DNA from: Actinoplanes oblitus
GTDB lineage: Bacteria; Actinomycetota; Actinomycetes; Mycobacteriales; Micromonosporaceae
Length of the DNA stretch: 64,000 nucleotides
Reading direction: 5' to 3'
Assembly (NCBI RefSeq): GCF_030252345.1
Contig: NZ_CP126980.1
Span: forward strand, 2,929,501-2,993,500
Positions 1 through 64,000 of this stretch are shown here, in pieces. The notes beneath the pieces are model-generated. The model was not told the origin of the DNA. It did no database searches and saw only the letters and a program-made list of their open reading frames with translations. The number at the start of each line of letters is the position of its first letter. The first letter of the stretch is position 1. A program made the translations under genes and the position numbers.

Positions 1-50
1 GGCGGACCTGCGTAGATGAAGATTTTGAAAGGGTTCTCGGCCGTCGGCGG

Positions 51-209
51 TCAGCCCTTGGCGAGCTCGACGAAGAACGTGCCGATGTTCGTGAAGATGT
101 TGGCGATGCCGTCCCAGATGCCGCGCGCCACGTCGGCGGCCGGTCCGGGGCTCGTGCCGATCCAGAAGATCAGCAGGAACAGCAGGACCCAGCCGAGCAC
201 CTTCTTCAT
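51..209 (-). CDS. small single-pass membrane protein
   Basis: Encodes 52 residues: a basic MKK start, one hydrophobic segment (about residues 4-19, rich in L, V, F, W) and an amphipathic tail ending FVELAKG. The ATG at 209 follows a purine-rich GGGGA at a suitable distance, so it is preferred to an upstream in-frame ATG at 236. Short proteins of this shape are frequent in actinomycetes and mostly unassigned. A membrane location is inferred from composition only; I assign no function. It is divergent from the MFS exporter at 343. Confidence 0.6.
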   Translation of the reverse strand: MKKVLGWVLLFLLIFWIGTSPGPAADVARGIWDGIANIFTNIGTFFVELAKG

Positions 210-306
210 GGCAATCCCCACCCCCCACATGGCCATCCAAGATCTTCACACAGCCCGGGAGGACTCCGGGGGAGGCACGCCAAACCTGAGAGGACTCTGA
301 GGAAAC

Positions 307-355
307 TGGAAGTAGCTCCGATTTGATAGTTACTGTCATTTCATGGCTACTTCCA
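307..355. promoter_or_regulatory. inverted repeat, putative TetR operator at MFS start
   Basis: Ten-base arms TGGAAGTAGC (307-316) and GCTACTTCCA (346-355) are perfect inverted complements separated by 29 bases. The right arm overlaps the start codon of the MFS gene (ATG at 343). The likely ligand is the TetR protein encoded immediately downstream of the transporter; this is inference from position. Confidence 0.45.
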
Positions 356-1854
356 AGGCGCGCTGGTTCGCGCTCGCCGCACTCTGCTTCTGCACCCTGG
401 CCGTCGGACTCGACGGCACGGTGCTCAGCGTCGCGCTGCCGACTCTGGCCCGCGACCTCGGCGCCTCCACCGGTGACCTGCAGTGGTTCACCAACTCCTA
501 CCTGCTGGTGCTGGCCGCGGTGCTGCTGCCGGCCGGGATGCTCGGCGACCGGTACGGGCGCAAGCGCTTCCTCCTCGGCGCCCTGGCGCTGTTCGGCGCC
601 GCCTCCGCGTGGTGCGCCTACGCGACCACCAGCGGTCAGCTGATCACCGCTCGGGCCGTGCTCGGCCTCTCCTCGGCGGTGATCATGGCGCTGATCGGCG
701 CGGTGCTCACCGTCGTCTTCGACGAGAAGGACCGCCCGCGCGCCCTGAGCATCTGGGTCACCGCGAACGCGCTCGGCATCCCGCTCGGCCCGCTGCTCGG
801 CGGCTGGCTGCTGGACAACTTCTGGTGGGGCTCGGTCTTCCTGATCAACCTGCCGATCGTGGTGTTCGGCCTGCTGGCGATCATGGCGTGGGTGCCCGAG
901 TCGCACGGCGACCGCCACCGCCGCCTCGACCTGCCGGGCGTGCTGCTCTCCGCGGCCGGGCTGGTCGGGCTCACCTACGGGATCATCGAGGCGGGCGAGC
1001 GCAGCCTGACCGACCCGCGCGCGCTGTACCCGGTCGCCGGTGGCCTGGTCGCGCTGCTCCTGCTCGCCTGGTGGCAGCGCCGCGCCGCCGCGCCGCTGAT
1101 CGACCTCGACCTGTTCCGCTCGCGCGGCTTCACCGGCGGGGCGGTGCTCGCCACGGTGGCCAGCTTCTCCTTCTTCGGCCTGCTGTTCGCCCTGCCGCAG
1201 CTGTTCCAGGCGGTCGGCGGCGCGGACTCGTTCGGTTCCGGGCTGCGCCTGCTCCCGGTGATCGGTGGCCTGCTGGTCGGCGCGCGGCTCAGCGACAGGC
1301 TGGTCGAGCGGTTCGGCGCCCGCCTGGTCATCGGCGGCGGCCTGGCCCTGATCGCCGCCGCCCTGCTGGCCGGCTCGCGTACCGGCGCGGCCACCGGTTA
1401 CGGCTACGTCGCCGCCTGGATCACGGCGGCCGGCATCGGGCTCGGCTTCACCCTGCCGCCGTCGATGAACGCCGCCCTCGGCGCGCTCGTCCCGGAGCGC
1501 AGCGGCGTCGGCAACGGCCTGATCCAGGCGATGCGCCAGGTCGGCAGCGCGATCGGAGTGGCGGTGCTCGGCACCGTGCTCAACGCCGGGTACCGCGACC
1601 GGGTCGACGCCGCCGGACTGCCGGGCGCCGCCCGGGACAGTGCCGCCTCCGGGGTCGCTGTCGCGCAGCAGTCCGGCGACCCGGGGATGCTCGACACGGT
1701 CCGGCACGCGTTCGCCCACGGCCTGGACGTCGCGCTGGTCACCACCGGCGCGGTCGCCGCCGCCGGGGTGCTGCTGGTACTGATCCTGCCCCGGCACACC
1801 CGCCGCCCGGCCGGGACTGCCGAGCCGGCCGCCCTGGCAGAATCGGGGGTATGA
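343..1854 (+). CDS. MFS drug exporter, DHA2 (14-TM) family
   Basis: A 503-residue multi-pass transporter whose length and segment pattern fit the 14-helix DHA2 (EmrB/QacA) proton-coupled drug exporters. Visible landmarks are the acidic first helix GLDGTVLSVALP, motif A LGDRYGRKR after helix 2 (near residue 70), and the motif-C-like GIPLGPLLGGW in helix 5. It should export a small toxic or antibiotic molecule across the cytoplasmic membrane; the substrate cannot be read from sequence. The stop codon overlaps the ATG of the following tetR gene by four bases (ATGA), so the two are translationally coupled and probably autoregulated through the 307-355 inverted repeat. Confidence 0.9.
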   Translation: MATSKARWFALAALCFCTLAVGLDGTVLSVALPTLARDLGASTGDLQWFTNSYLLVLAAVLLPAGMLGDRYGRKRFLLGALALFGAASAWCAYATTSGQLITARAVLGLSSAVIMALIGAVLTVVFDEKDRPRALSIWVTANALGIPLGPLLGGWLLDNFWWGSVFLINLPIVVFGLLAIMAWVPESHGDRHRRLDLPGVLLSAAGLVGLTYGIIEAGERSLTDPRALYPVAGGLVALLLLAWWQRRAAAPLIDLDLFRSRGFTGGAVLATVASFSFFGLLFALPQLFQAVGGADSFGSGLRLLPVIGGLLVGARLSDRLVERFGARLVIGGGLALIAAALLAGSRTGAATGYGYVAAWITAAGIGLGFTLPPSMNAALGALVPERSGVGNGLIQAMRQVGSAIGVAVLGTVLNAGYRDRVDAAGLPGAARDSAASGVAVAQQSGDPGMLDTVRHAFAHGLDVALVTTGAVAAAGVLLVLILPRHTRRPAGTAEPAALAESGV

Positions 1855-2453
1855 CAGCGACCCCCAGCCTGCGCGAACGCAAGAAGGCGAAGACCCGGAT
1901 CGCCATTCGCGAGCACGCGATGCGGTTGTTCGAGGAGCAGGGGTACGCGTCGACCACCGTGGACCAGATCGCGGAGGCGGCCGAGGTCTCGCCGAGCACG
2001 TTCTTCAGGTACTTCCCCGCCAAGGAGGACGTGATCCTGATCGACGAATACGACCCGATGCTGGTCGAGGCGGCCCGGGCCCAGCCGCCGGAGGTCCCGC
2101 CGATCGAGGCGATCCGGCGCGCGATGCGCGAGGTCTTCGACAGCCTGACCCCCGAGGCGTGGGAGAGCGAGCGCCGCCGGCAGAAGCTCTTCGCCGAGGT
2201 GCCGGAGCTGCGGGCCCGGGCGATGAACCAGATGGCGGCGGCCCTCGACCTGATCGGCGACGTGATCGCCGAGCGGTCGGGGCTGCCGGCCGACGATCTC
2301 CGGGTCCGGGCGATGAGCGGCGCCATCGGCGGGGTGGCGCTGGCGATCCTGCCGCCCGGCCGGATGACCGGGCAGCCCGCCATCGGCATCGCCGACTTCG
2401 ACCGGCTGATCGAGGCCCTCGGCCTACTCCAGCGGGGCCTCCCGCTCACCTAG
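1851..2453 (+). CDS. TetR/AcrR family regulator
   Basis: A 200-residue regulator with an N-terminal TetR helix-turn-helix at about residues 10-55 (ending SPSTFFRYFPAKEDVI) and a helical C-terminal ligand domain. It begins within the MFS stop codon (ATGA), an arrangement typical of a co-transcribed local repressor of a drug exporter. Its 3' end overlaps the convergent tetR gene by 30 bases (2424-2453), so the two genes share coding DNA at their tails. Ligand unknown. Confidence 0.88.
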   Translation: MTATPSLRERKKAKTRIAIREHAMRLFEEQGYASTTVDQIAEAAEVSPSTFFRYFPAKEDVILIDEYDPMLVEAARAQPPEVPPIEAIRRAMREVFDSLTPEAWESERRRQKLFAEVPELRARAMNQMAAALDLIGDVIAERSGLPADDLRVRAMSGAIGGVALAILPPGRMTGQPAIGIADFDRLIEALGLLQRGLPLT

Positions 2454-3053
2454 CGCGGCGCGGGCGGCGCCGAGGATCCGCTCGGAGAGCGCCGTGCCGG
2501 CCGTGGCGCGGGCCAGCAGCAGTGCGCCGACCATGGTGCTGACCGCTGCCAGATCCGGTTCGCCGGTCGTGCCGAGCAGCCGGGCGTAGGCCTCGACCCC
2601 GGCGGCGTAGGCCTGCCGGGCCGCCTCGCCGCCCGCTGCGCGTGCGACATCGCCGGCGAATCCGGCGGTCGGGCAGCCCACGGCGGGCTCATCCCGATGT
2701 TCCCTGGAGAGGTACGCGTCCAGCAGCGCCCGCCGCGCCTCCGGTCCCAGCGCCTCCGGTTCGTCCAGCTTCCGCGCCTCGTGCTCCGGCGTCTCCCGTG
2801 CCGCCGGCTCCTTTCCTGCCGGGCCTTCCGTGAGCCGGGCGGCCTGCTCGGCGAAGGCATACGCGATCGCCTCGCCGACCAGGGCGTCCTTGGACTCGAA
2901 CTGCTTGTAGAACCCGCCATGCGTGAGCCCCGCGGCCGCGCTGATGTCGGCCACGCTCACCCCGGCGATGCCCCGCTCCCGGAACAACTCCGCCGCGGTG
3001 GCGACGACCCGCTCCCGGTTCTCCCTGGCCTGCGCCTGCGATACCCGTCCCAT
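2424..3053 (-). CDS. TetR/AcrR family regulator of adjacent SDR
   Basis: A 209-residue TetR protein; the DNA-binding domain lies at about residues 8-55 (SVADISAAAGLTHGGFYKQF). The ATG at 3053 is chosen because a start at 3080 would place coding sequence across the palindromic operator. It is divergent from a short-chain dehydrogenase and separated from it by two related 22-bp palindromes (3063-3084 and 3097-3118), the expected pattern for a repressor of both genes that is relieved by the enzyme's substrate. The C-terminal domain has an Ala/Glu/Arg-rich insertion near residues 65-95, longer than usual. Confidence 0.85.
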   Translation of the reverse strand: MGRVSQAQARENRERVVATAAELFRERGIAGVSVADISAAAGLTHGGFYKQFESKDALVGEAIAYAFAEQAARLTEGPAGKEPAARETPEHEARKLDEPEALGPEARRALLDAYLSREHRDEPAVGCPTAGFAGDVARAAGGEAARQAYAAGVEAYARLLGTTGEPDLAAVSTMVGALLLARATAGTALSERILGAARAALGEREAPLE

Positions 3054-3062
3054 GCCCCCACT

Positions 3063-3118
3063 ATAGATGACGTGTGTCATCTATTACTTGCGCAACTTAG
3101 ATGACGCCCGTAATCTAA
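3063..3118. promoter_or_regulatory. twin 22-bp palindromic operators
   Basis: Site 1 (3063-3084) has perfect arms ATAGATGAC and GTCATCTAT around a 4-base centre. Site 2 (3097-3118) has arms TTAGATGAC and GTAATCTAA around GCCC, with one mismatch. Both use the same 9-4-9 layout and are 34 bp apart centre to centre. They fill the gap between the divergent tetR (start 3053) and SDR (start 3124) genes, so one site probably controls each promoter. Confidence 0.75.
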
Positions 3119-3123
3119 ACCGC

Positions 3124-3807
3124 ATGGAACTCACCACCGCCATCGCCGTCGTCACCGGAGCCAACCGCGGCTTCGGTCGCCACCTCGCCGCCCAGCTGCT
3201 CGAACGCGGCGCCAAGGTCTACGCCGCGGCCCGCCGCCCGGAGTCCGTCGACCTGCCCGGGGCCGTCCCGCTGCGCCTCGACGTCACCGACCCGGCGTCG
3301 ATTGCCGCGGCCGCCGCGACCGCCGCCGACGCCACCCTGCTGATCAACAACGCCGGCGTGTCCACCGGCCAGCCCCTGCTCGGCGGGGACCTCGACCTGA
3401 TCCGAGCCGAGCTGGAGACCAACTTCTTCGGTGCGCTCGCCGCCACCCGAGCCTTCGCCCCGCTGATCGAGGCGAACGGCGGGGGAGCGGTGCTGAACGT
3501 CCTGTCGGTGCTGTCCTGGCTGCACCCGGCGGCCTACGGTTCCTACTCCGCGGGCAAGGCGGCCGCCTGGGCGCTCACCAACGCGACCCGCGAGCAGCTG
3601 GCCCCGCGTGGCATCACGGTGACCGGCCTGCACGTGGCCTACATGGACACCGACATGGCCGCCACTGTCCCCGCCGACAGCAAGACCGACCCCGCCGTCG
3701 TCGCCAAGCTCGCCCTGGACGCGGTGGCCGCCGGTGCCCCGGAGGTCCTCGCGGACGATGTCACCCGTTCCGTCAAGGCCGCCCTCGCCGGTGTGCCGTC
3801 CGCCTGA
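3124..3807 (+). CDS. short-chain dehydrogenase/reductase
   Basis: A 227-residue classical SDR with a Rossmann fold. The nucleotide motif GANRGFGR is at about residues 12-19, the NNAG motif at about 77-80, and the catalytic Ser...Tyr-x3-Lys set appears as LSVLSW...YGSYSAGKA. It should interconvert a hydroxyl and a carbonyl with NAD(P)H; the substrate is unknown. The ATG at 3124 lies directly after the second operator. It is closely related in layout to the SDR at 60460, which is also divergent from a regulator. Its last codons form the first unit of a downstream 48-bp tandem repeat. Confidence 0.88.
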   Translation: MELTTAIAVVTGANRGFGRHLAAQLLERGAKVYAAARRPESVDLPGAVPLRLDVTDPASIAAAAATAADATLLINNAGVSTGQPLLGGDLDLIRAELETNFFGALAATRAFAPLIEANGGGAVLNVLSVLSWLHPAAYGSYSAGKAAAWALTNATREQLAPRGITVTGLHVAYMDTDMAATVPADSKTDPAVVAKLALDAVAAGAPEVLADDVTRSVKAALAGVPSA

Positions 3808-4010
3808 TTGTGGCGGGGCCGCTGTGGCTGTTCGCGCCGGTATGCGGTCCGCCTGATCGTGGCGGGTCGCTGTGGCTGTTCGCGCCGGTATGCGGTCCGC
3901 CTGATCGTGTGGGTCGCTGTGGCTGATCTCGCTGGTGTGCGGTCCGCCCGATCGTGCCGGCGCCGGGAAAGGCCGTCCTCGTCGGTGTGCGGTCGATCTG
4001 ATCGCTGCCG
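3785..4010. repeat. degenerate ~48-bp tandem repeat from SDR 3' end
   Basis: Five head-to-tail units with the core GTCCGCCTGA start at 3798, 3847, 3895, 3942 and (degraded) 3992, giving spacings of 49, 48, 47 and 50. The TGA of the first core is the stop codon of the SDR gene, so the array appears to have grown from the gene's own 3' end. Together with the 91-bp element at 4092 it fills the 530-base gap before azoR. Reading frames through it encode repetitive peptides and are not credible genes. Confidence 0.8.
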
Positions 4011-4091
4011 TGCCCGCCGCTCGTGCGTCTGACCGGACGACGTCGGCAAATCCGGCGAAAATCCCGATCGTCGCAAAGCCTGCCAAAGGCC

Positions 4092-4182
4092 CGCCCTCCC
4101 AGGGGGAGCCCCCGAAAGTCAGTGTGACGGGAGATCGCGGGTCGCGCCCGGCGGCCTGTGGACAACTCCCAGTTGTGGATAC
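4092..4182 (+). repeat. 91-bp dispersed element, copy 1 (paired DnaA-box-like 9-mers)
   Basis: First of three same-length copies (others at 34722 and 44350). It opens with CGCCC/CGCCCT and a G-run, has GTGTG at element positions 31-35, and ends with two 9-mers: TGTGGACAA (4157-4165) and TGTGGATAC (4174-4182), 17 bp apart start to start. The complement of the first, TTGTCCACA, is the DnaA-box form known from Streptomyces. The copy lies in the convergent gap between SDR and azoR. Confidence 0.75.
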
Positions 4183-4337
4183 GCGCTGGTGATCAGGGCG
4201 ACCCGGCTCCCGCCGTACCGAAAATCGGTGAGCGCAAGCCGAAGCGGACCGCACCCCGCCCGCCGGCCCAGCCGATAGCTGACCGCTCCCGATCAGCGGT
4301 CCCTCGGCCGGGCCGGACGCGGCGTCTCCGCGGGCGA

Positions 4338-4970
4338 TCAGGGCTGCACGAAGAGCTTGGCCTGCTCCCGAGCCCGATCGTGGGCTGCCGCCCGGTCCGT
4401 CTCGGCGTCCGCCGTGGCCAGGTTCGGCCGGAAGTGGATCTCGGTCTGGTCGTGGATGCCGGTCCAGTGCAGCCAGTCGGCGAAGTAGGTGGATTGGAAG
4501 TCGCTGCCGAACGCCGGCGGGCGGTCCGGGCCGTAGACCGCGCTGGTGTACACCACCGTGGCCTTCTTGCCGTGCAGCAGGCCGGAGTAGCCGGCGGCCG
4601 GGTCGAAGCCGAAGACCAGGCCGGGCTGACTGATCACGTCGATGAACTGCTTGAGGATGTACGGGATGCCGGCGTTCCACATCGGGACGCTGAACAGGTA
4701 GTGGTCGGCGGCGTCGAAGCGGCGGAACGTGGCGAGCGCCGCGGCCCATGCGTCGGCGGCCGCGCCGGTCGGCTCCTGGCCGCCGAAGATCGTCATCTTC
4801 GCGGCGGCGGCGTCCGGGCCGAAGGGCGGCAGCGTGCCGTCCCACAGGTTCCATTCCTCGGTGTCGAGGTCGGGCCGGGTCGCCCGGGCGGCGGTCAGGA
4901 AGGTCTGGGCGATGGCGAGCGACTCGGACCGCTCGCCGCGCGGGGAGGCGGCGATGTGCAGCAGTTTCAT
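4338..4970 (-). CDS. azoR: FMN-dependent NADH-azoreductase
   Basis: A 210-residue flavodoxin-like quinone/azo reductase. The N-terminal FMN loop is HIAASPRGERSESLAIA (about residues 5-21), the PMWNAGIPYILKQFID stretch (about 95-110) is characteristic of AzoR and NAD(P)H:quinone oxidoreductases, and the C-terminal part fits the family. It would carry out two-electron reduction of quinones or azo compounds with NADH in the cytoplasm. The gene is divergent from a MarR regulator across two identical 16-bp palindromes, indicating derepression by a quinone-like or electrophilic signal, as known for MarR/azoreductase pairs. Confidence 0.88.
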   Translation of the reverse strand: MKLLHIAASPRGERSESLAIAQTFLTAARATRPDLDTEEWNLWDGTLPPFGPDAAAAKMTIFGGQEPTGAAADAWAAALATFRRFDAADHYLFSVPMWNAGIPYILKQFIDVISQPGLVFGFDPAAGYSGLLHGKKATVVYTSAVYGPDRPPAFGSDFQSTYFADWLHWTGIHDQTEIHFRPNLATADAETDRAAAHDRAREQAKLFVQP

Positions 4971-5008
4971 GATCTCTCCTAGGTGACCGGTTCCGCTGTC
5001 GAAGCGGA

Positions 5009-5053
5009 GTGCGTGCGCACGCACATTTCTACGCCCAGTGCGTGCGCACGCAC
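5009..5053. promoter_or_regulatory. twin identical 16-bp MarR operators
   Basis: The perfect palindrome GTGCGTGCGCACGCAC occurs at 5009-5024 and again at 5038-5053, 29 bp apart start to start. The pair occupies the gap between azoR (start 4970) and marR (start 5076), so binding would block both promoters. The binding protein is inferred to be the adjacent MarR. Confidence 0.8.
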
Positions 5054-5075
5054 AAGATTTGGGTACGCTGTGGTG

Positions 5076-5510
5076 ATGAGCGACACCGATACCGCCGCGT
5101 GGGCCGCCCTGCTGCGGGTGCACGCCACCGTCGTGCCGGTCCTCGACCGCGCCCTGCAGTCCGCCTGTGGCCTGCCGCTGACCTGGTACGACGTGTTGCT
5201 GGAGCTGCACCACGCGCCGGACGGCCGGCTCGGCATGGGCGAGCTGGGGGAGCGCGCGGTGGTCAGCCGCACCCGGGTCAGCCGGGTCGTCGACCAGCTC
5301 GTGGCGGCCGGCCTGGCCGTCCGGGAGACCAACCCGGACGATCGCCGGTCGGCGCACGCCGCCATCACCGAGGCCGGGCGGCGGCGGCTGCGCGAGGCGG
5401 CGCCGGTCTACCTGGACGGCATCCGGCGGCACTTCACCGGGGCGATGTCCGCCACCGAGGCGGCAACCGTCGCGAAGGCCCTGGGAAAGGTGCTCGGCGA
5501 ACAGGAGTGA
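5076..5510 (+). CDS. MarR family regulator
   Basis: A 144-residue winged-helix regulator. Recognition region GMGELGERAVVSRTRVSRVVDQLVAAGLAVRE contains the HTH, and the wing carries the conserved NPDDRRSAHAAITEAG (DxRS) motif, near residues 87-102. The ATG at 5076 lies just after the second palindrome; longer upstream starts would run through the operators. It probably represses azoR and itself. The gntP permease begins 30 bases downstream and may be read from the same promoter, though nothing links their functions. Confidence 0.87.
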   Translation: MSDTDTAAWAALLRVHATVVPVLDRALQSACGLPLTWYDVLLELHHAPDGRLGMGELGERAVVSRTRVSRVVDQLVAAGLAVRETNPDDRRSAHAAITEAGRRRLREAAPVYLDGIRRHFTGAMSATEAATVAKALGKVLGEQE

Positions 5511-5539
5511 AAACTTCGCCGGATGGGTAACCGCGCGGC

Positions 5540-6982
5540 ATGTCGACCATCACCGATGCCGGCACCGGCCAGCTGATCGTCGCCGCGGTCCTCGGCATCG
5601 CGGCGGTGGTCCTGCTCATCGCCTGGGCGAAATGGCATCCGTTCCTCGCCCTGATCACCGGGTCGGGGGTGCTCGGCCTGGTGGCCGGCGCGGCGCCCGG
5701 CAAGGTGATCACCTCGTTCACCACCGGCCTGGGCAACACCACCGGCAGTGTGGGCGTCCTGATCGCGCTCGGCTCGATGATCGGGGTGCTGCTGGCCGAG
5801 TCGGGCGGCGCCGACGGGGTCGTGCGCCGGATCGTCGTCGGCGTGTCCGGCGCGGCCCTGCCCTGGGCGATGGCCGGCGTCGCGGCCCTGGTCGGCCTGC
5901 CGCTGTTCTTCGAGGTCGGCGTGGTGCTCCTGGTGCCGATGGTGCTGCTCGTCGCCCGGCGCACCGATGTCCCGCTGCTGCTGATCGGCATCCCGGCGCT
6001 GGCCGGCCTGTCGGTGCTGCACGGTCTGGTGCCGCCGCACCCGGGACCGCTGGTCGCTATCGACAGCCTGCACGCCGACCTCGGGCTGACCCTGATGTTC
6101 GGGCTGATCTGCGCGATCCCGACGGTGATCCTGGCCGGACCGGTGTACGGCAAGTGGATCGCGGCGCGGGTGCCGGTCACGGTCCCGGAGCGGGGGATCG
6201 TCCGGCAGTCCGCCGACAACGCCGACGTGGACGCGAACCGCGCCGCCGGCGGGCCCGGCCACCCGGCCGACCTCGACGCCGACGGCGTCCCGGACCGCGC
6301 CGAGGGGGTCCGGCGGGACCCGGGCTTCTGGCCTGCCATCCTGACCGTCCTGCTGCCGATCGTGCTGATGCTGGCCCGCGGCGTCGCCGAGCTGACGATC
6401 GACAAGGGCAACGACGTACGCGACGTCCTCGAGGTGCTCGGCCAGCCGGTCGTCGCCCTGCTCTTCGGTGTCTTCCTGGCGATGTGGACCCTCGGCCACC
6501 GGGTCGGCATGGACCGCCGGCAGACCAACGCGGTCCTCGGCGGGGCGCTGCCGCCGATCGCCGGCATCCTGCTGATCGTGGCCGCCGGCGGCGGCTTCAA
6601 ACAGGTCCTGGTCGACAGCGGGGTGGGCAACGTGATCGCCGACGCGGCCCGCGACGCGAACCTCAACGCGCTGGTGCTCGGCTGGCTGGTCGCGGTCGGG
6701 ATCCGGGTGGCGACCGGGTCGGCCACGGTTGCCACCATCACCGCCGCCGGCATCGTCGCCCCGCTCGCCAGCACCCTGGACAACCCCACGGTGGCCCTGC
6801 TGGTGCTGGCCATCGGATCCGGCTCGCTGTTCTTCTCGCACGTCAACGACGCCGGGTTCTGGCTGGTCAAGGAGTACTTCGGGATGACCGTCGGGCAGAC
6901 CATCAAGACCTGGTCGGTGATGGAGACGATCATCTCGGTGGTGGGCTTCGCCTGCGTGATGCTGCTCAGCCTGGTGGTCTGA
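5540..6982 (+). CDS. GntP family gluconate:H+ symporter
   Basis: A 480-residue polytopic protein of the GntP family. Conserved features include the N-terminal AWAKWHPFLALITGS, the LPLFFEVGVVLLVPM segment, GLVPPHPGPLVAID, and the C-terminal GSGSLFFSHVNDAGFWLVKEYFG. These proteins take up gluconate or related sugar acids with protons. A hydrophilic Asp-rich cytoplasmic loop (about residues 225-255, including DLDADGVPDRAEG) is longer than usual for the family. No gluconate kinase is visible nearby, so the substrate is inferred from the family only. Confidence 0.88.
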   Translation: MSTITDAGTGQLIVAAVLGIAAVVLLIAWAKWHPFLALITGSGVLGLVAGAAPGKVITSFTTGLGNTTGSVGVLIALGSMIGVLLAESGGADGVVRRIVVGVSGAALPWAMAGVAALVGLPLFFEVGVVLLVPMVLLVARRTDVPLLLIGIPALAGLSVLHGLVPPHPGPLVAIDSLHADLGLTLMFGLICAIPTVILAGPVYGKWIAARVPVTVPERGIVRQSADNADVDANRAAGGPGHPADLDADGVPDRAEGVRRDPGFWPAILTVLLPIVLMLARGVAELTIDKGNDVRDVLEVLGQPVVALLFGVFLAMWTLGHRVGMDRRQTNAVLGGALPPIAGILLIVAAGGGFKQVLVDSGVGNVIADAARDANLNALVLGWLVAVGIRVATGSATVATITAAGIVAPLASTLDNPTVALLVLAIGSGSLFFSHVNDAGFWLVKEYFGMTVGQTIKTWSVMETIISVVGFACVMLLSLVV

Positions 6983-7034
6983 GAAACTCCCGGCGACCGT
7001 GAACCGTTGGCAGCGGTCGATCCGATGATGGGGT

Positions 7035-7574
7035 ATGACCGGGACGACCGACGCTGAGTTGCTGGCCCGCATCGGGGCCGGCGACCGCAGCGCCTTTGAG
7101 GCGTTCTACCGGCGCCACGCGGCCTGGCTGGTGCTGCGCCTGCGCTACCGCTGCCTCGACACCACCCTGGTCGACGACGTGGTGCAGGAGACCTTCCTGG
7201 CCGTGTGGCGGGGTACCGCCCGGTACCGGGAACAGGGCGACGACGTGGCCGGGTGGCTGTGGCGGATCGGGTCGCGCCGGCTGGTCGACTCGCTGCGGGG
7301 GCACGGGGCCCGGCAGCGACTGGCCGGCTTGCTGGCGCGCCGGCGGTCCGCCGAGGCACCCTCCGCGGAGGAACAGGTGCTGGTCGGCGTGGAACACGGC
7401 GACCTGGGCGGGGCGCTCGCCCGGCTCTCCCCGGAACTGCGCGCGGTGGTGCAGGCGACGGTGCTCGACGGGCTGAGCACCGCGGAGGCGGCGGTGCTGC
7501 TCGGCATCCCCCGGGGGACGGTCAAGACCAGAGCCATGCGGGCCCGCCGGCAGTTGCGCGAGGAGCTGACATGA
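7035..7574 (+). CDS. ECF RNA polymerase sigma factor
   Basis: A 179-residue group 4 sigma factor. Region 2 contains FEAFYRRHAAWLV and DDVVQETFLAVWRGT (about residues 16-62); region 4 contains STAEAAVLLGIPRGTVKTRAMRARRQLRE (about 147-177). It lacks regions 1 and 3, as expected. It heads a five-gene operon whose genes overlap by four bases at every junction. The next gene is a zinc-finger membrane protein, the usual anti-sigma partner, so the factor probably activates its own operon in response to an envelope signal. Confidence 0.92.
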   Translation: MTGTTDAELLARIGAGDRSAFEAFYRRHAAWLVLRLRYRCLDTTLVDDVVQETFLAVWRGTARYREQGDDVAGWLWRIGSRRLVDSLRGHGARQRLAGLLARRRSAEAPSAEEQVLVGVEHGDLGGALARLSPELRAVVQATVLDGLSTAEAAVLLGIPRGTVKTRAMRARRQLREELT

Positions 7575-8371
7575 CCGACGAATCCTGGCACCTGCCTGAC
7601 GAACAGTTGCGACGGTACGGCGAACGGACCCTGGCTCCGCCGGTGCTCTGGTCGGTCGAAGCGCACCTGGTGGCGTGCGTGCCCTGCCGGGACCGGCTGG
7701 CCGCGGACCAGCCGGAGCTGGTGCGGGCCGGCTGGGAGCGGCTGGACGCCGAGCTGGACGCGCCGGTGCCCGGTGCGGTCGAGCGCCTGCTGATCCGGGC
7801 CGGCGTGGCCGGGCACACCGCCCGCCTGCTCGCCGCGACGCCGGTGCTACGGCTGTCCTGGCTGGCCGCCGTCGTGTCGACGCTGGCGCTCACGGCGCTG
7901 CTCGCCGCCGTCTCGCCGCCGGTGGTCTTCCTGGCGGTGGCGCCGCTGCTGCCGGTCTGCGGGGTCGCGCTGTCGTTCGGCCCGCGGGTCGACCCGACGT
8001 ACGAGATCGCCGTGGTCGCGCCGACGCACATGTTCCGGCTGCTCCTGCTGCGCTGCGCGGCAGTGCTGTCGGTCACCACCGCGCTGAGCGCCGTGGCCAG
8101 CCTCGCGGTGCCGCACGTCGGCCTGGCCGCCCTCGGCTGGTTCCTGCCGGCGCTGACGCTGACCCTGCTCAGCCTCACGCTCACCGCCCGGCTCGGCCCG
8201 GTCCTCGCCGCCGCCTCGGTCGGTGCCGGCTGGCTCGCGGTGCTGGTCGCCACGCACGCCGCCGTCTTCGTCCCGGCCGGTCAGCTCGCGTCGGCGATCG
8301 CCGCGGTGCTGGCCGCGATCGTCCTCGTACGCGTCCGCCAAGCGTTCGACACCCCTAGGAGGTCCTGGTGA
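7571..8371 (+). CDS. zinc-finger (zf-HC2) membrane protein, likely anti-sigma factor
   Basis: A 266-residue protein with an N-terminal zf-HC2 type motif HLVACVPC (H-x3-C-x2-C, about residues 32-39), followed by about six hydrophobic segments from residue 95 to 255. The short N-terminal cytoplasmic zinc domain is the known sigma-binding part of ZAS-type anti-sigma factors; the multi-pass membrane part is larger than in single-helix versions. Its ATG overlaps the sigma stop (ATGA) and its stop overlaps the next GTG, giving tight coupling. It is therefore inferred to hold the sigma factor at the membrane. Confidence 0.82.
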   Translation: MTDESWHLPDEQLRRYGERTLAPPVLWSVEAHLVACVPCRDRLAADQPELVRAGWERLDAELDAPVPGAVERLLIRAGVAGHTARLLAATPVLRLSWLAAVVSTLALTALLAAVSPPVVFLAVAPLLPVCGVALSFGPRVDPTYEIAVVAPTHMFRLLLLRCAAVLSVTTALSAVASLAVPHVGLAALGWFLPALTLTLLSLTLTARLGPVLAAASVGAGWLAVLVATHAAVFVPAGQLASAIAAVLAAIVLVRVRQAFDTPRRSW

Positions 8372-9246
8372 CCGTCGTCGCGGCCACGTCAGTGGTCCAC
8401 GCGTCCGGCCTGACCCTGCGGTACGGCCGCACCACCGCCCTGTCCGACGTGTCAGTCACGCTGCACGGCGGGGTGACGGGCCTGCTCGGCCCGAACGGCG
8501 CGGGCAAGACGACGCTGCTGCGGATCGTCGCCACCGCGCTCGTGCCCGATCGGGGCGCGCTCAGCGTGCTGGGCGCCGACCCGCGGACCCCAGCCGGCCG
8601 GCTCGCCGTGCGGCGGCGGCTGGGATACCTGCCGCAGGACCCCGGCTTCCACCCGGGCTTCACCGCTTTCGAGTTCGTCGACTACGTGGCGATCCTCAAG
8701 GAGCTGACCGACCGCCGGGCCCGCCACCAGGAGGTACGCCGGGTCCTGGACGCTGTCGGGCTGACCGGCCGGAGCGGCCGGAAGATCCGGGCGTTGTCCG
8801 GCGGGATGCGCCAGCGGGTGGCGCTGGCCGCCGCCCTGGTCGGCGACCCGGACCTGCTCATCCTCGACGAGCCGACGGTGGGCCTCGACCCCGAGCAGCG
8901 GCTGCGGTTCCGCGAGGTGATCGCCGAGCTGGGCGAGGGCCGCGCGGTGCTGCTCTCCACCCACCAGACCGAGGAGGTGATGGCGCTCTGCCAGCGCGTC
9001 GTCGTGCTGGACCGGGGCACGGTCCGGTTCGAGGGCACGCCGGCCGGCCTCGCCGCGCACGCCCGCGGACGGGTGTGGACTAGCGGCTCCCGGGCGCCCG
9101 GCGCGCTCGCGTCCTGGCGGGCGGGCGACGGGCGGTACCGCAATGTCGGTGCTCCGCCGGACGGGGCCGAGCTGCTCGAACCGACCGTCGAGGACGGCTA
9201 CCTGACGCTGGTGGACTCGCCGGCCGGCGAGGAGGACCGGCGATGA
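8368..9246 (+). CDS. ABC transporter ATP-binding protein
   Basis: A 292-residue ATPase starting with GTG in the overlap GTGA. Walker A GPNGAGKTTLLR is near residues 39-50, the signature LSGGMRQRVALAAALV near 144-159, Walker B LLILDEPTVGLDP near 165-177, and the switch His in STHQTEE. The C-terminal 80 residues form an extra domain typical of CcmA/DrrA-like exporters or two-component ABC systems. It would energise the two downstream membrane proteins. Substrate unknown. Confidence 0.92.
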   Translation: MTVVAATSVVHASGLTLRYGRTTALSDVSVTLHGGVTGLLGPNGAGKTTLLRIVATALVPDRGALSVLGADPRTPAGRLAVRRRLGYLPQDPGFHPGFTAFEFVDYVAILKELTDRRARHQEVRRVLDAVGLTGRSGRKIRALSGGMRQRVALAAALVGDPDLLILDEPTVGLDPEQRLRFREVIAELGEGRAVLLSTHQTEEVMALCQRVVVLDRGTVRFEGTPAGLAAHARGRVWTSGSRAPGALASWRAGDGRYRNVGAPPDGAELLEPTVEDGYLTLVDSPAGEEDRR

Positions 9247-10835
9247 CCGCCGCGCTGGCCGAGCGGCCGGTGCACGCCCCGCAGCGGCCGGGCGACCCGC
9301 GCCGGGCCATGCTGGCGCTCGCCCGGGTCGAGGCGGCTCGGCTGCTGCGCCACCCGGCGGTGCTCGCCGGCCTGCTGCTGTTCGCCGGTCCGGAGGTGCT
9401 CCGGTGGCTGACCGGGCGGGCCGACCGATTCCCGGTGCTGCAGGACGCCGACTGGTCCCCGCAACTGCTCGCCCTGCTGGTGCTGGGCGGTGGCGCGCTG
9501 ATCGGGGCCAACCTGGCGGCGTTGCGCGCCGACCGGCACGCCACCACCGGGTGGTACGACACGCTGGTACTGCCGCCGTCGTGGCGTACCGGCGGGTTCC
9601 TGCTGTCCGTGGTGCCGTTCGCGGTAGTGGTCGCGGCGCTGGCCGGTGCCCGGATCGCCCTGCTCGCCGCGCTGCCCGGTGCGGCCGGCCGGCCCAACCC
9701 GTACGAGCTGGCCCTGCTCCCCGCGGTGGCGCTGCTGTTCGGCGCGGCGGGCGTGCTGCTGGCCCGGCTGGCCCGCACGATGATCGCGGCACCCCTGCTG
9801 CTGCTGGCCGCGGCCGTCGTGGTCTTCGCCGCCGGCCTGTCGTCCGGGGCGAGCCGGGTGCGCTGGCTGCTCCCGGTGGCGGTGGAGGAACCGCCGATGC
9901 CGGTGCCGGTCGCGCTGATGTCCCGGCCGGCCGGCTGGCATCTGGCGTACGTCGCTGGCCTGGTCACCCTGGTCTCGGTGGCGGCGCTGGCCGTCGCCGG
10001 CGCGCGGGGGCGCCGCCTGATGGTGGCCGGTGCCGCCGGTCTGGCCGCTGCCGTCCTGGCCGGATCGGTCCAGTTGCTGCCGATGAGCGGCGCGGTCCGC
10101 GACGCCCGGGCCACCGCCGCCGAGCGTCCCGCCGCGATGCAGCGGTGCCGCCCGGTGGGCTCGGTCACCTACTGCGCGTTCGGTGACTTCGCGTCCTGGA
10201 CCGGCGGGTGGGACGCCGTGGTGCACGGCGTGCTGCGCGCGGTACCGGCCGAGGTGGCCGGCCGGCCGCTCGTCGTCAGGCAACGGCTGTCCACAGTCGA
10301 TCAGCTGACCAACGGCCGGATGGTGTCCGCCGAGGAGGGCGCCGCCGCGGCGCTGGCGTGGCAGCGGGTGGAGGCGGGCGCGGGCACCCCGGACGCGGTC
10401 ACGGTGGGCACCCGGTGGGGCGACGACCTGTCCGAGGTGGGGCTGGCCGGCCTGGTCGCGCACCGGATCGTCACGCGGCAGCCGGCACCGGCGCACGGCC
10501 CGGTCTGCGGCGCGCGGGGTGTGCTGATCGCCTGGCTGGCCGGGCAGGCGACCCCGGAGACGGCCGCCGGCCTGCGCGAGGCGGACGCCACCAGCTGGGG
10601 CGGCGTGCCGTTCGGCGACATGCAGTTCCCGGTGGGGTTTTCGGTGCCGGACCGCGAGATGGCGGTGGCGTGGGCCCTGCTGAAGCGCCCGACCGGCGAT
10701 GTCGCCGCGGTGGTCGCGCGTTCCTGGGGCGAGCTGACCGCCGCCGGCACGTCCGCCGACCGGGCCGGGGAGCTGTTCGGCGTTCCGGTGCCGCCGCTGC
10801 CGCGGGCCGAGGAGCGGATCCGGTGCGACGGATGA
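9243..10835 (+). CDS. ABC-2 like membrane protein with large C-terminal domain
   Basis: A 530-residue protein. Residues about 25-290 carry six or so hydrophobic helices starting near LARVEAARLLRHPAVLAG, the usual opening of ABC-2 type permeases. Residues about 300-530 form a soluble domain with two cysteine pairs (RCRPVGSVTYC and GPVCGARG) and no transmembrane segment until the end. It overlaps both neighbours by four bases. I infer the permease of the ATPase upstream; the C-terminal part is unrecognised and could face outside, where disulfides may form. Confidence 0.7.
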   Translation: MTAALAERPVHAPQRPGDPRRAMLALARVEAARLLRHPAVLAGLLLFAGPEVLRWLTGRADRFPVLQDADWSPQLLALLVLGGGALIGANLAALRADRHATTGWYDTLVLPPSWRTGGFLLSVVPFAVVVAALAGARIALLAALPGAAGRPNPYELALLPAVALLFGAAGVLLARLARTMIAAPLLLLAAAVVVFAAGLSSGASRVRWLLPVAVEEPPMPVPVALMSRPAGWHLAYVAGLVTLVSVAALAVAGARGRRLMVAGAAGLAAAVLAGSVQLLPMSGAVRDARATAAERPAAMQRCRPVGSVTYCAFGDFASWTGGWDAVVHGVLRAVPAEVAGRPLVVRQRLSTVDQLTNGRMVSAEEGAAAALAWQRVEAGAGTPDAVTVGTRWGDDLSEVGLAGLVAHRIVTRQPAPAHGPVCGARGVLIAWLAGQATPETAAGLREADATSWGGVPFGDMQFPVGFSVPDREMAVAWALLKRPTGDVAAVVARSWGELTAAGTSADRAGELFGVPVPPLPRAEERIRCDG

Positions 10836-11461
10836 GCGTGCGGGTCCTCGCCCTGCTGCTGCGCCCGGCCGCGCGGGCCACGCCGTGGGTGGCGTTCCTG
10901 GCCGCGGCCGGCGTGGGGCTGGCGATCGTCGCCGTGCCCGCCGTCCTCTCGGTGACCCTGTCCCCAGCGGATCTCGTGGGGCTGCTGCGGGCCGCGGCGG
11001 TCTGCGGGGCGCTCGGCGTCGCGTTCCTCCTCGACGACCCGGCCGCGGCCACCATCGCGACGGTGCCCACCCCGCGCCCGGTCCGGTACGCCGCCCGGGC
11101 CGGCGTCGCGCTGCCTCCGCTGGCGGCGTGGTGGGCGCTGACCCTGGCGGTCACCGTGGCCGGTGCCGAGCACGGGACCGCCGCCGGCCTCCCGCTGGGC
11201 GGCGTCACGGTGGAGGCCGCCGCGCTCGGCGCCGCCGCGTTCGCCGTGGCGGCCGTCCGTCCCCGGGGCGGCGTCGTGGCCGCCCCGGCCGTGCTGGCGC
11301 TGGTCGCGGCGGCCAGCCAGTTCCCACCCGCGCTGGCGTTCTACGTGCCGCCCGGCGACGACCGGTGGGCCGCCGCCCACGGCCGGTGGGGCGTGCTGCT
11401 GGCGCTGGCCGTCGCGGGCGCGGTGAGTGCGGTCATGGAGCCCGCGCGACGGCGGGCGTAG
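10832..11461 (+). CDS. membrane protein of sigma/ABC operon
   Basis: A 209-residue, strongly Ala/Val/Leu-rich protein with about six hydrophobic segments and short loops; VATVPTPRPVRYAARAG (about residues 70-86) resembles the cytoplasmic loop following the second helix of ABC-2 half permeases. It is the last gene of the five-gene operon, overlapping the 530-residue protein by four bases, and ends 3 bases from the convergent LLM oxidoreductase gene. Likely the second permease subunit; no family is recognised with confidence. Confidence 0.62.
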   Translation: MSVRVLALLLRPAARATPWVAFLAAAGVGLAIVAVPAVLSVTLSPADLVGLLRAAAVCGALGVAFLLDDPAAATIATVPTPRPVRYAARAGVALPPLAAWWALTLAVTVAGAEHGTAAGLPLGGVTVEAAALGAAAFAVAAVRPRGGVVAAPAVLALVAAASQFPPALAFYVPPGDDRWAAAHGRWGVLLALAVAGAVSAVMEPARRRA

Positions 11462-11464
11462 CCG

Positions 11465-12235
11465 CTACTTGTTGACGTCGTCGCGCCAGGTCAGCCACTC
11501 GCGCAGTTCGCCCAGGTCCGGCTTGGGGCCGCCGACGTGCACGGTGAACATGCGGGCGCCCAGCTCGCGCGCGGCCTCCCGGGTGTCCGGCTTGGCGACC
11601 ACCGAGACCTCGATCTCGTCGCGGTCGCGACCGATCGCCGCGCAGTGCTCCCCGAGCACGGTGAGCTTGTGCTCCAGCGCCTCGCCGGTCGCGAACGAGT
11701 GCCAGATGTCGGCGTGCTTGGCGACCAGGCGCAGGGTCTTCTTCTCGCCGCCGCCGCCGATCAGCACGGGGATCTTTCGGGTGGGCGGCGGGTTGAGCTT
11801 GCCCCAGCGGGACTCGATGCGGGGGAGAGCTTCGGCCAGGTCGTCGAGGCGGCCGCCGGCGGTGCCGAACTCGTAGCCGTACTCGGTGTAGTCGCGCTCG
11901 AACCAGCCCGAGCCGATGCCGAGGATGAGGCGGCCCTCGGAGATGTGGTCCACCGTGCGGGCCATGTCGGCCAGCAGCTCCGGGTTGCGGTAGCTGTTGC
12001 AGGAGACCAGGGCGCCGATCTCCACCCGGGAGGTGGACTCGGCCCAGGCGGCGAGCATGGTCCAGCACTCGAAGTGCAGCCCGTCCGGCTCGCCGCTGAG
12101 CGGGTAGAAGTGGTCCCAGTTGAACAGGACGTCCACCCCGGCCTCCTCGGCCTCGGCGGCGGTGCGCCGGATGGTGGGGTAGTCCATGTGCTGCGGCTGC
12201 AGTTGCAGCCCGATCCGAACCGGCCTATCGATCAT
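11465..12235 (-). CDS. LLM class F420-dependent oxidoreductase
   Basis: A 256-residue luciferase-like TIM-barrel enzyme. Landmarks are the N-terminal RIGLQLQPQHMDY, the LFNWDHFYPL segment, IGALVSCNSYRNPELLADMARTVDHIS, and ERDYTEYGYEFGT, all typical of the LLM F420 family of actinobacteria. It would transfer hydride between coenzyme F420 and an organic substrate that cannot be named. It lies 9 bases downstream of a lipoprotein gene on the same strand and is probably co-transcribed with it. Confidence 0.85.
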   Translation of the reverse strand: MIDRPVRIGLQLQPQHMDYPTIRRTAAEAEEAGVDVLFNWDHFYPLSGEPDGLHFECWTMLAAWAESTSRVEIGALVSCNSYRNPELLADMARTVDHISEGRLILGIGSGWFERDYTEYGYEFGTAGGRLDDLAEALPRIESRWGKLNPPPTRKIPVLIGGGGEKKTLRLVAKHADIWHSFATGEALEHKLTVLGEHCAAIGRDRDEIEVSVVAKPDTREAARELGARMFTVHVGGPKPDLGELREWLTWRDDVNK

Positions 12236-12244
12236 GGAGAAAGC

Positions 12245-12682
12245 CTACGGGCAGGTGTTGTCGATTTTCTGCCCGACGGTCACGAAGTCGCCGTTGAGGA
12301 ATGCCTTCGGGTCCTCGGACTGGCTGCCCCGGGTCAGGGCGGCGGCCACCTCGTCGACGGCGGCCCGCTGGGCCGGGTCGGAGCTCTGCGCACCGGCCGC
12401 GGTGACCTGGGTGGCCATGTCGGCGAAGGTTTTCTGCAGGCCGGCCTTGGCGTCGTCGCCCTTGTGCGTGGCCCAGCCGGCGGCCTTGACCGCGCCGTCC
12501 GTGAGGATCTTGTAGACCGCGGTGCACACGTATTTCGGCTGACCGGCCGAGGCGGAGGGCACCGGCGCGACGCTGAACGGCGCGGGGATGGAGTCGGGGT
12601 TGAGCTCGATCTCGCAACCGGCGGCCAGGGCCGCGGTCGCCAGCAGGGTGACGGACGCGGCGACACGGCGGAGCATCGGCAC
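12245..12682 (-). CDS. secreted lipoprotein, unknown function
   Basis: A 145-residue protein with a type II signal: basic start, hydrophobic core and lipobox LAAGC, Cys at residue 23. The mature part is helical and contains two further Cys (YVC and NTCP) that could form a disulfide. The GTG at 12682 has a GGGGA ribosome site 5 bases upstream and is preferred to the ATG at 12676. It should be anchored to the outer face of the membrane. It precedes the LLM oxidoreductase gene; no functional link is evident. Confidence 0.72.
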   Translation of the reverse strand: MPMLRRVAASVTLLATAALAAGCEIELNPDSIPAPFSVAPVPSASAGQPKYVCTAVYKILTDGAVKAAGWATHKGDDAKAGLQKTFADMATQVTAAGAQSSDPAQRAAVDEVAAALTRGSQSEDPKAFLNGDFVTVGQKIDNTCP

Positions 12683-12786
12683 GGCATTCCCCTTTCTCTA
12701 TCGCGTACGCGGCAGCATAGTTCCACCCGCCGGCAGTCGCCCATCCTGTGCGCCACCTTTGCCCGGATGGGAAGTTAGCTACGGAC

Positions 12787-14592
12787 GTGGCCAGTTTCCC
12801 GAAAAAAGCCCTTATCGCCGGAATAGCGACTACCCTCGTCGCGGCCGGTGGCACTGCCTTCGCCGAGATCGTCTCGTCCAGCCCGGTGACGTCCCCCTCC
12901 TTCAACGGATCGGTCTACGCGGTCGCCTACCGGGGGAGCACCGTCTACGTCGGCGGCGACTTCACCCGGGCCATCGTGGACGGCCACAACGTGGCACGCA
13001 CCCGGCTCGCCGCGTTCGACTCGCGCACCGGTGCCCTGCTCGACTGGAAGCCCAGCGCCGACGCCAACGTGCGCGCCCTCGCCGTGGACGGCGACACGGT
13101 GTACGCCGCCGGTGACTTCGACCGGATCAACGGCGAACCCCGGGACGCGATCGCCGGGCTGACCGCCGCCGAGGGCGCCCTCACCCCGCTCCAGCACACC
13201 GTCAACGGCCAGCCGAACGCCCTGGCCACCGGGCACGGCCGGGTCTACCTGGGCGGCCGGATCACCGCCGTGGACGGGACGCCCCGGGCCAACCTGGCCG
13301 CGTTCGACACCGCCACCGGGGCGCTCGACGGGTGGGCGCCGACCACCGACGACACGGTGAACGCGCTCGCGGCCGGGACCGACCGGATCTACCTGGGCGG
13401 GCGCTTCCACAAGACCAACGGGGCCCGGTCGACGCTGCGGCTGAGCGCGGTGCACCCGGAGACCGGGGTGCTCGACCGCACGTTCCTGCCGAAGCCGGTG
13501 TCCCAGGTGTTCGCCCTGGCCACTAACGACATCGCCGACGACGGGGTGTACGCGGCGCTGGGCGGGCAGGGCGGCCGGGCGGTCTCCTACACCCGGGACG
13601 GGGCGACCCGCTGGACCCGGGTGTTCGACGGGGACGCGCAGGCGATCACCGTGCTGGGCGGGACCGTCTACGTCGGCGGGCACTTCGACAAGGCGTGTAC
13701 CACCACGAACAACGGCGTCAAGGGGATCTGCACGGACGGATCGGCGATCCGCGGGAAGCTGGCCGCCGTCGACCCGCAGGGCAACCTCCTGGAGTGGGCG
13801 CCGCAGGCCAACGGCGTCGCCGGGACCCGTTCCCTGGCGGCCAGCCCGGAACTCGGGTCGATCAGCGCGGCGGGAGACTTCACCGTCGTCGGCGGGCTGC
13901 CGCGCAAGCGCTACGCGGAGTTCGGCGCGCTCGCCCCGCGGACCGAGGACGCGCCGGCCACCCCGCAGTACGTGGCCGCCTACAACTTCGACACCACGAT
14001 CGCGGACGGGACGTTCGACGACGGGTCGGGGCGGGGACACCTGCTGCGGATGGTGGCGCGCGCGGGTGGCGTACCGAAATTGGTGTCGCATGGCAACGGG
14101 CAGGCCTTGCAGTTCCCGGCCACATGCACCGGCGCGGCCTGTCCGCGCCTGGTGTTGCAGGGCGAGAGCTCACCGGATCTCAATCCCGGGACCAAACCCT
14201 TACGGTACGGCGCGGGCGTGCTGCTCTCCCCGGCCGAGACGTCCAGCGGTGAGAACATCATGCAGAAGGGCTACTCGACCGGCGGTGGCCAGTACAAGCT
14301 CCAGGTCGACGGCGTCTCCGGCAAGCCCAGCTGCGGTTTCGGCGCCGACACCGTCTATCTGGCGCGCAGCCGGGTGTCGGTGGCCGACGGCAACTGGCAC
14401 AGCCTGGAGTGCCGGCGCACCGGCCCGACCCTGTCGATCCTGGTCGACGACGTGCTGCAGGCCGGCGTCCCGGTCCCGGTCGACGCCGGGGTGGACACCA
14501 GCGCGCCGTTGACGGTCGGTGGCAAGGGGGTCGGCGTCAACAACGATCAGTTCCACGGAACTCTCGATGACGTCTGGGTGCACATCGGATAA
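12787..14592 (+). CDS. secreted beta-propeller + LamG-like protein
   Basis: A 601-residue exported protein. A signal peptide ([21 protein letters not shown]) is followed by about seven repeats of roughly 45 residues with the pattern VYVGGDF/VYAAGDF/VYLGGRI/IYLGGRF/VYVGGHF, the hallmark of delta-60/PQQ-like propeller repeats (residues 35-390). The C-terminal 200 residues form a concanavalin A/LamG-type jelly roll ([24 protein letters not shown]). These modules commonly bind cell-surface or extracellular polysaccharide. GTG at 12787 is chosen because it gives a compact signal peptide; GTG 12748 is also in frame. Confidence 0.78.
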
Positions 14593-14621
14593 CTGTCACA
14601 CCGGTCCGGTACCTTGCGCGC

Positions 14622-15251
14622 ATGCCTGATCTCGACCGCCTCCTCCAGGCCGGTGCCCGCCACGTCCAGGACGACGTGACCTACGTCGTCGAGTCGCACC
14701 CGCTGGGCCACCTCACCCTGCCCACCGGGCAGCTCGCCGCCTTCGACCCGGGTGTCACCGACGAGGACGACGAGCCGTTCACGATCGCCGTGCCCCCGGG
14801 GCGGTATCGCACCGTCGGCTGGGTCGCGGTCCTGGAGAAAGAGGACCGCGAGTGGCAGCGCCGGGTCGCCGCCCTGCAGCTGGTGATCCGCGACGAGCCG
14901 GTCGTGTCGTGGGAGCTCGCGCTGGTCGACGGCGACGACCCGGACGGGCTGGAGGAGGGCGAGTTCTACGGCTACGGGGTGGACACCGGCGCCGGCGCGT
15001 TCGCCGACATCACCGTGTCGCAGGCGCTGGCCCGGTGGGACGCCGAGGAGTTCGAGGAGGTGTTCGACCCGGACGAGTTCCCCGACGAGCCGGTGCCCGG
15101 CCACTTCGACTGGGTGATCGACAAGCGGACCGGAGGCAATGTGATCATGGTGGAGTCGGGGTGGGGGGACGGCTACTACCCGACCTACGTCGGCCGGACC
15201 GCCTCCGGCGAGGTGGCGTCCTTCGTCACCGACTTCCTGGTCCTGCCCTGA
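14622..15251 (+). CDS. DUF4241 domain protein
   Basis: A 209-residue soluble acidic protein. The order HLTLPTGQLAAFDPGV, FTIAVPPGRYRTVGWVAV, GYGVDTGAGAFAD and the late GNVIMVESGWGDGYYPTYVGR is the DUF4241 pattern. Family function is not established; such genes occur singly and near toxin/immunity loci in actinobacteria. Its TGA is the first unit of a 23-25 bp tandem array, so the gene ends inside a repeat. Confidence 0.7.
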   Translation: MPDLDRLLQAGARHVQDDVTYVVESHPLGHLTLPTGQLAAFDPGVTDEDDEPFTIAVPPGRYRTVGWVAVLEKEDREWQRRVAALQLVIRDEPVVSWELALVDGDDPDGLEEGEFYGYGVDTGAGAFADITVSQALARWDAEEFEEVFDPDEFPDEPVPGHFDWVIDKRTGGNVIMVESGWGDGYYPTYVGRTASGEVASFVTDFLVLP

Positions 15252-15366
15252 TCCGTCGCGCCGGGGCCGGCCTTGATCCGTCCCGCCGCGCGCGGCCTTG
15301 ATCCGTCCCGCCGCGCGGCCTTGATTCGTCCCGGGCTTCCTGCCTCGATTCGTCCCGCCGCGCGGC
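15247..15366. repeat. 23-25 bp tandem repeat at DUF4241 stop codon
   Basis: Five units of the type TGATCCGTCCCGCCGCGCGG start at 15249, 15274, 15299, 15322 and 15346. The first TGA is the stop codon of the DUF4241 gene. No reading frame here looks genuine. The rest of the 538-base convergent gap to the MFS gene holds two strong hairpins and a short GGCGCGAGGCGG direct repeat (three copies between 15657 and 15742). Confidence 0.75.
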
Positions 15367-15420
15367 CCGGGGGAGGCGCGGCGTGTGCCGATCGGGGTCC
15401 GGGCCGGGCTCGGGAAAGAT

Positions 15421-15456
15421 ACAGCGTGTGCCGGTCGGAGGTCCGGCACACGCTGT
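15421..15456. terminator. hairpin, likely transcription terminator
   Basis: A perfect 14-bp stem, ACAGCGTGTGCCGG paired with CCGGCACACGCTGT, around an 8-base loop, in the convergent gap after DUF4241. There is no T-run, as is common in GC-rich actinomycetes, so termination activity is inferred from stem strength and position. Confidence 0.6.
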
Positions 15457-15728
15457 CTTCGCTCGCCGGGGGCGGTGAGCGGCGCTCCGTGCCGCAGGCG
15501 GTCGGTGCGGGGCTCAGGGGTGGGACCGGCCGGACGAAGCCGGTGTCCTCGCGGTGACCAGGCGGCTCGGAATTGATGGTCATCGTTGCAGCCATGTTGC
15601 GCGAGTGCAACAGTTCGCCAGGCGATTGTTTCGGCTTGACTCATTTCGATCAGTCGGCGCGAGGCGGTTGCCGGGCGGCCGGGGTGGAGCGGCGCGAGGC
15701 GGCTGCGGCGGACGCCCGGCGGTGAAGG

Positions 15729-15767
15729 CGGCGCGAGGCGGCCGGAAGTCCGGGCCGCCTCGCGCCG
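15729..15767. terminator. hairpin after MFS gene, likely terminator
   Basis: A perfect 15-bp stem (15729-15743 with 15753-15767; left arm CGGCGCGAGGCGGCC) around a 9-base loop, 23 bases beyond the MFS stop. It probably terminates the leftward MFS transcript. Its left arm is the third copy of the GGCGCGAGGCGG direct repeat. Confidence 0.6.
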
Positions 15768-15789
15768 TACCGTGAAGCCGGTCCGATCC

Positions 15790-17190
15790 TCAGGCGCGGC
15801 GCGGCAGGAAGAGCGCCGCCACCGCGCCCACCGCGATGATCGCGGACCCGGTCAGCACCGCGGGCCGGGTCCCGTCCAGGAATGAGTCCAGGCTGGTGTA
15901 TCCGCCGAGCGAGCTGAAGATGGAGGACAGCGCCGCCACCCCGGCCGCCACGCCGAACTCGCGGATCGTGTTGTTGGTGCCCGAGGCCACGCCCTGCTCG
16001 GTCACGTCCACGCTGGCCAGCACCATCGTGCTGGTCGGCGCGAAGGTCAGCCCCATCCCGATGCCGGCCAGCACGAACGCGCCGATCAGCGACGGGTAGG
16101 AGGCGGTCACCGACAGGTCCAGGGCCATCCAGAGCAGGCCGCCGGCCAGGAAGACCTGACCCGCGAAGATCAGTACGCGCTGACCGACGCGACCGGCGAA
16201 CAGGCCGGCGAGCGGGGCGACGATCATCGGGGCCGCGGTCCACGGCAGCGTCCGCAGGCCGGACTCCAGCGGGCTCAGCCCCTGCACCACCTGGAAGAAC
16301 TGGGCGAGCAGGAAGACCGAACCGAACGCCCCGGCGGAGAACGTCAGGGTCACCGCGTTCACCAGGCTGAACCCGCGACTGCGGAACAGCCGCAGCGGCA
16401 GCATCGGGGTGTGGTTGCGGGCCTGCCAGAACAGGAACCCGGCGAGCAGCGCGACCGCCGAGCCGAGCATGGTCAGCACCCGCGCCGAGGTCCAGCCCTT
16501 GTCCGGGCCGTCCACCACGCCCCAGATCAGCAGCAGCATGCCGCTCGCGGAGAGCACCAGGCCGAGCGGGTCGAGCCGGCGGCCGTCGCCCCGTGACTCG
16601 TCGAGCACCGTGGTGGCCAGGACCACCGCGACCACGCCGACCGGGACGTTCAGCCAGAAGATCCAGGACCAGTGCAGGCCGTCGACGACAGCGCCACCGA
16701 CCACCGGGCCGACCGCGACGCCGAGCCCGGTGATGCCGCCCCAGATGCCGACGGCGGCGTTGCGCAGGCGTGGTGGCACGGCGGTGGCCAGCAGGGTCAG
16801 TGCCAGCGGGGTGATCGCCGCGCCGCCCAGGCCCTGCACCGCCCGCGCGGCGGTGAGCTGCCACGCCTCGGTGGAGAGCGCGGCCGCCGCGGAGGCGAGC
16901 GTGAAGATGAGGATGCCGCCGAGGAACATCCGCCGCCGGCCGAGCCGGTCGCCCAGCGCCGCCGCGGTGAGCAAGAACGCCGCGAACGGCAGCGTGTACG
17001 CGTTGACGAACCACTGCAGGTCGGTGATCGACGCGTGCAGCTCGGTGCGGATCACCGGCAGCGCGGTGCTGACCACCAGGTTGTCCAGCGAAACCATGAA
17101 GGTCGGGATGCCGACCGCGGCGAGCACTGCCGCGAGCGGGCGGGCGGCTCGGGCCCGGGTGACGGGCTTGTCCGAAACGAGAGTGGTCAC
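15790..17190 (-). CDS. MFS drug exporter, DHA2 family
   Basis: A 466-residue 14-helix type transporter. Visible are the acidic helix 1 SLDNLVVSTALPVI, motif A ALGDRLGRRRMFLGG (about residues 82-96), QGLGGAAITPLALTLL in helix 4 and motif C GLGVAVGPVVGGAVVDGL in helix 5. It should expel a hydrophobic or antibiotic compound by proton antiport. It is divergent from a TetR gene with a 16-bp palindrome between them, giving a self-contained inducible efflux module. A second DHA2 exporter with its own TetR lies at 343, but coupled in tandem rather than divergent. Confidence 0.9.
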   Translation of the reverse strand: MTTLVSDKPVTRARAARPLAAVLAAVGIPTFMVSLDNLVVSTALPVIRTELHASITDLQWFVNAYTLPFAAFLLTAAALGDRLGRRRMFLGGILIFTLASAAAALSTEAWQLTAARAVQGLGGAAITPLALTLLATAVPPRLRNAAVGIWGGITGLGVAVGPVVGGAVVDGLHWSWIFWLNVPVGVVAVVLATTVLDESRGDGRRLDPLGLVLSASGMLLLIWGVVDGPDKGWTSARVLTMLGSAVALLAGFLFWQARNHTPMLPLRLFRSRGFSLVNAVTLTFSAGAFGSVFLLAQFFQVVQGLSPLESGLRTLPWTAAPMIVAPLAGLFAGRVGQRVLIFAGQVFLAGGLLWMALDLSVTASYPSLIGAFVLAGIGMGLTFAPTSTMVLASVDVTEQGVASGTNNTIREFGVAAGVAALSSIFSSLGGYTSLDSFLDGTRPAVLTGSAIIAVGAVAALFLPRRA

Positions 17191-17219
17191 GTCTTCCCCC
17201 TGAAGCGCGCCGAGAAGTT

Positions 17220-17263
17220 GTTATCGGCTGATAACTAAGCACGGTAAGCATCGACTGATAACA
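17220..17263. promoter_or_regulatory. TetR operator pair in MFS/TetR gap
   Basis: A palindrome GTTATCGGCTGATAAC (arms GTTATC/GATAAC) occupies 17220-17235. A related imperfect copy, CATCGACTGATAAC, lies around 17250-17263, just before the tetR ATG at 17271. Both would be bound by the divergent TetR to control the exporter and itself. Confidence 0.7.
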
Positions 17264-17270
17264 TGTCAAC

Positions 17271-17837
17271 ATGACTCGGAGCCGCCTCACCGCATCGGAA
17301 CGCCAGGAGCAGATCGTCCACGCCGCCCTGCAGGCCTTCGCGCAGGGCGGATACATCGGCACGTCCACCGACCAGGTGGCGCGACTGTCCGGTGTGTCAC
17401 AGCCGTACGTGATCCGGATCTTCGGCTCGAAGCAGGAGCTGTTCCTGGCCACCGTCCGCTACGCCGGCCGGCGCATCGAAGCCACCTGGCGCGCCGCCGC
17501 CGAGCGCGAGCCCACGCTGGCCAGCCTCGGCAGCGCCTACCAGGACCTGCTGGCCGAGCGGGAACTCCTGGTCGTCCTCCTGCACGGCTTCTCCGCCGCC
17601 GAGGAACCGGTCGTCGGCGACGCCGTCCGCGCCTGCTACGGCAGTCTCTATCAGACGGTTCGCGACCTCACCGGCTGCTCGCCGGAGGACGCCCGCGACT
17701 TCTTCGCCATGGGCATGCTGATCACCGTGCTGGGCGCCATGCGGGTGCTGGGCCCCGACTCGGTCGCCCCGCAGCCCTGGATGACGTCCCTGCTCAGCAC
17801 CTTCCACGACCAGACCGACCCGCCCGCCGAGCACTAG
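17271..17837 (+). CDS. TetR/AcrR family regulator
   Basis: A 188-residue regulator with the DNA-binding domain at residues 6-52 (ASERQEQIVHAALQAF...SGVSQPYVIRIFGSKQELF) and an all-helical ligand domain. The ATG at 17271 directly follows the operator. It is divergent from the MFS exporter at 15790-17190 and is its probable repressor, released by an exported drug. The gene is followed by a short C/A-rich spacer and then the 63-bp minisatellite. Confidence 0.88.
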   Translation: MTRSRLTASERQEQIVHAALQAFAQGGYIGTSTDQVARLSGVSQPYVIRIFGSKQELFLATVRYAGRRIEATWRAAAEREPTLASLGSAYQDLLAERELLVVLLHGFSAAEEPVVGDAVRACYGSLYQTVRDLTGCSPEDARDFFAMGMLITVLGAMRVLGPDSVAPQPWMTSLLSTFHDQTDPPAEH

Positions 17838-17961
17838 AACCACCCCGCCCCCTCACGGCCGTCTCCCCTCACGACCGCCCATTTCCGGTACGCCCGGAAG
17901 CCCCGCCCCCTCACCCCGCACCCCGTCCCGCCTCGTCGTCACCGCCCGCCTTGTAGGCCGC

Positions 17962-18344
17962 ATGCCACCGTCACGCCCAGCCGACCGTCTCCGGCTGGTC
18001 CTCGCGGTGGTGTCCCGAGCCTGGATGCCACCGTCACGGCCAGCCGGCCGTCTGCGGCTGGTGCTCGCGGTGGTGTCCCGGGCCTGGATGCCACCGTCAC
18101 GCCCAGCCGGCCGTCTCCGGCTGGTCCTCGCGGTGGTGTCCCGGGCCTGGATGCCACCGTCACGGCCAGCCGGCCGTCTCCGGCTGGTCCTCACGGTGGT
18201 GTCCCGAGCCCTGATACGACCGTCACGGCCAGCCGGCCGTCTCCGGCTGGTCCTCACGGTGGTGTCCCGAGCCCGGATGCAACCGTCGCGCCAAGCCGGG
18301 TGTCTGCGGCTGGTGCTCGCGGTGGTGTCCCGGGCCCGGATAGG
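17962..18344. repeat. 63-bp minisatellite (left part of split array)
   Basis: Units begin at 17962, 18025, 18088, 18151, 18214, 18277 and 18340, an exact 63-bp spacing. A unit runs ATGCCACCGTCACG...CCAGCCGGCCGTCTCC...GGCTGGTC...CGGTGGTGTCCC. The seventh copy is cut after five bases by the IS element and resumes at 20119. The same 63-bp layout recurs in frame inside cydDC at 26775-26965. Open frames through the array are a by-product of the period being divisible by three; I do not call a gene in 17838-18344. Confidence 0.88.
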
Positions 18345-20113
18345 CAAGGCCGCGCAGTTAAGGGCTGTGGGTGGTTGTCGACACTCGTGTTGGTGATGCT
18401 GTGAAGTGGCCGCGGCGGGGTCTGGTGATGTAGTTCCTTTTGATCATGTCGTGGAGTTTGTTGCGGGCTTGGGTGTAGCTGATACCGGCGTGTTCAGCGA
18501 TTTCGTGGATGCTGTATGGCTGGTCAGGGCGGGTGGTGAGGTAGTCGAGGATGTGCCGTGACAGCATGCCGGTGGGTTGGCGGCGGTGGGGCCGTTCGGT
18601 GGGCGCTGGGGTGTGGGTTCGGGTCTGGATCGTGTAGGTGCGCTCGATGATGGTGGTGCTGGCGGTCGGGCGTGGATCGAGGGCGGCTTTGCCGCTGTGG
18701 CGTGATACCGGGCATTTGACACTGCGGTCGCTGGTGCGGTCGCGTCGTTGGCCGAGTGTGTTGCGGCTGGCCGTGCCGGTCAGGGTGGGCCCGGTGCTGT
18801 CGGGCAGGATGCCGTCGGCGTGGATGACCTGGTCACGGGCGTGTTCCAGAGCGGTGGTGAAACTGCAGCGGTCCGGGTCGGTGCGGTGTCCGTGTTCGGC
18901 GGCCTCGACCATCGCGGCGCGGATCATCTGGTAGAGGGTGAGCAGGGCCCAGAGTTCCTGTGCCAGCCCGGACGGGCTGCCCGAGCGCAGGACACGGCCG
19001 GCGAACAGGGTGTGTTTGAGGGCGTAGAACGCCGATTCGATCTCCCAGCGTTCGTGGTAGAGCCGTAGCAGCACCACTGCCGGGTGCCGGTGGTGATCCA
19101 GCAGCGTGGTGGCCAGCCGGTAACCGGTGTTGATCGTGGTGCCGTCGGCCATGACACTGCTCACGCCGGCTTCGATCACTCGTACCCGCAGGTCACCGAA
19201 GCGGGTCAGATAGCAACCGTCGGGCAGTGGCTGGTCTACTCGCGGGCGGCGGTTCCCGCCGATGCGGACCAGGAACTGGGCCCCGGTCGCAGCGATCTGG
19301 GCCAGCAACTCGTCGCCGTCGAACCCGCGGTCGGCCAGGACCAGCATGTCCGCGGTGAGCAGGTGCAGCAGCCGGCGGGCATAGCCGGGCTCGCCGCCAG
19401 GACCTTGCGGCCCGAACCTGACACCGAGCAGTCCCCGGGTGCCGGTCTCGACCAGCGCCATCAGCATCAGCTGGGGATACCCGGCCCAGCCCAGCCGGTG
19501 ATGGACCTTGCCGAGCCAGCCCCGCTGCCGCGGATTGTCCGCACTCTTGAACGAGCAGCAGCCGTCGAATGCCACCGTCCGCATCCCTCGATACGACACC
19601 CCCGGCGTGTCCGGCCGGGCCAGAGCACCGGCCACGACCTCGAACAACGCCCGTAACGGCGCCGGACCGACCGCCGGCGGGCCTGCCGTAACGCCGACTC
19701 CGACGGCGACGGCAACGACAGCTGTTTGAGCCCGGACACCATCTTCGCCCACACCAGCGCGTACCCCAGATGAGGGAACATCCCCAACGCGATCACGAAA
19801 TAGACGACCACCCGTGACGGCAGAACCCGTACCCGCCGCTGCACCCGCCCGGTCCCCGCCAACACATCATCCACCAGCTCAAACGGCAGGAAACGAGTCA
19901 ACTCCCCAGCATGCCCGGGCGCGAACACACCCGCCGCGACAGTGACAGAACGCATCAAGGTGACCGTGACAGACTCGACAGACAACGGGACCTCCCGGAC
20001 AGCAGATAGATCTTGGTCGACTACCTGCCTACCGCGAGGTCCCGTTCCTCATACAGCCCTATCCACCGAACGAGTGTCGCCAACCACCCAAACCCCTTAA
20101 CTGCGCGGCATTG
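18345..20113 (-). mobile_element. IS4-family insertion sequence, 1769 bp
   Basis: Terminal inverted repeats of about 45 bp begin CAAGGCCGCGCAGTTAAGGG at the left and, read inward, CAATGCCGCGCAGTTAAGGG at the right, with a few mismatches further in. The element is bounded by a perfect 10-bp target duplication, CCCGGATAGG, at 18335-18344 and 20114-20123. It carries one frameshifted transposase gene on the minus strand. The intact duplication and nearly identical ends indicate a fairly recent insertion, here into the 63-bp minisatellite. Confidence 0.92.
18358..19985 (-). pseudogene. IS4-family transposase, frameshifted
   Basis: The N-terminal IS4 domain (MSVESVTVTLMRSVTVAAG, ...LPSRVVVYFVIALGMF...KQLSLPSPSESALRQARR) is read from 19985 to about 19690. 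The catalytic part continues in another frame (GPAPLRALFEVVAG, VAFDGCCSFKSADN, LVLADRGFDG) to the stop at 18358. The first and second catalytic Asp are in AFDG and ADRG, and the IS4 signature Y-(2)-R-(3)-E-(6)-K is complete in YHERWEIESAFYALK. Restoring one base near 19685 joins the two parts. No A-rich slippery site is present, so loss of function is likelier than programmed frameshifting. Confidence 0.82.
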
Positions 20114-20123
20114 CCCGGATAGG

Positions 20124-20466
20124 ACCGTCACGGCCAGCCGGGCAGCGCTGCGGCCGGGCAGTGGGCTACGCCGGGACTCGGTGCGCACGGGAACCGACCG
20201 GGTCAGCGACGGATCGCCACCGGCGGCCGGGACCGTGACCAGCAGCCCACGGTGGCCTGGCGCTCGGACCCTGACCGACCGCGGACCGCTGGCGAGGCGC
20301 TGATCCGGAGCGGCGCGGTGTCCCCGACCCGGGATTCAGCCCGGGGTAGCGTCGCGGTCATGAGTGGGGCGGACGTCGCGGGCAGGCACGGGACGGGTGG
20401 GTGCGCCTGTCTCGGCCCGAGAGCGTACAAAAGCGGGTTGAGCCTGATCGGAAGCGGTCTGAGAGT
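20124..20466. other. gap after IS: residual 63-bp repeat, no gene
   Basis: The first 30 bases continue the interrupted minisatellite unit (ACCGTCACGGCCAGCCGG). The remainder is GC-rich unique sequence. A short frame from the ATG at about 20360 (MSGADVAGRHGTGG...) looks like the opening of a gene but ends within 45 codons with no recognisable domain; it may be a remnant. I see no other feature. Confidence 0.5.
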
Positions 20467-21333
20467 TCAGATGTTGTGGCGGAGGTAGGCCGGTTCGCGC
20501 CAGCCGAGCATGGCCTCGGTCATCCGGATGGCGTCGGCGGCGGCGCGGACGTCGTGGACGCGCATGATGCGGGCGCCGCGGAGGATGCTGAAGACCACCG
20601 TGGCGAGCGTGCCCGCGAGGCGTTCCTGCTGCGGGCGGTCCAGGGTCTCGCCGATGAAGTCCTTGTTGCTGAGAGCGGCGAGCATCGGGTAGCCGATGGC
20701 GGCGATCTCGTCGAGGCGGCGGGTGAGCTCCAGCGAGTGCAGGGTGTTCTTGTTCAGGTCGTGGCCCGGGTCGATGATGATCTGTTCCGGTCGGACACCG
20801 CGGGAGAGGGCCAGTTCCACCTTCTCCCGGAGGAAGGCGCCGACCTCGGCCGTCACGTCGTCGTAGCGGGGGCTGGGGTACAGGGTGCGCGGCGCGGCCA
20901 GGCTGTGGCAGATGACCAGCTGGGCGTCGGTGCCGGCGACCACGTCGGCCATCTCCGGGTCGCGCAGGCCGGAGGTGTCGTTCACGACGCCGGCGCCGTG
21001 CTTGATCACCTCGGCGGCAACCTCGGGACGGAACGTGTCGACCGAGACCACGGCGAGGTTCTGGGCGGCCTCGACCACCGGCAGCACCCGGTCCAGCTCC
21101 TCGGCGGCGGTCACCTCGGGGCCGGGCGCGAACGGCACCCCGCCGATGTCGATCCAGTCGGCGCCGTCGGCGGCCGCGGCCCGGACCGCCTCGGTCGCCT
21201 TCTCCAGCGCGAACGTGCGGCCCTTGTCGTGGAACGAGTCGGGCGTCCGGTTCACGATCGCCATCACGACGACCTGCCGGGAGAAATCGAAGGTCCGGTC
21301 GCCGATGACCCGGGCGCCACTGATGTCGCTCAC
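20467..21333 (-). CDS. dihydropteroate synthase-like protein (FolP paralogue)
   Basis: A 288-residue TIM-barrel protein of the DHPS family: MAIVNRTPDSF, DGADWIDIGG, VVSVDTFRPEV, VVNDTSGLRDPEM, IIIDPGHDLNKNTLHSLEL and ARIMRVHDVRAAADA appear in the expected order. Two active-site loops differ from true DHPS. The usual ESTRPG loop after DIGG is VPFAPGPE, losing the Thr-Arg pair involved in p-aminobenzoate binding. The SRKSF loop is SNKDF, keeping only the Lys. This matches the actinobacterial second copy (FolP2-like), reported to lack DHPS activity. The GTG at 21333 is chosen since upstream sequence is a 55-bp repeat. Confidence 0.75.
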   Translation of the reverse strand: MSDISGARVIGDRTFDFSRQVVVMAIVNRTPDSFHDKGRTFALEKATEAVRAAAADGADWIDIGGVPFAPGPEVTAAEELDRVLPVVEAAQNLAVVSVDTFRPEVAAEVIKHGAGVVNDTSGLRDPEMADVVAGTDAQLVICHSLAAPRTLYPSPRYDDVTAEVGAFLREKVELALSRGVRPEQIIIDPGHDLNKNTLHSLELTRRLDEIAAIGYPMLAALSNKDFIGETLDRPQQERLAGTLATVVFSILRGARIMRVHDVRAAADAIRMTEAMLGWREPAYLRHNI

Positions 21334-21337
21334 GGTC

Positions 21338-21513
21338 GCCGACCCTAACAAGAGCCGATGACCGCTGGCAGCCGACCCTGACAAGAGCTGGTCGCCGACC
21401 TGACGAGAGCCGATGACCGCTGGCAGCCGACCCTGACAAGAGCTGGTCGCCGACCTGACGAGAGCCGATGACCGCTGGTAGCCGACGTGACAAGAGCTGG
21501 TCGCGGACCCGGG
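21338..21513. repeat. 55-bp tandem repeat upstream of folP-like gene
   Basis: AGAGCCGATGACCGCTGG recurs at 21351, 21406 and 21461, an exact 55-bp period, with ACAAGAGCTGGTCGC in each unit. About three near-identical copies fill the gap between the divergent folP-like (start 21333) and zinc-ribbon (start 21536) genes, so both promoters must lie in or beside the repeats. Confidence 0.85.
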
Positions 21514-21535
21514 CCGGGCTGGCTAGCGTTTGCGC

Positions 21536-22060
21536 ATGCGGATCCCTCTCGCGCGCACCAGCACCGAGACGACGCTGTTCCTGGAACTGTCCCCGTGCGC
21601 CTGCGGCAACGGCGAATTCCCAGGTCGCGGCCTGCCCTGGAGTGCCACGGTGCTGGACGTGGGTGAGGAGAACACCCTCCGGTACGACTGGAGCTGCCCC
21701 GGCTGCGGACGGTATCGGGAGTACTCGTTCCGTACCCCGGGCGAGCCGGAACCGTTCCCCCGGCAGGGGGAAATCTTCCGCTGGGGCGACGGGGTCACCC
21801 CGTCCCAGCTGCTCGACCCGGGCCAGTGGATGCTGGTCGCCGACCGCTTCGCCGAGCAGGACCGGGCTCGGGCCGCCGCGGCGGTCGACGAGGTGCTGCT
21901 CTTCGTCCGGAGACGGATGCTGGGGAGCTGGGCGGTGCCCCGGTCGGCGTTCCGGACCGCTGCCGGCCGGGCCCGGTATCGCCGGGATCCGCGCGAGTTC
22001 ACCCGGGATCGTCTGGAGATCGCCCGCGACGGCTACCGGGATGCCACTGTGAACGGGTGA
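21536..22060 (+). CDS. zinc-ribbon-like protein coupled to chemoreceptor
   Basis: A 174-residue soluble protein. Two Cys pairs, CAC (about residues 23-25) and CPGC (about 54-57), could bind one zinc ion. The rest is helical and Arg-rich towards the C terminus ([31 protein letters not shown]). The ATG at 21536 is preferred over a TTG two codons upstream. The stop codon overlaps the GTG of the chemoreceptor gene (GTGA), implying joint translation. No family is recognised with confidence and no function is assigned. Confidence 0.6.
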
Positions 22061-23646
22061 CTCGTCTGCTCGCCGACCGGCGGGTCGGTACCAAGATCAT
22101 GTTCGCGGTGCTGGTCGTCGCGCTGCTCAGCGTGGCCGACGGCCTGTTCGCGATGGACAGTTTGGGCACGACGAACGACCAGGTCAAGGCCGGTTATCAG
22201 CACAGCCTGGAGCTGGAGGCGATCGGGAACCTGCGCAGCGCGGTGAACCGGGTGTGGCTGGCGGTCGGCGACGATCTGCTGGCCGCCGACAGTGCCGGGC
22301 GGTCGGCCGCGACGTCCACGCTGAGCACCGCGGAGGAGCAGGTCGATCAGTACGCCACGAAGTACGGCAGCTATCCGATCGGCGATGCGGCCTCGTCGGC
22401 GCTGACCGCCTTCAGCGCGGTGTGGGTGAAGTACCGGGATCTGGTGGGTGGCACGCTGCTGCCACTGGCGCGGACCGGTGACCGGGCCCGGGTCGACGCG
22501 GTACGGGCGTCGCAGGTCGCCCCGCTGATGACCGAGGTACGCACCCAGCTGACCACGCTCTCCGACCTCACCGTCCAGGCCACCGCGGTCCAGGAGACGG
22601 ACGCCGAGAGCCGCTATCAGTCCACCAAGTGGCGGGTACTGATCATGCTGGCGCTCTCCGCGCTCGTCGGGGTGGCGCTGGCCGTGACGGCGAGCCGGAT
22701 GATCGTACGGCCGCTGTCCCGCTGCGTCGCGGTGCTCGACCGGCTGCGTGACGGCGACCTGACCGCCCGCGCCGACGTGCACAGCCGCGACGAGGTGGGG
22801 CGGATGGCGGAGGCGCTCGATCACACCGCCGAGGCGATGGACGGCATGGTCAACCGGGTACGCACCAGCGCCGACGTGCTCGCCTCCGCCGCCGAGGAGC
22901 TGTCCACCGTCTCGGCCCAGCTCTCGGTCTCCGCTGAGGAGACGTCGGCGCAGGTCAGCACGGTTTCCGAGTCGGCCGGCCGGGTGTCCGAGGGGGTGCA
23001 GGCGGTCTCCGCCGGTGCCGAGGAGATGGGCGTCTCGATCCGGGAGATCGCCAACAGCGCCAACGAGGCGGCCGGCGTGGCAGCCGATGCGGCCCGCACC
23101 GCGGAGCACACCAACACCAGCGTGTCCCGCCTCGGCGAGGCGTCCGCGCAGATCAGCACGGTGGTCGCGCTGATCACCTCGATCGCCGAGCAGACCAACC
23201 TGCTCGCCCTGAACGCGACCATCGAGGCCGCCCGGGCCGGCGAGATGGGCAAGGGGTTCGCGGTGGTGGCGGCCGAGGTCAAGGACCTGGCGCAGGAGAC
23301 CGCGCGGGCCACCCAGCAGATCACCGCTCAGGTGGCCGCGATCCAGACCGAGACGGACGGCGCGGTGCACGCCATCCAGCAGATCGCCGCGGTGATCGCC
23401 ACGATCAACGACTACGCGACGACGATCGCGGCGGCGGTGGAGGAGCAGACCGCCACCACCGCGGAGATCGCCCGCAGCGTCGGCCAGGCGGCGGAGGGTT
23501 CCACGGCGATCGCCGGGACCATCGCCGGGGTGGCGCAGGCGGCGGCCCAGGTGACCTCGGGCGCCACCGAGACGCAGCAGACGGCTGCCGAGCTGGCCCG
23601 GACCGCCGCGGACTTGCAGGCCACGGTGGCGGCCTACCGGACGTGA
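22057..23646 (+). CDS. methyl-accepting chemotaxis protein
   Basis: A 529-residue receptor: TM1 at about residues 12-33, a four-helix-bundle periplasmic-type sensor domain (35-190), TM2 (about 192-213), HAMP ([22 protein letters not shown], 215-265) and a long coiled-coil signalling domain. The hairpin tip [20 protein letters not shown] followed by [15 protein letters not shown] is the conserved CheA/CheW contact. There is no C-terminal CheR-binding pentapeptide. It implies a chemosensory pathway elsewhere in the genome and, by inference, a motile stage or an alternative chemosensory output. Confidence 0.92.
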
Positions 23647-23678
23647 GGGGATCGCCGCGTGCCCTCACCCACGGGAGG

Positions 23679-24221
23679 TCACCGGCGGACCAGCTCGGTG
23701 ATCCAGTCCAGGGCTACCCGCGCCTGCTCCGGCGGCCCGCTGTGCAAGCCGTCCACGATCAGCCAGATCCGATCGGCCAGCAGGGCGTCGCCACCCAGCT
23801 CCGCCACCAGCCGATCCACCACCGCGCGGCTGTCCGCCAGATAGCCGCGGGCCACCCGGGCCGGCTCGTCGGTCGCCCCCGGGAACTCGGTCAGGTAGTT
23901 GCGGAAGGCGCAGCCGCGATACCCCGGGCGGCGGGTGCTCTCGGCGATCTCGGCGACCAGGGCGACGAGCTGCTCGGCGGGGCCGTTCGCCCAGCGCAGC
24001 GCGGCCGCGGTGGCCTGCTCCCGCTCCCGCCGGGCCAGCGTGAGGTAGGCGGCGGCCAGGTCCGCCTTGCTCGGGAAGTGCCGGTAGAGCAGGTTCTTGC
24101 CGCAACCCGCGACCTCGACGACCTGGGCCATGCCGACGGCGCGGACGCCGTACCGGTAGAACAGCCCGGCGGCCGCGGTCAGGATGGTGTCGCGGGTACC
24201 CGGGACCGGCGTACGTGCCAT
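23679..24221 (-). CDS. TetR/AcrR family regulator
   Basis: A 180-residue regulator. The HTH spans about residues 7-52 (GTRDTILTAAAGLFYRYGVRAVGMAQVVEVAGCGKNLLYRHF), and a Cys-containing C-terminal domain follows. It lies 9 bases downstream of the cydDC stop on the same strand, so it may be the last gene of the cytochrome bd operon or merely adjacent. No palindrome was found that points to a target. Confidence 0.82.
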   Translation of the reverse strand: MARTPVPGTRDTILTAAAGLFYRYGVRAVGMAQVVEVAGCGKNLLYRHFPSKADLAAAYLTLARREREQATAAALRWANGPAEQLVALVAEIAESTRRPGYRGCAFRNYLTEFPGATDEPARVARGYLADSRAVVDRLVAELGGDALLADRIWLIVDGLHSGPPEQARVALDWITELVRR

Positions 24222-24230
24222 GATCCCAGC

Positions 24231-27200
24231 CTAGATGACTCCGACATTTAGCTTAGCGCTGGACAGTTCGTAAATTTCGTCCACAAGGTCGAGGCCCTCC
24301 GCCCGGTGCGCGAAGACCAGCACGGTACGTCCGGACGCCGCGTCCAGCAGGTCGGCCATCAACTCGCGCGCCCCGGCCTCGTCGATGCCCTCGGTCGGCT
24401 CGTCCAGGATCAGCAGCGCCGGATCGGCCAGCAGCGCCCGGGCCGTCGCCAGCCGCCGCCGCTGCCCGCCCGACATCGTGCTGCCACCGGCACCCAGCCA
24501 GGTGTCCAGGCCGTCCGCCAGGCCGGCCAGCCACGGGCCGAGACCGACCCGCCGCAGCGCGGCGACAAGCTGCGGATCGGTCGCGGCGGGCATCGCGAGA
24601 CGGAGATTTTCCCGTACGGTGGAAGCGAACACATGCCCGGTCTCGCCCCCGACCAGCAGGGCCTTCCCTCCGACCCGGACATCGCCGGCCCGCGGCGCCA
24701 GCAGCCCGCCGAGCACCGCCCCGAGCGTCGACTTCCCCGAACCGGACCGGCCGGTGATCGCGACCTTGGCGCCGGCCGGCAGGGTCAGGTCCAGGCCGTC
24801 GAGCGCCGGTTCCGCGGCGGGATCCCAGCCCGCCACCAGCCCCGATACCCGGACCACCCCGTCCGCGACCCCCGCGCCGTCTCGCCGCGATCCGTCGTCT
24901 CGCCGCGATCCGTCGTCTCGCCGCGATGCGTCGTCCGGCCGCGATCCGGCATCCAGCTGCGCTCGGTCGTCTCGCCGCGATCCGTCGTCCGGCCGCGATC
25001 CGGCGTCCAGCGGTGCGAGGGCCGTCGTGGGTGCCGGGTCCGGGCCGGGAAGGCGCCGGTCGGTCGTGGTCAGGGCGGCGACCCGGCGTTCGGCGCCGGC
25101 CGCCCGCCGCCGGGCGATCGCCGCGTCGGGCAGCGCCACCACCGGCTCGCCCAGAGCGATCACTCCGAGCAGCAGCACCGCACTCCACTCCGCCGAGATC
25201 CCGGCCCCGGCCAGAAGCAGGGCGGTCCCGCCCGCCGCCACCGCCCACCCGAGATGCGCGATCGCCGTGGCCAGTCCGGCAGTCCGCGCCGCTCGCGCCT
25301 CCAGGTCCGCGAGGGTGCGGCTGCGATCCTCCGGTACGCCGGAGCGCCCGCCGCCGGCCGCCAGCTCCTCGACCCCGTCCACCGTCTCCACCATGGCGTC
25401 CCGCAGCGCGGCCCGCGCCACCGCCGTCGCCGCCTCCTGCCGGTCCGCCTGCCAGCCGGCCACCAGCGGAGCGATCACCCCGGCCGTCAGCAGCCCGATC
25501 GCGAGCGGCGCGATCACCGCCGGCGAGATCAGTACCGCCGCCGCGGCGGCCACCACCACGGTCACCGCCGCGGTCCAGGCCGGCAACCAGCCCCGGAGCA
25601 ACCCGTCCACCCGCGCGTCCACGTCGTCGACCAGCCGGGTCAGCAGGTCCCCGCGCCGGTGCAGCAGCGGCCCCGGCACCCGCGGGATCAGACTCGCGTA
25701 GATCCGGGCCCGCCGCCGCCCCAGCCGCGCGAACGCCACGTCGTGCGCCACCAGCCGCTCCAGGTACCGCAGCAGCGGCCGGGCCACCGCACTCCCACGC
25801 ACCAGCACCACCGCCGCGGACAGCGTCAGCACCGGCGGCAACGACGCGGCCCGCACCAGCAGCCACGCCGCGGATCCGGTCAGCACCAGCCCGCCGAGCA
25901 CCGCCGCCGCCCCCAGCGCCACCGCCACCCAGACCCGCCGCCACCACGGCGCCGCGGCCTCGCCCGTGCCCACGTCGCCACGCCGGTCGTCCCCAGCCGG
26001 CCCGGCGTCCGGCCCGCTGTTCGCCGCCGCGGAGAAAGCAGCCGGCATCACGCCCGTCTCGCGAGCCGGTGGCCGCAGGTCGACGACGCGATCGGCGGCG
26101 GCGAGCAGTGCCGGCCGGTGCGCGACCACCAGAACGGCGCATCCACGTTCGGCGAACTCCCGCAACCGCGCGATCACCACCCCCTCGGCATCCGGGTCCA
26201 GATGCGCTGTCGGCTCGTCGAGCAGCAGGGTGACCACCGGCGCCGGGCGGCGTCTCGGCCCGGCTCCGTCGCGGTGCCGACAGTCGGCAGCCCGCTCGGC
26301 CGGGGCCATCGCGCGCCCGGCCCGGTGCAGCAGCGCGGCCAGCGCCAGCCGCTGCCGCTGACCGGCGGAGATACCGTTCCCGTGCTCGCCGAGCGGCGTG
26401 GCCGGGGTGACCTCGCCGTCCAGCCCGACCATCCGCAGCGCATCCCGGACCTCGTCGTCGGTGGCGTCCGCGGCGAAGGCCTCACCGATCGTCCGCGCAT
26501 ACGGCAACGCCGGACGCTGCGACAGATGAAACGCCCGCCCCACCGCGATCGCCCCCGAGCCGGCCGGGTGCAGCCCGGCGAGCACCCGTAACGCCGTGCT
26601 CTTGCCCGCCCCGGACGGTCCCCGCAGCGCGACGATCTCGCCCGCCCGGACCGCCAGTTCGCGAAGGTGCAGCGCGTCGCCGCCCACGCCGGGGTAGCCG
26701 GCGCGCACCCCGGCCGCGAGCACCCCCCACCGCCCGGTCGCCGCCAACGCGGCCCAGTCCGCAGCCCCCACCCCGGCCGCAGACCCCCGGCTGGTCGTCA
26801 CGGTGGTCTCCGGCGCCTTGTTACCACCGTTCGTGCCAGCCGCGTGGTTCTGGCTGGTCGTCAGGGTGGTCTCCGGCGCCCTGATGCCACCGTGTGTGCC
26901 AGCCGCGTGGTTCTGGCTGGTCGTCACGGTGGTCTCGGGTGTGTTGATACCACCGTGAGTGCCAGCCGCGAGGATCTCGTCTACGTCGGCGATCACAGCG
27001 GTGGCGTCGGTGGCGGCGTGGTAGCGGGCGGCCATCTCGCGCAGCGGCCGGTACGCCTCCGGCGCCAGCAGGATCGCCAGCAGGGCCGGGGCCAGCGGCA
27101 TCGAGCCGTCGGCCACCCGGACGCCGGCCTGCACGGCGATCAGCCCCACCGACAGGGTGCCGACCAGGTCCAGCGCTGTCGACGACAGGAACGCCACCCG

Positions 27201-28094
27201 CAGCACGCGCAGGGTGGCCCGGCGGTGCCGGTCGGTCAGGCCGGCGATCACGGCGATCTGGCGTTCGGCCCGGCCGAAGACCCGGAGGGTGCCCAGGCCG
27301 CGCACCACGTCGAGGAAGTGGCCGGCCAGGCGGGCGTCGGCGGCCCAGCGTTGCCGGGCGCGGGACCGGGTGGCCCAGCCGATCAGGGCGCCGAGCAGCG
27401 GGACCAGCGGCAGGGTGAGCAGGGCGATCACCGCGGAGGCCGGGTCGGCCAGGGCCATCACGACGATCACCGCGGGTGGCAGCAGCACGCCGAGGACCAG
27501 GGACGGCAGGTAGCCGGAGAACCACGGGCGCAGCGCGTCCAGCCCGGTGCCGAGGACCGTGGTGAGCCGGCCGGCGCCGTAGGAGGCGACCCAGGCCGGG
27601 CCGCGCCGGACGACGGCGGCGAGTAGGGAGCGGCGCAGTTCGTCGGTGACCCGGGCGGCGGTGCGACGGGCCACCACCTGTTCGGCCCAGGAGAGCAGGC
27701 CGCGCGCCGCGAAGGCCCCGGCCAGCAGGGCGATCGCGGCCGGCCGGGACCCGCCGAGCGGGAACGACCGGGAGAGCGACGGGGCGACCACCCAGCAGAG
27801 CGCCACAGCGATGGCGAGCGTCGCGCCCGCCTGCCCGGTTCCGATCAGGGCGAGCGCGGCGACTCCGGCGCGCCCCGACCGCGCGTGACGCAGCAGACGC
27901 GGGTCGACCGGTCCACGCGCCACGCGGCGGCCGGGTGCTGTGGGCGTACCCCGATCGGGGTTTGCGGAGACGGCCCGCGAGCGGGAAGCGAGCCGGGGGC
28001 GGGAAGCGGTCCGGAGGCGGGACACGAGACGGAGGCGGGACACGAGACGGAGGTCGGCGGAGCCGGCGGCCCGCACCGCCGCCCGAGGGCTCAC
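24231..28094 (-). CDS. cydDC: fused CydD-CydC ABC transporter for cytochrome bd assembly
   Basis: A 1287-residue fusion of two ABC half-transporters. CydD half: six-helix domain (about 70-375), Walker A GPSGAGKST near 493. CydC half: second membrane domain (about 690-950), Walker A GRSGSGKST near 1114, signature MSGGQRRR and LLILDEPTEGIDE. CydDC exports thiols (cysteine, glutathione in E. coli) and is needed for bd oxidase assembly; a single-chain form is known in actinobacteria. Three linkers carry coding tandem repeats: an R/L/S-rich N terminus, a 21-residue repeat at about 377-440, and a six-residue RRDDGS-type repeat at about 1026-1071. The GTG at 28094 overlaps the cydB stop (GTGA). Confidence 0.9.
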   Translation of the reverse strand: MSPRAAVRAAGSADLRLVSRLRLVSRLRTASRPRLASRSRAVSANPDRGTPTAPGRRVARGPVDPRLLRHARSGRAGVAALALIGTGQAGATLAIAVALCWVVAPSLSRSFPLGGSRPAAIALLAGAFAARGLLSWAEQVVARRTAARVTDELRRSLLAAVVRRGPAWVASYGAGRLTTVLGTGLDALRPWFSGYLPSLVLGVLLPPAVIVVMALADPASAVIALLTLPLVPLLGALIGWATRSRARQRWAADARLAGHFLDVVRGLGTLRVFGRAERQIAVIAGLTDRHRRATLRVLRVAFLSSTALDLVGTLSVGLIAVQAGVRVADGSMPLAPALLAILLAPEAYRPLREMAARYHAATDATAVIADVDEILAAGTHGGINTPETTVTTSQNHAAGTHGGIRAPETTLTTSQNHAAGTNGGNKAPETTVTTSRGSAAGVGAADWAALAATGRWGVLAAGVRAGYPGVGGDALHLRELAVRAGEIVALRGPSGAGKSTALRVLAGLHPAGSGAIAVGRAFHLSQRPALPYARTIGEAFAADATDDEVRDALRMVGLDGEVTPATPLGEHGNGISAGQRQRLALAALLHRAGRAMAPAERAADCRHRDGAGPRRRPAPVVTLLLDEPTAHLDPDAEGVVIARLREFAERGCAVLVVAHRPALLAAADRVVDLRPPARETGVMPAAFSAAANSGPDAGPAGDDRRGDVGTGEAAAPWWRRVWVAVALGAAAVLGGLVLTGSAAWLLVRAASLPPVLTLSAAVVLVRGSAVARPLLRYLERLVAHDVAFARLGRRRARIYASLIPRVPGPLLHRRGDLLTRLVDDVDARVDGLLRGWLPAWTAAVTVVVAAAAAVLISPAVIAPLAIGLLTAGVIAPLVAGWQADRQEAATAVARAALRDAMVETVDGVEELAAGGGRSGVPEDRSRTLADLEARAARTAGLATAIAHLGWAVAAGGTALLLAGAGISAEWSAVLLLGVIALGEPVVALPDAAIARRRAAGAERRVAALTTTDRRLPGPDPAPTTALAPLDAGSRPDDGSRRDDRAQLDAGSRPDDASRRDDGSRRDDGSRRDGAGVADGVVRVSGLVAGWDPAAEPALDGLDLTLPAGAKVAITGRSGSGKSTLGAVLGGLLAPRAGDVRVGGKALLVGGETGHVFASTVRENLRLAMPAATDPQLVAALRRVGLGPWLAGLADGLDTWLGAGGSTMSGGQRRRLATARALLADPALLILDEPTEGIDEAGARELMADLLDAASGRTVLVFAHRAEGLDLVDEIYELSSAKLNVGVI
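24883..25018. repeat. 18-bp coding repeat in CydC linker
   Basis: CGCCGCGATCCGTCGTCT recurs at 24883, 24901 and 24919 and then in degraded form to about 25018. On the coding strand it gives six-residue units of the type RRDDGS/RPDDAS between the CydC membrane domain and its ATPase. The period keeps frame. The resulting segment is charged and almost certainly disordered. Confidence 0.8.
26775..26965. repeat. 63-bp minisatellite inside cydDC
   Basis: Three units with GGCTGGTC at 26789, 26852 and 26915 and CCACCG at 26824, 26887 and 26950, an exact 63-bp period. The spacing CCACCG to GGCTGGTC (28) and GGCTGGTC to GGTGGT (about 12) is the same as in the intergenic array at 17962. Read as protein it gives 21-residue units of the type AGTHGGIRAPETTLTTSQNH between the CydD membrane domain and ATPase. 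Confidence 0.88.
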
Positions 28095-29071
28095 GACGGC
28101 ACCCGCTCGCTCGCGATCCGGCGCCGGAAGACCCAGTAGGACCAGGCCTGATAGGCCAGCACCCCGGGCAGGATCAGCACACCCGCGACAGTGATCAGTT
28201 TGAGTGCCGACGGGCTGGCCGCGGCCGCCTCCCGGGTCAGCGACCACCGCGGGTCGAGGGTGCTGCGCAGCACCACCGGCCCGTGCGCGGTGAAGACCGC
28301 GACCACCGCCCCGGCCACCCCGGCCGCGGTCGCCGCGAACGCCGCGCCCTCCCGCCCGCGCCGGGCCAGCATCCCGGCGACGAAGCACAGCACCGCCGCG
28401 ACCAGCGCGAGCCGTGAGCCGGTGGCGATCCCGGCGAGCAGCAGGCCGGCGGCGCCGGCGTTGCCGCAGTGCCGGGCCAGGGTGGTCGCGCGGCGCCGCA
28501 CCGGCCCGGTGGTACGCAGGGCCAGGAAGGTCCCGCCGAGCAGCACCGTGGCGAGCAGCGCCGCCAGCGCACCGAGCCCGGCGGCCGGGGTGAGCAGCGG
28601 GGAGAGGCTGCGGCTGAGACCGTTCCCGATCACGACGCCGTCGGCGCCCAGCCGGAGACCGTCGACGAAGACGCCGAGCTGGGCGCCCCAGAGCAGCACC
28701 ACGCCGGCCGACGAGCCGGCCAGCAGCAGGTCGCAGCGGCGGCGCCAGGCGGGGGAGTCGTGCTTGCCGCGGAACTCCAGGGCGGTGCCGCGGACCGCCA
28801 GCAGCAGCAGGATCCCGACCATCGGCAGGTAGAGGGCGGAGAGCAGGACCGCGTACCAGTCGGGGAAGGCGGCGAAGGTGACGCCGATCGCCGCGACCAG
28901 CCACACCTCGTTGCCGTCCCAGAACGGGCCGATGGTGCGGATCGCGGCGCCGCGCTCGTGCTCGTCGCGGCCGAGGAACGGGGCGAGCACGCCGACACCG
29001 AAGTCGAAGCCCTCGAGGACGAAGTAGAGCACCCAGGCGAGGACGAGGATCGCGAACCAGAAGGTGATCAT
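28091..29071 (-). CDS. cydB: cytochrome bd ubiquinol/menaquinol oxidase subunit II
   Basis: A 326-residue membrane protein. The N-terminal half is canonical CydB: LYFVLEGFDFGVGVLAPFLG, TIGPFWDGNEVWLVAAIG and FPDWYAVLLSALYLPM. About eight hydrophobic segments follow. It pairs with CydA to reduce oxygen to water with quinol electrons. It begins 10 bases after the cydA stop and its own stop overlaps cydDC, so cydA-cydB-cydDC form one operon. Confidence 0.94.
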   Translation of the reverse strand: MITFWFAILVLAWVLYFVLEGFDFGVGVLAPFLGRDEHERGAAIRTIGPFWDGNEVWLVAAIGVTFAAFPDWYAVLLSALYLPMVGILLLLAVRGTALEFRGKHDSPAWRRRCDLLLAGSSAGVVLLWGAQLGVFVDGLRLGADGVVIGNGLSRSLSPLLTPAAGLGALAALLATVLLGGTFLALRTTGPVRRRATTLARHCGNAGAAGLLLAGIATGSRLALVAAVLCFVAGMLARRGREGAAFAATAAGVAGAVVAVFTAHGPVVLRSTLDPRWSLTREAAAASPSALKLITVAGVLILPGVLAYQAWSYWVFRRRIASERVPS

Positions 29072-29081
29072 GCGCGGGCTC

Positions 29082-30494
29082 CTAGTAGGCCGGGGCCGGT
29101 TCGGCGACGGGCGATTCCGCCGGCACCTCGGACAGCGGCTTGCGGGCGAGATGGACGACGAGCCGGTACCAGGCGATCGCGAGCAACCCGTAGACCACCG
29201 TGAACCCGGCCAGCGACGCGATCACCTCGGCGCCGGTCAAGCCGGGCGAGATCCCGTCGGACACCTTGGAGATCCCGAACGCGAGCCACGGCTGCCGCGC
29301 CGTCTCGGTGAAGATCCAGCCGAACGTGTTCGCCGCGGCCGGCAGCAGCGGCGCGAGCAGCAGGATCCGCCTGGCCCAGCCGGGTACTCCGGCGCCCATC
29401 TGCAGGACCGCCGGGAGGAACGCGAGCCGCACCTTCCGGTCCGACGAGGCCCAGAGGTAGTACGCCGCCAGCACCATCCCGGCGATCCCGGCACCCATCA
29501 TCAACCGGAACGTCCAGAACGCCACCGGGATCATCGGCACGTAGCTGCCCGGCCCGAACTGCGTCACGTACTGCGCCTGGAGGTCGTCGATCCCCTGCAC
29601 GGTCCCGTCGAACGACCCGGTGCCCAGGAAGGACAGCAGCCGGGGGATCTCCACGGTGAGGAACGGCTTGTCGTGCCCGAGCTTCCCGAGTGCGAGCACC
29701 GAGAACGGCGCCCCGGTGGTGGTCTCGTAGAGCGCCTCGGCGGCCGCCATCTTCATCGGCTGCACCGCCGTCATCACCTTGCCGAGGTGGTCACCGGTCA
29801 GCGCGGTGAGCGCCCCGCCGATCAGCGTCAGCCACGCGCCGAGCCGGGCCAGCTGCCGGAAACCGGCGTCCGCGGACAGCCGCCACACCCCGATGGCGAG
29901 CAGCAGGCCGCCCCCGGCCATCGCCGCGCCGGCCATCGTGTGCGGGAACGCGGCGAGCACCACCTCGTTGGTCATCAGCGCGGCGAAGCTGGTCAGGTGC
30001 GCGCGCCCGGTGGCGGCGTCCAGCTCGTAGCCGACCGGGTTCTGCATGAAGGAGTTGGCCGCCAGGATGATGTACGCCGACAGCAGTGTCCCGGCCGCGA
30101 CCACGACGATGGTCGCCGCGTGCAGCTTGCGGGGCAGCCGTCCCCAGCCGAAGTACCAGAGCGCGAGGAACGTCGCCTCCAGGAAGAACGCGAGCATCCC
30201 CTCGACGGCGAGGGTCGGCCCGAACACGTCGCCGTAGAACTTGGCGAACGCGCTCCAGCCGAGCCCGAACTGGAACTCCTGGACGAGCCCGGTGACCACG
30301 CCGACCGCGAACGTGACGATCAGCAGCTTGCCGACGAACTTCGTCAGGTCCTGATACCTCTGCTCGCCGGAGCGCAGCCAGGCCAGATGCAGCCCGGCCG
30401 CGACCGCCGACAGGCTGATCGACAGCGGCACGAACAGGTAGTGATAGATCGTCACCACGGCGAACTGCAGCCGGGTCAGGTCGAGCACGTCCAT
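29082..30494 (-). CDS. cydA: cytochrome bd oxidase subunit I
   Basis: A 470-residue haem-binding subunit. RLQFAVVTIYHYLFVPLSI holds the haem b595 ligand His near residue 18, LVQEFQFGLGW and FFLEATFLALW (conserved Glu residues) follow, and FMQNPVGYEL with the TMAGAAMAGG region marks the haem b558/quinol side. The Q loop is of the short type found in Gram-positive bacteria. It is the first gene of the leftward cyd operon; its start lies 67 bases from the divergent blaI gene, with two TAGTA/TACTA palindromes in the gap that a BlaI-type repressor could use to control both. Confidence 0.95.
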   Translation of the reverse strand: MDVLDLTRLQFAVVTIYHYLFVPLSISLSAVAAGLHLAWLRSGEQRYQDLTKFVGKLLIVTFAVGVVTGLVQEFQFGLGWSAFAKFYGDVFGPTLAVEGMLAFFLEATFLALWYFGWGRLPRKLHAATIVVVAAGTLLSAYIILAANSFMQNPVGYELDAATGRAHLTSFAALMTNEVVLAAFPHTMAGAAMAGGGLLLAIGVWRLSADAGFRQLARLGAWLTLIGGALTALTGDHLGKVMTAVQPMKMAAAEALYETTTGAPFSVLALGKLGHDKPFLTVEIPRLLSFLGTGSFDGTVQGIDDLQAQYVTQFGPGSYVPMIPVAFWTFRLMMGAGIAGMVLAAYYLWASSDRKVRLAFLPAVLQMGAGVPGWARRILLLAPLLPAAANTFGWIFTETARQPWLAFGISKVSDGISPGLTGAEVIASLAGFTVVYGLLAIAWYRLVVHLARKPLSEVPAESPVAEPAPAY

Positions 30495-30517
30495 CGGGTG
30501 TCCCCTCTACGACTCTT

Positions 30518-30547
30518 CGTAGTAGATACTACGAGACGTAGTACTAC
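30518..30547. promoter_or_regulatory. BlaI-type operators between cydA and blaI
   Basis: A 16-bp palindrome CGTAGTAGATACTACG (30518-30533) is followed by the 10-bp palindrome GTAGTACTAC (30538-30547). BlaI/MecI repressors bind TACTA/TAGTA-type dyads. A further TAGTAG half-site lies at about 30554-30559. The dyads sit between the divergent cydA and blaI starts. Confidence 0.75.
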
Positions 30548-30560
30548 TGGCCCTAGTAGG

Positions 30561-30920
30561 ATGGGTCACATGGCACTTGGAGATCTTGAGCGGGAGGTCA
30601 TGACGCAGTTGTGGGACGCTCCCGAGCCGCTGACAGTGCGACAGGTGCACGAGAACATAAGTAAGAGTCGGGATCTGGCGTACACGACGGTCATGACGGT
30701 CCTGGACCGGCTGTCGAAGAAGAAGATGGTCGTCCAGACAAAGGCCGACCGGGCGTACCGGTACGCCGCGGCGCAGACGCGCGAGGAGATGACGGCGGCC
30801 GTCATGCTCGACGCCTTGAGCGCGTCACCCGATCGGGACGCCGCGCTGGCATACTTCCTCGGTCAGCTACCGCCCGGCGCGATCCGAGCCGCCCTGGACG
30901 CCACACCGAAAGAGACGTGA
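30561..30920 (+). CDS. BlaI/MecI/CopY family transcriptional repressor
   Basis: A 119-residue winged-helix repressor. The family pattern is clear: LGDLEREVMTQLWD, LTVRQVHENI, LAYTTVMTVLDRLSKKKMV and KADRAYRYAA. ATG 30561 or 30570 are both possible; 30561 is given. These repressors dimerise on TACTA/TAGTA dyads and are inactivated by proteolysis triggered by an M56 membrane protease, here encoded by the next, overlapping gene. The divergent cytochrome bd operon is the likely additional target. Confidence 0.92.
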   Translation: MGHMALGDLEREVMTQLWDAPEPLTVRQVHENISKSRDLAYTTVMTVLDRLSKKKMVVQTKADRAYRYAAAQTREEMTAAVMLDALSASPDRDAALAYFLGQLPPGAIRAALDATPKET

Positions 30921-31834
30921 CAGCACTCCTCCTGGGAGCCCTCGGGCTGACCCTCTCGCTGGTCGTCCCGGGCATCCTGGCCGGCGCCCGCTGGCCGGAC
31001 CGTGCCCCGGTCGCCGCCGTCCTGCTCTGGCAGGCGCTCACCCTGACCGCTGTGCTCTGCGCGCTCGGGGTGGTGCTGGCCGCCCCGGAGGAGCTGACCC
31101 GGGCGGCCGGTGCCGATCACCCGTGGACCGTCGCGGCGCTGCTGTTCTCGCTGGCGGTGGCGGCCACCATCGTGATCCGGCTGCTGATCTCACTGATCCG
31201 GGTGAGCGTCCGGGCCCGTGCCCGCCGGGAGCGGCACCGGACCCTGGTCGACCTGCTGGACCGGGTGGAACGGCACCGGGAGCTGGGCGGTGCCGAGGTG
31301 CGGGTGCTGGACGGGGCGCTGCCCCTGGCGTACTGCGTGCCCGGCCGGGAGCCGCGGGTGGTGCTCAGCGACGCGGTGCTGCGGATCCTCGACCGCGAGC
31401 AGGTGGACGCGGTGCTCGCGCACGAGCAGGCGCACCTGCGGCACCGGCACGAGCTGGTGATGGAGTCGTTCACCGCGTTCTACCGGGCGGTGCCGCGCCC
31501 GCTGCGGTCCCGGGCGCCGCTCGACGCGGTGCACCTGCTGCTGGAGATGGTGTCCGACGACGCTGCCCGGCGGCGTACCGGGGCGGCCCCGCTGCGCGCC
31601 GCGCTGGCCCGGCTCTCCGACGCCGTACCGCTCGCGGAGGAGGTCCCGGACGACCCGGCGGGTGAATCCCGCTCCCGCAGGCTTGCCCGGCTGACCGGTC
31701 CGGCACCCACCTCGACGGGCCTGTCGGTGCTCGCCGGACTCGCCGCGGCCGGTCTCCTGGTGTTACCCACGGTGATCCTGGTGGTGCCCTGGCTCGGCCA
31801 GGCCCTGGAGGCGTGGCCATTCCGGTCACTGTGA
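30917..31834 (+). CDS. M56 (BlaR1-like) membrane metalloprotease
   Basis: A 305-residue protein with about four transmembrane segments (residues 2-22, 35-57, 70-95 and 275-298) and a cytoplasmic zinc-protease domain carrying HEQAHLRHRHE (HExxH) near residue 165. It lacks the C-terminal penicillin-binding sensor domain of BlaR1/MecR1, so its signal is not necessarily a beta-lactam. Starting with GTG in the overlap GTGA with blaI, it most likely cleaves or triggers cleavage of the repressor. Confidence 0.88.
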   Translation: MTALLLGALGLTLSLVVPGILAGARWPDRAPVAAVLLWQALTLTAVLCALGVVLAAPEELTRAAGADHPWTVAALLFSLAVAATIVIRLLISLIRVSVRARARRERHRTLVDLLDRVERHRELGGAEVRVLDGALPLAYCVPGREPRVVLSDAVLRILDREQVDAVLAHEQAHLRHRHELVMESFTAFYRAVPRPLRSRAPLDAVHLLLEMVSDDAARRRTGAAPLRAALARLSDAVPLAEEVPDDPAGESRSRRLARLTGPAPTSTGLSVLAGLAAAGLLVLPTVILVVPWLGQALEAWPFRSL

Positions 31835-31944
31835 GTGCCGGGCGCTGTGCGCGCGGTTTCGCCGCGCGGGCAAGCTTCATTTGCCCGCATGATCCGAGTA
31901 CGGTGGTCCCCGGTTCGGCAGCCCCCCATCGTCCATCCGGCCGA

Positions 31945-32082
31945 TCTGACGAACCACCGCCCAATCGCCGCGACGGCGAGCCGGGGACCCAGGTAGGTGG
32001 GGTGAAGCCGTTGGAGAGCGGCCGGGCGTGCTTCCCGCCCGAACCCGTCAGCTAACCCGGTCGGCGGCCGAGTGGAAGAAAG
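31945..32082 (+). ncRNA. c-di-AMP riboswitch (ydaO/yuaA leader)
   Basis: The conserved ydaO-class blocks appear in order: GAGCCGGGGACCCA (about 31978-31991), GGTGGGGTGAAGCC, a variable GC stem, then CCCGAACCCGTCAGCTAACC (about 32038-32057) and the closing strand GGTCGGCGG. The leader ends just before the GAAAGGA ribosome site of the NlpC/P60 gene. In actinobacteria this class typically precedes cell-wall hydrolases and turns expression off when c-di-AMP is high. Boundaries are approximate. Confidence 0.9.
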
Positions 32083-32096
32083 GACAACGCACCTAC

Positions 32097-33059
32097 GTGA
32101 AGCGCGTACTACGCGGCCTGCTCTGTGCGGTTGCCGCTGCCGGACTCGTTGTCACCGGACCTGTCGTTGCCCACGCCACGCCCTCGCCGTCCAGCGTCGA
32201 GGACCAGATCGACAAGCAGTGGAACGAACTCGAGCCGGTGATCGAGGACTTCAACGACACCCACGGGAAGCTGCTCAAGCTGCAGAAGCAGCAGAAGCAG
32301 CTGAACAAGACGCTCGCTCCGCTGCAGAAACAAGTGGACGTGGCACTGGCCGAAGTCCGCGGCCTCGCGTCGGACGCCTACATGCAGGGTCCGCCGAGCG
32401 CCATGGGCGCGATTCTGAGCGGTTCGCCGACCGGCCTGACCGAGAAGCTCTCGCTCCTCGAGCAGCTGGCCGCCAACCGCCGCGAGTCGATCAGCGGTGT
32501 CGTGAAGCTGCGCGACAAGTACGCCGCTGACAAGGAGAAACTGGACGCTCTGGCGTCCGAGATCGCCACTCGGGACACCGACCTCAAGACCAAGAAGTCG
32601 GCGATCGAGAAGGAGATCACCGCCCTGCAGAAACTGCGGGTGAAGGCGTACGGCAAGGCCGACGACGGGCCGTACAAGACCGGGCCGTGCCCGGTCGACT
32701 ACACCAACGACATCGGTGGCCGGGCCGCGCAGAAGGCCTGCGACCTGATCGGCAAGCCCTACGTCTTCGGTTCCGAGGGTCCGGACAGCTACGACTGCTC
32801 GGGCCTGACGAAAGAGGCGTGGGCGTCCGTCGGCGTGCACCTCGAGCACTACACGAAGGATCAGTGGGGTTCCACGAAACCGGTGAGCCGCAGTGAGTTG
32901 AGACCCGGTGACCTGGTCTTCTACTACTCCGATGTGCACCATGTGTCCATCTACATCGGTGGTGGCATGGTGGTGCACGCGCCGCACACGGGCGACCACG
33001 TGCGGATGGCGACCATCGATCGTGGTCCGATCGCCGGCTATCGCCGGCCCGCGGGCTAG
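32097..33059 (+). CDS. secreted NlpC/P60 peptidoglycan endopeptidase
   Basis: A 320-residue exported enzyme. Signal peptide (KRVLRGLLCAVAAAGLVVTG...AHA), a long coiled coil (about residues 30-190, rich in K/Q/L/E) and a C-terminal NlpC/P60 domain. Catalytic Cys lies in YDCSGLT and His in HHVSIYIG. It resembles RipA/RpfB-associated hydrolases that cut stem peptides during division or growth. The GTG at 32097 follows GAAAGGA. It sits under a c-di-AMP riboswitch and ends in a strong terminator, so it is a single-gene unit. Confidence 0.92.
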   Translation: MKRVLRGLLCAVAAAGLVVTGPVVAHATPSPSSVEDQIDKQWNELEPVIEDFNDTHGKLLKLQKQQKQLNKTLAPLQKQVDVALAEVRGLASDAYMQGPPSAMGAILSGSPTGLTEKLSLLEQLAANRRESISGVVKLRDKYAADKEKLDALASEIATRDTDLKTKKSAIEKEITALQKLRVKAYGKADDGPYKTGPCPVDYTNDIGGRAAQKACDLIGKPYVFGSEGPDSYDCSGLTKEAWASVGVHLEHYTKDQWGSTKPVSRSELRPGDLVFYYSDVHHVSIYIGGGMVVHAPHTGDHVRMATIDRGPIAGYRRPAG

Positions 33060-33078
33060 GCCCTCGGTCCAGGTGACA

Positions 33079-33116
33079 CAACCGCTCCCGGTTTCCGCCG
33101 GGAGCGGTTGCTTTTT
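33079..33116 (+). terminator. factor-independent terminator of NlpC/P60 gene
   Basis: A perfect 13-bp stem, CAACCGCTCCCGG (33079-33091) with CCGGGAGCGGTTG (33098-33110), a 6-base loop, then CTTTTT. This is the one textbook T-tract terminator in the window. Its T-run touches the stop codon of the convergent marR gene. Confidence 0.93.
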
Positions 33117-33547
33117 CAGACCCTTCGCGTACGGCGGGAAGCCCCGGCCAGCACCTTGCGCAGCAGCGCCGCCAGCTCGTCGCGCTCTCTCGCGCTCAGT
33201 GGCGCCAGCAACTCGTCCTGGATCGCCGCCGCCCGCTCCGCCAGCTCGTGCGCCCGCTCCCGGCCCGGCTCGGTCACCGTGATGACGTTGCGCCGCCGGT
33301 CGCCGAGATCGGGGGAGCGCGCCACGTAGCCGTCGGCGGCCAGCTCGTTGAGCGCGCCCACCAGGTCGCTCAGGTGGACGCCGGTCCGTCGCCCGAGGGC
33401 CGCCTGGCTGGCCGGGCCGTCGGCGATCAGCGACTCCAGCAGCCGGTAGTGGTAACCGCGCGCGCCCACCTCGGCGAACCCGTCGCCGACCAGCCGGTGC
33501 GCGTGCGCGGCGGCCTGTGTCAGCAGCCAGCTCGGTAGATGGTCCAT
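33116..33547 (-). CDS. MarR family regulator
   Basis: A 143-residue winged-helix protein. LLESLIADGPASQAALGRRTGVHLSDLVGALNEL holds the HTH, and the wing contains SPDLGDRRRNVITVTEPG (about residues 78-95). It is divergent from an epoxide hydrolase gene across two copies of the palindrome CTAACGTTAG. It probably represses the hydrolase and itself, with release by the enzyme's substrate or a related aromatic compound. Confidence 0.87.
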   Translation of the reverse strand: MDHLPSWLLTQAAAHAHRLVGDGFAEVGARGYHYRLLESLIADGPASQAALGRRTGVHLSDLVGALNELAADGYVARSPDLGDRRRNVITVTEPGRERAHELAERAAAIQDELLAPLSARERDELAALLRKVLAGASRRTRRV

Positions 33548-33571
33548 GTGTCCACCATAACATTGGACGAA

Positions 33572-33596
33572 CTAACGTTAGGCCGACTAACGTTAG
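33572..33596. promoter_or_regulatory. twin CTAACGTTAG operators
   Basis: The 10-bp perfect palindrome CTAACGTTAG occurs at 33572-33581 and 33587-33596, 15 bp apart start to start. The second ends 4 bases before the epoxide hydrolase ATG, so binding would block both promoter and ribosome site access. Inferred ligand: the divergent MarR. Confidence 0.78.
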
Positions 33597-33600
33597 CCGC

Positions 33601-34674
33601 ATGAATGAATTCCGGATCCGGCTGCCGCAGTCCGACCTCGACGACCTCACCGACCGGCTCTCCCGCACCCGCTGGCCCGACGAGCTGCCCGGCGCCGGCG
33701 ACGAGTACGGCATCCCGCTCGCCCGGGTTCGCGCCCTCGCCGACCAGTGGCTGACGTTCGACTGGCGCGCCCACGAGACCGAGCTCAACGCGTACCCGCA
33801 GTTCGTCACGGAGATCGGCGGCGACCGGGTCCACTTCATGCACCTGCGCAACGCCGACCCGCACGCCCTGCCGATAGTGCTGACCCACGGCTGGCCCGGC
33901 TCCACCGTCGAGTTCCTGGACGTCGTCGACCGGCTCGCCGAGCACTTCCACGTGGTCGTCCCGGCCATCCCCGGCTTCGGGCTGTCCGGGCCCACCACCC
34001 GGCGCGGCTGGAGCCAGCAGCGGGTCGCCGGAGCCTGGGCCGAGCTGATGGCCGCCCTGGGCTACCGGCGGTACGGCGCGCAGGGCGGCGACTGGGGCTC
34101 CGGCATCTCCCGGCACCTGGCCGCCCTGGCGCCGGAGAACGTGGCCGGTGTGCACGTCAACTACCTGCCCACGGCCGGCTCGCCGGACGGGCTGTCGCCG
34201 TCCGACCAGGCGCGGCTCGCGAAGACCATGGAGCTGGCCAAGAACCGGCACCCGCACCAGATGCTGTTCGCCACCGGGCCGCAGACCCCGGCGTACGCCT
34301 TCACCGACTCGCCGACCGGCCTGCTCGCCTTCTGGGCGGACAAGTTCGACCGCTGGGCCGACCCGGCCACCCCGGTGCCCGACCACCGGATCCTGGCCGA
34401 CGTCGCCCACCACTGGTTCCACCGCACCGCCGGCTCATCCGCCCGGCTGGTCAAGGAGAGCGGCGTGAACGTGCCGGTGACCTGTGCCGCGCCGCTCGGC
34501 GTCGCGGTCCTGCCCGGCGACATCACCCAGGCGATCCGGCCGCTCGTCGAGCAGCGCTACGACGTCCGGCACTGGACGGAGTTCCCGCGCGGCGGCCACT
34601 TCGCCGCCCTGGAGGTCCCCGACCTGTTCGCCACGGACGTCATCAGCTTCTTCCGCACCCTCGACAACCGCTGA
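33601..34674 (+). CDS. epoxide hydrolase (EHN family, alpha/beta hydrolase)
   Basis: A 357-residue enzyme with an N-terminal EHN domain (about residues 1-95, FRIRLPQSDLDDLTDRLSRTR) and an alpha/beta-hydrolase core. HGWPGS (about 98-103) forms the oxyanion region, QGGDWGS (about 161-167) carries the nucleophilic Asp, and RGGHFAALE (near 330) the catalytic His. It would open an epoxide to a diol, typically in detoxification. Control by the divergent MarR is likely. Confidence 0.9.
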   Translation: MNEFRIRLPQSDLDDLTDRLSRTRWPDELPGAGDEYGIPLARVRALADQWLTFDWRAHETELNAYPQFVTEIGGDRVHFMHLRNADPHALPIVLTHGWPGSTVEFLDVVDRLAEHFHVVVPAIPGFGLSGPTTRRGWSQQRVAGAWAELMAALGYRRYGAQGGDWGSGISRHLAALAPENVAGVHVNYLPTAGSPDGLSPSDQARLAKTMELAKNRHPHQMLFATGPQTPAYAFTDSPTGLLAFWADKFDRWADPATPVPDHRILADVAHHWFHRTAGSSARLVKESGVNVPVTCAAPLGVAVLPGDITQAIRPLVEQRYDVRHWTEFPRGGHFAALEVPDLFATDVISFFRTLDNR

Positions 34675-34687
34675 GTGCGAGGTGGCC

Positions 34688-34738
34688 CGCCACTCTCGAG
34701 TCCCCGCCGCTCTCGAGTCCCCGCCCGCCCTGGGGGCC
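34688..34738. repeat. 17-bp tandem repeat before element copy 2
   Basis: Three units of the type CGCCACTCTCGAGTCCC start at 34688, 34705 and 34722. The array begins 14 bases after the epoxide hydrolase stop, and its third unit is the first bases of the 91-bp element. A longer array with the same period and related unit (CGCCACCTCCCAGTCC) precedes copy 3 at 44215. Confidence 0.75.
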
Positions 34739-34812
34739 GTCCCAGGAGACAGTGTGGCGCGGAAACGGGCCCTCCCGGGGCGGGGCTGTGGACAACGCGC
34801 TGGTGTGGACGA
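34722..34812 (+). repeat. 91-bp dispersed element, copy 2
   Basis: Same length as copies 1 and 3, about four-fifths identical to copy 3 by hand alignment. GGGGGCCGTC (element 11-20) and GACAGTGTGG (27-36) are shared with copy 3. It ends with TGTGGACAA (34787-34795) and TGTGGACGA (34804-34812), again 17 bp apart. It lies between the epoxide hydrolase and AAA ATPase genes, which run in the same direction. Confidence 0.78.
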
Positions 34813-34902
34813 CTCGCCGCCGTCCCGGAAGCGGCCGGCGGACTCACCCCGGGCGCCAGCCGGAGGCGGTGCGCGGGCCGGACGCGGGCATAATCGCCTC
34901 TC

Positions 34903-36213
34903 ATGAGCGACGCCCTGATCGAGAGCCTCACCGCGGCGGTCCAGGCCCGCCCCGACGACCTGCCGCTGCGGCTGCACCTGGCCGAGCTCCTGGTCGCGGC
35001 CGGGCGGGGCGCGGAGGCGATCGAGCATGCCGCTCAGGTGCTCACCCGCGAGCCGGGCAACGCGGCAGCCCGCACCCTGATGGCGTCCGCCCTGGGCGGC
35101 GGCCCGGCCCCGGCTCCCGCGGCGCCGTCCGATCCGGCTCCCGCGTCCGCCGGCCAGGCCCCAGCCGCGGCCGCCCCGCCGCCGGCGACCGCCTCCGGTT
35201 CGGCGGCGGATCCGGGGAAGCCGGCCGGTGGCGTCGACTGGGCGGCGCTGGAGCAGCAGTTCGGCGACGCGGTGCCGCCGAGGTTCGCCCGCTCCGGCGA
35301 CGAGCCGGAGCCGGTGGCCGGCCACGCCGACCGCGCCTTCGACGTCGAGCGGTCCACCGTCACCCTCGCCGACGTCGGTGGCATGGCCGAGGTCAAGAAA
35401 CGCCTCGAGGTCTCCTTCCTCGGCCCGCTGCGCAACCCGAAACTGCGCAGCCTGTTCGGCAAGAGCCTGCGCGGCGGCCTGCTGCTCTACGGCCCGCCCG
35501 GCTGCGGCAAGACGTTCCTGGCCCGGGCGGTGGCCGGTGAGATGGGCGCGGCGTTCGTCTCGCTCTCGATCACCGACGTGCTCAACATGTGGGTGGGCAG
35601 TTCGGAGCGCAACCTGCACGACCTGTTCGAGTCGGCTCGCGGGCACGCGCCCTGCGTGCTGTTTCTCGACGAGATCGACGCGCTCGGCCACAAGCGCAGC
35701 CAGTTGCACTCCTCGGCCATGCGTACCGTGGTCAATCAGCTGCTCACCGAGCTCGACGGCGTCCAGGGCGGCAACGACGGCGTCTTCGTCCTGGCCGCGA
35801 CGAACGCACCCTGGGACGTGGACGCCGCCCTGCGCCGGCCGGGGCGCCTGGACCGGACCGTGCTGGTGCTGCCCCCGGACCGGCCGGCCCGCGCGTCGAT
35901 CGTCGAGTTCCACCTGCGCGACCGCCCGGTGGCCGGCGTCGATCTGGACGCGGTCGCCGCGGCCACCGACAACTTCTCCGGCGCCGACCTGGCCCACCTG
36001 TGCGAGACCGCCGCCGAGTTCGCGATGCGCGACTCCATCGCCACCGGCGAGATCCGCATGATCAACCAGGCGGACATGCTGGCCGCCGCCGCCGAGATCC
36101 GGCCCTCCACCGACGCCTGGTTCAGCACCGCCCGCAACGTGGCCATGTTCGCCAACCAGAACGGCGAGTACGACGACCTGGCCGCCTACCTCAAGAAGCG
36201 CAAGCCCCGTTGA
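34903..36213 (+). CDS. AAA ATPase with N-terminal TPR-like segment
   Basis: A 436-residue protein: two TPR-like helices (residues 5-60), a Pro/Ala-rich linker (about 65-110), and a single Cdc48/FtsH-type AAA module. VTLADVGGMAEVKKRLEVSFLGPL precedes Walker A LLYGPPGCGKTFLARA (about 192-207); Walker B is CVLFLDEIDA; the second region of homology is ATNAPWDVDAALRRPGRLDR with its arginine fingers; sensor 2 is FSGADLAHLCE. It likely unfolds or remodels proteins; the TPR part would recruit a client. The TPR protein 47 bases downstream is a plausible partner. Confidence 0.88.
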   Translation: MSDALIESLTAAVQARPDDLPLRLHLAELLVAAGRGAEAIEHAAQVLTREPGNAAARTLMASALGGGPAPAPAAPSDPAPASAGQAPAAAAPPPATASGSAADPGKPAGGVDWAALEQQFGDAVPPRFARSGDEPEPVAGHADRAFDVERSTVTLADVGGMAEVKKRLEVSFLGPLRNPKLRSLFGKSLRGGLLLYGPPGCGKTFLARAVAGEMGAAFVSLSITDVLNMWVGSSERNLHDLFESARGHAPCVLFLDEIDALGHKRSQLHSSAMRTVVNQLLTELDGVQGGNDGVFVLAATNAPWDVDAALRRPGRLDRTVLVLPPDRPARASIVEFHLRDRPVAGVDLDAVAAATDNFSGADLAHLCETAAEFAMRDSIATGEIRMINQADMLAAAAEIRPSTDAWFSTARNVAMFANQNGEYDDLAAYLKKRKPR

Positions 36214-36259
36214 TCCCCGCCCCGTCCCCGACCCGGCGGCGCGTGCGGCCGGCCGCCGC

Positions 36260-37252
36260 GTGACCGAGGCGGCCTCGCGGGCGCGGCTGCTCGCCGAGCT
36301 CGGCCGGCTCGACCAGGCCGAGGCCGAGCTGCGCCTCGCCCTGCTGGACCGGCCCGGCGATCCGGGACTGCTGACGCTGCTCGCCGCGGTACTCCGGCTG
36401 GCCGGCCGCCCGGACGAGGCCCTGGCCGCCGCGGACGCCGCGATCGTGGCGGAACCCGGCGCGGCGGGCGGGCACGCGGAACGGGCCGAGACCCTGATCG
36501 TGCTCACGCGTACCGGAGAAGCCGTCGCGGCCGCGACCGAAGCGGTCCGGTCGTGTCCGGGCGAACCTGAGGCGCACCGCGTCCTGGCCCGCGCGCACGC
36601 CGCGGCGCGAGATTTCCGGCGGGCCCGGGCCGCCGCCCGGCAGGCGCTCGCCGTCGACCCGCGTTCGGTGCCGAGCCTGCTCACGCTGGCCGACGTGGAG
36701 CGGGTCGCCGGCCGGCGCCGGGCCGCCGCGCGCGCGACCCGGGCGGCCCTGGCCGAGGATCCGGCGAGCCCCGGCGGACGCTGGCTGGCCGCGCTGCTCG
36801 ACGCGGAACGGCTGCACGTCGCCGACGCCATGCGCGGTCTGCGCGAACTGGCCGCGGATCAGCCGGCCCGGCTCGGCGGCGAAGCGCTGGCGTGGCCGAT
36901 CCTGGGCGTGCTGGCCGGGCTGCGTCACGGGCTCGCGGCCGGCGTGCCGCTGGTGCTCGGGGTGCGTCTCGCGGCCGTCCGCTGGCCGCTCGCCGCCTTG
37001 CTCGCGCAGGGCGTCGCGCTGGTCGTGGCGGTGGTCATGGTCGCCTTCACGGCCCGGGTGCTGCTGCCGGCCGGACGCCTGCCGTGGCGGTGCCTGCGGT
37101 TCCTGCCGCGGCGCGCGGTCATCGGCGGAGGGGTTGCGGCGGGTTTGTCGGTCGCGCTCCTTGTCGCGTACGCGATGAGCGCGATGTGGCTGCCGCTGGT
37201 GGCCGCCGGGGTCGCGACCGTGGCGCTGGTCGTCTCGGGTCGTCGGTTCTGA
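36260..37252 (+). CDS. TPR-repeat membrane protein
   Basis: A 330-residue protein. Residues 1-200 are about five tetratricopeptide-like repeats (LGRLDQAEAELRLALLDRPGDPGLL..., DFRRARAAARQALAVDPRSVPSLL). Residues about 210-328 contain four hydrophobic segments, so the TPR scaffold is membrane-anchored. GTG at 36260 is the start. It follows the TPR-containing AAA ATPase on the same strand, suggesting one operon. Its stop codon is inside the first unit of a 23-bp repeat. Confidence 0.72.
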   Translation: MTEAASRARLLAELGRLDQAEAELRLALLDRPGDPGLLTLLAAVLRLAGRPDEALAAADAAIVAEPGAAGGHAERAETLIVLTRTGEAVAAATEAVRSCPGEPEAHRVLARAHAAARDFRRARAAARQALAVDPRSVPSLLTLADVERVAGRRRAAARATRAALAEDPASPGGRWLAALLDAERLHVADAMRGLRELAADQPARLGGEALAWPILGVLAGLRHGLAAGVPLVLGVRLAAVRWPLAALLAQGVALVVAVVMVAFTARVLLPAGRLPWRCLRFLPRRAVIGGGVAAGLSVALLVAYAMSAMWLPLVAAGVATVALVVSGRRF

Positions 37253-37313
37253 GCGTCTCCGCCGTTCGGTTCCGAGTGTCTCGGCTTTGTGGTTTCGAGT
37301 GTCTCGGGCGCGA
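37245..37313. repeat. 23-bp tandem repeat spanning TPR stop codon
   Basis: Three exact-length units (37245-37267, 37268-37290, 37291-37313) of the type GGTTCCGAGTGTCTCGG. The first contains the TGA (37250-37252) of the TPR gene. The rest of the gap to the PAP2 gene at 37597 is unique sequence in which I see no gene or strong hairpin. Confidence 0.8.
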
Positions 37314-37596
37314 GGGGAACGTCACTATTCGCCCGATGAATCTTGCACTCCCGGCAAGATCGACCGATGCTGGGCGTCATGGTTGATTCAGGTTCCGCTT
37401 GACCGGTGGACACCCGGGCTTCGCCCTCCTGAAGAAACCGCACGTCAGCGGTGGTGTTGCGAGTCGGTACTAGGGTCGCGCCGGTGTCCCGCCAGGTCGC
37501 CCTCCGCCAGCGATGTAGCGACTTTCCCGGTTTCACCAGCTCCTGCCCCGCTTCATCGTCACCTTCAACGCCTTTCTCGCCGCCGAGGAGCCTGGT

Positions 37597-38376
37597 GTGA
37601 CCGTCGCCCCACCTGCCGCCACCCGGTCCCGATGGCTCGCCGCGCTCCGCGAGCTCGGCCTGGTCGCCGTCATGTTCGTGATCTACAAGATCGGCCGGCT
37701 GGCCGCGAACGGGCACGTGGGCGAGGCGTTCGGCAACGCGCGCCGGGTGTGGGATCTGGAGCGGTGGCTGCATCTGCCGGGTGAGCTGAGCGTCCAGCAC
37801 CGGCTGCTCTCCTGGCACGCGCTGGTCGAGGTGGCGAACTGCTACTACGCGTACATCCACTTCCCGGCCACCGTGGCCTGCCTGATCTGGCTCTACCTCC
37901 GCCGGCCGGCCCACTACCGCTGGACCCGCAACGTGCTCGCCCTGGTGACCGGCGCGGCGCTGCTGGTGCACTTCGTGATGCCGCTGGCCCCGCCCCGGAT
38001 GCTCGCCGACACCGGCATGCTCGACCTGGGCCGGCTCTACGGTCCCGCCGTCTACGGCGCCCCGGAGACCGACCAGCTCTCCAACCAGTACGCCGCGATG
38101 CCGTCGCTGCACGTCGGCTGGGCCGTGGTGGTGGCGGTGGCCCTGATCGCCGCCACGTCGGGACGGTGGCGCGGGTGGTGGCTCGCGCACCCGGTGGTGA
38201 CCCTGCTGGTCGTGGTGGCCACCGGCAATCACTACTGGCTGGACGCGATCGCCGCCTTGGTCCTGCTCGCCCTGGCGTACGCGGTGGTGCGCGGCCATCG
38301 GCCGGTGGCCGGAGCGGGGACCGTGGTGGTGCCCCGGCAGCGTGCCGAACTGCGCGAGCCGGCGCTGCGCGGCTAG
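37597..38376 (+). CDS. PAP2-superfamily membrane phosphatase/transferase
   Basis: A 259-residue protein with about six transmembrane helices. The conserved pair AMPSLHVGWA (about residues 166-175) and GNHYWLDAIAA (about 209-219) matches the PAP2_3 type, related to inositolphosphorylceramide synthase and actinobacterial phospho-inositol lipid enzymes. It should transfer or remove a phosphate group of a lipid at the membrane surface. The GTG at 37597 follows GAGGAG at good spacing. Confidence 0.8.
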   Translation: MTVAPPAATRSRWLAALRELGLVAVMFVIYKIGRLAANGHVGEAFGNARRVWDLERWLHLPGELSVQHRLLSWHALVEVANCYYAYIHFPATVACLIWLYLRRPAHYRWTRNVLALVTGAALLVHFVMPLAPPRMLADTGMLDLGRLYGPAVYGAPETDQLSNQYAAMPSLHVGWAVVVAVALIAATSGRWRGWWLAHPVVTLLVVVATGNHYWLDAIAALVLLALAYAVVRGHRPVAGAGTVVVPRQRAELREPALRG

Positions 38377-38450
38377 CCCGTTACGCCGAGCGGCGTCCTC
38401 GCCCGAGCCGGCGGCCACGCCGCAGCCCCGGTCGGACTCCGAAACGCGGG

Positions 38451-38798
38451 CTAGCTGTGTCGGTCGAGGCCCAGGGCTGCGCACGCGGCATCGACGGCCG
38501 CCCGGCGGAGGTCGTCCTCGGGCGCGTCGGGGAACTGCAGCGCGCAGTCCTGGAGGCCACCGACGGCGACTGCGGCCCGGGTCGCCTGGGCGAGGGTGGG
38601 TTCCGGGCCGTGCAGCAGCTTGCCCAGCCGGGCGCGCCAGTCCAGGACGAGGCCGATGAGGCCCAGGTCGGCGAGCGTGGTCAGCTCGCGGAGCATGAGC
38701 ATGAGCTCCTCGCGGTGGCGGTAGAGGAAGTCGAAGTAGCCCTCCAGCAGGGCTCGGGGCTCGACCTCGCCCCGCGCCTCCTGCGCGGCCAGGAACGC
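38451..38798 (-). pseudogene. TetR regulator, C-terminal remnant
   Basis: From an in-frame stop at 38799-38801, the frame reads AFLAAQEARGEVEPRALLEG, YFDFLYRHREELMLMLREL, then continues to GLDRHS. This is the ligand-binding half of a TetR protein. The DNA-binding domain and start are missing. The break lies directly against the 5'-truncated monooxygenase remnant on the other strand, which fits a single deletion that removed the 5' halves and shared promoter of a divergent regulator/enzyme pair. Confidence 0.72.
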
Positions 38799-38801
38799 CT
38801 A

Positions 38802-39362
38802 GTGACCGTGAGCTCGACTACCACCGCCACGACGCGCACCGGCAGAAGGAGTTGCTGCGCGGCGCGTTCACGGGCCTGCACGCCGACGTGGACCGCTGGC
38901 TGGACGAGCTCGACCGCACCCCGGCGTTCTACTTCGACTCGATCACCCAGGTGCGGATGGACATCTGGTCGCGGGGGAGGGTGCCGCTGGTGGGCGACGC
39001 GGGCTATTGCCCGGGCCCGGCGGTCGGCGGCAGCACCAGCCTGGCCGTCGTCGGCGCCTACGTCCTCGCCGGGGAACTGGCGCGGGCGGGCGGCGACCAC
39101 GAGCGCGCGTTTCCCGCATACGAGCAGGCGATGGCGCGGTACGTGCCGGGCGGCCGCGCTGAGTGCGGCGAGGACCCTGATACCCAGGTCCCGCCTCGGG
39201 GTGTCGGGACTGGTCCAGGGCGCTCGCCTGCTGTCCGCGCTGCCGGCCGCGCCCGGCCGGGCCCTGCTGCGCCTCACCACCAAGACCGCACGGCTGCACA
39301 ACTCGATGAGCATCGACGGCTATCCGGAGCCCGGCGCCCGAGGCGTCTCGCCAAGGGGATGA
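38802..39362 (+). pseudogene. FAD-dependent monooxygenase, 5'-truncated and frameshifted
   Basis: The frame opens at the junction with SDRELDYHRHDAHRQKELLR and runs through FYFDSITQVRMDIWSRGRVP and LVGDAGYCPGPAVGGSTSLA, the C-terminal FAD-binding signature of the aromatic hydroxylase family. The N-terminal Rossmann GxGxxG region is absent. Near 39155 the frame shifts; the natural tail (LIPRSRLGVSGLVQGARLLS...NSMSIDGYPEP) continues in another frame to the stop at 39362. The gene is non-functional. Confidence 0.78.
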
Positions 39363-39425
39363 ACGCCGGTGAAGGGTACCTGCGACAAAGATCTCGACCG
39401 GCTCGGGAAACGCGCGGTGGCGCCG

Positions 39426-39950
39426 TCACCGCTTCCCGCGGTCACCGCCGCCGGCGAGCACCCCGGCACCCCGCCGCACCTCGAAGACCAGGTGGGTCTC
39501 GGTCTGCCGCACCACCCGATGCGTGGTGACGTGCCGTAACACGAAGTCCCGCAGCGCCTCGGCGTCCTCGACCGCCACGTGCAGGTGGAAGTCGTCGGCG
39601 CCGGCCAGGTGGAAGGCCTGGATCACGCCCGGGGCGGTGGCCAGGGCGTCGTACAGCTGACTGACGTTGGCCATGGTGTGGCTGCCCAGCCGGACCTTGA
39701 CGATCGCCTGCAACGGGTAGCCCAGCAGCGCCAGGTCCAGTTGCGCCCGGGTGCCGGTGATGACCCCGGCCTCGCGCAGTGCCCGGACCCGGTAGGCGCA
39801 GGTGGACTCGGCCAGCCCGAGGCGATCGGCGAGGGCCTTGTTGGTCACCGCGGCGTCCTCGGTGAGCAGGCTCAGCAGGAGCCGGTCGAGATCGTCGACG
39901 GTGCCCGCCGGAGCGGCGCCCCGTGCCGGTTGCGCATTCCGCAATGACAT
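39426..39950 (-). CDS. Lrp/AsnC family regulator (MdeR-like)
   Basis: A 174-residue protein with an N-terminal HTH (DDLDRLLLSLLTEDAAVTNKALADRLGLAESTCAYRVRALREAGVI, about residues 18-65) and a C-terminal RAM/AsnC effector domain (about 75-160). ATG 39950 is chosen over a TTG three codons upstream. It is divergent from a PLP-dependent sulfur amino-acid lyase followed by a 2-oxoacid dehydrogenase E1, the same arrangement as mdeR-mdeA-mdeB of Pseudomonas putida, where the Lrp protein responds to methionine. A 17-bp palindrome lies in the gap. Confidence 0.85.
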   Translation of the reverse strand: MSLRNAQPARGAAPAGTVDDLDRLLLSLLTEDAAVTNKALADRLGLAESTCAYRVRALREAGVITGTRAQLDLALLGYPLQAIVKVRLGSHTMANVSQLYDALATAPGVIQAFHLAGADDFHLHVAVEDAEALRDFVLRHVTTHRVVRQTETHLVFEVRRGAGVLAGGGDRGKR

Positions 39951-40001
39951 CGCTCCCAACTCCGGTCGAACTTGCTCGAAAAGACAGGTTCGGCGTACCT
40001 G

Positions 40002-40018
40002 TTCGTGGATTCCACGAA
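40002..40018. promoter_or_regulatory. palindrome, putative Lrp/MdeR operator
   Basis: Perfect dyad TTCGTGG-ATT-CCACGAA in the 108-base gap between the divergent lrp (start 39950) and lyase (start 40059) genes. Lrp proteins bind such dyads; assignment is by position. Confidence 0.6.
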
Positions 40019-40058
40019 GAGTCTAGGAAAACTTTGCGATAAGCGGAAACCTCCTGGC

Positions 40059-41261
40059 ATGACCAGCTCACTGCACAGCGATTCGCTCGCCGTGCACGCC
40101 GGCCGTGAGGATCTCACCGCGCTCGGCGTCCACGCCCTGCCCCTCGACCTCTCGTCGACGAACCCGCTGCCGGACATCCTCCGCGGCGGCGAGTCCTACG
40201 AGGCCATGGCGACCGGCGGCCATCCCCTCCCGGAGGGCGGCGCCGTGTACGCCCGGCTCTGGAACCCGACAGTGGCCCGGTTCGAGACGGCGCTGGCCCA
40301 GCTGGAGCACACCGAGACCGCCGTCGCGTTCGGATCCGGGATGGCGGCGATGACCGCGGCGATCCTGGCACACACCACGATGACCGGCCGGCGTCATGTG
40401 GTGGCGGTACGCCCGCTGTACGGCGGCACCGACCACCTGCTCGCCACCGGCCTGCTCGGCACCGAGGTCAGCTTCTGCGACGAGGCGCACGTCGCCGCCG
40501 CCATCCGGCCGGACACCGGCCTGGTCATCCTGGAGACCCCGGCCAACCCGAGCCTGGACCTGGCCGACATCGCGGCCGTCGTGGACCGGGCCGGAAGCGT
40601 CCCGGTGCTGGTCGACAACACCTTCGCCACCCCGATCCTGCAGAACCCGGCGGCCCTCGGCGCGGCGATGGTGCTGCACAGCGCCACCAAGTACCTCGGC
40701 GGGCACGGTGACGTGGTCGCCGGCGTCATCGCGTGCGACGAGGACACCGCCGCCCGGCTGCGCCAGGTCCGCGCGGTCACCGGCGGCCTGCTCCACCCGC
40801 TCGGCGGCTACCTGCTCCACCGCGGCCTGACGACGCTGCCCATCCGGGTACGCGCCCAGCAGGGCACCGCGGCCCGGATCGCCACCTGGCTGGCCGGGCA
40901 CCGGGCCGTCGACCAGGTCTTCTACCCCGGTCTCGACGGCGACCCCCGGGGCCTGTTGGGCCGGCAGATGCGCGGCACCGGCGCCATGCTGTCGGTCACC
41001 CTGCGCGGCGGGTTCGACGCCGCCGCCGCGCTCACCACCGGCACCCGGCTGTTCACCCACGCCGTCTCCCTGGGCGGGGTCGATTCCCTGATCCAGCACC
41101 CGGCCTCGCTGACGCACCGGCCGGTCGCCGCCGACGCGCGGCCGTGCGCCGCACTGGTGAGACTCTCGGTTGGCCTGGAACACTGCGACGACCTGCTGCA
41201 GGATCTAGATCAGGCGCTCGCGGCCACCGCCGGCGCGCCCGTACACGCTGCCACCCGATAG
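40059..41261 (+). CDS. Cys/Met metabolism PLP enzyme, methionine gamma-lyase-like
   Basis: A 400-residue PLP-dependent enzyme of the cystathionine/methionine gamma family. VHAGREDLTALG, FGSGMAAMTAAILAH, DNTFATPIL and the Schiff-base Lys in HSATKYLGGHGD are all present. The position equivalent to the catalytic Cys of true methionine gamma-lyases (LYGCT) is Gly here (PLYGGT), as in cystathionine gamma-enzymes, so methionine, homocysteine or cysteine could be the substrate. Cleavage would give a thiol, ammonia and 2-oxobutanoate or pyruvate, the substrate type of the E1-like enzyme encoded next. Confidence 0.85.
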   Translation: MTSSLHSDSLAVHAGREDLTALGVHALPLDLSSTNPLPDILRGGESYEAMATGGHPLPEGGAVYARLWNPTVARFETALAQLEHTETAVAFGSGMAAMTAAILAHTTMTGRRHVVAVRPLYGGTDHLLATGLLGTEVSFCDEAHVAAAIRPDTGLVILETPANPSLDLADIAAVVDRAGSVPVLVDNTFATPILQNPAALGAAMVLHSATKYLGGHGDVVAGVIACDEDTAARLRQVRAVTGGLLHPLGGYLLHRGLTTLPIRVRAQQGTAARIATWLAGHRAVDQVFYPGLDGDPRGLLGRQMRGTGAMLSVTLRGGFDAAAALTTGTRLFTHAVSLGGVDSLIQHPASLTHRPVAADARPCAALVRLSVGLEHCDDLLQDLDQALAATAGAPVHAATR

Positions 41262-41283
41262 CGACCACCCACCGGAGACACCG

Positions 41284-43614
41284 ATGACCCACCTGCCGAC
41301 CGCCGTGCAGCCCGACGCCGCGACCCTGCGCGAGATCGCCCGCCGCGTCCTGTGGCTGGCGGCGTCGATAGTCAACGCGGCGAACGCCGGCCGGCCCAAC
41401 GACTCCGGCGTCAAGGTGGGCGGCCATCAGGCGTCCAGCGCGTCGATGGTCGACATCATGGTCGCCCTGTGGTTCGCCGAGCTGACCGACCGGGACCGGG
41501 TGTCGGTCAAACCGCACGCCTCGCCCGTGCTGCACGCGATCAACTACCTGCTCGGTGACCTGGACGAGTCGTACCTGCCGAGGCTGCGCGAGAAGGGCGG
41601 CCTGCAGTCCTACCCGTCCCGGCGCAAGGATCCCGGCACCGTCGACTTCTCCACCGGCTCGGTCGGCATCGGGGCGACGGCCGCGCTGTGGGCCGCCATG
41701 GCGCACCGCTACCTCGGCTCCCGGTTCCCCGGCGCGCCGGCCGGTGGCCGGTTCGTCAGCCTGCTCGGCGACGCCGAGCTGGACGAGGGCGCCATCTGGG
41801 AAGCCGTAATGGATCCGGCGGTCGCCAAGCTCGGTGAGCTGCTCTGGGTGGTCGACCTCAACCGGCAGTCGCTGGACCGGGTCGTCCCGGACATCCAGAT
41901 CGCCAAGCTGCAGGGCATGTTCGCCGCCGCCGGGTGGCAGGTCGTCGTCCTCAAGTGGGGCCGGGTCATCTCGCGGCTGTTCGAACGTCCCGGCGGTCCG
42001 GCGCTGCGCGCCCGGCTGGAGGCCATGCCGAACGAGGAGTACCAGCGGATGCTGCGGGTCGGGCCGGCGCAGATCGCCGAGCGGATCCTCGCCGGCGGCG
42101 ACGACCCGCAGCTCAAGGAGCTACTGGCGGAGATCTCGCCGGAGGAGCTGGCCGAGGCCGTCCGTGACCTCGGCGGTCACGACCTGGAGCTGCTGGTCGA
42201 CACCTTCCGCGGCGTCGACCAGCACCGCCCCAGCGTGGTGTTCGCCTACACGGTCAAGGGACGCGGCCTGCCCACCGAGGGGCATCCGAACAACCACTCC
42301 GCGTTGCTGTCCGCCGTACAGATGGATGCCCTCGCGGTCTCCTGCGGCATGGACCGACAGGCGCCGTGGCAGCGCTTCCCGGCCGGCACCGCCGCCGGTG
42401 AGCTGTGCCGGCAGCGGGCCGGCGCGCTGCGCCGGGAGAAGGTCGCACCCACCGCGCCGATCCCGGTGCCGGCCGAGCTGGGCCACGGATACCGCAAGCC
42501 GGTCAGCACCCAGGCCGCCCTCGGCCGGCTCCTGGCCGACCTGCCACGCGACGCCCCGGAGGCCGCCGCCCGGGTGGTGACCTGCTCGCCGGACGTCGCC
42601 TCCTCCACCAACCTGGGCGGCTGGATCAACAAGACCGGCGTGTGGTCGGTGGAGGACCGGCACGACTGGTTCGCCGACGACGCCGAGCGCGTGCTGCGCT
42701 GGCAGGAGAACAGCAACGGCCAGCACATCGAACTCGGCATCGCCGAGGTCAACCTGGTCTCCCTGGCCGGCGAGCTCGGTGCGACCTGGTCCCGCTGGGG
42801 TGAGCGGCTCATCCCGATCGCCACGCTCTACGACCCGTTCGTCAGCCGCGCCCTCGAACCCTGGTCCTACGGCATCTACGCCGGCGGGCAGTCCATCCTG
42901 GTCGGCACGCCGTCCGGGGTGACCCTGGCGCCGGAGGGCGGGGCGCACCAGTCCATCACCACCCCGTCGATCGGGCTGGAGCAGCCCGAGTGCGTCGCCT
43001 GGGAGCCGGCGTTCGCCCAGGACCTGGAGTGGTGCTTCCTGCACGCGATGAGCGGGGTGGGCGTGGAGGGCGGCTCGTCCGCCTACTTCCGGCTCTCCAC
43101 CCGGCCCGTCGACCCGCGGCTCGCCCAGGTGCCCGACGACCCGGCGCTCCGCGAACGCCGCCGGCGGCAGGCGGTCGCCGGTGGCTACCGGCTCCCCGCC
43201 GGCCACCCGCCGCAGGACGAGCAGGTCACGCTGGTCGGCGTCGGCGCGATCATGCCCGAGGTGATCGCCGCCGCGAACGCGCTGGCGGACCAGCACGTCA
43301 AGGCCGGCGTGGTCTGCCTGACGAGTCCGGATCTGGTCTTCCGCTCCTTCCAGCAGCGCGGCAGCCGGACGGCCGGGCTGGGCGGCGGCATCCTGGACGA
43401 ACTGTTCCCGGCCGCGCATCCGGCCGCGCTCGTCACCGTGCTCGACGGTCACCCGCACACGCTGGCCTTCCTCGCCGGCGCCCGGGGCGACCGGATCCGG
43501 TGTCTCGGGGTGACCGCGTTCGGCCAGTCCTCCAGCCTCGCCGAGGCGTACCGCCTGCACGGCATCGACAGCGGCTCGATCGTCGACGCGGCGCTGACCG
43601 TGCTGGGCCGCTGA
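41284..43614 (+). CDS. AceE-like 2-oxoacid dehydrogenase E1 (MdeB-like)
   Basis: A 776-residue thiamine-diphosphate enzyme of the homodimeric pyruvate dehydrogenase E1/transketolase type. Hallmarks: GGHQASSASMVDIMVALWF, the TPP/Mg motif GDAELDEGAIWEAV ending in VDLNRQSLDR, VFAYTVKGRGLP, NGQHIELGIAEVNLVSLAGELG and APEGGAHQSI. It is about 110 residues shorter than E. coli AceE. Next to a gamma-lyase and Lrp regulator it matches MdeB, proposed to oxidise 2-oxobutanoate from methionine breakdown. No E2/E3 genes lie nearby, so it would share those or act differently. It starts 23 bases after the lyase. Confidence 0.86.
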   Translation: MTHLPTAVQPDAATLREIARRVLWLAASIVNAANAGRPNDSGVKVGGHQASSASMVDIMVALWFAELTDRDRVSVKPHASPVLHAINYLLGDLDESYLPRLREKGGLQSYPSRRKDPGTVDFSTGSVGIGATAALWAAMAHRYLGSRFPGAPAGGRFVSLLGDAELDEGAIWEAVMDPAVAKLGELLWVVDLNRQSLDRVVPDIQIAKLQGMFAAAGWQVVVLKWGRVISRLFERPGGPALRARLEAMPNEEYQRMLRVGPAQIAERILAGGDDPQLKELLAEISPEELAEAVRDLGGHDLELLVDTFRGVDQHRPSVVFAYTVKGRGLPTEGHPNNHSALLSAVQMDALAVSCGMDRQAPWQRFPAGTAAGELCRQRAGALRREKVAPTAPIPVPAELGHGYRKPVSTQAALGRLLADLPRDAPEAAARVVTCSPDVASSTNLGGWINKTGVWSVEDRHDWFADDAERVLRWQENSNGQHIELGIAEVNLVSLAGELGATWSRWGERLIPIATLYDPFVSRALEPWSYGIYAGGQSILVGTPSGVTLAPEGGAHQSITTPSIGLEQPECVAWEPAFAQDLEWCFLHAMSGVGVEGGSSAYFRLSTRPVDPRLAQVPDDPALRERRRRQAVAGGYRLPAGHPPQDEQVTLVGVGAIMPEVIAAANALADQHVKAGVVCLTSPDLVFRSFQQRGSRTAGLGGGILDELFPAAHPAALVTVLDGHPHTLAFLAGARGDRIRCLGVTAFGQSSSLAEAYRLHGIDSGSIVDAALTVLGR

Positions 43615-43646
43615 ACCCGTCTCGTCCGCGCTCGTAGCTGCCTGGC

Positions 43647-44129
43647 TCAGTCCCACCAGTTCAGGGGGTTGCCGTCCGGGTCGTAGACGTTGCCGTACTC
43701 CCAGTGGTCGCCACGCGGGGTGGTCCACGCGTCGATGGCCGCCTCGACCGCGTCGAAGCCCGCGGCGGCCGGCACGGTGATCACGATGAACCGGCGGTCC
43801 GCGGGCAGCTCGACGATCCCGCCCAGGTCGTCGAAGCTGTCCCGGAGCGGGGCCAGGTCCTCCGGCGCGGGCGGGTCGCCGGGGACCACCAGCAGGCAGA
43901 TGTTCCCGCCGCGGTGGACGACCTCGAAGCCGCCGCCCGCGCGTACCCGGATCTGATCGCCCGCCGCGATCCCCTCGACGAACGCGGGCGTGCCGAGCAC
44001 CAGGTGCAGATCCGGCTCGATGGTCCGGGTCAGCACCGTCTCGTAGACAAGCTGGCCACCCGATCCCAGCCCGGCCACCAGCCGGACGTGCGTTTGCTCC
44101 GCCATTTTTTCAACGGTCACGCCGGGCAT
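43647..44129 (-). CDS. DUF4265 domain protein
   Basis: A 160-residue soluble protein. HVRLVAGLGSG, GIAAGDQIRVRAGGGFEVVHRGGN, DRRFIVITVPAAAGFDAVEAAIDA and the terminal WEYGNVYDPDGNPLNWWD match the DUF4265 family, whose role is unknown. The start is uncertain: ATG 44129 or ATG 44105 (MAEQTHVRL); neither has a strong ribosome site. Convergent with the E1-like gene. Confidence 0.65.
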   Translation of the reverse strand: MPGVTVEKMAEQTHVRLVAGLGSGGQLVYETVLTRTIEPDLHLVLGTPAFVEGIAAGDQIRVRAGGGFEVVHRGGNICLLVVPGDPPAPEDLAPLRDSFDDLGGIVELPADRRFIVITVPAAAGFDAVEAAIDAWTTPRGDHWEYGNVYDPDGNPLNWWD

Positions 44130-44214
44130 TCTGGGGCATATTGGTCATCGGTACGCGATCAACCCGCCGAAGTCTCGCATATCGTTGCCTACCCGCGATC
44201 TTTCCCAGCCAACC

Positions 44215-44366
44215 CGCCGTCTCCCGGTCTTCGCCGTGTCCGGGTTCCCGCCGTGCCGCGGTTCTCGCCGTCTCCGGGTCCCCGCCGAGTTTCGGTCTTC
44301 GCCACCTCCCAGTCCCGCCACCTCCCAGTCCCCGCCACCTCCCAGTCCCCGCCCACCCAGGGGGCC
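44215..44366. repeat. 17-bp tandem repeat before element copy 3
   Basis: Units start at 44215, 44232, 44249, 44266, 44283, 44300, 44316, 44333 and 44350: period 17 with one slip to 16. Early units (CGCCGTCTCCCGGTCTT) are diverged; the last three are near-identical CGCCACCTCCCAGTCCC. The array runs directly into the 91-bp element, as at 34688. It is part of the 684-base gene-free stretch 44130-44813. Confidence 0.82.
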
Positions 44367-44440
44367 GTCCCCGAAGACAGTGTGGTGCCGGAGGCGGGCC
44401 TTGCGCGGGTGGGCTGTGGACAAGGCGCTGGTGTGGATAA
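44350..44440 (+). repeat. 91-bp dispersed element, copy 3
   Basis: Best-preserved copy. CAGGGGGCCGTCCCCGAAG, then GACAGTGTGG, and the terminal pair TGTGGACAA (44415-44423) and TGTGGATAA (44432-44440), 17 bp apart. The complements TTGTCCACA and TTATCCACA are the Streptomyces and E. coli DnaA-box consensus forms respectively. It stands in the gene-free stretch between two leftward genes. Confidence 0.8.
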
Positions 44441-44584
44441 CCCACGGCTATGGCGGCGGTCGGCTATTCGCTTCGGGGTCAGTCCTGCGGACCAAACGAC
44501 GGTCTGGCGGAGGAGGCGTCGGCGGGCGAGGGGCTGCTCGTGGAGAAAGGCCCAGCGGAGCGAGGGGCCGCTCGCGTGGGCGCG

Positions 44585-44765
44585 GGTTGGCCGGGCGGTT
44601 CCCTCCGGCTGGGCAGTCGAGGCTGTGGTGGCGGTGGAGGGCGCGGGCCGGGCGGTTCCCTCCGGTTGGGCGGTCGACGGGTGTGGTGGCGGTGGAGGGG
44701 TGCGGGCCGGGCGGTTCCCTCCGGTTGGGCGGCCGACGGATGTGGCGGCTTGAGGGGTGCGGGCC
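44585..44765. repeat. 57-59 bp tandem repeat
   Basis: GGGCGGTTCCCTCCGG recurs at 44593, 44650 and 44709, each followed by TTGGGCGG/CTGGGCAG and a GTGGTGGCGGTGGAGGG tract. About three units. Frames through it are repetitive and not credible genes. It directly precedes a strong hairpin at 44781. Confidence 0.75.
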
Positions 44766-44780
44766 GGGTGGAAGGGTGCG

Positions 44781-44807
44781 GGGCCGGGCGGGTGGGCCGC
44801 CCGGCCC
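44781..44807 (-). terminator. GC hairpin after SCO5389-family gene
   Basis: An 11-bp perfect stem, GGGCCGGGCGG with CCGCCCGGCCC, and a 5-base loop, 7 bases beyond the stop codon at 44814 on the minus strand. A likely terminator without T-run. Confidence 0.6.
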
Positions 44808-44813
44808 GGCTCA

Positions 44814-45206
44814 TCAGCAGTTGCGCAGCTCAGGGGACTGGTTGAGCAGCTGGCCGCGTGGGGAGACGAAGCGCTGGAACCGCTCGCTGCCCACCGCCGA
44901 GAAGTCGAAGGCGGCCACCCGGTGGCAGTTCTGGAATGCCAGCTTGGCGCCGAAGTGGCGTTCCAGGCCACCGCGGATGGCGTCGCTGGCCAGCGCCCGC
45001 AGCAGCTGGCCGCGCTCCAGGTCGGAGGGCGGCGGGACCTCATGATCGGCGAAGTCCGCGCCGTTGGCCCGCAGGTCGGTCACCACCGTGGTGACCACCT
45101 CCCATGCGTACGGCAGTGACTCGCGCACGCACGCGACGAACTCGGCGTCGGTGACCTCTCCGCGTTCCGCGACGGCGAGCAGATCCGGCGACACGTTGAG
45201 CGACAT
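44814..45206 (-). CDS. SCO5389 family protein
   Basis: A 130-residue protein with the sequence pattern of the actinobacterial SCO5389 family: MSLNVSPDLLAVAERGEVTD, RESLPYAWEVV, ERGQLLRALASDAIRGGLER, FQNCHRVAAF and the terminal RGQLLNQSPELRNC. Function is unknown; the family is conserved in sporulating actinomycetes. ATG 45206 follows GAAAGGAAAC. An A/T-rich promoter region (GGAAACGGTTTTCATTTC around 45250) lies upstream. Confidence 0.8.
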   Translation of the reverse strand: MSLNVSPDLLAVAERGEVTDAEFVACVRESLPYAWEVVTTVVTDLRANGADFADHEVPPPSDLERGQLLRALASDAIRGGLERHFGAKLAFQNCHRVAAFDFSAVGSERFQRFVSPRGQLLNQSPELRNC

Positions 45207-45331
45207 GACTGTTTCCTTTCGACGGTGAACCCGATGCACCCATCTTGTTGGAAACGGTTTTCATTTCAAAAACGCCACGCCGCGTGATGCCCGGGTGCGC
45301 GCTGATCGCCGTACCGGAAATCGGTCTTGAT

Positions 45332-46432
45332 CTAGGCGCGGCTGAGGACTCGGGCGACGGTGTTGCGGGTGGCGAGGGTGAGGCGGTGAGCCGGGACCAG
45401 CAGGGTGGCGGCCAGGTGGACGCGGCGCTGTTTCGGGGTGGTCAGCTTGCGGTGCTCGGCCTCGTAGCGGCGCAGCGCGGCCCGCGGGTCGGCGGGGCTG
45501 CCGGCGAGCGCGGTGGCCAGGCGGTGTGCCCCGGCGATGGCCAGCGTGGAGCCGTCGCCGAAGAGCGAGACGCAGGACGCGGCGTCGCCGAGCAGGGTGA
45601 TCCGGCCGCGGGTCCAGGAGTCCAGGCGGACCCGGACGACCGCGTCGAAGTAGATGTCGTCGGCTTCCCGCAGGCGGTCGAGGATTTCCGGTACGCGCCA
45701 GCCGACGCCCCGATAGGCCTTCGTGATCACCCGCTGCTGTGCCGCCGTGTCGCGCCGGTCGGCGGCGGTCAGCTCCGGGTGCCGGAAGATGAACGCGGCG
45801 CCGGCCTCGCCGCGTGCCGGGTGCAGCGCGAGCAGGCGGCCCGGAACGTTGAGCAGTTCCACCTCGTCGGGGTTCGCCGGCGGGCCGCCGAACTGGACGG
45901 TCGCCACGTAGAGGCCGAGGAACTCGGAGAACCCGGGCTCCGGGCCGAAGGCGATCCGGCGCACCGCCGAGTGCAGGCCGTCGCCCCCGATGACCAGGTC
46001 GAACCGGCGCGGGGCGGACCGCTCGAAGGTGACGTCGACGCCGTCCGCGTCCTGATCCATCGCGGTGATGGTGTCGTCGACGATCAGCTCGGTGTCGTCC
46101 CGGGCGGCCGACCAGAGCACCCCGGCCAGGTCGCCGCGCATGATTTCGACGTCACCGTCGTCGGAACCCATCGGGAGGCGGGCGATCGGTCGGCCGCCGG
46201 GGTCCAGCACGCGGATGCCCCTCGCGTGGGTGGCGAGGGCGCGCAGGCTCGGCAGGATGCCCATCCGGTCGGCGACCGGGAGGGCCGGTCCGCGCACGTC
46301 GACCGGGTTGCCGCTGGAGCGGAGGCCGGCGGCCCGCTCGACGATGGTGGTCTGCCAGCCGTGACGGGCCAGCCAGTAGGCGGCGGTAGTGCCGGCGATG
46401 CCGGCGCCGGAGATGAGTGCGGTGCGCTGCAC
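45332..46432 (-). CDS. FAD-dependent monooxygenase (aromatic hydroxylase family)
   Basis: A 366-residue flavoprotein. GAGIAGTTAAYWLARHGW (GxGxxG, about residues 9-26) binds the ADP part of FAD; the DG motif is DLVIGGDGLHSAVRR; and the GD motif is ITLLGDAASCVSLFGDGSTLA. It would hydroxylate an organic substrate with NAD(P)H and O2. It is divergent from a TetR gene and is the intact counterpart of the arrangement whose remnants lie at 38451-39362. Confidence 0.88.
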   Translation of the reverse strand: MQRTALISGAGIAGTTAAYWLARHGWQTTIVERAAGLRSSGNPVDVRGPALPVADRMGILPSLRALATHARGIRVLDPGGRPIARLPMGSDDGDVEIMRGDLAGVLWSAARDDTELIVDDTITAMDQDADGVDVTFERSAPRRFDLVIGGDGLHSAVRRIAFGPEPGFSEFLGLYVATVQFGGPPANPDEVELLNVPGRLLALHPARGEAGAAFIFRHPELTAADRRDTAAQQRVITKAYRGVGWRVPEILDRLREADDIYFDAVVRVRLDSWTRGRITLLGDAASCVSLFGDGSTLAIAGAHRLATALAGSPADPRAALRRYEAEHRKLTTPKQRRVHLAATLLVPAHRLTLATRNTVARVLSRA

Positions 46433-46481
46433 GGTGTCCTCCCGTGGGGGTGTCGATCCCGCATGGCGACTTCAGAAAAAC

Positions 46482-46526
46482 GCATCGAGTGCAGAAATGC
46501 AACCAGTGCCGATTTGCAGTTGATGC
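46482..46526. promoter_or_regulatory. inverted repeat, putative TetR operator
   Basis: Arms GCATCGAGTGCA (46482-46493) and TGCAGTTGATGC (46515-46526) match at 10 of 12 positions. They flank a 21-base centre containing a third TGCA. Located between the divergent monooxygenase and tetR genes. Confidence 0.5.
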
Positions 46527-46541
46527 GGTAAAGTGCGAAGC

Positions 46542-47141
46542 GTGTCTCTCCGTGATCGCAAACGCACCCGCACCCGGCAGGCCCTCGTCACCGCCGCAGC
46601 CGACCTGTTCGAGTCGCGCGGCTATGACGCGACGACCATCGCGGACATCGCGGCGGCCGCGGAGATCGGCACCCGGACGTTCTTCAGCTACTTCGCCAGC
46701 AAGGAGGATCTGCTCTTCCCGGAGACCGACGGGCGGCTGCGGGCCGCGGTCGAGGCGATCGCCCATCGCGGCCCGGCGGACGGACCGGCCGAGGTGCTGC
46801 TGGAGGCGCTGCGCCGGGTCGGGGAGGACACCGACGACCTGACCGGGCGGATCGGCGTGCTGCGGATGCGGCTGATCCGGACGGTTCCCGCGGTGCGCGG
46901 GCGTGGGCTGCAGGTCCAGATGGACATGCAACGGGAGATCGCCCGCCGGCTGGCGGCGGCATTCCCCGGCGAGATCGACGAGGTTCGTGCGGCGGCCCTG
47001 ACCGGTGCCTTCGTCGGCGCGGTCACCGGGGCGCTGCAGGTCCTGATGGAGGACGTGGAGCAGCCGACCGACCCGGCCGCCGTCCAGCGGGCGGTCGAGG
47101 TGGCGGTGGAGGTGGCACTGACCCCGTGGTTCCGCAAGTGA
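46542..47141 (+). CDS. TetR/AcrR family regulator
   Basis: A 199-residue protein with the HTH at about residues 7-53 (TRQALVTAAADLFESRGYDATTIADIAAAAEIGTRTFFSYF) and a C-terminal helical domain. GTG 46542 is preferred to GTG 46533 because it matches the usual length before the first helix. Divergent from the FAD monooxygenase, its probable target. Confidence 0.85.
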   Translation: MSLRDRKRTRTRQALVTAAADLFESRGYDATTIADIAAAAEIGTRTFFSYFASKEDLLFPETDGRLRAAVEAIAHRGPADGPAEVLLEALRRVGEDTDDLTGRIGVLRMRLIRTVPAVRGRGLQVQMDMQREIARRLAAAFPGEIDEVRAAALTGAFVGAVTGALQVLMEDVEQPTDPAAVQRAVEVAVEVALTPWFRK

Positions 47142-47143
47142 CA

Positions 47144-47179
47144 GCTCGCTCAGCCGCTCGCTCAGCCGCTCGGCTCGCC
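47144..47179. repeat. 12-bp tandem repeat after tetR stop
   Basis: GCTCGCTCAGCC at 47144 and 47156, then GCTCGGCTCGCC at 47168. The array begins two bases after the tetR stop codon. Confidence 0.65.
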
Positions 47180-47289
47180 GCTGGCCGGGGGACCGGTTCC
47201 CCGTGTGGGGTCGTCAGGTGACCGTTGAGCTGGTTGTCGCCGGCTGGCCGGTGACGCGCCGATCGGCACGATGAACGTGTAGTGGCTGG

Positions 47290-48018
47290 TCAGGTCGTGG
47301 GGCGGCTCCAGTGGACGGACAGGCCGGAAGCGGCGCGCTCGGTGCGGATCTCCATGGCTGAGCCGAGCATGGTGGCGCGGTCGACGACCAGCGCCGAGCC
47401 GTCCAGGGCATAGGTCACCCGCTCGGAGACCAGCACCGGCTCGCCCGAGGGCCGCCGCAGCAGGCCGGCGACCGGCTCGGCGAGCAGGCCGGGCCGCACC
47501 ACCTCGGAGGCCCGGTGCACCAGGTGGCCGTGGTCGACCAATACCGCGTAGAGCGAGGTGTCGCTCAGGTCCGCGGTGACCAGCTCGGTGCCGCGCACCC
47601 AGGACATCTGGTGCACGGCGGGCCGCCCGGCCACCAGCCGCACCCGCTCCAGGCGCAGCGCCGGCCGGTCACCGAGCGCCGCGGCTGCCCAGTCCGGCGG
47701 GGTGCCGACGGCCTGATCGAGGATCTCCGTGGTCACCGTGTGGCCCTGGGCCCGCAGGTCGTCGGCGAACCCGTGCAGCGTGGTGAGCTGGTATTTCGCC
47801 CGGGGGAACACGAACGTGCCCCGCCCCGGCTCCTGCGACAGCAGACCCTCGTCCTCCAGCCGCTTGAGGGCCTGCCGCAGCGTCGCCAGGGTGACCCCAT
47901 AACGCGTGCTGAGTTCCTTCTGCGGGGGCAGCGCGGTCCCGGGCGGCCACTCACCGTCCTTGATCTTGCTGGTCAGGTCATCGGCGATCACCTGATATTT
48001 GGGCGTGCGCGTGGGCAG
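47290..48018 (-). CDS. GntR family regulator (HutC/UTRA type)
   Basis: About 242 residues: winged HTH ([20 protein letters not shown]...LSTRYGVTLATLRQALKRLEDEGLL...GRGTFV) followed by a UTRA ligand domain (about residues 85-235). It is the third gene after trpB and trpA and overlaps the end of trpA by about 40 bases in another frame. No ATG/GTG/TTG lies at the natural beginning; a CTG at 48018 follows a perfect AGGAGG at 6 bases, and is given as the start. GTG 47991 would cut the HTH, and ATG 48084 would extend deep into trpA. It probably controls the trpBA operon, perhaps through the 49996-50051 inverted repeat. Confidence 0.78.
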   Translation of the reverse strand: MPTRTPKYQVIADDLTSKIKDGEWPPGTALPPQKELSTRYGVTLATLRQALKRLEDEGLLSQEPGRGTFVFPRAKYQLTTLHGFADDLRAQGHTVTTEILDQAVGTPPDWAAAALGDRPALRLERVRLVAGRPAVHQMSWVRGTELVTADLSDTSLYAVLVDHGHLVHRASEVVRPGLLAEPVAGLLRRPSGEPVLVSERVTYALDGSALVVDRATMLGSAMEIRTERAASGLSVHWSRPTT

Positions 48019-48802
48019 CGGGCACCTCCTGGTCGACCTGGTCGAGAGCGGCGCGGAACGCGGCGACCTCGCCTCGCAGGTCATCGGGTGACGCACCGTC
48101 CAGAACCCTACGCATCAGGGCGGCGCCGATCACCACCCCGTCCCCGGCTCGCGCGGCCGTGGCGGCCTGGTCGGGCGTGGAGATGCCGAACCCGAGCAGC
48201 ACCGGCAGGTCGGTGACCGCTTTGATCCGCGCGGCGAGAGGCGCCGCGGTCGTGGCGAGGGCATCGCGCTCCCCGGTGGTGTCCATGACGCTCACGGCGT
48301 AGATGAAGCCGCGACTGCGCCGGCCGATCTCGGCCAGCCGATCGGGTGGGGTGACCGGCGCGGCCAGCAGCACCAGGTCGATGCCGGCGGCCGTGGCGGC
48401 CGCCTCGAGGCGGTCCACCTCGTCGATCGGCACGTCGGGCACGATGAGACCGGAGAGTCCAGCGTCGGCGAGCCGCCGGCAGAACGCCTCCGGGCCGCCG
48501 CCCGTGGCGGGGCTGGTGGTGAACGGGTCACCGCGGAAGACGAGGTTGGCGTAGGTCATCGCGATCAGCGGGAGGTGGATGCGCTCGCGAGCCTCGGTCA
48601 GGTCGGTGAGAATGGACGCCACCGTGGCGCCGCGCCGCAACGCCTGATCGGAGGCCTGCTGGATGGTGGCACCGTCGAGCATCGGGTCGGAGAACGGCAG
48701 CCCGATCTCCACCGCGTCGGCGCCGGCCGCCTGGAAGGCGAGCAGGTAATCGATCCAGTCCGGGGTGATGCCGCCGGTCAGATAGGGGTTGAGCCGTTTC
48801 AC
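47978..48802 (-). CDS. trpA: tryptophan synthase alpha subunit
   Basis: A 274-residue TIM barrel that cleaves indole-glycerol phosphate to indole. The catalytic Glu and Asp are present in [18 protein letters not shown], and [11 protein letters not shown] and [13 protein letters not shown] are conserved. It starts about 18 residues shorter than E. coli TrpA, lacking the N-terminal helix before the first strand. It overlaps trpB by four bases (ATGA), as usual. No trpC, trpD or trpE lies in the window, so this is a detached trpBA pair with its own regulator. Confidence 0.88.
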
Positions 48803-49983
48803 TGGACCTCACCCGCCAGCGTCGCCATGTCCTTGTCGCCGCGCCCGGAGAGGGTCAGCAGCACGGTGGAGCCGGTCGGCAGGTCGGGGGTGCCGGCCGC
48901 GCGCAGCACCCAGGCCACCGCGTGTGCCGACTCCAGCGCGCAGATGATCCCCTCGCTGCGGGCCAGCCGGCGCAGCGCGTCGAGCACCTCGGCGTCGGTG
49001 ACGGTCCGGTACTCCGCGCGGCCGCTGGTGCCCAGATGGGCGTGCTCCGGGCCGACGCCGGGATAGTCCAGGCCGGCCGCTATCGACTCGGCCTCGCGCA
49101 CCTGCCCGTGGGTGTCCTGCAACACCAGGGAGCGATATCCGTGCACGACGCCGGGCGTGCCGTTGGTCATCGCCGCGCCGCCGGCCGCCTCCACGCCGAT
49201 CAGCCGGGCCGGTGTGTCGACGAACCCGGCGAACGTGCCGGCCGCGTTGGAGCCGCCGCCGACGCAGGCCACCACCACGTCGGGGATCACGGGTGTCTGC
49301 GCCCGGGCCTCCTCGCCGATCACCCGCTGCAACTCGCGGACCAGCCATGGGTAGGGATGCGGGCCGGCCACCGAGCCGAGGCAGAAGTGCGCCTCGTCGA
49401 CAGCGGCGACCCAGGCTCGCATCGCCTCGTTGGTGGCGTCCTTCAGCGTGCGGCTGCCGCTGGTCACCGGAACGACCTCGGCGCCGAGCAGCTCCATGCG
49501 GAACACGTTGAGCCGTTGCCGGGCGATGTCGCGCTCGCCCATGTAGACGGTGGCCCGCATGCCGAACAGGGCGGCGGCGGTGGCAGTGGCGACGCCGTGC
49601 TGACCGGCGCCGGTCTCGGCGATCAGGCGGGTCTTGCCCATCCGCTGGGCCAGCAGGGCCTGGCCCAGCACGTTGTTGATTTTGTGGGAGCCGGTGTGCG
49701 CGAGATCCTCCCGCTTGAGCAGGAGCGTCACACCGAGCTGGGCGGACAGGGTCTCCGCCGGGGTGAGCGCGGTGGGGCGGCCGGCATAGTCCGCACGCAG
49801 GCGGGCGAGGCGCTCATGGAACGCCGGGTCGGCCCATGCCTCGCGGAAGGCCGCCTCCAGGGCGGCGCAGGCCGGGACCAGGGACTCCGGCACATATCGC
49901 CCGCCGAACTGCCCGAACCGGCCGGCTGCGGTCGGCGCGCTCATGGTTGCCACTTCGGTCCCTGACATTACTGTTCCTGACAT
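48799..49983 (-). CDS. trpB: tryptophan synthase beta subunit
   Basis: A 394-residue PLP enzyme condensing indole and serine. [16 protein letters not shown], the Schiff-base Lys in HTGSHKINN, the catalytic Glu in AETGAGQHG, and [12 protein letters not shown] (phosphate site) are all intact. ATG 49983 has GGAGC 7 bases upstream and is preferred; ATG 49968 and 49944 are alternatives, and a start at 50022 would lie in the inverted repeat. The ribosome site sits immediately after a 56-bp near-perfect inverted repeat, which suggests control by a protein or an RNA hairpin. Confidence 0.92.
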
Positions 49984-49995
49984 CTGCCGCTCCAA

Positions 49996-50051
49996 AGTTA
50001 TAGAACTCTGCCGCCCAAGCATGCCATGCTGGGCGACAGAGTTCTATAACT
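49996..50051. promoter_or_regulatory. 56-bp near-perfect inverted repeat in trpB leader
   Basis: Outer arms AGTTATAGAACTCTG (49996-50010) and CAGAGTTCTATAACT (50037-50051) are perfect 15-base complements. The centre adds CGCCCA/TGGGCG and GCATG/CATGC pairs with single-base bulges, so the entire 56 bases fold. Each outer arm also contains a GTT-N4-AAC dyad of the kind GntR proteins bind. It ends about 6 bases before the trpB ribosome site. Confidence 0.82.
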
Positions 50052-50066
50052 ATTTCGGGGAGGGGG

Positions 50067-51221
50067 TCAGGCGACCTTGTACAAGGCCTCCGGCGTCACC
50101 AGGCCGGCCAGCACCTGGCCGTCATCGGTGATCAGCACGCTGAAGAGCGAGCCGCTCAGCAGCCGACCCTTGCCCCACGACCCGCTGACCTCGGGCAGCA
50201 TGCTCAGCAGCGCCTGGACCTGCTGGGCCTCCTCGCCCTTGCCCTTGCCGGCCTTGGTCAGCTCGGCGAGACCGTCCTTCGGCACCGAGGCGGTGACGAT
50301 GGTGGTCCAGCCCTTGCCGATCACCTTCGGCTCGGCCTGGTTCGACCCGGCGGGCGCGGCGGGGTGCGGGACCGGCTTCTTGACGGTGCCCGGGGAGCCG
50401 AGCTCCTTCGGACCGGTCTCGTCGATCTTCGCCCCCGGCGGCGGGTTGAAGGTGAACTGCTCCGCGTCCGGCACGGCGAAACTGATCGTGTCGAAGGCGA
50501 CCCGGATCGCCGGCTTCACCGCGTTCTTGGCGTACACCTCGACGCGCAGCGGGATGTGCTGCTCCGCGTCGATCGCCAGCCGCACCTGGCCGACCAGTGA
50601 CTCGGTGTCCTTCGGGCTGAGCACCAGTTCGTACGCGTTGCGCCCGGCCACCTGCGCCGCGCCGGTCGTCTCCACCTTGGTGGTCGGGTCGATCGCGGCG
50701 AGCGCCGCGTCGGCCGCCTCCTGCGGCGTCGACGGCACCGCGCTGGGCAGCGAGTGCTTCGCCGGCTTGCCGGCGTCGGCCGGCAGTGTGAGGTGCCGGC
50801 CGGTGTTGTCCGAGCTGCTCCACTGCCACACGTCCGACCCGTTGCGGATCACGTCGGTCTCACCCTGCGTCCCCTGCAGGGCGACCCGCACCTTGTCCTG
50901 TCCCGCGTACCAGACGCGGGCGGTGTTGCTCCCGGCGATCAGGCTGGTCAGGCCGTTGCCGCCGGTCGATTTGCCGAGACTGCCGGCCAGCCCCGCGACG
51001 CCGGGCAGGCCCAGATCGGCGCTCTGCACCACGGTGCCGGAGAGCCCGGCCGGGTTGGCGCCCTGCAGATCCACCAGCAACTGGGCCGCGCTGCGGTCCG
51101 GCAGCGACGGGTCGGCACTGGCCACGATCGTGCCGGCCGCCGCGCCACCCCCGATGACGACCAGCGCGGTGGCCCCCGGCACCAGCCAGCGGAGCGCCGG
51201 CCTCGATTTCCACACGGACAC
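50067..51221 (-). CDS. secreted LolA-like/DUF2092 protein
   Basis: A 384-residue exported protein: one hydrophobic segment (ALRWLVPGATALVVIGGGAAAG, about residues 9-30) and a beta-rich domain of the LolA/LppX-like fold (LSGTVVQSADLGLP, NTARVWYAGQDKVRVALQG, YELVLSPKDTESLVGQVRLAID, RVAFDTISFAVPD). A Pro/Ala-rich linker near residue 285 precedes a C-terminal domain (GWTTIVTASVP...). Such proteins bind lipid at the cell surface. GTG 51221 follows GGGAGG at 8 bases. It is divergent from a two-component system and may be its target. Confidence 0.75.
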   Translation of the reverse strand: MSVWKSRPALRWLVPGATALVVIGGGAAAGTIVASADPSLPDRSAAQLLVDLQGANPAGLSGTVVQSADLGLPGVAGLAGSLGKSTGGNGLTSLIAGSNTARVWYAGQDKVRVALQGTQGETDVIRNGSDVWQWSSSDNTGRHLTLPADAGKPAKHSLPSAVPSTPQEAADAALAAIDPTTKVETTGAAQVAGRNAYELVLSPKDTESLVGQVRLAIDAEQHIPLRVEVYAKNAVKPAIRVAFDTISFAVPDAEQFTFNPPPGAKIDETGPKELGSPGTVKKPVPHPAAPAGSNQAEPKVIGKGWTTIVTASVPKDGLAELTKAGKGKGEEAQQVQALLSMLPEVSGSWGKGRLLSGSLFSVLITDDGQVLAGLVTPEALYKVA

Positions 51222-51375
51222 GATGTCCACCTCCCGTTGGTATGCAGCAATCGTGCTTCGGCACCGCTGTGACCAGGCTGAGAGGGACCCGTAAGGGCCG
51301 GGCTCTAGGGGACCGGGCTGTGAGGTGACTGAGAGCCGATGTACCGAGCGGAAGGCGGCGTGCCAAGGTGGGTGC

Positions 51376-52062
51376 GTGCGGTTGCTGGTGGTGGAGGATG
51401 AGGAACGGCTGGCCGCCGCGCTGCGTCGCGGTCTGCAGGCCGAGGGTTTCGCGGTGGACGTCGCCCACGACGGCCAGGACGGCCTGGAGATGGCTCGGCA
51501 CGGCGGTTATGACGCGATGATTCTCGATGTCATGCTGCCCCGGCTCTCCGGATACCGGGTGGTGCGGCAGTTGCGCGCCGAGCGGCACTGGTTGCCGGTG
51601 CTCATGCTCTCCGCCAAGGACGGCGAGTATGACCAGGCCGATGGCCTGGACTGCGGCGCCGACGACTATCTGACCAAACCTTTTTCGTACGTCGTGCTGC
51701 TGGCCCGGCTGCGCGCCCTCCTGCGTCGTGGCACCCAGGCCCGCCCGGTGGTCCTCGCGTGTGGTGACGTCGAGCTCGACCCGGCGGAGAAACGCGTGCT
51801 CGTCGGCGGCACCGAGGTGACCCTGACGACCCGCGAGTTCGCCCTGCTGGAGTACCTGATCCGCCGCCCCGGCGAGGTGGTCTCCAAGACCGAGCTGCTC
51901 GACCACGTCTGGGACGCCGCACTGGACACCGCGCCGAACGCCGTGGAGGTGTACATCGGCTACCTGCGCCGGAAGATCGGCCGGGAGCGGCTGGAGACGG
52001 TCCGGGGCGCCGGCTACCGGTTGGTCGCCGCGGCGGCGACGGTGCCGGATGCGCGGGCCTGA
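51376..52062 (+). CDS. OmpR/PhoB family response regulator
   Basis: A 228-residue regulator. Receiver domain: acidic pocket VVEDEER, phospho-acceptor Asp in MILDVMLPRLSG (near residue 50), Lys in DYLTKPFS. C-terminal winged helix (about 130-220): TLTTREFALLEYLIRRPGEVVSK and APNAVEVYIGYLRRKIG. The GTG at 51376 gives the normal receiver start. The sensor kinase gene follows 88 bases downstream on the same strand. Confidence 0.93.
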   Translation: MRLLVVEDEERLAAALRRGLQAEGFAVDVAHDGQDGLEMARHGGYDAMILDVMLPRLSGYRVVRQLRAERHWLPVLMLSAKDGEYDQADGLDCGADDYLTKPFSYVVLLARLRALLRRGTQARPVVLACGDVELDPAEKRVLVGGTEVTLTTREFALLEYLIRRPGEVVSKTELLDHVWDAALDTAPNAVEVYIGYLRRKIGRERLETVRGAGYRLVAAAATVPDARA

Positions 52063-52150
52063 CGGGCTTCGGGTGACGGTGACCGACCAGGCTTGGTGAC
52101 GGTGAGAGGTGGCGGCTGTGGGTGCCGAGACGCTGAGAGCGGGGCGCTAG

Positions 52151-53533
52151 ATGCGCCGGCGGGTGCGGGAGCTGAGCTTGCGGGCCCGGCTGTTGCTGAT
52201 CTCGACGGCGGCACTGGCGTTCGGGCTGGTCGCCGGTGGGGTGCTGCTCGTCGCGGTGCTGACCTTCGCGCAGGGGCGGGCGGTGCACGCCGAGGCGCTG
52301 GAGACGGCTGAGGGGGTGGCCCGGCTGGTCGACCAGGGGCAGCTCACCGACCCGATCCCGGTCACGCCCGGAGTGCAGGTGCAGGTCATCGACGAGCAGG
52401 GGCGGGTCCGGGCGGTGTCCGCGACAGCGGACCGGCTGGTGCCGATCCTGTACGAGGACGAGCTGCGGGACCTGCCCGACAAGGCGGGCAAGGTCATCCC
52501 GGGGGAGCGGATCGGCTTCGACGGGGCGGCCCGGGTCGTCAAGGTCACCGCCGGGCCGGCGACGCAGCCGTTGCGGATCCTGGTGGCGCGGTCGACCAGC
52601 CAGCTCACCCAGGGCGTGCACCTGCTCCGGGTCACGTTGCTGATCGCGTTCCCGCTGTTGGTGGCGCTGCTCGCGGCGATGATGTGGCGGGCGCTGGGAG
52701 CGGCGCTGCGACCGGTCGACGCGCTGCGGGCCGGGGCCGAGGAGATCACCGGAGGCACCCGCGCCGGACGGTTGCCGGTGCCGGGCTCGCACGACGAGAT
52801 CGGGCGGCTCGCGATCACCCTGAACGACATGCTGCAGCGACTGGACACCGCGCGGGCGCGGCAGCGGGCGTTCGTCGCGGACGCGGCGCACGAACTGCGC
52901 AGCCCGCTCACCAACATGCGTACCGAGCTGGAGGTGGCGCAGCGGCTGCCGGACGACACCGACTGGCCCGCGCTCACCGACGACCTGCTCGCCGACGTGC
53001 AGCGGCTGTCCCGGTTGGTGGACGACCTGCTGTTGCTGGCCCGCTCGGACGACGGGGCGGGCCGGGCGGTCGCCGGGCGGCCGGAGGAGATCGACGTGGG
53101 GCAGCTGGTGGGGGAGGTGGCGGCGCGTTACCCGGAGGTGGTGCACGAAGACGCCGCCGGGCCGCTGCCGCTGGTGGCCGAGCCCGACGCGCTCGCCCGG
53201 GTGGTGGCGAACCTGCTGGACAACGCCTGCCGGCACAAGCGGTCGGCGGTGACGGTGCGTACCGTGGCGGACGGCGGCGACCTGCTGATCGCGGTCACCG
53301 ACGACGGACCGGGCATCCCGGCGGCCGATCGGGAGCGGGTCTTCGACCGGTTCACCAGGCTGGACGATGCGCGGGCGCGGGACGCCGGCGGGTCGGGGCT
53401 GGGGCTGGCCATCGTCCGGGAGCTGGTGCGCCGGCACGGCGGTTCGGTCACCCTGGGCGACGCGAACCCGGGTCTGCGGGTGGAGGTACGCCTGCCGCGG
53501 CGCTGCGGGCGCGGTGGTAGCACGGACGAGTGA
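52151..53533 (+). CDS. sensor histidine kinase
   Basis: A 460-residue membrane kinase: TM1 (about 14-38), extracytoplasmic sensor (about 40-155), TM2 (about 160-182), HAMP (about 183-235), HisKA with phospho-His in AHELRSPLTNM (near residue 247), and HATPase with N box NLLDNACRHK, G1 DDGPGIP and G2 GSGLGLAIV. It pairs with the upstream response regulator. The signal is unknown; the secreted LolA-like gene and the copper-related ycnI gene flank the pair. Confidence 0.93.
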   Translation: MRRRVRELSLRARLLLISTAALAFGLVAGGVLLVAVLTFAQGRAVHAEALETAEGVARLVDQGQLTDPIPVTPGVQVQVIDEQGRVRAVSATADRLVPILYEDELRDLPDKAGKVIPGERIGFDGAARVVKVTAGPATQPLRILVARSTSQLTQGVHLLRVTLLIAFPLLVALLAAMMWRALGAALRPVDALRAGAEEITGGTRAGRLPVPGSHDEIGRLAITLNDMLQRLDTARARQRAFVADAAHELRSPLTNMRTELEVAQRLPDDTDWPALTDDLLADVQRLSRLVDDLLLLARSDDGAGRAVAGRPEEIDVGQLVGEVAARYPEVVHEDAAGPLPLVAEPDALARVVANLLDNACRHKRSAVTVRTVADGGDLLIAVTDDGPGIPAADRERVFDRFTRLDDARARDAGGSGLGLAIVRELVRRHGGSVTLGDANPGLRVEVRLPRRCGRGGSTDE

Positions 53534-53638
53534 TCGGTGCGGAAAACGCCGGGATCCGCGGGAACTTTCCGGATCATCGGGCCGACCAAGGAGCGTGCCC
53601 GTCAGCGGGCGACGATACGACGGAAGGTTCCCCCAACG

Positions 53639-54373
53639 ATGTCGCTGCTCAAGCGTTCCGCAGTGGTGGTTGCCGCAGCCGGCTTGCTGACCCTGGCGCT
53701 GGCCGGGCCGGCCTCGGCGCACGTGACGGTCAACCCGAGCACGGCCACCGCCGGTGGATACGCGAAGGTCTCGTTCCGCGTGCCGAACGAGTCGGACAGT
53801 GCCGCCACGACCAAGCTGGAGGTGAACCTCCCCGCCGACCAGCCGGTCGCCTCGGTCTCGGTGAAGCCGATCCCGGGCTGGACCGCGGTCGCGGTGAAGA
53901 GCAAGCTGGCCACGCCGATCAAGGCGCACGACACCGAGATCACCGAGGCGGTCTCGAAGATCACTTGGACCGCGGCGAAGGGTTCGGAGATCAAGCCGGG
54001 GCAGTTCCAGGAGTTCGACGTGTCGATGGGCGCGCTGCCGGAGTCGGGGCAGCTGGTGTTCAAGGCGCTGCAGACCTACTCGGACGGCAACGTGGTGCGC
54101 TGGATCGACGAGCCGACCGCGGACGGCACCGAGCCGGAGAGCCCGGCGCCGGTCCTGAAGATCGTGCCGGCCGCGAACGGCAGTGCCGCGCCTTCGGCGG
54201 GCGCGGTGGCGCCGGCCGCGAAAACGGCTGACGACGACTCGGACAGCGGGAAGGGCCTCGCGCTGGCCGGGCTCATCGCCGGTCTGCTGGCGCTGGTGCT
54301 GGCCGGTCTGGCGTACGCGAAAGCCGGTCGCAAGCCGGAAACCGCCGCGCCGGGCAAGCCGTCCGCGAGCTGA
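53639..54373 (+). CDS. YcnI-like (DUF1775) copper-binding membrane protein
   Basis: A 244-residue exported protein. Signal peptide (LLKRSAVVVAAAGLLTLALAGPASA) is followed at once by mature His (HVTVNPSTATAGGYAKVSF), as needed for the N-terminal His copper brace described for Bacillus YcnI. The YcnI domain spans about 27-165; an Ala/Pro linker and a C-terminal TM helix (about 208-228) complete it. The usual copper partners (ycnJ/copCD, sco1) are not in the window. It lies 105 bases after the histidine kinase and could be co-regulated. Confidence 0.88.
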   Translation: MSLLKRSAVVVAAAGLLTLALAGPASAHVTVNPSTATAGGYAKVSFRVPNESDSAATTKLEVNLPADQPVASVSVKPIPGWTAVAVKSKLATPIKAHDTEITEAVSKITWTAAKGSEIKPGQFQEFDVSMGALPESGQLVFKALQTYSDGNVVRWIDEPTADGTEPESPAPVLKIVPAANGSAAPSAGAVAPAAKTADDDSDSGKGLALAGLIAGLLALVLAGLAYAKAGRKPETAAPGKPSAS

Positions 54374-54576
54374 AGCGGACCCTGGCCGATCCGCCGCGCA
54401 GCGGGTCGCCGGGGAGCTCGGCCGGCGGTCCGTGCCAGAGCGGGTCGTTTGCCGGTCTTCCGGGAGGCGGGTCGGGGACTGCCCGGACCCGCCGGCCCGT
54501 TGACCTGCGTTACGCTGCCGCGGAAGATCAGCACGAAGATCATCAAGGGTGATCGACGACGGCGCCGGGAGAGAAC

Positions 54577-55290
54577 ATGAAGTCGCGCATCTGGCACGGC
54601 ACGCTGGCGTTCATCGTTCTCGCGTCACTGCTGACTCAGATCGTGCTGACGGCGACGGACACCGCGCCGCACGCCGGTCCGGTGGTGCACGAGGCGGCGG
54701 TGACCCGGTTCGTGCGGCTGTTCAGCTACTTCACCATCCAGAGCAATCTGCTGGTGCTGATCGCCACTGTGGCGCTGGCCCGTGATCACGGCCGGGACGG
54801 GCGGGTCTGGCGGGTGATCCGGCTGGACGCGCTGCTCGGCATCGTGATCACCGGGATCGTCTACGCCACCATCCTGGCCGGGCAGGTCGAGCTGCACGGC
54901 GCGGCCTATCTCGCCAACCTGGGTTTCCACTACATCGCGCCGTGGGTGGCCCTGCTCGGCTGGCTGCTGTTCGGCCCGCGGCCGCGGATCGACGCCCGGA
55001 CCCTGGCCTGGGCGTCGCTCTGGCCGGCGCTGTGGATCGGCTACACGCTGGCGCACGGCGCGGTCACCGACTGGTACCCCTACCCGTTCACCGACGTGAC
55101 GACGCTCGGGTACGCCCGGGTGCTGATCAATCTGTCCATGGTGGTGCTGATCGCGGCGGTGCTGGCCACCGCGCTGCGCCTGCTCGACAGGCGGCTGCCG
55201 GCGGGGGCGCCGGAGGCCGCGGCGCAGGCGGCTCCGGTGGTACCGCGTTCCCGGTCCGGCGCGGAGTCTGTCTCCCAGCGCGACACATGA
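54577..55290 (+). CDS. Pr6Pr family membrane protein
   Basis: A 237-residue protein with six predicted helices. FVRLFSYFTIQSNLLVLIA, the VIRLDALLGIVITGIVYATIL segment, NLGFHYIAPWVALLGWLLFGPRPRI and YTLAHGAVTDWYPYPFTDV are the conserved blocks of Pr6Pr proteins (related in topology to FAR-17a/AIG1 hydrolases). Function in bacteria is not established. Single-gene context. Confidence 0.82.
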   Translation: MKSRIWHGTLAFIVLASLLTQIVLTATDTAPHAGPVVHEAAVTRFVRLFSYFTIQSNLLVLIATVALARDHGRDGRVWRVIRLDALLGIVITGIVYATILAGQVELHGAAYLANLGFHYIAPWVALLGWLLFGPRPRIDARTLAWASLWPALWIGYTLAHGAVTDWYPYPFTDVTTLGYARVLINLSMVVLIAAVLATALRLLDRRLPAGAPEAAAQAAPVVPRSRSGAESVSQRDT

Positions 55291-55430
55291 TGCCTGCGCT
55301 GAACCTGTTTTTCGTGGTGCCGATGTTGCCTGGGGATGTCTGCGCCAGTCGGGCCGGCATCCGCGGTGATACCCGTTGATCTGACGCTGACGATTCGATC
55401 ATCTGCTAGGTCATCTTGTAGCCTCCGGCG

Positions 55431-55943
55431 ATGTACATGCGCTCCGTCATCGCCGGAACCGTGACCGTTTTTCTGCTGGCGGCTTGCGGCTCCGAGACCG
55501 ACTCCTCGGATGCGGCGGCCGTTCCGAGCTCTCTGGCCGCTACTGCGAGTTCGGCCGTTGCTTCGCCGTCAGCCGGGGCCACGTCGGTCGCTGCGGCTAC
55601 CCCGGCTTCGTCCAGTGTTGCCTCCGGCAGCCGGGCGCAGTGCGCCGCGATCAAGAAGGTCTACACCGCATGGGCGAAGATGAACACGTCCCTCACCGCG
55701 CGCGGCGTCGATGCGGCGATCGGGGCGGGGGACGCGTTCGCCGATGTGGTGCGTGCCTACGACGACCAGGCGTCGAAAGAGCTGAAGCGAGAGGTCACCG
55801 GCTACAACGTTCAGGTGCTCATCGCCCGGGCGCAGATCGCCCAAGGCACGCTGGACTCGACCACGCGGGAGAACCTCAAGGCAGACCACGACGATGTCGT
55901 CGCGAAGTACGACGCGTTCCGGACGGCGGCGGCCTGCACATGA
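55431..55943 (+). CDS. secreted lipoprotein, unknown function
   Basis: A 170-residue protein with a type II signal (SVIAGTVTVFLLAACG; lipobox LAAC, Cys about residue 19), a long Ser/Ala-rich spacer (about 22-65) and a helical globular part with two Cys (AQC and AACT) that may form a disulfide. Reminiscent of substrate-free surface lipoproteins; no family recognised. It starts in a short less GC-rich stretch. Confidence 0.7.
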   Translation: MYMRSVIAGTVTVFLLAACGSETDSSDAAAVPSSLAATASSAVASPSAGATSVAAATPASSSVASGSRAQCAAIKKVYTAWAKMNTSLTARGVDAAIGAGDAFADVVRAYDDQASKELKREVTGYNVQVLIARAQIAQGTLDSTTRENLKADHDDVVAKYDAFRTAAACT

Positions 55944-55949
55944 GTCATC

Positions 55950-56140
55950 GCCGGCAGCATGGCCCGGCCCCGTGGTGTCCTTCTTCAGATCGCCGGGCTC
56001 GTCGACCACCAGAACGCCGTCGGGGTCACCCAACCGGTCGACGACGACCTGCCCCAGATCGGCATGCACCGCGTCGGCGTCCCACTTCGCCCGGTGGCGC
56101 AGCCGCCGCATCGCATCATCGTGGCCGTAGCACCGCCACT
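55950..56140 (-). pseudogene. IS701-type transposase fragment
   Basis: The leftward frame reads AMRRLRHRAKWDADAVHADL, then GQVVVDRLGDPDGVLVVDEP and GDLKKDTTG. This corresponds to the N-terminal catalytic strand region of IS701 transposases (typically RAKWDADAVRDDL...LGDP-VLVVDETGFLKKGT). Only about 55 residues remain, several conserved positions are changed, and no ends are visible. It abuts the 3' end of the neighbouring hypothetical gene. Confidence 0.68.
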
Positions 56141-57009
56141 CTGATCCGCAGGAAGGGGTCCCCGTCCCGCGGCCGGCTCAACATTATGATCATCAATCGG
56201 TGACCCTCCGAGGTCGTCACGCATGCCTGCGCGCCCACCTTGGTGAGCGTGGCATCGAACGAGTCACCGCGGGTGGCGACCGCGCCGGTCTTCCCGCAGT
56301 CGGCGGGCATGGCCTGCTCATCCATCACCTGGAAGGCCGCTGGATTCTTGTCGCGTTTCGGCGCCCGGGGCGCGTAGACCTGCCAGGCGATCAGCTCCGT
56401 TTCGCCGCCGCTGCGATACAGATCGTCGCTGACCGCGTCGCCGCCGCCGTTGATGACCGGCGCCCGGCCGGGATCGACGTCGAGGTCGTAGGCGTGACCG
56501 CCCCGCATCGGGAACTCGAAGACGCGCTCGACGTGCGGATCATCGGTCCAGGTGTCCGGCCTGTCCTGGCCGGCGCTCTCCGTGATGCCGGTTCTCCCGG
56601 ATGCGGCTCCGGCTGACGGCCGCTCCGCCAGCCGCATCCCGACGCCGACCACGACCGCCATACAGAGGCCGGCGACCAATCCGCTGCAAACAGGACGGCG
56701 AACGTTGAGCTGACGCCGATCGGGCGTACGCCGCACCCAGATCCAACTGCCGCTGGCGAACAGGAGGGCGCCGATCCCCACGAGCGTGCCCCACTGGGAG
56801 GACGCCTTGTCGAACGTGTCGAACAGGCCGGCGATCAGTGGTGCGTCCAGAATGCCGACCTCATCGGCGACGGCCAGAGCCGGGAAGGTGACAACAGCGG
56901 TGACCACCAGGAACACCGGCCAACTCCACTGACGAGAGTCCGTCCGGTCTGCCGCGCTGGGTTTCTCCTGGTCGGCCGGAGCTCGTGTTTCCTGGGTCTC
57001 GCGCGGCAT
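56116..57009 (-). CDS. membrane protein of unknown function
   Basis: A 297-residue protein: charged cytoplasmic N terminus, then three hydrophobic segments (about 30-50, 73-92, 106-126) and an extracytoplasmic C-terminal domain (about 150-297) with two Cys (PADC, QACV). No family recognised. Its C-terminal codons run into the IS701 fragment, so the original end may have been altered. The 268 bases upstream to the MOSC gene hold no gene. Confidence 0.6.
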   Translation of the reverse strand: MPRETQETRAPADQEKPSAADRTDSRQWSWPVFLVVTAVVTFPALAVADEVGILDAPLIAGLFDTFDKASSQWGTLVGIGALLFASGSWIWVRRTPDRRQLNVRRPVCSGLVAGLCMAVVVGVGMRLAERPSAGAASGRTGITESAGQDRPDTWTDDPHVERVFEFPMRGGHAYDLDVDPGRAPVINGGGDAVSDDLYRSGGETELIAWQVYAPRAPKRDKNPAAFQVMDEQAMPADCGKTGAVATRGDSFDATLTKVGAQACVTTSEGHRLMIIMLSRPRDGDPFLRIRVAVLRPR

Positions 57010-57277
57010 CGATGCTCCTACCTCGGACCACGGGGACGATGTAGGCCCAACGAGCGAGAGGGCCGCTGGACACGGCGCGCGATCGGTCGACCTGCGGTGC
57101 CGCAGCGGGACCGCGCGGCACCGCCAAAATGCGTGCCGCCCGGTGCGCGGGCTTCCACCTCAGGCCGGATCCGGCCTGTCCGGCGCCACGCCGGTATGGC
57201 TGCCGGAGAGCGGCGGCGGCCAGGTGGACGTCTTCGCCGGGGCGCCGTGCGGGCCACCGGCCGGCGATCTGGGCCGA

Positions 57278-57970
57278 TCACTCTGGATAGGGTGCGCCGA
57301 CGATCCAGCCGCCCAGGTGGTCCGGAGTGGCGTCGGTGTCGACGAGCCGGGCCTGGTCGCCGACGCGGACGGTGCCGGGTGCGATGACCCAGGCGTTGAG
57401 GGCCAGCCGGCCACCGAACTCCCCGCGCAGGCGACGGAACACGTCGAGATCTTGACGGCCGGTGTCCGGGTCGATGGTGGTCACGACGCATCGCATCCGC
57501 AGGGAGTGCAAGCCGATCACGGCATCGCCGATCCGCAGCGCCCGGCCGGGCCAGGTGGCCTCGGCGTCGGCGTGGACGCCGGCCAGGAGAAGGTTGGGGC
57601 GGAGCCGGCGTACGTCGTGCCCGAAACGGGAGACGGCACCGTCGGTCGCGACGAGCAGGTTGCCGATGTCGAAGCGCTCCGGACCGGCGTAGGCGCGGAG
57701 TCCCGCCGTGTCCCCGGCGCGCCGGCGGACGAGTGCGGCGGCGGCCTGGGTGTCCCACGGGTGGCCGGCCACCCGTGGGACACCGTCCGCGCCGGTGCTC
57801 GCCGGCAGGGTGAGCAGCCCGGGCCGGGTCCGCCCGGTCAGCGGGCCCCGATGGTTCCGGACGTGCACGAGGCGGTCGCCGTGGACACCGTCGATGGTGA
57901 GCCGGGCCTGCTCCAGTTCCTCCCCGGACAGCGATTTGATCGGGTAACGCCACAGCGCAGCGACGTGCAC
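57278..57970 (-). CDS. MOSC domain protein
   Basis: A 230-residue protein with the MOSC_N beta-barrel start (HVAALWRYPIKSLSGEELEQARL) and MOSC core (DIGNLLVATDG, RLRPNLLLAGV, GDAVIGLHSLRMRCVVTTID). The conserved Cys (MRC) lies near residue 157, as in YiiM/mARC-type molybdenum or sulfur-carrier proteins. Likely role: molybdopterin-bound oxidoreduction or sulfur transfer. It precedes no obvious partner gene. Confidence 0.85.
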   Translation of the reverse strand: MHVAALWRYPIKSLSGEELEQARLTIDGVHGDRLVHVRNHRGPLTGRTRPGLLTLPASTGADGVPRVAGHPWDTQAAAALVRRRAGDTAGLRAYAGPERFDIGNLLVATDGAVSRFGHDVRRLRPNLLLAGVHADAEATWPGRALRIGDAVIGLHSLRMRCVVTTIDPDTGRQDLDVFRRLRGEFGGRLALNAWVIAPGTVRVGDQARLVDTDATPDHLGGWIVGAPYPE

Positions 57971-58014
57971 GAGAACTCTCCCTGCTGGCGAAGGTGCCGG
58001 TCGGAAAGGCCGGG

Positions 58015-58551
58015 CTAGGCGGTCACGACCGGGAAGTCGATGTCCACGGCGGCGGCCTTGTTGAAGTAGTTGGTCAGCACGTTGAGCGCGACATGGCCGA
58101 TCACCTCGGCGATCTCCTGGTCGCCGGCCCCGGCCGCCCGCACCGGGTCGATGTCGTCGGCGCTGACATCACCACGGGTGGCATTGACCTTGACCGCGAA
58201 GGCGAGGAGCGCCGCGGTCTTCGGATCGTCGTTGTCGCCCTTGCGTGCGGCGGCGATGTCGTCGGCGGACAGCTTGGCGGCGTGTTCGGCGAGGTAGGAG
58301 TGCGCCGACAGGCAGTAGTCACAGGCATTGTCCTGCGCCACGGCCAGGGCGAGGCGCTCCCGGGTGGCGGCCTTGAGCGCTCCCCTGCCGAGCGCGCCGG
58401 AGAGGGCGAGGTAGCCGTCGAGCAGGGCGGGGGCGTTCGCCATCGCCCTGGTCATGTTCGGGACGACGCCGAGGCCCTGCCGCACCGCGGCGAGCAGATC
58501 GGCGGCCTTGCCGGTGGCGGTGGCCGGGTCGATCAGGGGGAGGGTGCTCAT
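58015..58551 (-). CDS. carboxymuconolactone decarboxylase/AhpD-family protein
   Basis: A 178-residue helical protein. The AhpD-type active site is DNACDYCLSAHSYLAE (Cys-x2-Cys and His, about residues 74-89). These proteins act as alkylhydroperoxidase-like thiol reductants. It is divergent from a CGNR zinc-finger gene; TTCTAACGG/CCGTTAGAA repeats fill the gap, which fits control by that regulator in response to oxidative or electrophilic stress. Confidence 0.87.
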   Translation of the reverse strand: MSTLPLIDPATATGKAADLLAAVRQGLGVVPNMTRAMANAPALLDGYLALSGALGRGALKAATRERLALAVAQDNACDYCLSAHSYLAEHAAKLSADDIAAARKGDNDDPKTAALLAFAVKVNATRGDVSADDIDPVRAAGAGDQEIAEVIGHVALNVLTNYFNKAAAVDIDFPVVTA

Positions 58552-58576
58552 GGTTGCTCCTCGGTGCGATGAGTTC

Positions 58577-58659
58577 TTCTAACGGGAAGCGTGGTCGCTT
58601 GCCGTTAGAAGTTGTAGCAGACAAGTTCTCACGGTGACAAGGTGGTGTTACCGTTAGAA
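58577..58659. promoter_or_regulatory. three CCGTTAGAA sites (putative CGNR operator)
   Basis: TTCTAACGG at 58577-58585 is the exact complement of CCGTTAGAA at 58602-58610, and a second CCGTTAGAA lies at 58651-58659, one base before the CGNR start codon. The sites fill the gap between the AhpD-like and CGNR genes. Confidence 0.65.
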
Positions 58660-58660
58660 A

Positions 58661-59272
58661 ATGGATGAGGGAAGCGCTGCGGACGTGAGCACGGTGCTGT
58701 TGCTGCCGTCCGAACCGCGGCCGGTCCGCCTGATGAACACCGTCTGGGCCGACCGCGGCGGGGTGCACGACGCCCTCGGGACCCCGGCCGACCTCGGACG
58801 ATGGCTGGCGGCAGCGGATCTTCTGCCGGCCGATCCCGTCGTGACGGCCGCCGGCCTGCGAGCCGCGATCAGCCTGCGCGACGCGCTACGACGTCTGGCG
58901 GCCCTGCGAACCGCGGATTCCCGCTCCACGGCACGGTCCGCGATGCCGGACCTAGAGGTCGCCGTGTGGGTGGTCAACGAGGCGGCGGCCGCCGTCCGGC
59001 CGGACGCCCTGGACCTGGTCGGCGATCGGCTCCGCCGCCGTCCCGCCGCACCTGCCGCGGACCCGGCCGCCGCGCTGGCAACCGTGGCGGTCGAGGCCAT
59101 CGCGCTGCTCACCGAACCCGACGGCGTGCTGAACGCCTGCACCGCGCCCGGCTGCGTGCTCTATTTCGTCAAGGATCATCCCCGGCGCGAGTGGTGTTCC
59201 GCAGCGTGCGGCAACCGCGCCCGGGCGGCACGCCACTACCAGCGCCACCGCGCTGCCCGTGGCGACTCCTGA
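58661..59272 (+). CDS. CGNR zinc-finger transcriptional regulator
   Basis: A 203-residue protein with an N-terminal ABATE domain (RLMNTVWADRGGVHDALGTP...LRDALRRLAALR) and a C-terminal CGNR zinc finger: CTAPGC, then WCSAACGNRARAARHYQRHR (about residues 160-195). CGNR proteins are DNA-binding regulators of stress and catabolic genes. It is divergent from the AhpD-like gene. A second CGNR gene lies at 61204. Confidence 0.88.
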   Translation: MDEGSAADVSTVLLLPSEPRPVRLMNTVWADRGGVHDALGTPADLGRWLAAADLLPADPVVTAAGLRAAISLRDALRRLAALRTADSRSTARSAMPDLEVAVWVVNEAAAAVRPDALDLVGDRLRRRPAAPAADPAAALATVAVEAIALLTEPDGVLNACTAPGCVLYFVKDHPRREWCSAACGNRARAARHYQRHRAARGDS

Positions 59273-59412
59273 CGAGGTCCGTCCTCTCCGGTCGACGGGC
59301 TCACTCCGCAGTGGTGCTGGTGCCGATGATACGACCCACGTCGTCGACGTGGCCGAGGGCCGCGGTTCGATGGCGGCCAGGTCACCGGTGCGACCGTTCA
59401 CCGGTCGGGGAG

Positions 59413-60306
59413 TCATGACCAGGGATCGGCGGTGGTGGCTCCATCGGGCGCGGCGGACCTGCGAGCGGGCCGGTCGGCGTGCAGTGACCCGAGCAGACGC
59501 AGGGCCGCCGCCGCCGGGGAGCCGGCCGCCGCGCTGTAGGTCACCACGAACTGGTCGGGGTCGCCCGGGATCCGGAGCGCCTCGTAGGACAGGTCCATCG
59601 TGCCGACCATCGGGTGGCGCAGCCTGGCCTCGGTGTGGCCCTTGTCGTGCACCGGGTGCTGCGCCCACAGACGCCGGAACAGCTCGCTGCGGATGGCGAG
59701 GTCGCCGATCAGCTCGGCCAGCTGCGGGTCATCGGGCCGGCGTCCGGCGTCGACGTGGAGGAAGGCCACCAGGTCGCGCGCTTTCGCCGGCCAGTCCACG
59801 AAGATCGCCCGGGCGGCGTCCTCGTCGGTGAACAGCAGCCGGGCGAAGTTACGCTGCCGGACCGGCAGCGTGGCGAAGTCCGCGATCAGCGCGGCGCCGA
59901 GGGTGTTCCAGGCCAGCACGTCAGTGCGGCGTCCCACCACATAGGCGGCGGCGTCGGTCATCGCGTCGAGCAGATGGCGCACCTGGGGTCGCACCCGTTG
60001 CGGTGGGACCGGCCGGCGGGACTCGCGGCCGGGCCGGGCCAGACGGAGCAGGTGAGCCCGTTCGCCGTCGTCGAGTCGCAGCACCCGGGCGACGGCGTCC
60101 AGGATCGCCTCGGAGACGTTGGTGGTGCGTCCCTGCTCGAGACGTACGTAGTAGTCGACGCTCACCCCGGCGAGCTGGGCCACCTCCTCGCGTCGTAGTC
60201 CGCTGACCCGTCGCCGCCCGTGGTACGCGACGACGCCGGCGGCGTCCGGAGCGATCCGGGCTCGGCGGGTGCGGAGGAACTCGGAGAGTTCGGTGCGCCG
60301 GTCCAT
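59413..60306 (-). CDS. XRE family regulator with MmyB-like ligand domain
   Basis: A 297-residue protein: HTH_XRE at about residues 5-85 (LSEFLRTRRARIAP, GLRREEVAQLAGVSVDYYVRLEQGR) and a C-terminal PAS-like MmyB domain (DVLAWNTLGAALIADFATLP, RNFARLLFTDEDAARAIFVDWPAKARD, HPMVGTMDLSYEALRIPGDPDQFVVTYSA). Such proteins bind fatty acids or similar ligands. It is divergent from the SDR at 60460, its likely target. Confidence 0.9.
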   Translation of the reverse strand: MDRRTELSEFLRTRRARIAPDAAGVVAYHGRRRVSGLRREEVAQLAGVSVDYYVRLEQGRTTNVSEAILDAVARVLRLDDGERAHLLRLARPGRESRRPVPPQRVRPQVRHLLDAMTDAAAYVVGRRTDVLAWNTLGAALIADFATLPVRQRNFARLLFTDEDAARAIFVDWPAKARDLVAFLHVDAGRRPDDPQLAELIGDLAIRSELFRRLWAQHPVHDKGHTEARLRHPMVGTMDLSYEALRIPGDPDQFVVTYSAAAGSPAAAALRLLGSLHADRPARRSAAPDGATTADPWS

Positions 60307-60459
60307 GCGGCGATTATGGCTCCGGCCGGTCGCCGCAACGTGGTTCTGTCAGACCTACGGTCGGCGCGAACGACGGTCGGACGGAGCCCTGGGTGGACCC
60401 GGTGACCGGCGCGACGGTGGTGGGGTGAACCCGGCATCCATCGCTCTGAGGAGACTCCC

Positions 60460-61182
60460 ATGCACGTGAACGGCAGTATCGCCGTCGTCACCGGCGCGAA
60501 CCGCGGGATCGGCCGCGCCCTCGTCGAAGCGCTCCTGGCCGGTGGCGCATCGGTCGTCTATGCGACGGCCCGGCGGCCCGAGACGGTCGAGGACCTGGTC
60601 GCCCGCGACCACCGGGTCCGGCCGTTGAGGCTGGACGTGACCGACCCGGAACAGGTCACTCGAGCGGCGCGGGTGGCCTCCGACGCCACCCTGCTGATCA
60701 ACAACGGCGGCTCGCTCGGCTTCGCCGACCCGCTGACCGGGGACCTCGCCACGATCGAGGTGGACCTGCGGACCAACTTCATCGGTACGCTGTCGGCAAC
60801 CCGCGCGTTCGTCCCGGTGATCGAGCGGAACGGTGGCGGCGCCATCGTCACCATGCTCAGCCTGGTCGTCTTCGGCGCGGTGCCGGCGATGAGCGGCTAC
60901 AGCGCCGCCAAAGCCGCCGCTGCCTCGGCCACCCAGGCGCTGCGCGCCCAGTTGCTCGATCGCAAGATCAGTGTGCACGGGGTCTTTCCGGGAGCCGTGG
61001 ACACCGACATGATCCGCGGCATGGCGATGCCGAAGGCCACACCGTCCAGTGTGGCGACCGCGATCCTCGACGGGGTCGAGGCGGGCGCGGAGAACATCTT
61101 CCCCGATCCCATGGCGCAGGCCGGGCACCAGGCCTGGCGGGCGGACCCGGCGGCGTTCGAACGCCGGATGGGCTCGATGTAG
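60460..61182 (+). CDS. short-chain dehydrogenase/reductase
   Basis: A 240-residue SDR. GANRGIGR (about residues 12-19) binds the cofactor, NNGG (at the NNAG position, about 84-87) is a mild variant, and catalytic Ser (MLSLVVFG) and Tyr/Lys (YSAAKAAA) are present. Like the SDR at 3124 it belongs to the group found beside regulators in MmyB/SDR pairs. ATG 60460 follows AGGAGAC. Confidence 0.88.
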   Translation: MHVNGSIAVVTGANRGIGRALVEALLAGGASVVYATARRPETVEDLVARDHRVRPLRLDVTDPEQVTRAARVASDATLLINNGGSLGFADPLTGDLATIEVDLRTNFIGTLSATRAFVPVIERNGGGAIVTMLSLVVFGAVPAMSGYSAAKAAAASATQALRAQLLDRKISVHGVFPGAVDTDMIRGMAMPKATPSSVATAILDGVEAGAENIFPDPMAQAGHQAWRADPAAFERRMGSM

Positions 61183-61203
61183 ACGGCGTACCCGCGCCGC
61201 GCG

Positions 61204-61776
61204 TCAGTGCGGCGCGGGACGCACTGAGCGCGCCGGCCCGCCTCGATGGCGGGTGCGAAAGGCGGCGATCTTGGCACGGTTGCCGCAGTCGGCCATGGCG
61301 CACCATCGCCGGGAGGAGTTTCGCGAGGCGTCGAGGAAGACCCACCGGCAGTCCTCGCCGCGGCAGGCCTTGATCCGTGGCCAGCTCGGCCGGGCGCTGG
61401 CACGCAGCAACGCCGCCACGGTCGCCGCGCAGACGTCCCGGGCGAGGTCGCCGGGCTCGTCCGCGCGGAGCGACGGCGCACCGCTCAGGTCCAGCCGCAA
61501 GGAGAGCGCGTCCAGGCCCGAGGTGTCGCCCGGATCGGGCTCGAGGCCGTTGTTGCGCAGCGCCAGGGCGCGGATCAGACGGCGCAGGGCGCGGAGCATC
61601 GCGACGCCCTCCGGCGCCACCGGAGCCCGCTCGGCCGCCGACGCGGTCAGCCCGCCCCACCAGTCGCGCACCGACGCGGCGTCGGTGAACTCGTCCGCCT
61701 CGGCATGAGCGGTGTTGGCGACGGCGATGAGCAACTCCTCGTCGCCGAGTTCGGGCCGGGGGGACGGGAGTGCCAT
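61204..61776 (-). CDS. CGNR zinc-finger transcriptional regulator
   Basis: A 190-residue protein. ABATE part LGDEELLIAVANTAHAEADEF...LRALRRLIRALAL; CGNR finger CRGEDCRWVFLD...RWCAMADCGNRAKIAAFRTRH (about 140-180). ATG 61776 gives the family-typical start. It is divergent from a DMT exporter and GNAT gene; repeats of GGTTA/GTAAC lie in the 103-base gap but no clean palindrome was found. Confidence 0.87.
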   Translation of the reverse strand: MALPSPRPELGDEELLIAVANTAHAEADEFTDAASVRDWWGGLTASAAERAPVAPEGVAMLRALRRLIRALALRNNGLEPDPGDTSGLDALSLRLDLSGAPSLRADEPGDLARDVCAATVAALLRASARPSWPRIKACRGEDCRWVFLDASRNSSRRWCAMADCGNRAKIAAFRTRHRGGPARSVRPAPH

Positions 61777-61879
61777 GTAACCACCGTACAGGGTTAATCG
61801 GTTGCTCCTGTCGGTAACCGGTGTAACGGTTTCAGTGGTTGCCGGGCCGCGACGGCGCGGCCGGTCAGGGGAGGTCGAC

Positions 61880-62800
61880 ATGGTGGGTTGGACAGGATGG
61901 CGCTCGGGCGAGCCCACGCTGCTGTTCTCCGCCGCGGTGTACGGCGTGAGCACCACCCTCTCGGTGGTCGCGCTGCGCGCGGTGCGCCCGGCCGACCTGC
62001 TGGCCGTCGAGGTCGGCGGCGCGGCGGTGACGTTGCTGGTCACCGCGGCCGTCCGCGGGCGGCTCCGGTGGCCGGGCGCACCGCGGCAGATGCTGATCGG
62101 CGTCCTGGTGCCGGGCCTCGCCTTCCTCTTCGGCGACCTGGGCCTCGCCCGCACGAGCGCGTCGAGCGGCAGCCTGCTGCTGGCCGCCGAGCCGCTGCTG
62201 TCGGTCCTGCTGGCGGTGGTCGTGCTCGGCGAACGGCTGACCGGCCGGGCCGCCGGGGCGATGGCCCTCGGCCTGGCCGGCGGGGCGATGGTCGCGGTGC
62301 GGCCCGGCGGCCCGTCCGGCGCCGACACGACGCTCGGCAACGGGCTGGTCCTGCTGGCGGTGGTGGCGGTCGGGTTCTACCTGGTCGCCACCCGCCGGTT
62401 CAACACCGGCGACGGGCTCGGCGAGAGCGCCTGGCAGAACGCCGGCGGCGCGCTGAGCGTGGTGCCGTTCCTGGTGGTGTCCTGGTCCACCGGCGGCACC
62501 CGGCTGGACACCGCCGGCCCGGCCGGGTGGCTGGCCTGTCTCGCGGTGGTCGGCTGTGGTGTGGTCGGTGGCGTGACGTTCAATCGGGGCATCGCCCGCG
62601 TGCCGGCGGCCCGCGCCGGACAACTGGGCAACCTGACCCCGGTGGTGGGCACGTTGACCGCCGTCGTCTTCCTCGGCGACCGGCCCTCCCCGGCGCAGAT
62701 CGCCGGCGGAGCGGCCATCGTGATCGCGCTCGCCCTGCTGCTGGGCGGCCCGGTGGGTCGAGCCGGCGAACCCGTCTTCGAACTCGAGGAGCGCCGATGA
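61880..62800 (+). CDS. EamA/DMT family transporter
   Basis: A 306-residue ten-helix transporter with the two EamA halves (about 15-140 and 155-290): GEPTLLFSAAVYGVSTTLS, GLARTSASSGSLLLAAEPLLSVLLAVVVLGERLT and PAARAGQLGNLTPVVGTLTAVVFLGDRPS. Such proteins export amino acids, cofactors or drugs. ATG 61880 follows AGGGGAGG. Its stop overlaps the ATG of the GNAT gene, so export and acetylation could act on the same compound under the divergent CGNR. Confidence 0.88.
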   Translation: MVGWTGWRSGEPTLLFSAAVYGVSTTLSVVALRAVRPADLLAVEVGGAAVTLLVTAAVRGRLRWPGAPRQMLIGVLVPGLAFLFGDLGLARTSASSGSLLLAAEPLLSVLLAVVVLGERLTGRAAGAMALGLAGGAMVAVRPGGPSGADTTLGNGLVLLAVVAVGFYLVATRRFNTGDGLGESAWQNAGGALSVVPFLVVSWSTGGTRLDTAGPAGWLACLAVVGCGVVGGVTFNRGIARVPAARAGQLGNLTPVVGTLTAVVFLGDRPSPAQIAGGAAIVIALALLLGGPVGRAGEPVFELEERR

Positions 62801-63657
62801 ACGAGCAGACCGCCCGTACGCCACTGTTCTGCGATGTCACGCTGGCCGGCCGCATCGAGCGAGCCGAGGCGCGGTTCATCGCCGCCTGCGGCGAGGCCGC
62901 CGCTCGCCGCCGCGGCGATCGGCGCGGCTTCCGCATGCCGATCGGGGGAGGGGTCGCCGGCTACGCCGAGCCGGACTCGCCACTGAACAAAGTGGCCGGT
63001 CTGGGGTTCGCCGGCCCGCCGGACCCCGCCGCCCTGGACGCGGTCGAGCAGGCGTACGCCGCTCGGGGTGCGCCGGTCCAGGCCGAGGTCGCGAGCCTCG
63101 CCGACCCCGCGGTCCTCCAGCTGCTGGCCGAGCGCGGTTACCGGCTGGTGTCCGTCGAGAACGTCCTGGGCCACGCCCTGGGCGGAGGAGCTGCCGGCCC
63201 GGTGACCCCGCCCGGGGTCGAGGTACGCCCCAGCGACGATGCCGAACTCGACACCTGGCTGGACGTGGTCGTGGAGGCGTCCCTGCACCCGGACGCTCAG
63301 GGGGTGCCGTGGCAGGAGGAATTCCCGCGCGAGGTGCTGGAGAACGCCGAGCGTGACGCCGCCGGCCTGGTCCGGCGTTACCTGGCCCGGCTGGACGGCG
63401 TGCCGGCCGGTGGCGGCAGCATGCACCTCACCGACGGCGTCGCCCAGCTGACCGGTGCCGGGACCGCGCCCGGGTTCCGCCGCCGTGGCATCCAGAGCGC
63501 CCTGCTGGCGGCCCGGCTCGCCGACGCCGCGACCGCCGGCTGCGACATCGCTGTGGTCACCGTCCAGCCCGGCTCCGCGTCGCAGCAGAACGCCCAGCGC
63601 CGCGGTTTCGACCTGCTCTACGTCCGCGCGGTGCTGGTGCTGGAACCGGGGCGATGA
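62797..63657 (+). CDS. GNAT family N-acetyltransferase
   Basis: A 286-residue protein. The C-terminal GNAT domain shows VAQLTGAGTAPGFRRRGIQSALLAARLADA (acetyl-CoA loop R/Q-x2-G-x-G/A around residues 227-235) and QNAQRRGFDLLYVRAVL. The N-terminal half has a degenerate GNAT-like fold. It is translationally coupled to the DMT exporter (ATGA). The substrate is unknown. Confidence 0.87.
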   Translation: MNEQTARTPLFCDVTLAGRIERAEARFIAACGEAAARRRGDRRGFRMPIGGGVAGYAEPDSPLNKVAGLGFAGPPDPAALDAVEQAYAARGAPVQAEVASLADPAVLQLLAERGYRLVSVENVLGHALGGGAAGPVTPPGVEVRPSDDAELDTWLDVVVEASLHPDAQGVPWQEEFPREVLENAERDAAGLVRRYLARLDGVPAGGGSMHLTDGVAQLTGAGTAPGFRRRGIQSALLAARLADAATAGCDIAVVTVQPGSASQQNAQRRGFDLLYVRAVLVLEPGR

Positions 63658-63670
63658 GGCCGCCCGGGGG

Positions 63671-63940
63671 TCAGGACGCGTAGCGCTTCTCGGCGCGGGC
63701 CCGGGCCTTGGCGGCCTCCACCTCGCGGTCCTTGGGCGGGGCGGTGGTGACCAGGCCGTCCAGCAGTTCCTGGGTGGCGGCGGCGATCGCGGCCACAGCC
63801 TGGTCGAAGACGGCCTGGTTGGCCTGGGACGGGCGGGTGGAGCCGGCTACCTTCCGGACGTACTGCAGCGCGGCGGCATGCACCTCGTCCGGCGTCGCTG
63901 GGGGTTCGAAGTTGTGCAGCTGGTGAATGTTGCGGCACAC
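63671..63940 (-). CDS. DUF2277 family protein
   Basis: An 89-residue protein beginning MCRNIHQLHNFEPPAT, the invariant start of DUF2277, followed by a helical segment (EVHAAALQYVRKVAG) and a basic tail. Function unknown; short single-domain proteins of this family are common in actinobacteria. GTG 63940 follows GGAGA. Confidence 0.85.
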   Translation of the reverse strand: MCRNIHQLHNFEPPATPDEVHAAALQYVRKVAGSTRPSQANQAVFDQAVAAIAAATQELLDGLVTTAPPKDREVEAAKARARAEKRYAS

Positions 63941-64000
63941 GGGTGTCTCCCTCGGCAGTGACCGTACGTCTTCGTGAATCTATGCGATGCCGGGAAGCCG

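Follow-up and report, generated by a model that had tools for sequence, protein, structure and literature searches.

An element of 91 bp occurs three times in the stretch of 64,000 nucleotides from Actinoplanes oblitus analysed here (the window), and each copy carries at one end two 9-mers that resemble DnaA boxes. Two questions are raised by this locus: (i) what the pair of boxes does; and (ii) which protein recognizes it. The answer that we prefer, and to which we give a probability of roughly 65%, is that the boxes serve as the operator through which an activator controls a competence-type regulon, the 91-mer being an orphan copy of this operator that has been dispersed.

Three copies of a promoter-like element

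The copies lie at positions 4092 to 4182 (copy 1), 34722 to 34812 (copy 2) and 44350 to 44440 (copy 3), and align over all 91 bp without a gap, as the original prediction had stated. Its hand count of 72 identical positions of 91 between copies 2 and 3 was confirmed, and the other two comparisons gave 58/91 (copies 1 and 3) and 56/91 (copies 1 and 2). With genes taken from our own codon model, all three copies are indeed intergenic and share the plus-strand orientation in which they had been described. As for the claim that each ends in two DnaA-box-like 9-mers at a fixed spacing, the likeness and the spacing stand, but the second box is exact in copy 3 only, being TGTGGATAC in copy 1 and TGTGGACGA in copy 2. 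TGTGGACAA-N8-TGTGGATAA, with up to 3 mismatches allowed, has three occurrences in the window, and 100 shuffles gave none; TTATCCACA with at most one mismatch occurs five times in the 64 kb, always within the three elements, where 1.43 occurrences are expected and five were reached by 1 of 100 shuffles. Such a family of 9-mers at fixed spacing supports the earlier suggestion that a protein or complex is probably bound here.

We read the element on the strand opposite to that of the original prediction, where it would be a promoter-like operator. The order on the minus strand is a distal box, the proximal box (TTGTCCACAG) 17 bp further on, a hexamer 39 nt on (such distances start at the first base of the proximal TTG) and, after about 7 nt, a G-run, which would stand where transcription should start. 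In copy 3, the distal box TTATCCACA (44432 to 44440, minus strand, like all features of the copies that follow) and the proximal box TTGTCCACA (44415 to 44423) precede a −10-like hexamer, CACACT, at 44379 to 44384, 39 nt from the proximal TTG. The predicted +1 is at 44371, as judged from the 7-nt distance to ATG in promoters that have the boxes without the GC-rich end (bare sites, see below), and the conserved GC-rich module (44352 to 44371) would be the start of the transcript. Copy 2 has the same proximal box TTGTCCACA (34787 to 34795), the distal box TCGTCCACA (34804 to 34812), CACACT at 34751 to 34756 and a predicted +1 at 34743; the corresponding features of copy 1 are TTGTCCACA (4157 to 4165), GTATCCACA (4174 to 4182), CACACT (4121 to 4126) and a predicted +1 at 4113.

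Transcription from copy 3 would first meet a gene of the DUF4265 family (43647 to 44129, minus strand), which starts 242 nt past the predicted +1 and whose relative in genome G027 has no element upstream. Abutting copy 3 is a 17-bp tandem array of 8.2 copies (44215 to 44353, strand not assigned), and a 17-bp array of 2.4 copies (34686 to 34725) abuts copy 2. These arrays are neighbours that are not common to all copies: among 75 elements, arrays lie to the left of 42 and to the right of 27, with 26 reaching the edge, and their units are unrelated, even at the copy 2 site shared with genome G037. We therefore dropped them as a part of the element. Many tandem arrays with units of 17 to 63 bp occur in or near gaps of the source genome, and the window holds others, for example at 17958 to 18341, 21334 to 21509, 26789 to 26977 and 44589 to 44768. 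There are two further features of the window to record. A 130-aa open reading frame at 44814 to 45206 (minus strand) is covered from end to end by a match to Pfam PF20704, ‘NucS shadow ORF’; the strand opposite has no long open frame, and the Pfam label may not fit that protein. In a search of Rfam the element matched no family, and the sole match in the window was a c-di-AMP riboswitch elsewhere (RF00379, 79.9 bits, 31948 to 32081, plus strand), upstream of a gene called at 32097.

Copy number, placement and turnover in Actinoplanes

The window lies in a 9.81 Mb single-contig chromosome, the contig of which begins at dnaA. One gene of the window finds its best matches in Actinoplanes, the top ones at 85–88%. 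The expectation that the core is commoner in the genome than chance would allow proved correct: there are 48 exact matches to TGTGGAC-N10-TGTGGA (20 on the forward strand, 28 on the reverse) and 0 in a reversed control. When the spacing was relaxed to TGTGGA-N(2-32)-TGTGGA, 90 pairs were found genome-wide and 24 in the reversed control; by hand count 51 of the 90 have exactly 11 bases between the boxes, that is, the 48 exact pairs and three that lack the C. We split the 48 by eye into 39 ‘full’ copies with the GC-rich module and 9 ‘bare’ sites without it. A sequence-only profile built from 38 full copies gave 57 matches in the same genome, of which 50 were treated as full (one of them weak, at 31 bits), six correspond to bare sites and the last to a neighbouring pair of different spacing. 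Across the genus, the exact pair is present in 67 of 67 genomes, with 1 to 110 copies each, and its reversed control gave a single match in nine of them; the profile has a match in 66 of 67, with at most 60 candidates scored per genome, so that high counts are lower bounds. A scan for TGTGGA-N11-TGTGGA in 63 loci around matches of one window gene found none.

The invariance of the TGTGGA cores and of the C is by construction, because the search pattern required them. Conserved though not required are a C before box 1, AA after box 1, the CCC and GGG tracts, and the hexamer block (CAGTGTGGCGG on the plus strand). Of the 40 full copies of the A. oblitus genome that have the exact pair in the loci used, 34 have a hexamer of the form [CT]A...T at exactly 39, and of 30 bare sites of the genus (9 own and 21 from relatives) 17 have it at 39 and 4 at 40, a constancy of place that is expected for the −10 hexamer of a sigma70-type promoter. 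Relatives have GATAAT, CATAAT or CACAAT at this place, and such varied words fit a −10 rather than one fixed word. In two bare sites of the A. oblitus genome the hexamer is not at 39 but at 49 (L001) and 48 (L182), which speaks against the operator.

Where the full copies lie is a further point against the operator. They occupy 26 convergent gaps, 11 and 8 co-directional gaps of the two kinds and 4 divergent gaps, with 1 copy inside a called ORF, and at 37 of 49 transcription would run into a gene that points the opposite way. We therefore rejected the reading in which a full copy simply drives the gene that follows it. The convergent excess (26/49) has p = 2.5e-4 against the window and 0.07 against a second background, which is biased by adjoining elements; of the copies read from G027 and G037, 24 of 34 are convergent. 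A bidirectional terminator between convergent genes was considered and rejected, as it would not explain the boxes and the hexamer.

The original prediction had listed DnaA titration among its possibilities and had called for the copies to be plotted against oriC. A titration-like lean towards the origin is in fact present: the mean relative distance from origin to terminus is 0.346 (n = 50), a value as low in 1 of 20,000 uniform draws, with 23/50 copies in the origin-nearest 30% and 3/50 in the terminus-nearest 30%. For the best-scoring copies listed from G037 (50) and G027 (15), with origins inferred from alignment to the window, the means are 0.411 (281 of 20,000 draws as low) and 0.318 (140 of 20,000). 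There is no KOPS-like polarity along the replication fork, 28 of 50 copies being co-directional, and that idea was dropped.

Another of the earlier possibilities, non-autonomous dispersal, is supported by subfamilies and by presence and absence at the same site in relatives. Pairs of copies with more than 75% identity number 12 of 703, against 0.4 expected and at most 2 in 40 column shuffles, which implies that copies descend from one another. Copy 2 has orthologues in G027 and G037 and is absent in G031 and G053 (gaps of 50 and 47 bp), and G027, G043 and G060 lack copy 3. Flanks matching an element locus of the A. oblitus genome were found for 5 of 14 copies in G027 (15 were fetched, one of them without the exact pair) and for 3 of 20 in G037. 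In ten comparisons at shared sites, where orthologous copies had been found by the required box core, conservation was 0.70–1.00 in the GC module, 0.71–0.95 in the hexamer block and 0.77–0.97 in the boxes, and 0.49–0.59 in the left 100 bp (forced alignment). The right 100 bp, which are partly coding, gave 0.50–0.90; that they are sometimes conserved like the boxes does not favour the operator.

Box pairs before uptake genes

Seven of the nine bare sites of the A. oblitus genome lie in divergent gaps by our own gene calls, a caller that lost or misplaced some small genes (e.g., at L176 and L185). Among the genes that these sites face, Pfam identifies comEA (HHH_3, SLBB), yraN (UPF0102) followed by comM (Mg_chelatase), ssb, and genes for an AbiEi_4 protein, a WXG100 protein and a class I tRNA synthetase. 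Named by eye are comEC after comEA (DUF4131 is below the cut-off), an M23-type protein like that at L280, and a SAF/CpaB-like protein without a Pfam match; the neighbour of one site is a RecQ-like helicase, and no gene clearly follows in the direction of transcription. The sites at comEA, yraN-comM, ssb and the M23-type gene have the layout of the element without its GC-rich end, and comEA, yraN-comM and ssb have one putative operator in common. The recA gene of the same genome (L308) has a pair with 18-bp spacing. An ATG or GTG lies 6–9 nt past the hexamer (at 39, 40, 48 or 49) in 18 of 25 bare sites, irrespective of frame, which suggests that their messages are leaderless and start there. 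Among 30 genus genomes with one listed site each, nine sites have the GC module by eye, and the other 21 lie at yraN (7), ssb (2), comEA (1 clear case), an M23-type gene (1), a DUF4192 gene (1) and other or unnamed genes.

Some bare sites resemble one another closely. L004 and L185 are identical over both boxes and the spacer, yet lie at different genes, and L001 and L182 have a common spacer, for which copying or gene conversion may be asked. A gene for an AbiEi_4-domain protein, usually an antitoxin-type regulator, follows a box pair in two families (L178 in A. oblitus, L277 elsewhere), and it is a possible member of the regulon on this pattern of occurrence. A protein at L297 that looked AbiEi-like by eye was dropped, as it has no Pfam match.

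The box pair is conserved above background in other lineages. Upstream of comEA, a same-strand TCCACA pair 10–35 bp apart is present at 23 of the 30 loci listed from 61 Micromonosporaceae genomes searched; 14 of the 23 pairs are at 19 bp, and eight control words gave none. In the class, 57 of 60 genomes searched had a yraN match, and the pair is upstream of 16 of the 30 loci listed (control, 1 in 240 cells); for comEA, 58 of 60 genomes matched, and among the 30 loci listed 10 have the pair, in 9 of 19 families, and 23 have at least one box (control, 2 in 240 cells). The A. oblitus genome is one of the 30 in both class sets. Background gene starts have a pair in 0 of 1,037 and one box in 68, the 1,037 genes being drawn from 63 loci around one gene and thus not fully independent. 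In a second background 2 of 276 have a pair; one is comEA itself (L212) and the other is the DUF4265 gene that neighbours window copy 3. Because the stretches compared were 1,100 bp for comEA and 330 bp for background, comEA is better judged against the control words. To be set against the operator are the listed loci that lack the exact pair: 7/30 for comEA in the family, 14/30 for yraN and 20/30 for comEA in the class.

Beyond the genus, the hexamers of comEA and yraN are mostly at 47–50, about one helical turn further than 39. The family comEA promoters have TA...T at 48–50 in 15 of 23, and the class yraN promoters have the hexamer at 47–49 in 9 of 16; class-wide comEA has it at 47–49 in 8 of 10, at 39 in A. 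oblitus and at 59 in L406 (by eye). It is chiefly because distance steps of about 10 bp fit action from one face of the helix that we call the boxes activator sites.

An unbiased scan of the class for TTGTCCACAG-N(7-24)-TCCACAG gave a match in 23 of 60 genomes, with 0 in all controls. Among the loci inspected (30 listed and 13 fetched) are comEA (L276 and L300, with adjacent TIGR00426 matches), yraN (L281, L296), ssb (L292, L303), recA (L271, and L308 of A. oblitus), an M23-type gene (L280), an AbiEi_4 gene (L277) and CpaE-like genes (L275, L283 and L284, by eye; ParA/CbiA below the cut-off). In genomes G136 and G159, one operator of 37–38 bp recurs before yraN, a CpaE-like gene and a third gene without a Pfam match. 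Not all of the matches favour our interpretation: the scan also finds parA, dnaN and other origin-side clusters, as well as a YgfZ-like gene, a response regulator, a peptidase and unnamed genes, and 11 of the 30 listed loci have no gene in the expected direction. Across families, a short putative operator of fixed geometry stands before comEA and yraN-comM, and in some it stands also before ssb, recA and Tad-type genes.

Candidate binders, rival explanations and known systems

Layout, conservation, shared geometry, association with genes, dispersal and origin bias can be read from the sequence itself, and they suggest the following scheme. An activator on the boxes would contact RNA polymerase, always from one face of the helix; it would act through the same layout before the uptake genes of A. 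oblitus, and with the −10 about one turn further before comEA and yraN-comM of other Actinomycetes. In Actinoplanes the operator-promoter would have spread, giving about 50 orphan copies in A. oblitus. These would bind the same protein and, if bound, would titrate it, so that titration may exist beside the promoter role; they may also make short non-coding transcripts. We keep three options for the orphans, which may titrate the binder, be transcribed or be merely selfish. Replication or segregation control, as first proposed, is not the main signal, since the other strand has a promoter geometry and the box pair stands before uptake genes.

As for the binder, the boxes fit the DnaA consensus, including its TT[GA] start, in TT[AG]TCCACA-type 9-mers. 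Because they carry this recognition sequence, DnaA is the leading candidate, although activation, binding by DnaA, titration and transcription of the orphans are all steps that we infer. A serious rival, with a chance of being correct that is considerable if short of even, is that the same operator binds a dedicated competence activator, such as a small protein of the HTH_17 type, of which Mlut_14660 of Micrococcus luteus is an example. Mutations that came up in a screen for higher activity of the comEA/EC promoter lie in this HTH_17 gene and in the adjacent SAF/CpaB-like gene Mlut_14650, and the mutation R64W, when re-inserted, restored the phenotype (PMC8467076). The SAF/CpaB-like gene of A. 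oblitus, recognized by eye without a Pfam match, also has a box pair, and the 14 TCCACA words in the dnaA-dnaN region of this genome are looser than the com boxes. On the other hand, no HTH_17 gene was recognized beside the SAF-like gene in the 4-kb stretch read, and the fit of the boxes to the DnaA consensus extends to the TT[GA] start. The most specific form of our proposal, that DnaA is the missing activator of the uptake genes of Actinomycetota and that in some Actinoplanes dozens of origin-biased orphans set the amount of free DnaA left for them, is tentative, and we would sooner expect it to fail than to hold. It would tie competence to the protein that initiates replication; with DnaA as the binder, DNA uptake and replication control would be linked.

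Three further explanations were weighed. Plain titration of DnaA, or replication control near the origin, with the likeness to a promoter incidental, accords with the origin bias in A. oblitus, weaker among the listed copies of G037 and G027, and with the excess of DnaA boxes near the E. coli origin, for which titration is supported (PMC12371093). It is unlikely, as titration alone leaves unexplained both a −10 hexamer at one exact distance and the pairs before uptake genes, and a range of 1 to 110 copies within one genus would be odd for an essential control. A selfish non-autonomous repeat of the REPIN or MITE kind that has captured a competence-type promoter would account for the subfamilies, the few shared sites (5/14 in G027, 3/20 in G037) and the clean absence at the copy 2 and copy 3 sites of some relatives; we regard it as doubtful. 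Inspection of the element showed neither terminal repeats nor target duplication, and neither a conserved fold nor an inverted repeat able to form a hairpin, as in a REPIN, was found; at shared sites all modules are conserved, not the ends alone. Least probable, and in our judgement very improbable, is a family of small-RNA genes driven by a regulator, with the GC-rich module as the RNA. The promoter geometry with a conserved transcribed start would suit it, but there is nothing in common further downstream in most copies, and no structure is conserved. Among 8 pairs considered for a conserved RNA fold none has changes on both sides, and neither an Rfam match nor conserved base pairs were obtained; folding is no better than in shuffles (mean z +0.51, n = 41), and a G-quadruplex is not supported, its motif being present in 12 of 41 copies where 6.8 are expected.

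The operator that we prefer has parallels in several known systems. ComK boxes and the cin-box of ComX/sigmaX are short operators of other sequence, each standing before comEA-, dprA- and ssb-type genes. Their plan is the same as here, one short operator before several uptake genes. According to PMC12849477, M. luteus lacks ComK and ComX, and the switch to competence in Actinomycetota still awaits explanation. In the regulation of M. luteus comEA/EC (Mlut_14650/14660), the likeness lies in a CpaB-like gene, which in both cases is part of the uptake programme; the sections of PMC8467076 used here define no operator for M. luteus comEA/EC. A link between DnaA and competence has a precedent in Bacillus subtilis, where DnaA and Rok co-localise and Rok represses comK (PMC11841835). 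The papers listed for DnaA boxes together with comEA do not, by their titles, concern Actinobacteria, and the operator is not named in the titles, abstract openings and passages covered, a set that takes in a minority of subscription papers.

DnaA-regulated promoters also have TTGTCCACA and TTATCCACA 9-mers as direct repeats at promoters; the element differs in its fixed box-to-(−10) distance and in the uptake and recombination genes downstream, and DnaA binding is putative here. Mobile promoters are a further class for comparison. With these and with REPIN/RAYT repeats (PMC8049555) the element has in common that it is a short dispersed intergenic unit with subfamilies and turnover; it differs from REPIN/RAYT in having no inverted pair and in carrying an operator and a −10. 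DnaA titration sites (datA-like loci, box density near the origin) resemble it as origin-biased non-coding box clusters, whereas here there are dozens of small, separate two-box units with a −10 hexamer and a GC-rich end.

A defined operator provides a site to mutate and a bait for capture of the regulator, which makes the control of competence directly testable. The orphan copies, with box-pair counts from 1 to 110 within one genus, amount to a natural titration experiment. Other TGTGGA clusters, with a 12-bp period and distinct from the 17-bp family, occur in the A. oblitus genome at about 466375–466425, 9699279–9699328 and 12077–12114, and three successive TGTGGA boxes, each 17 bp apart, are found at G007:C38:196158-196197.
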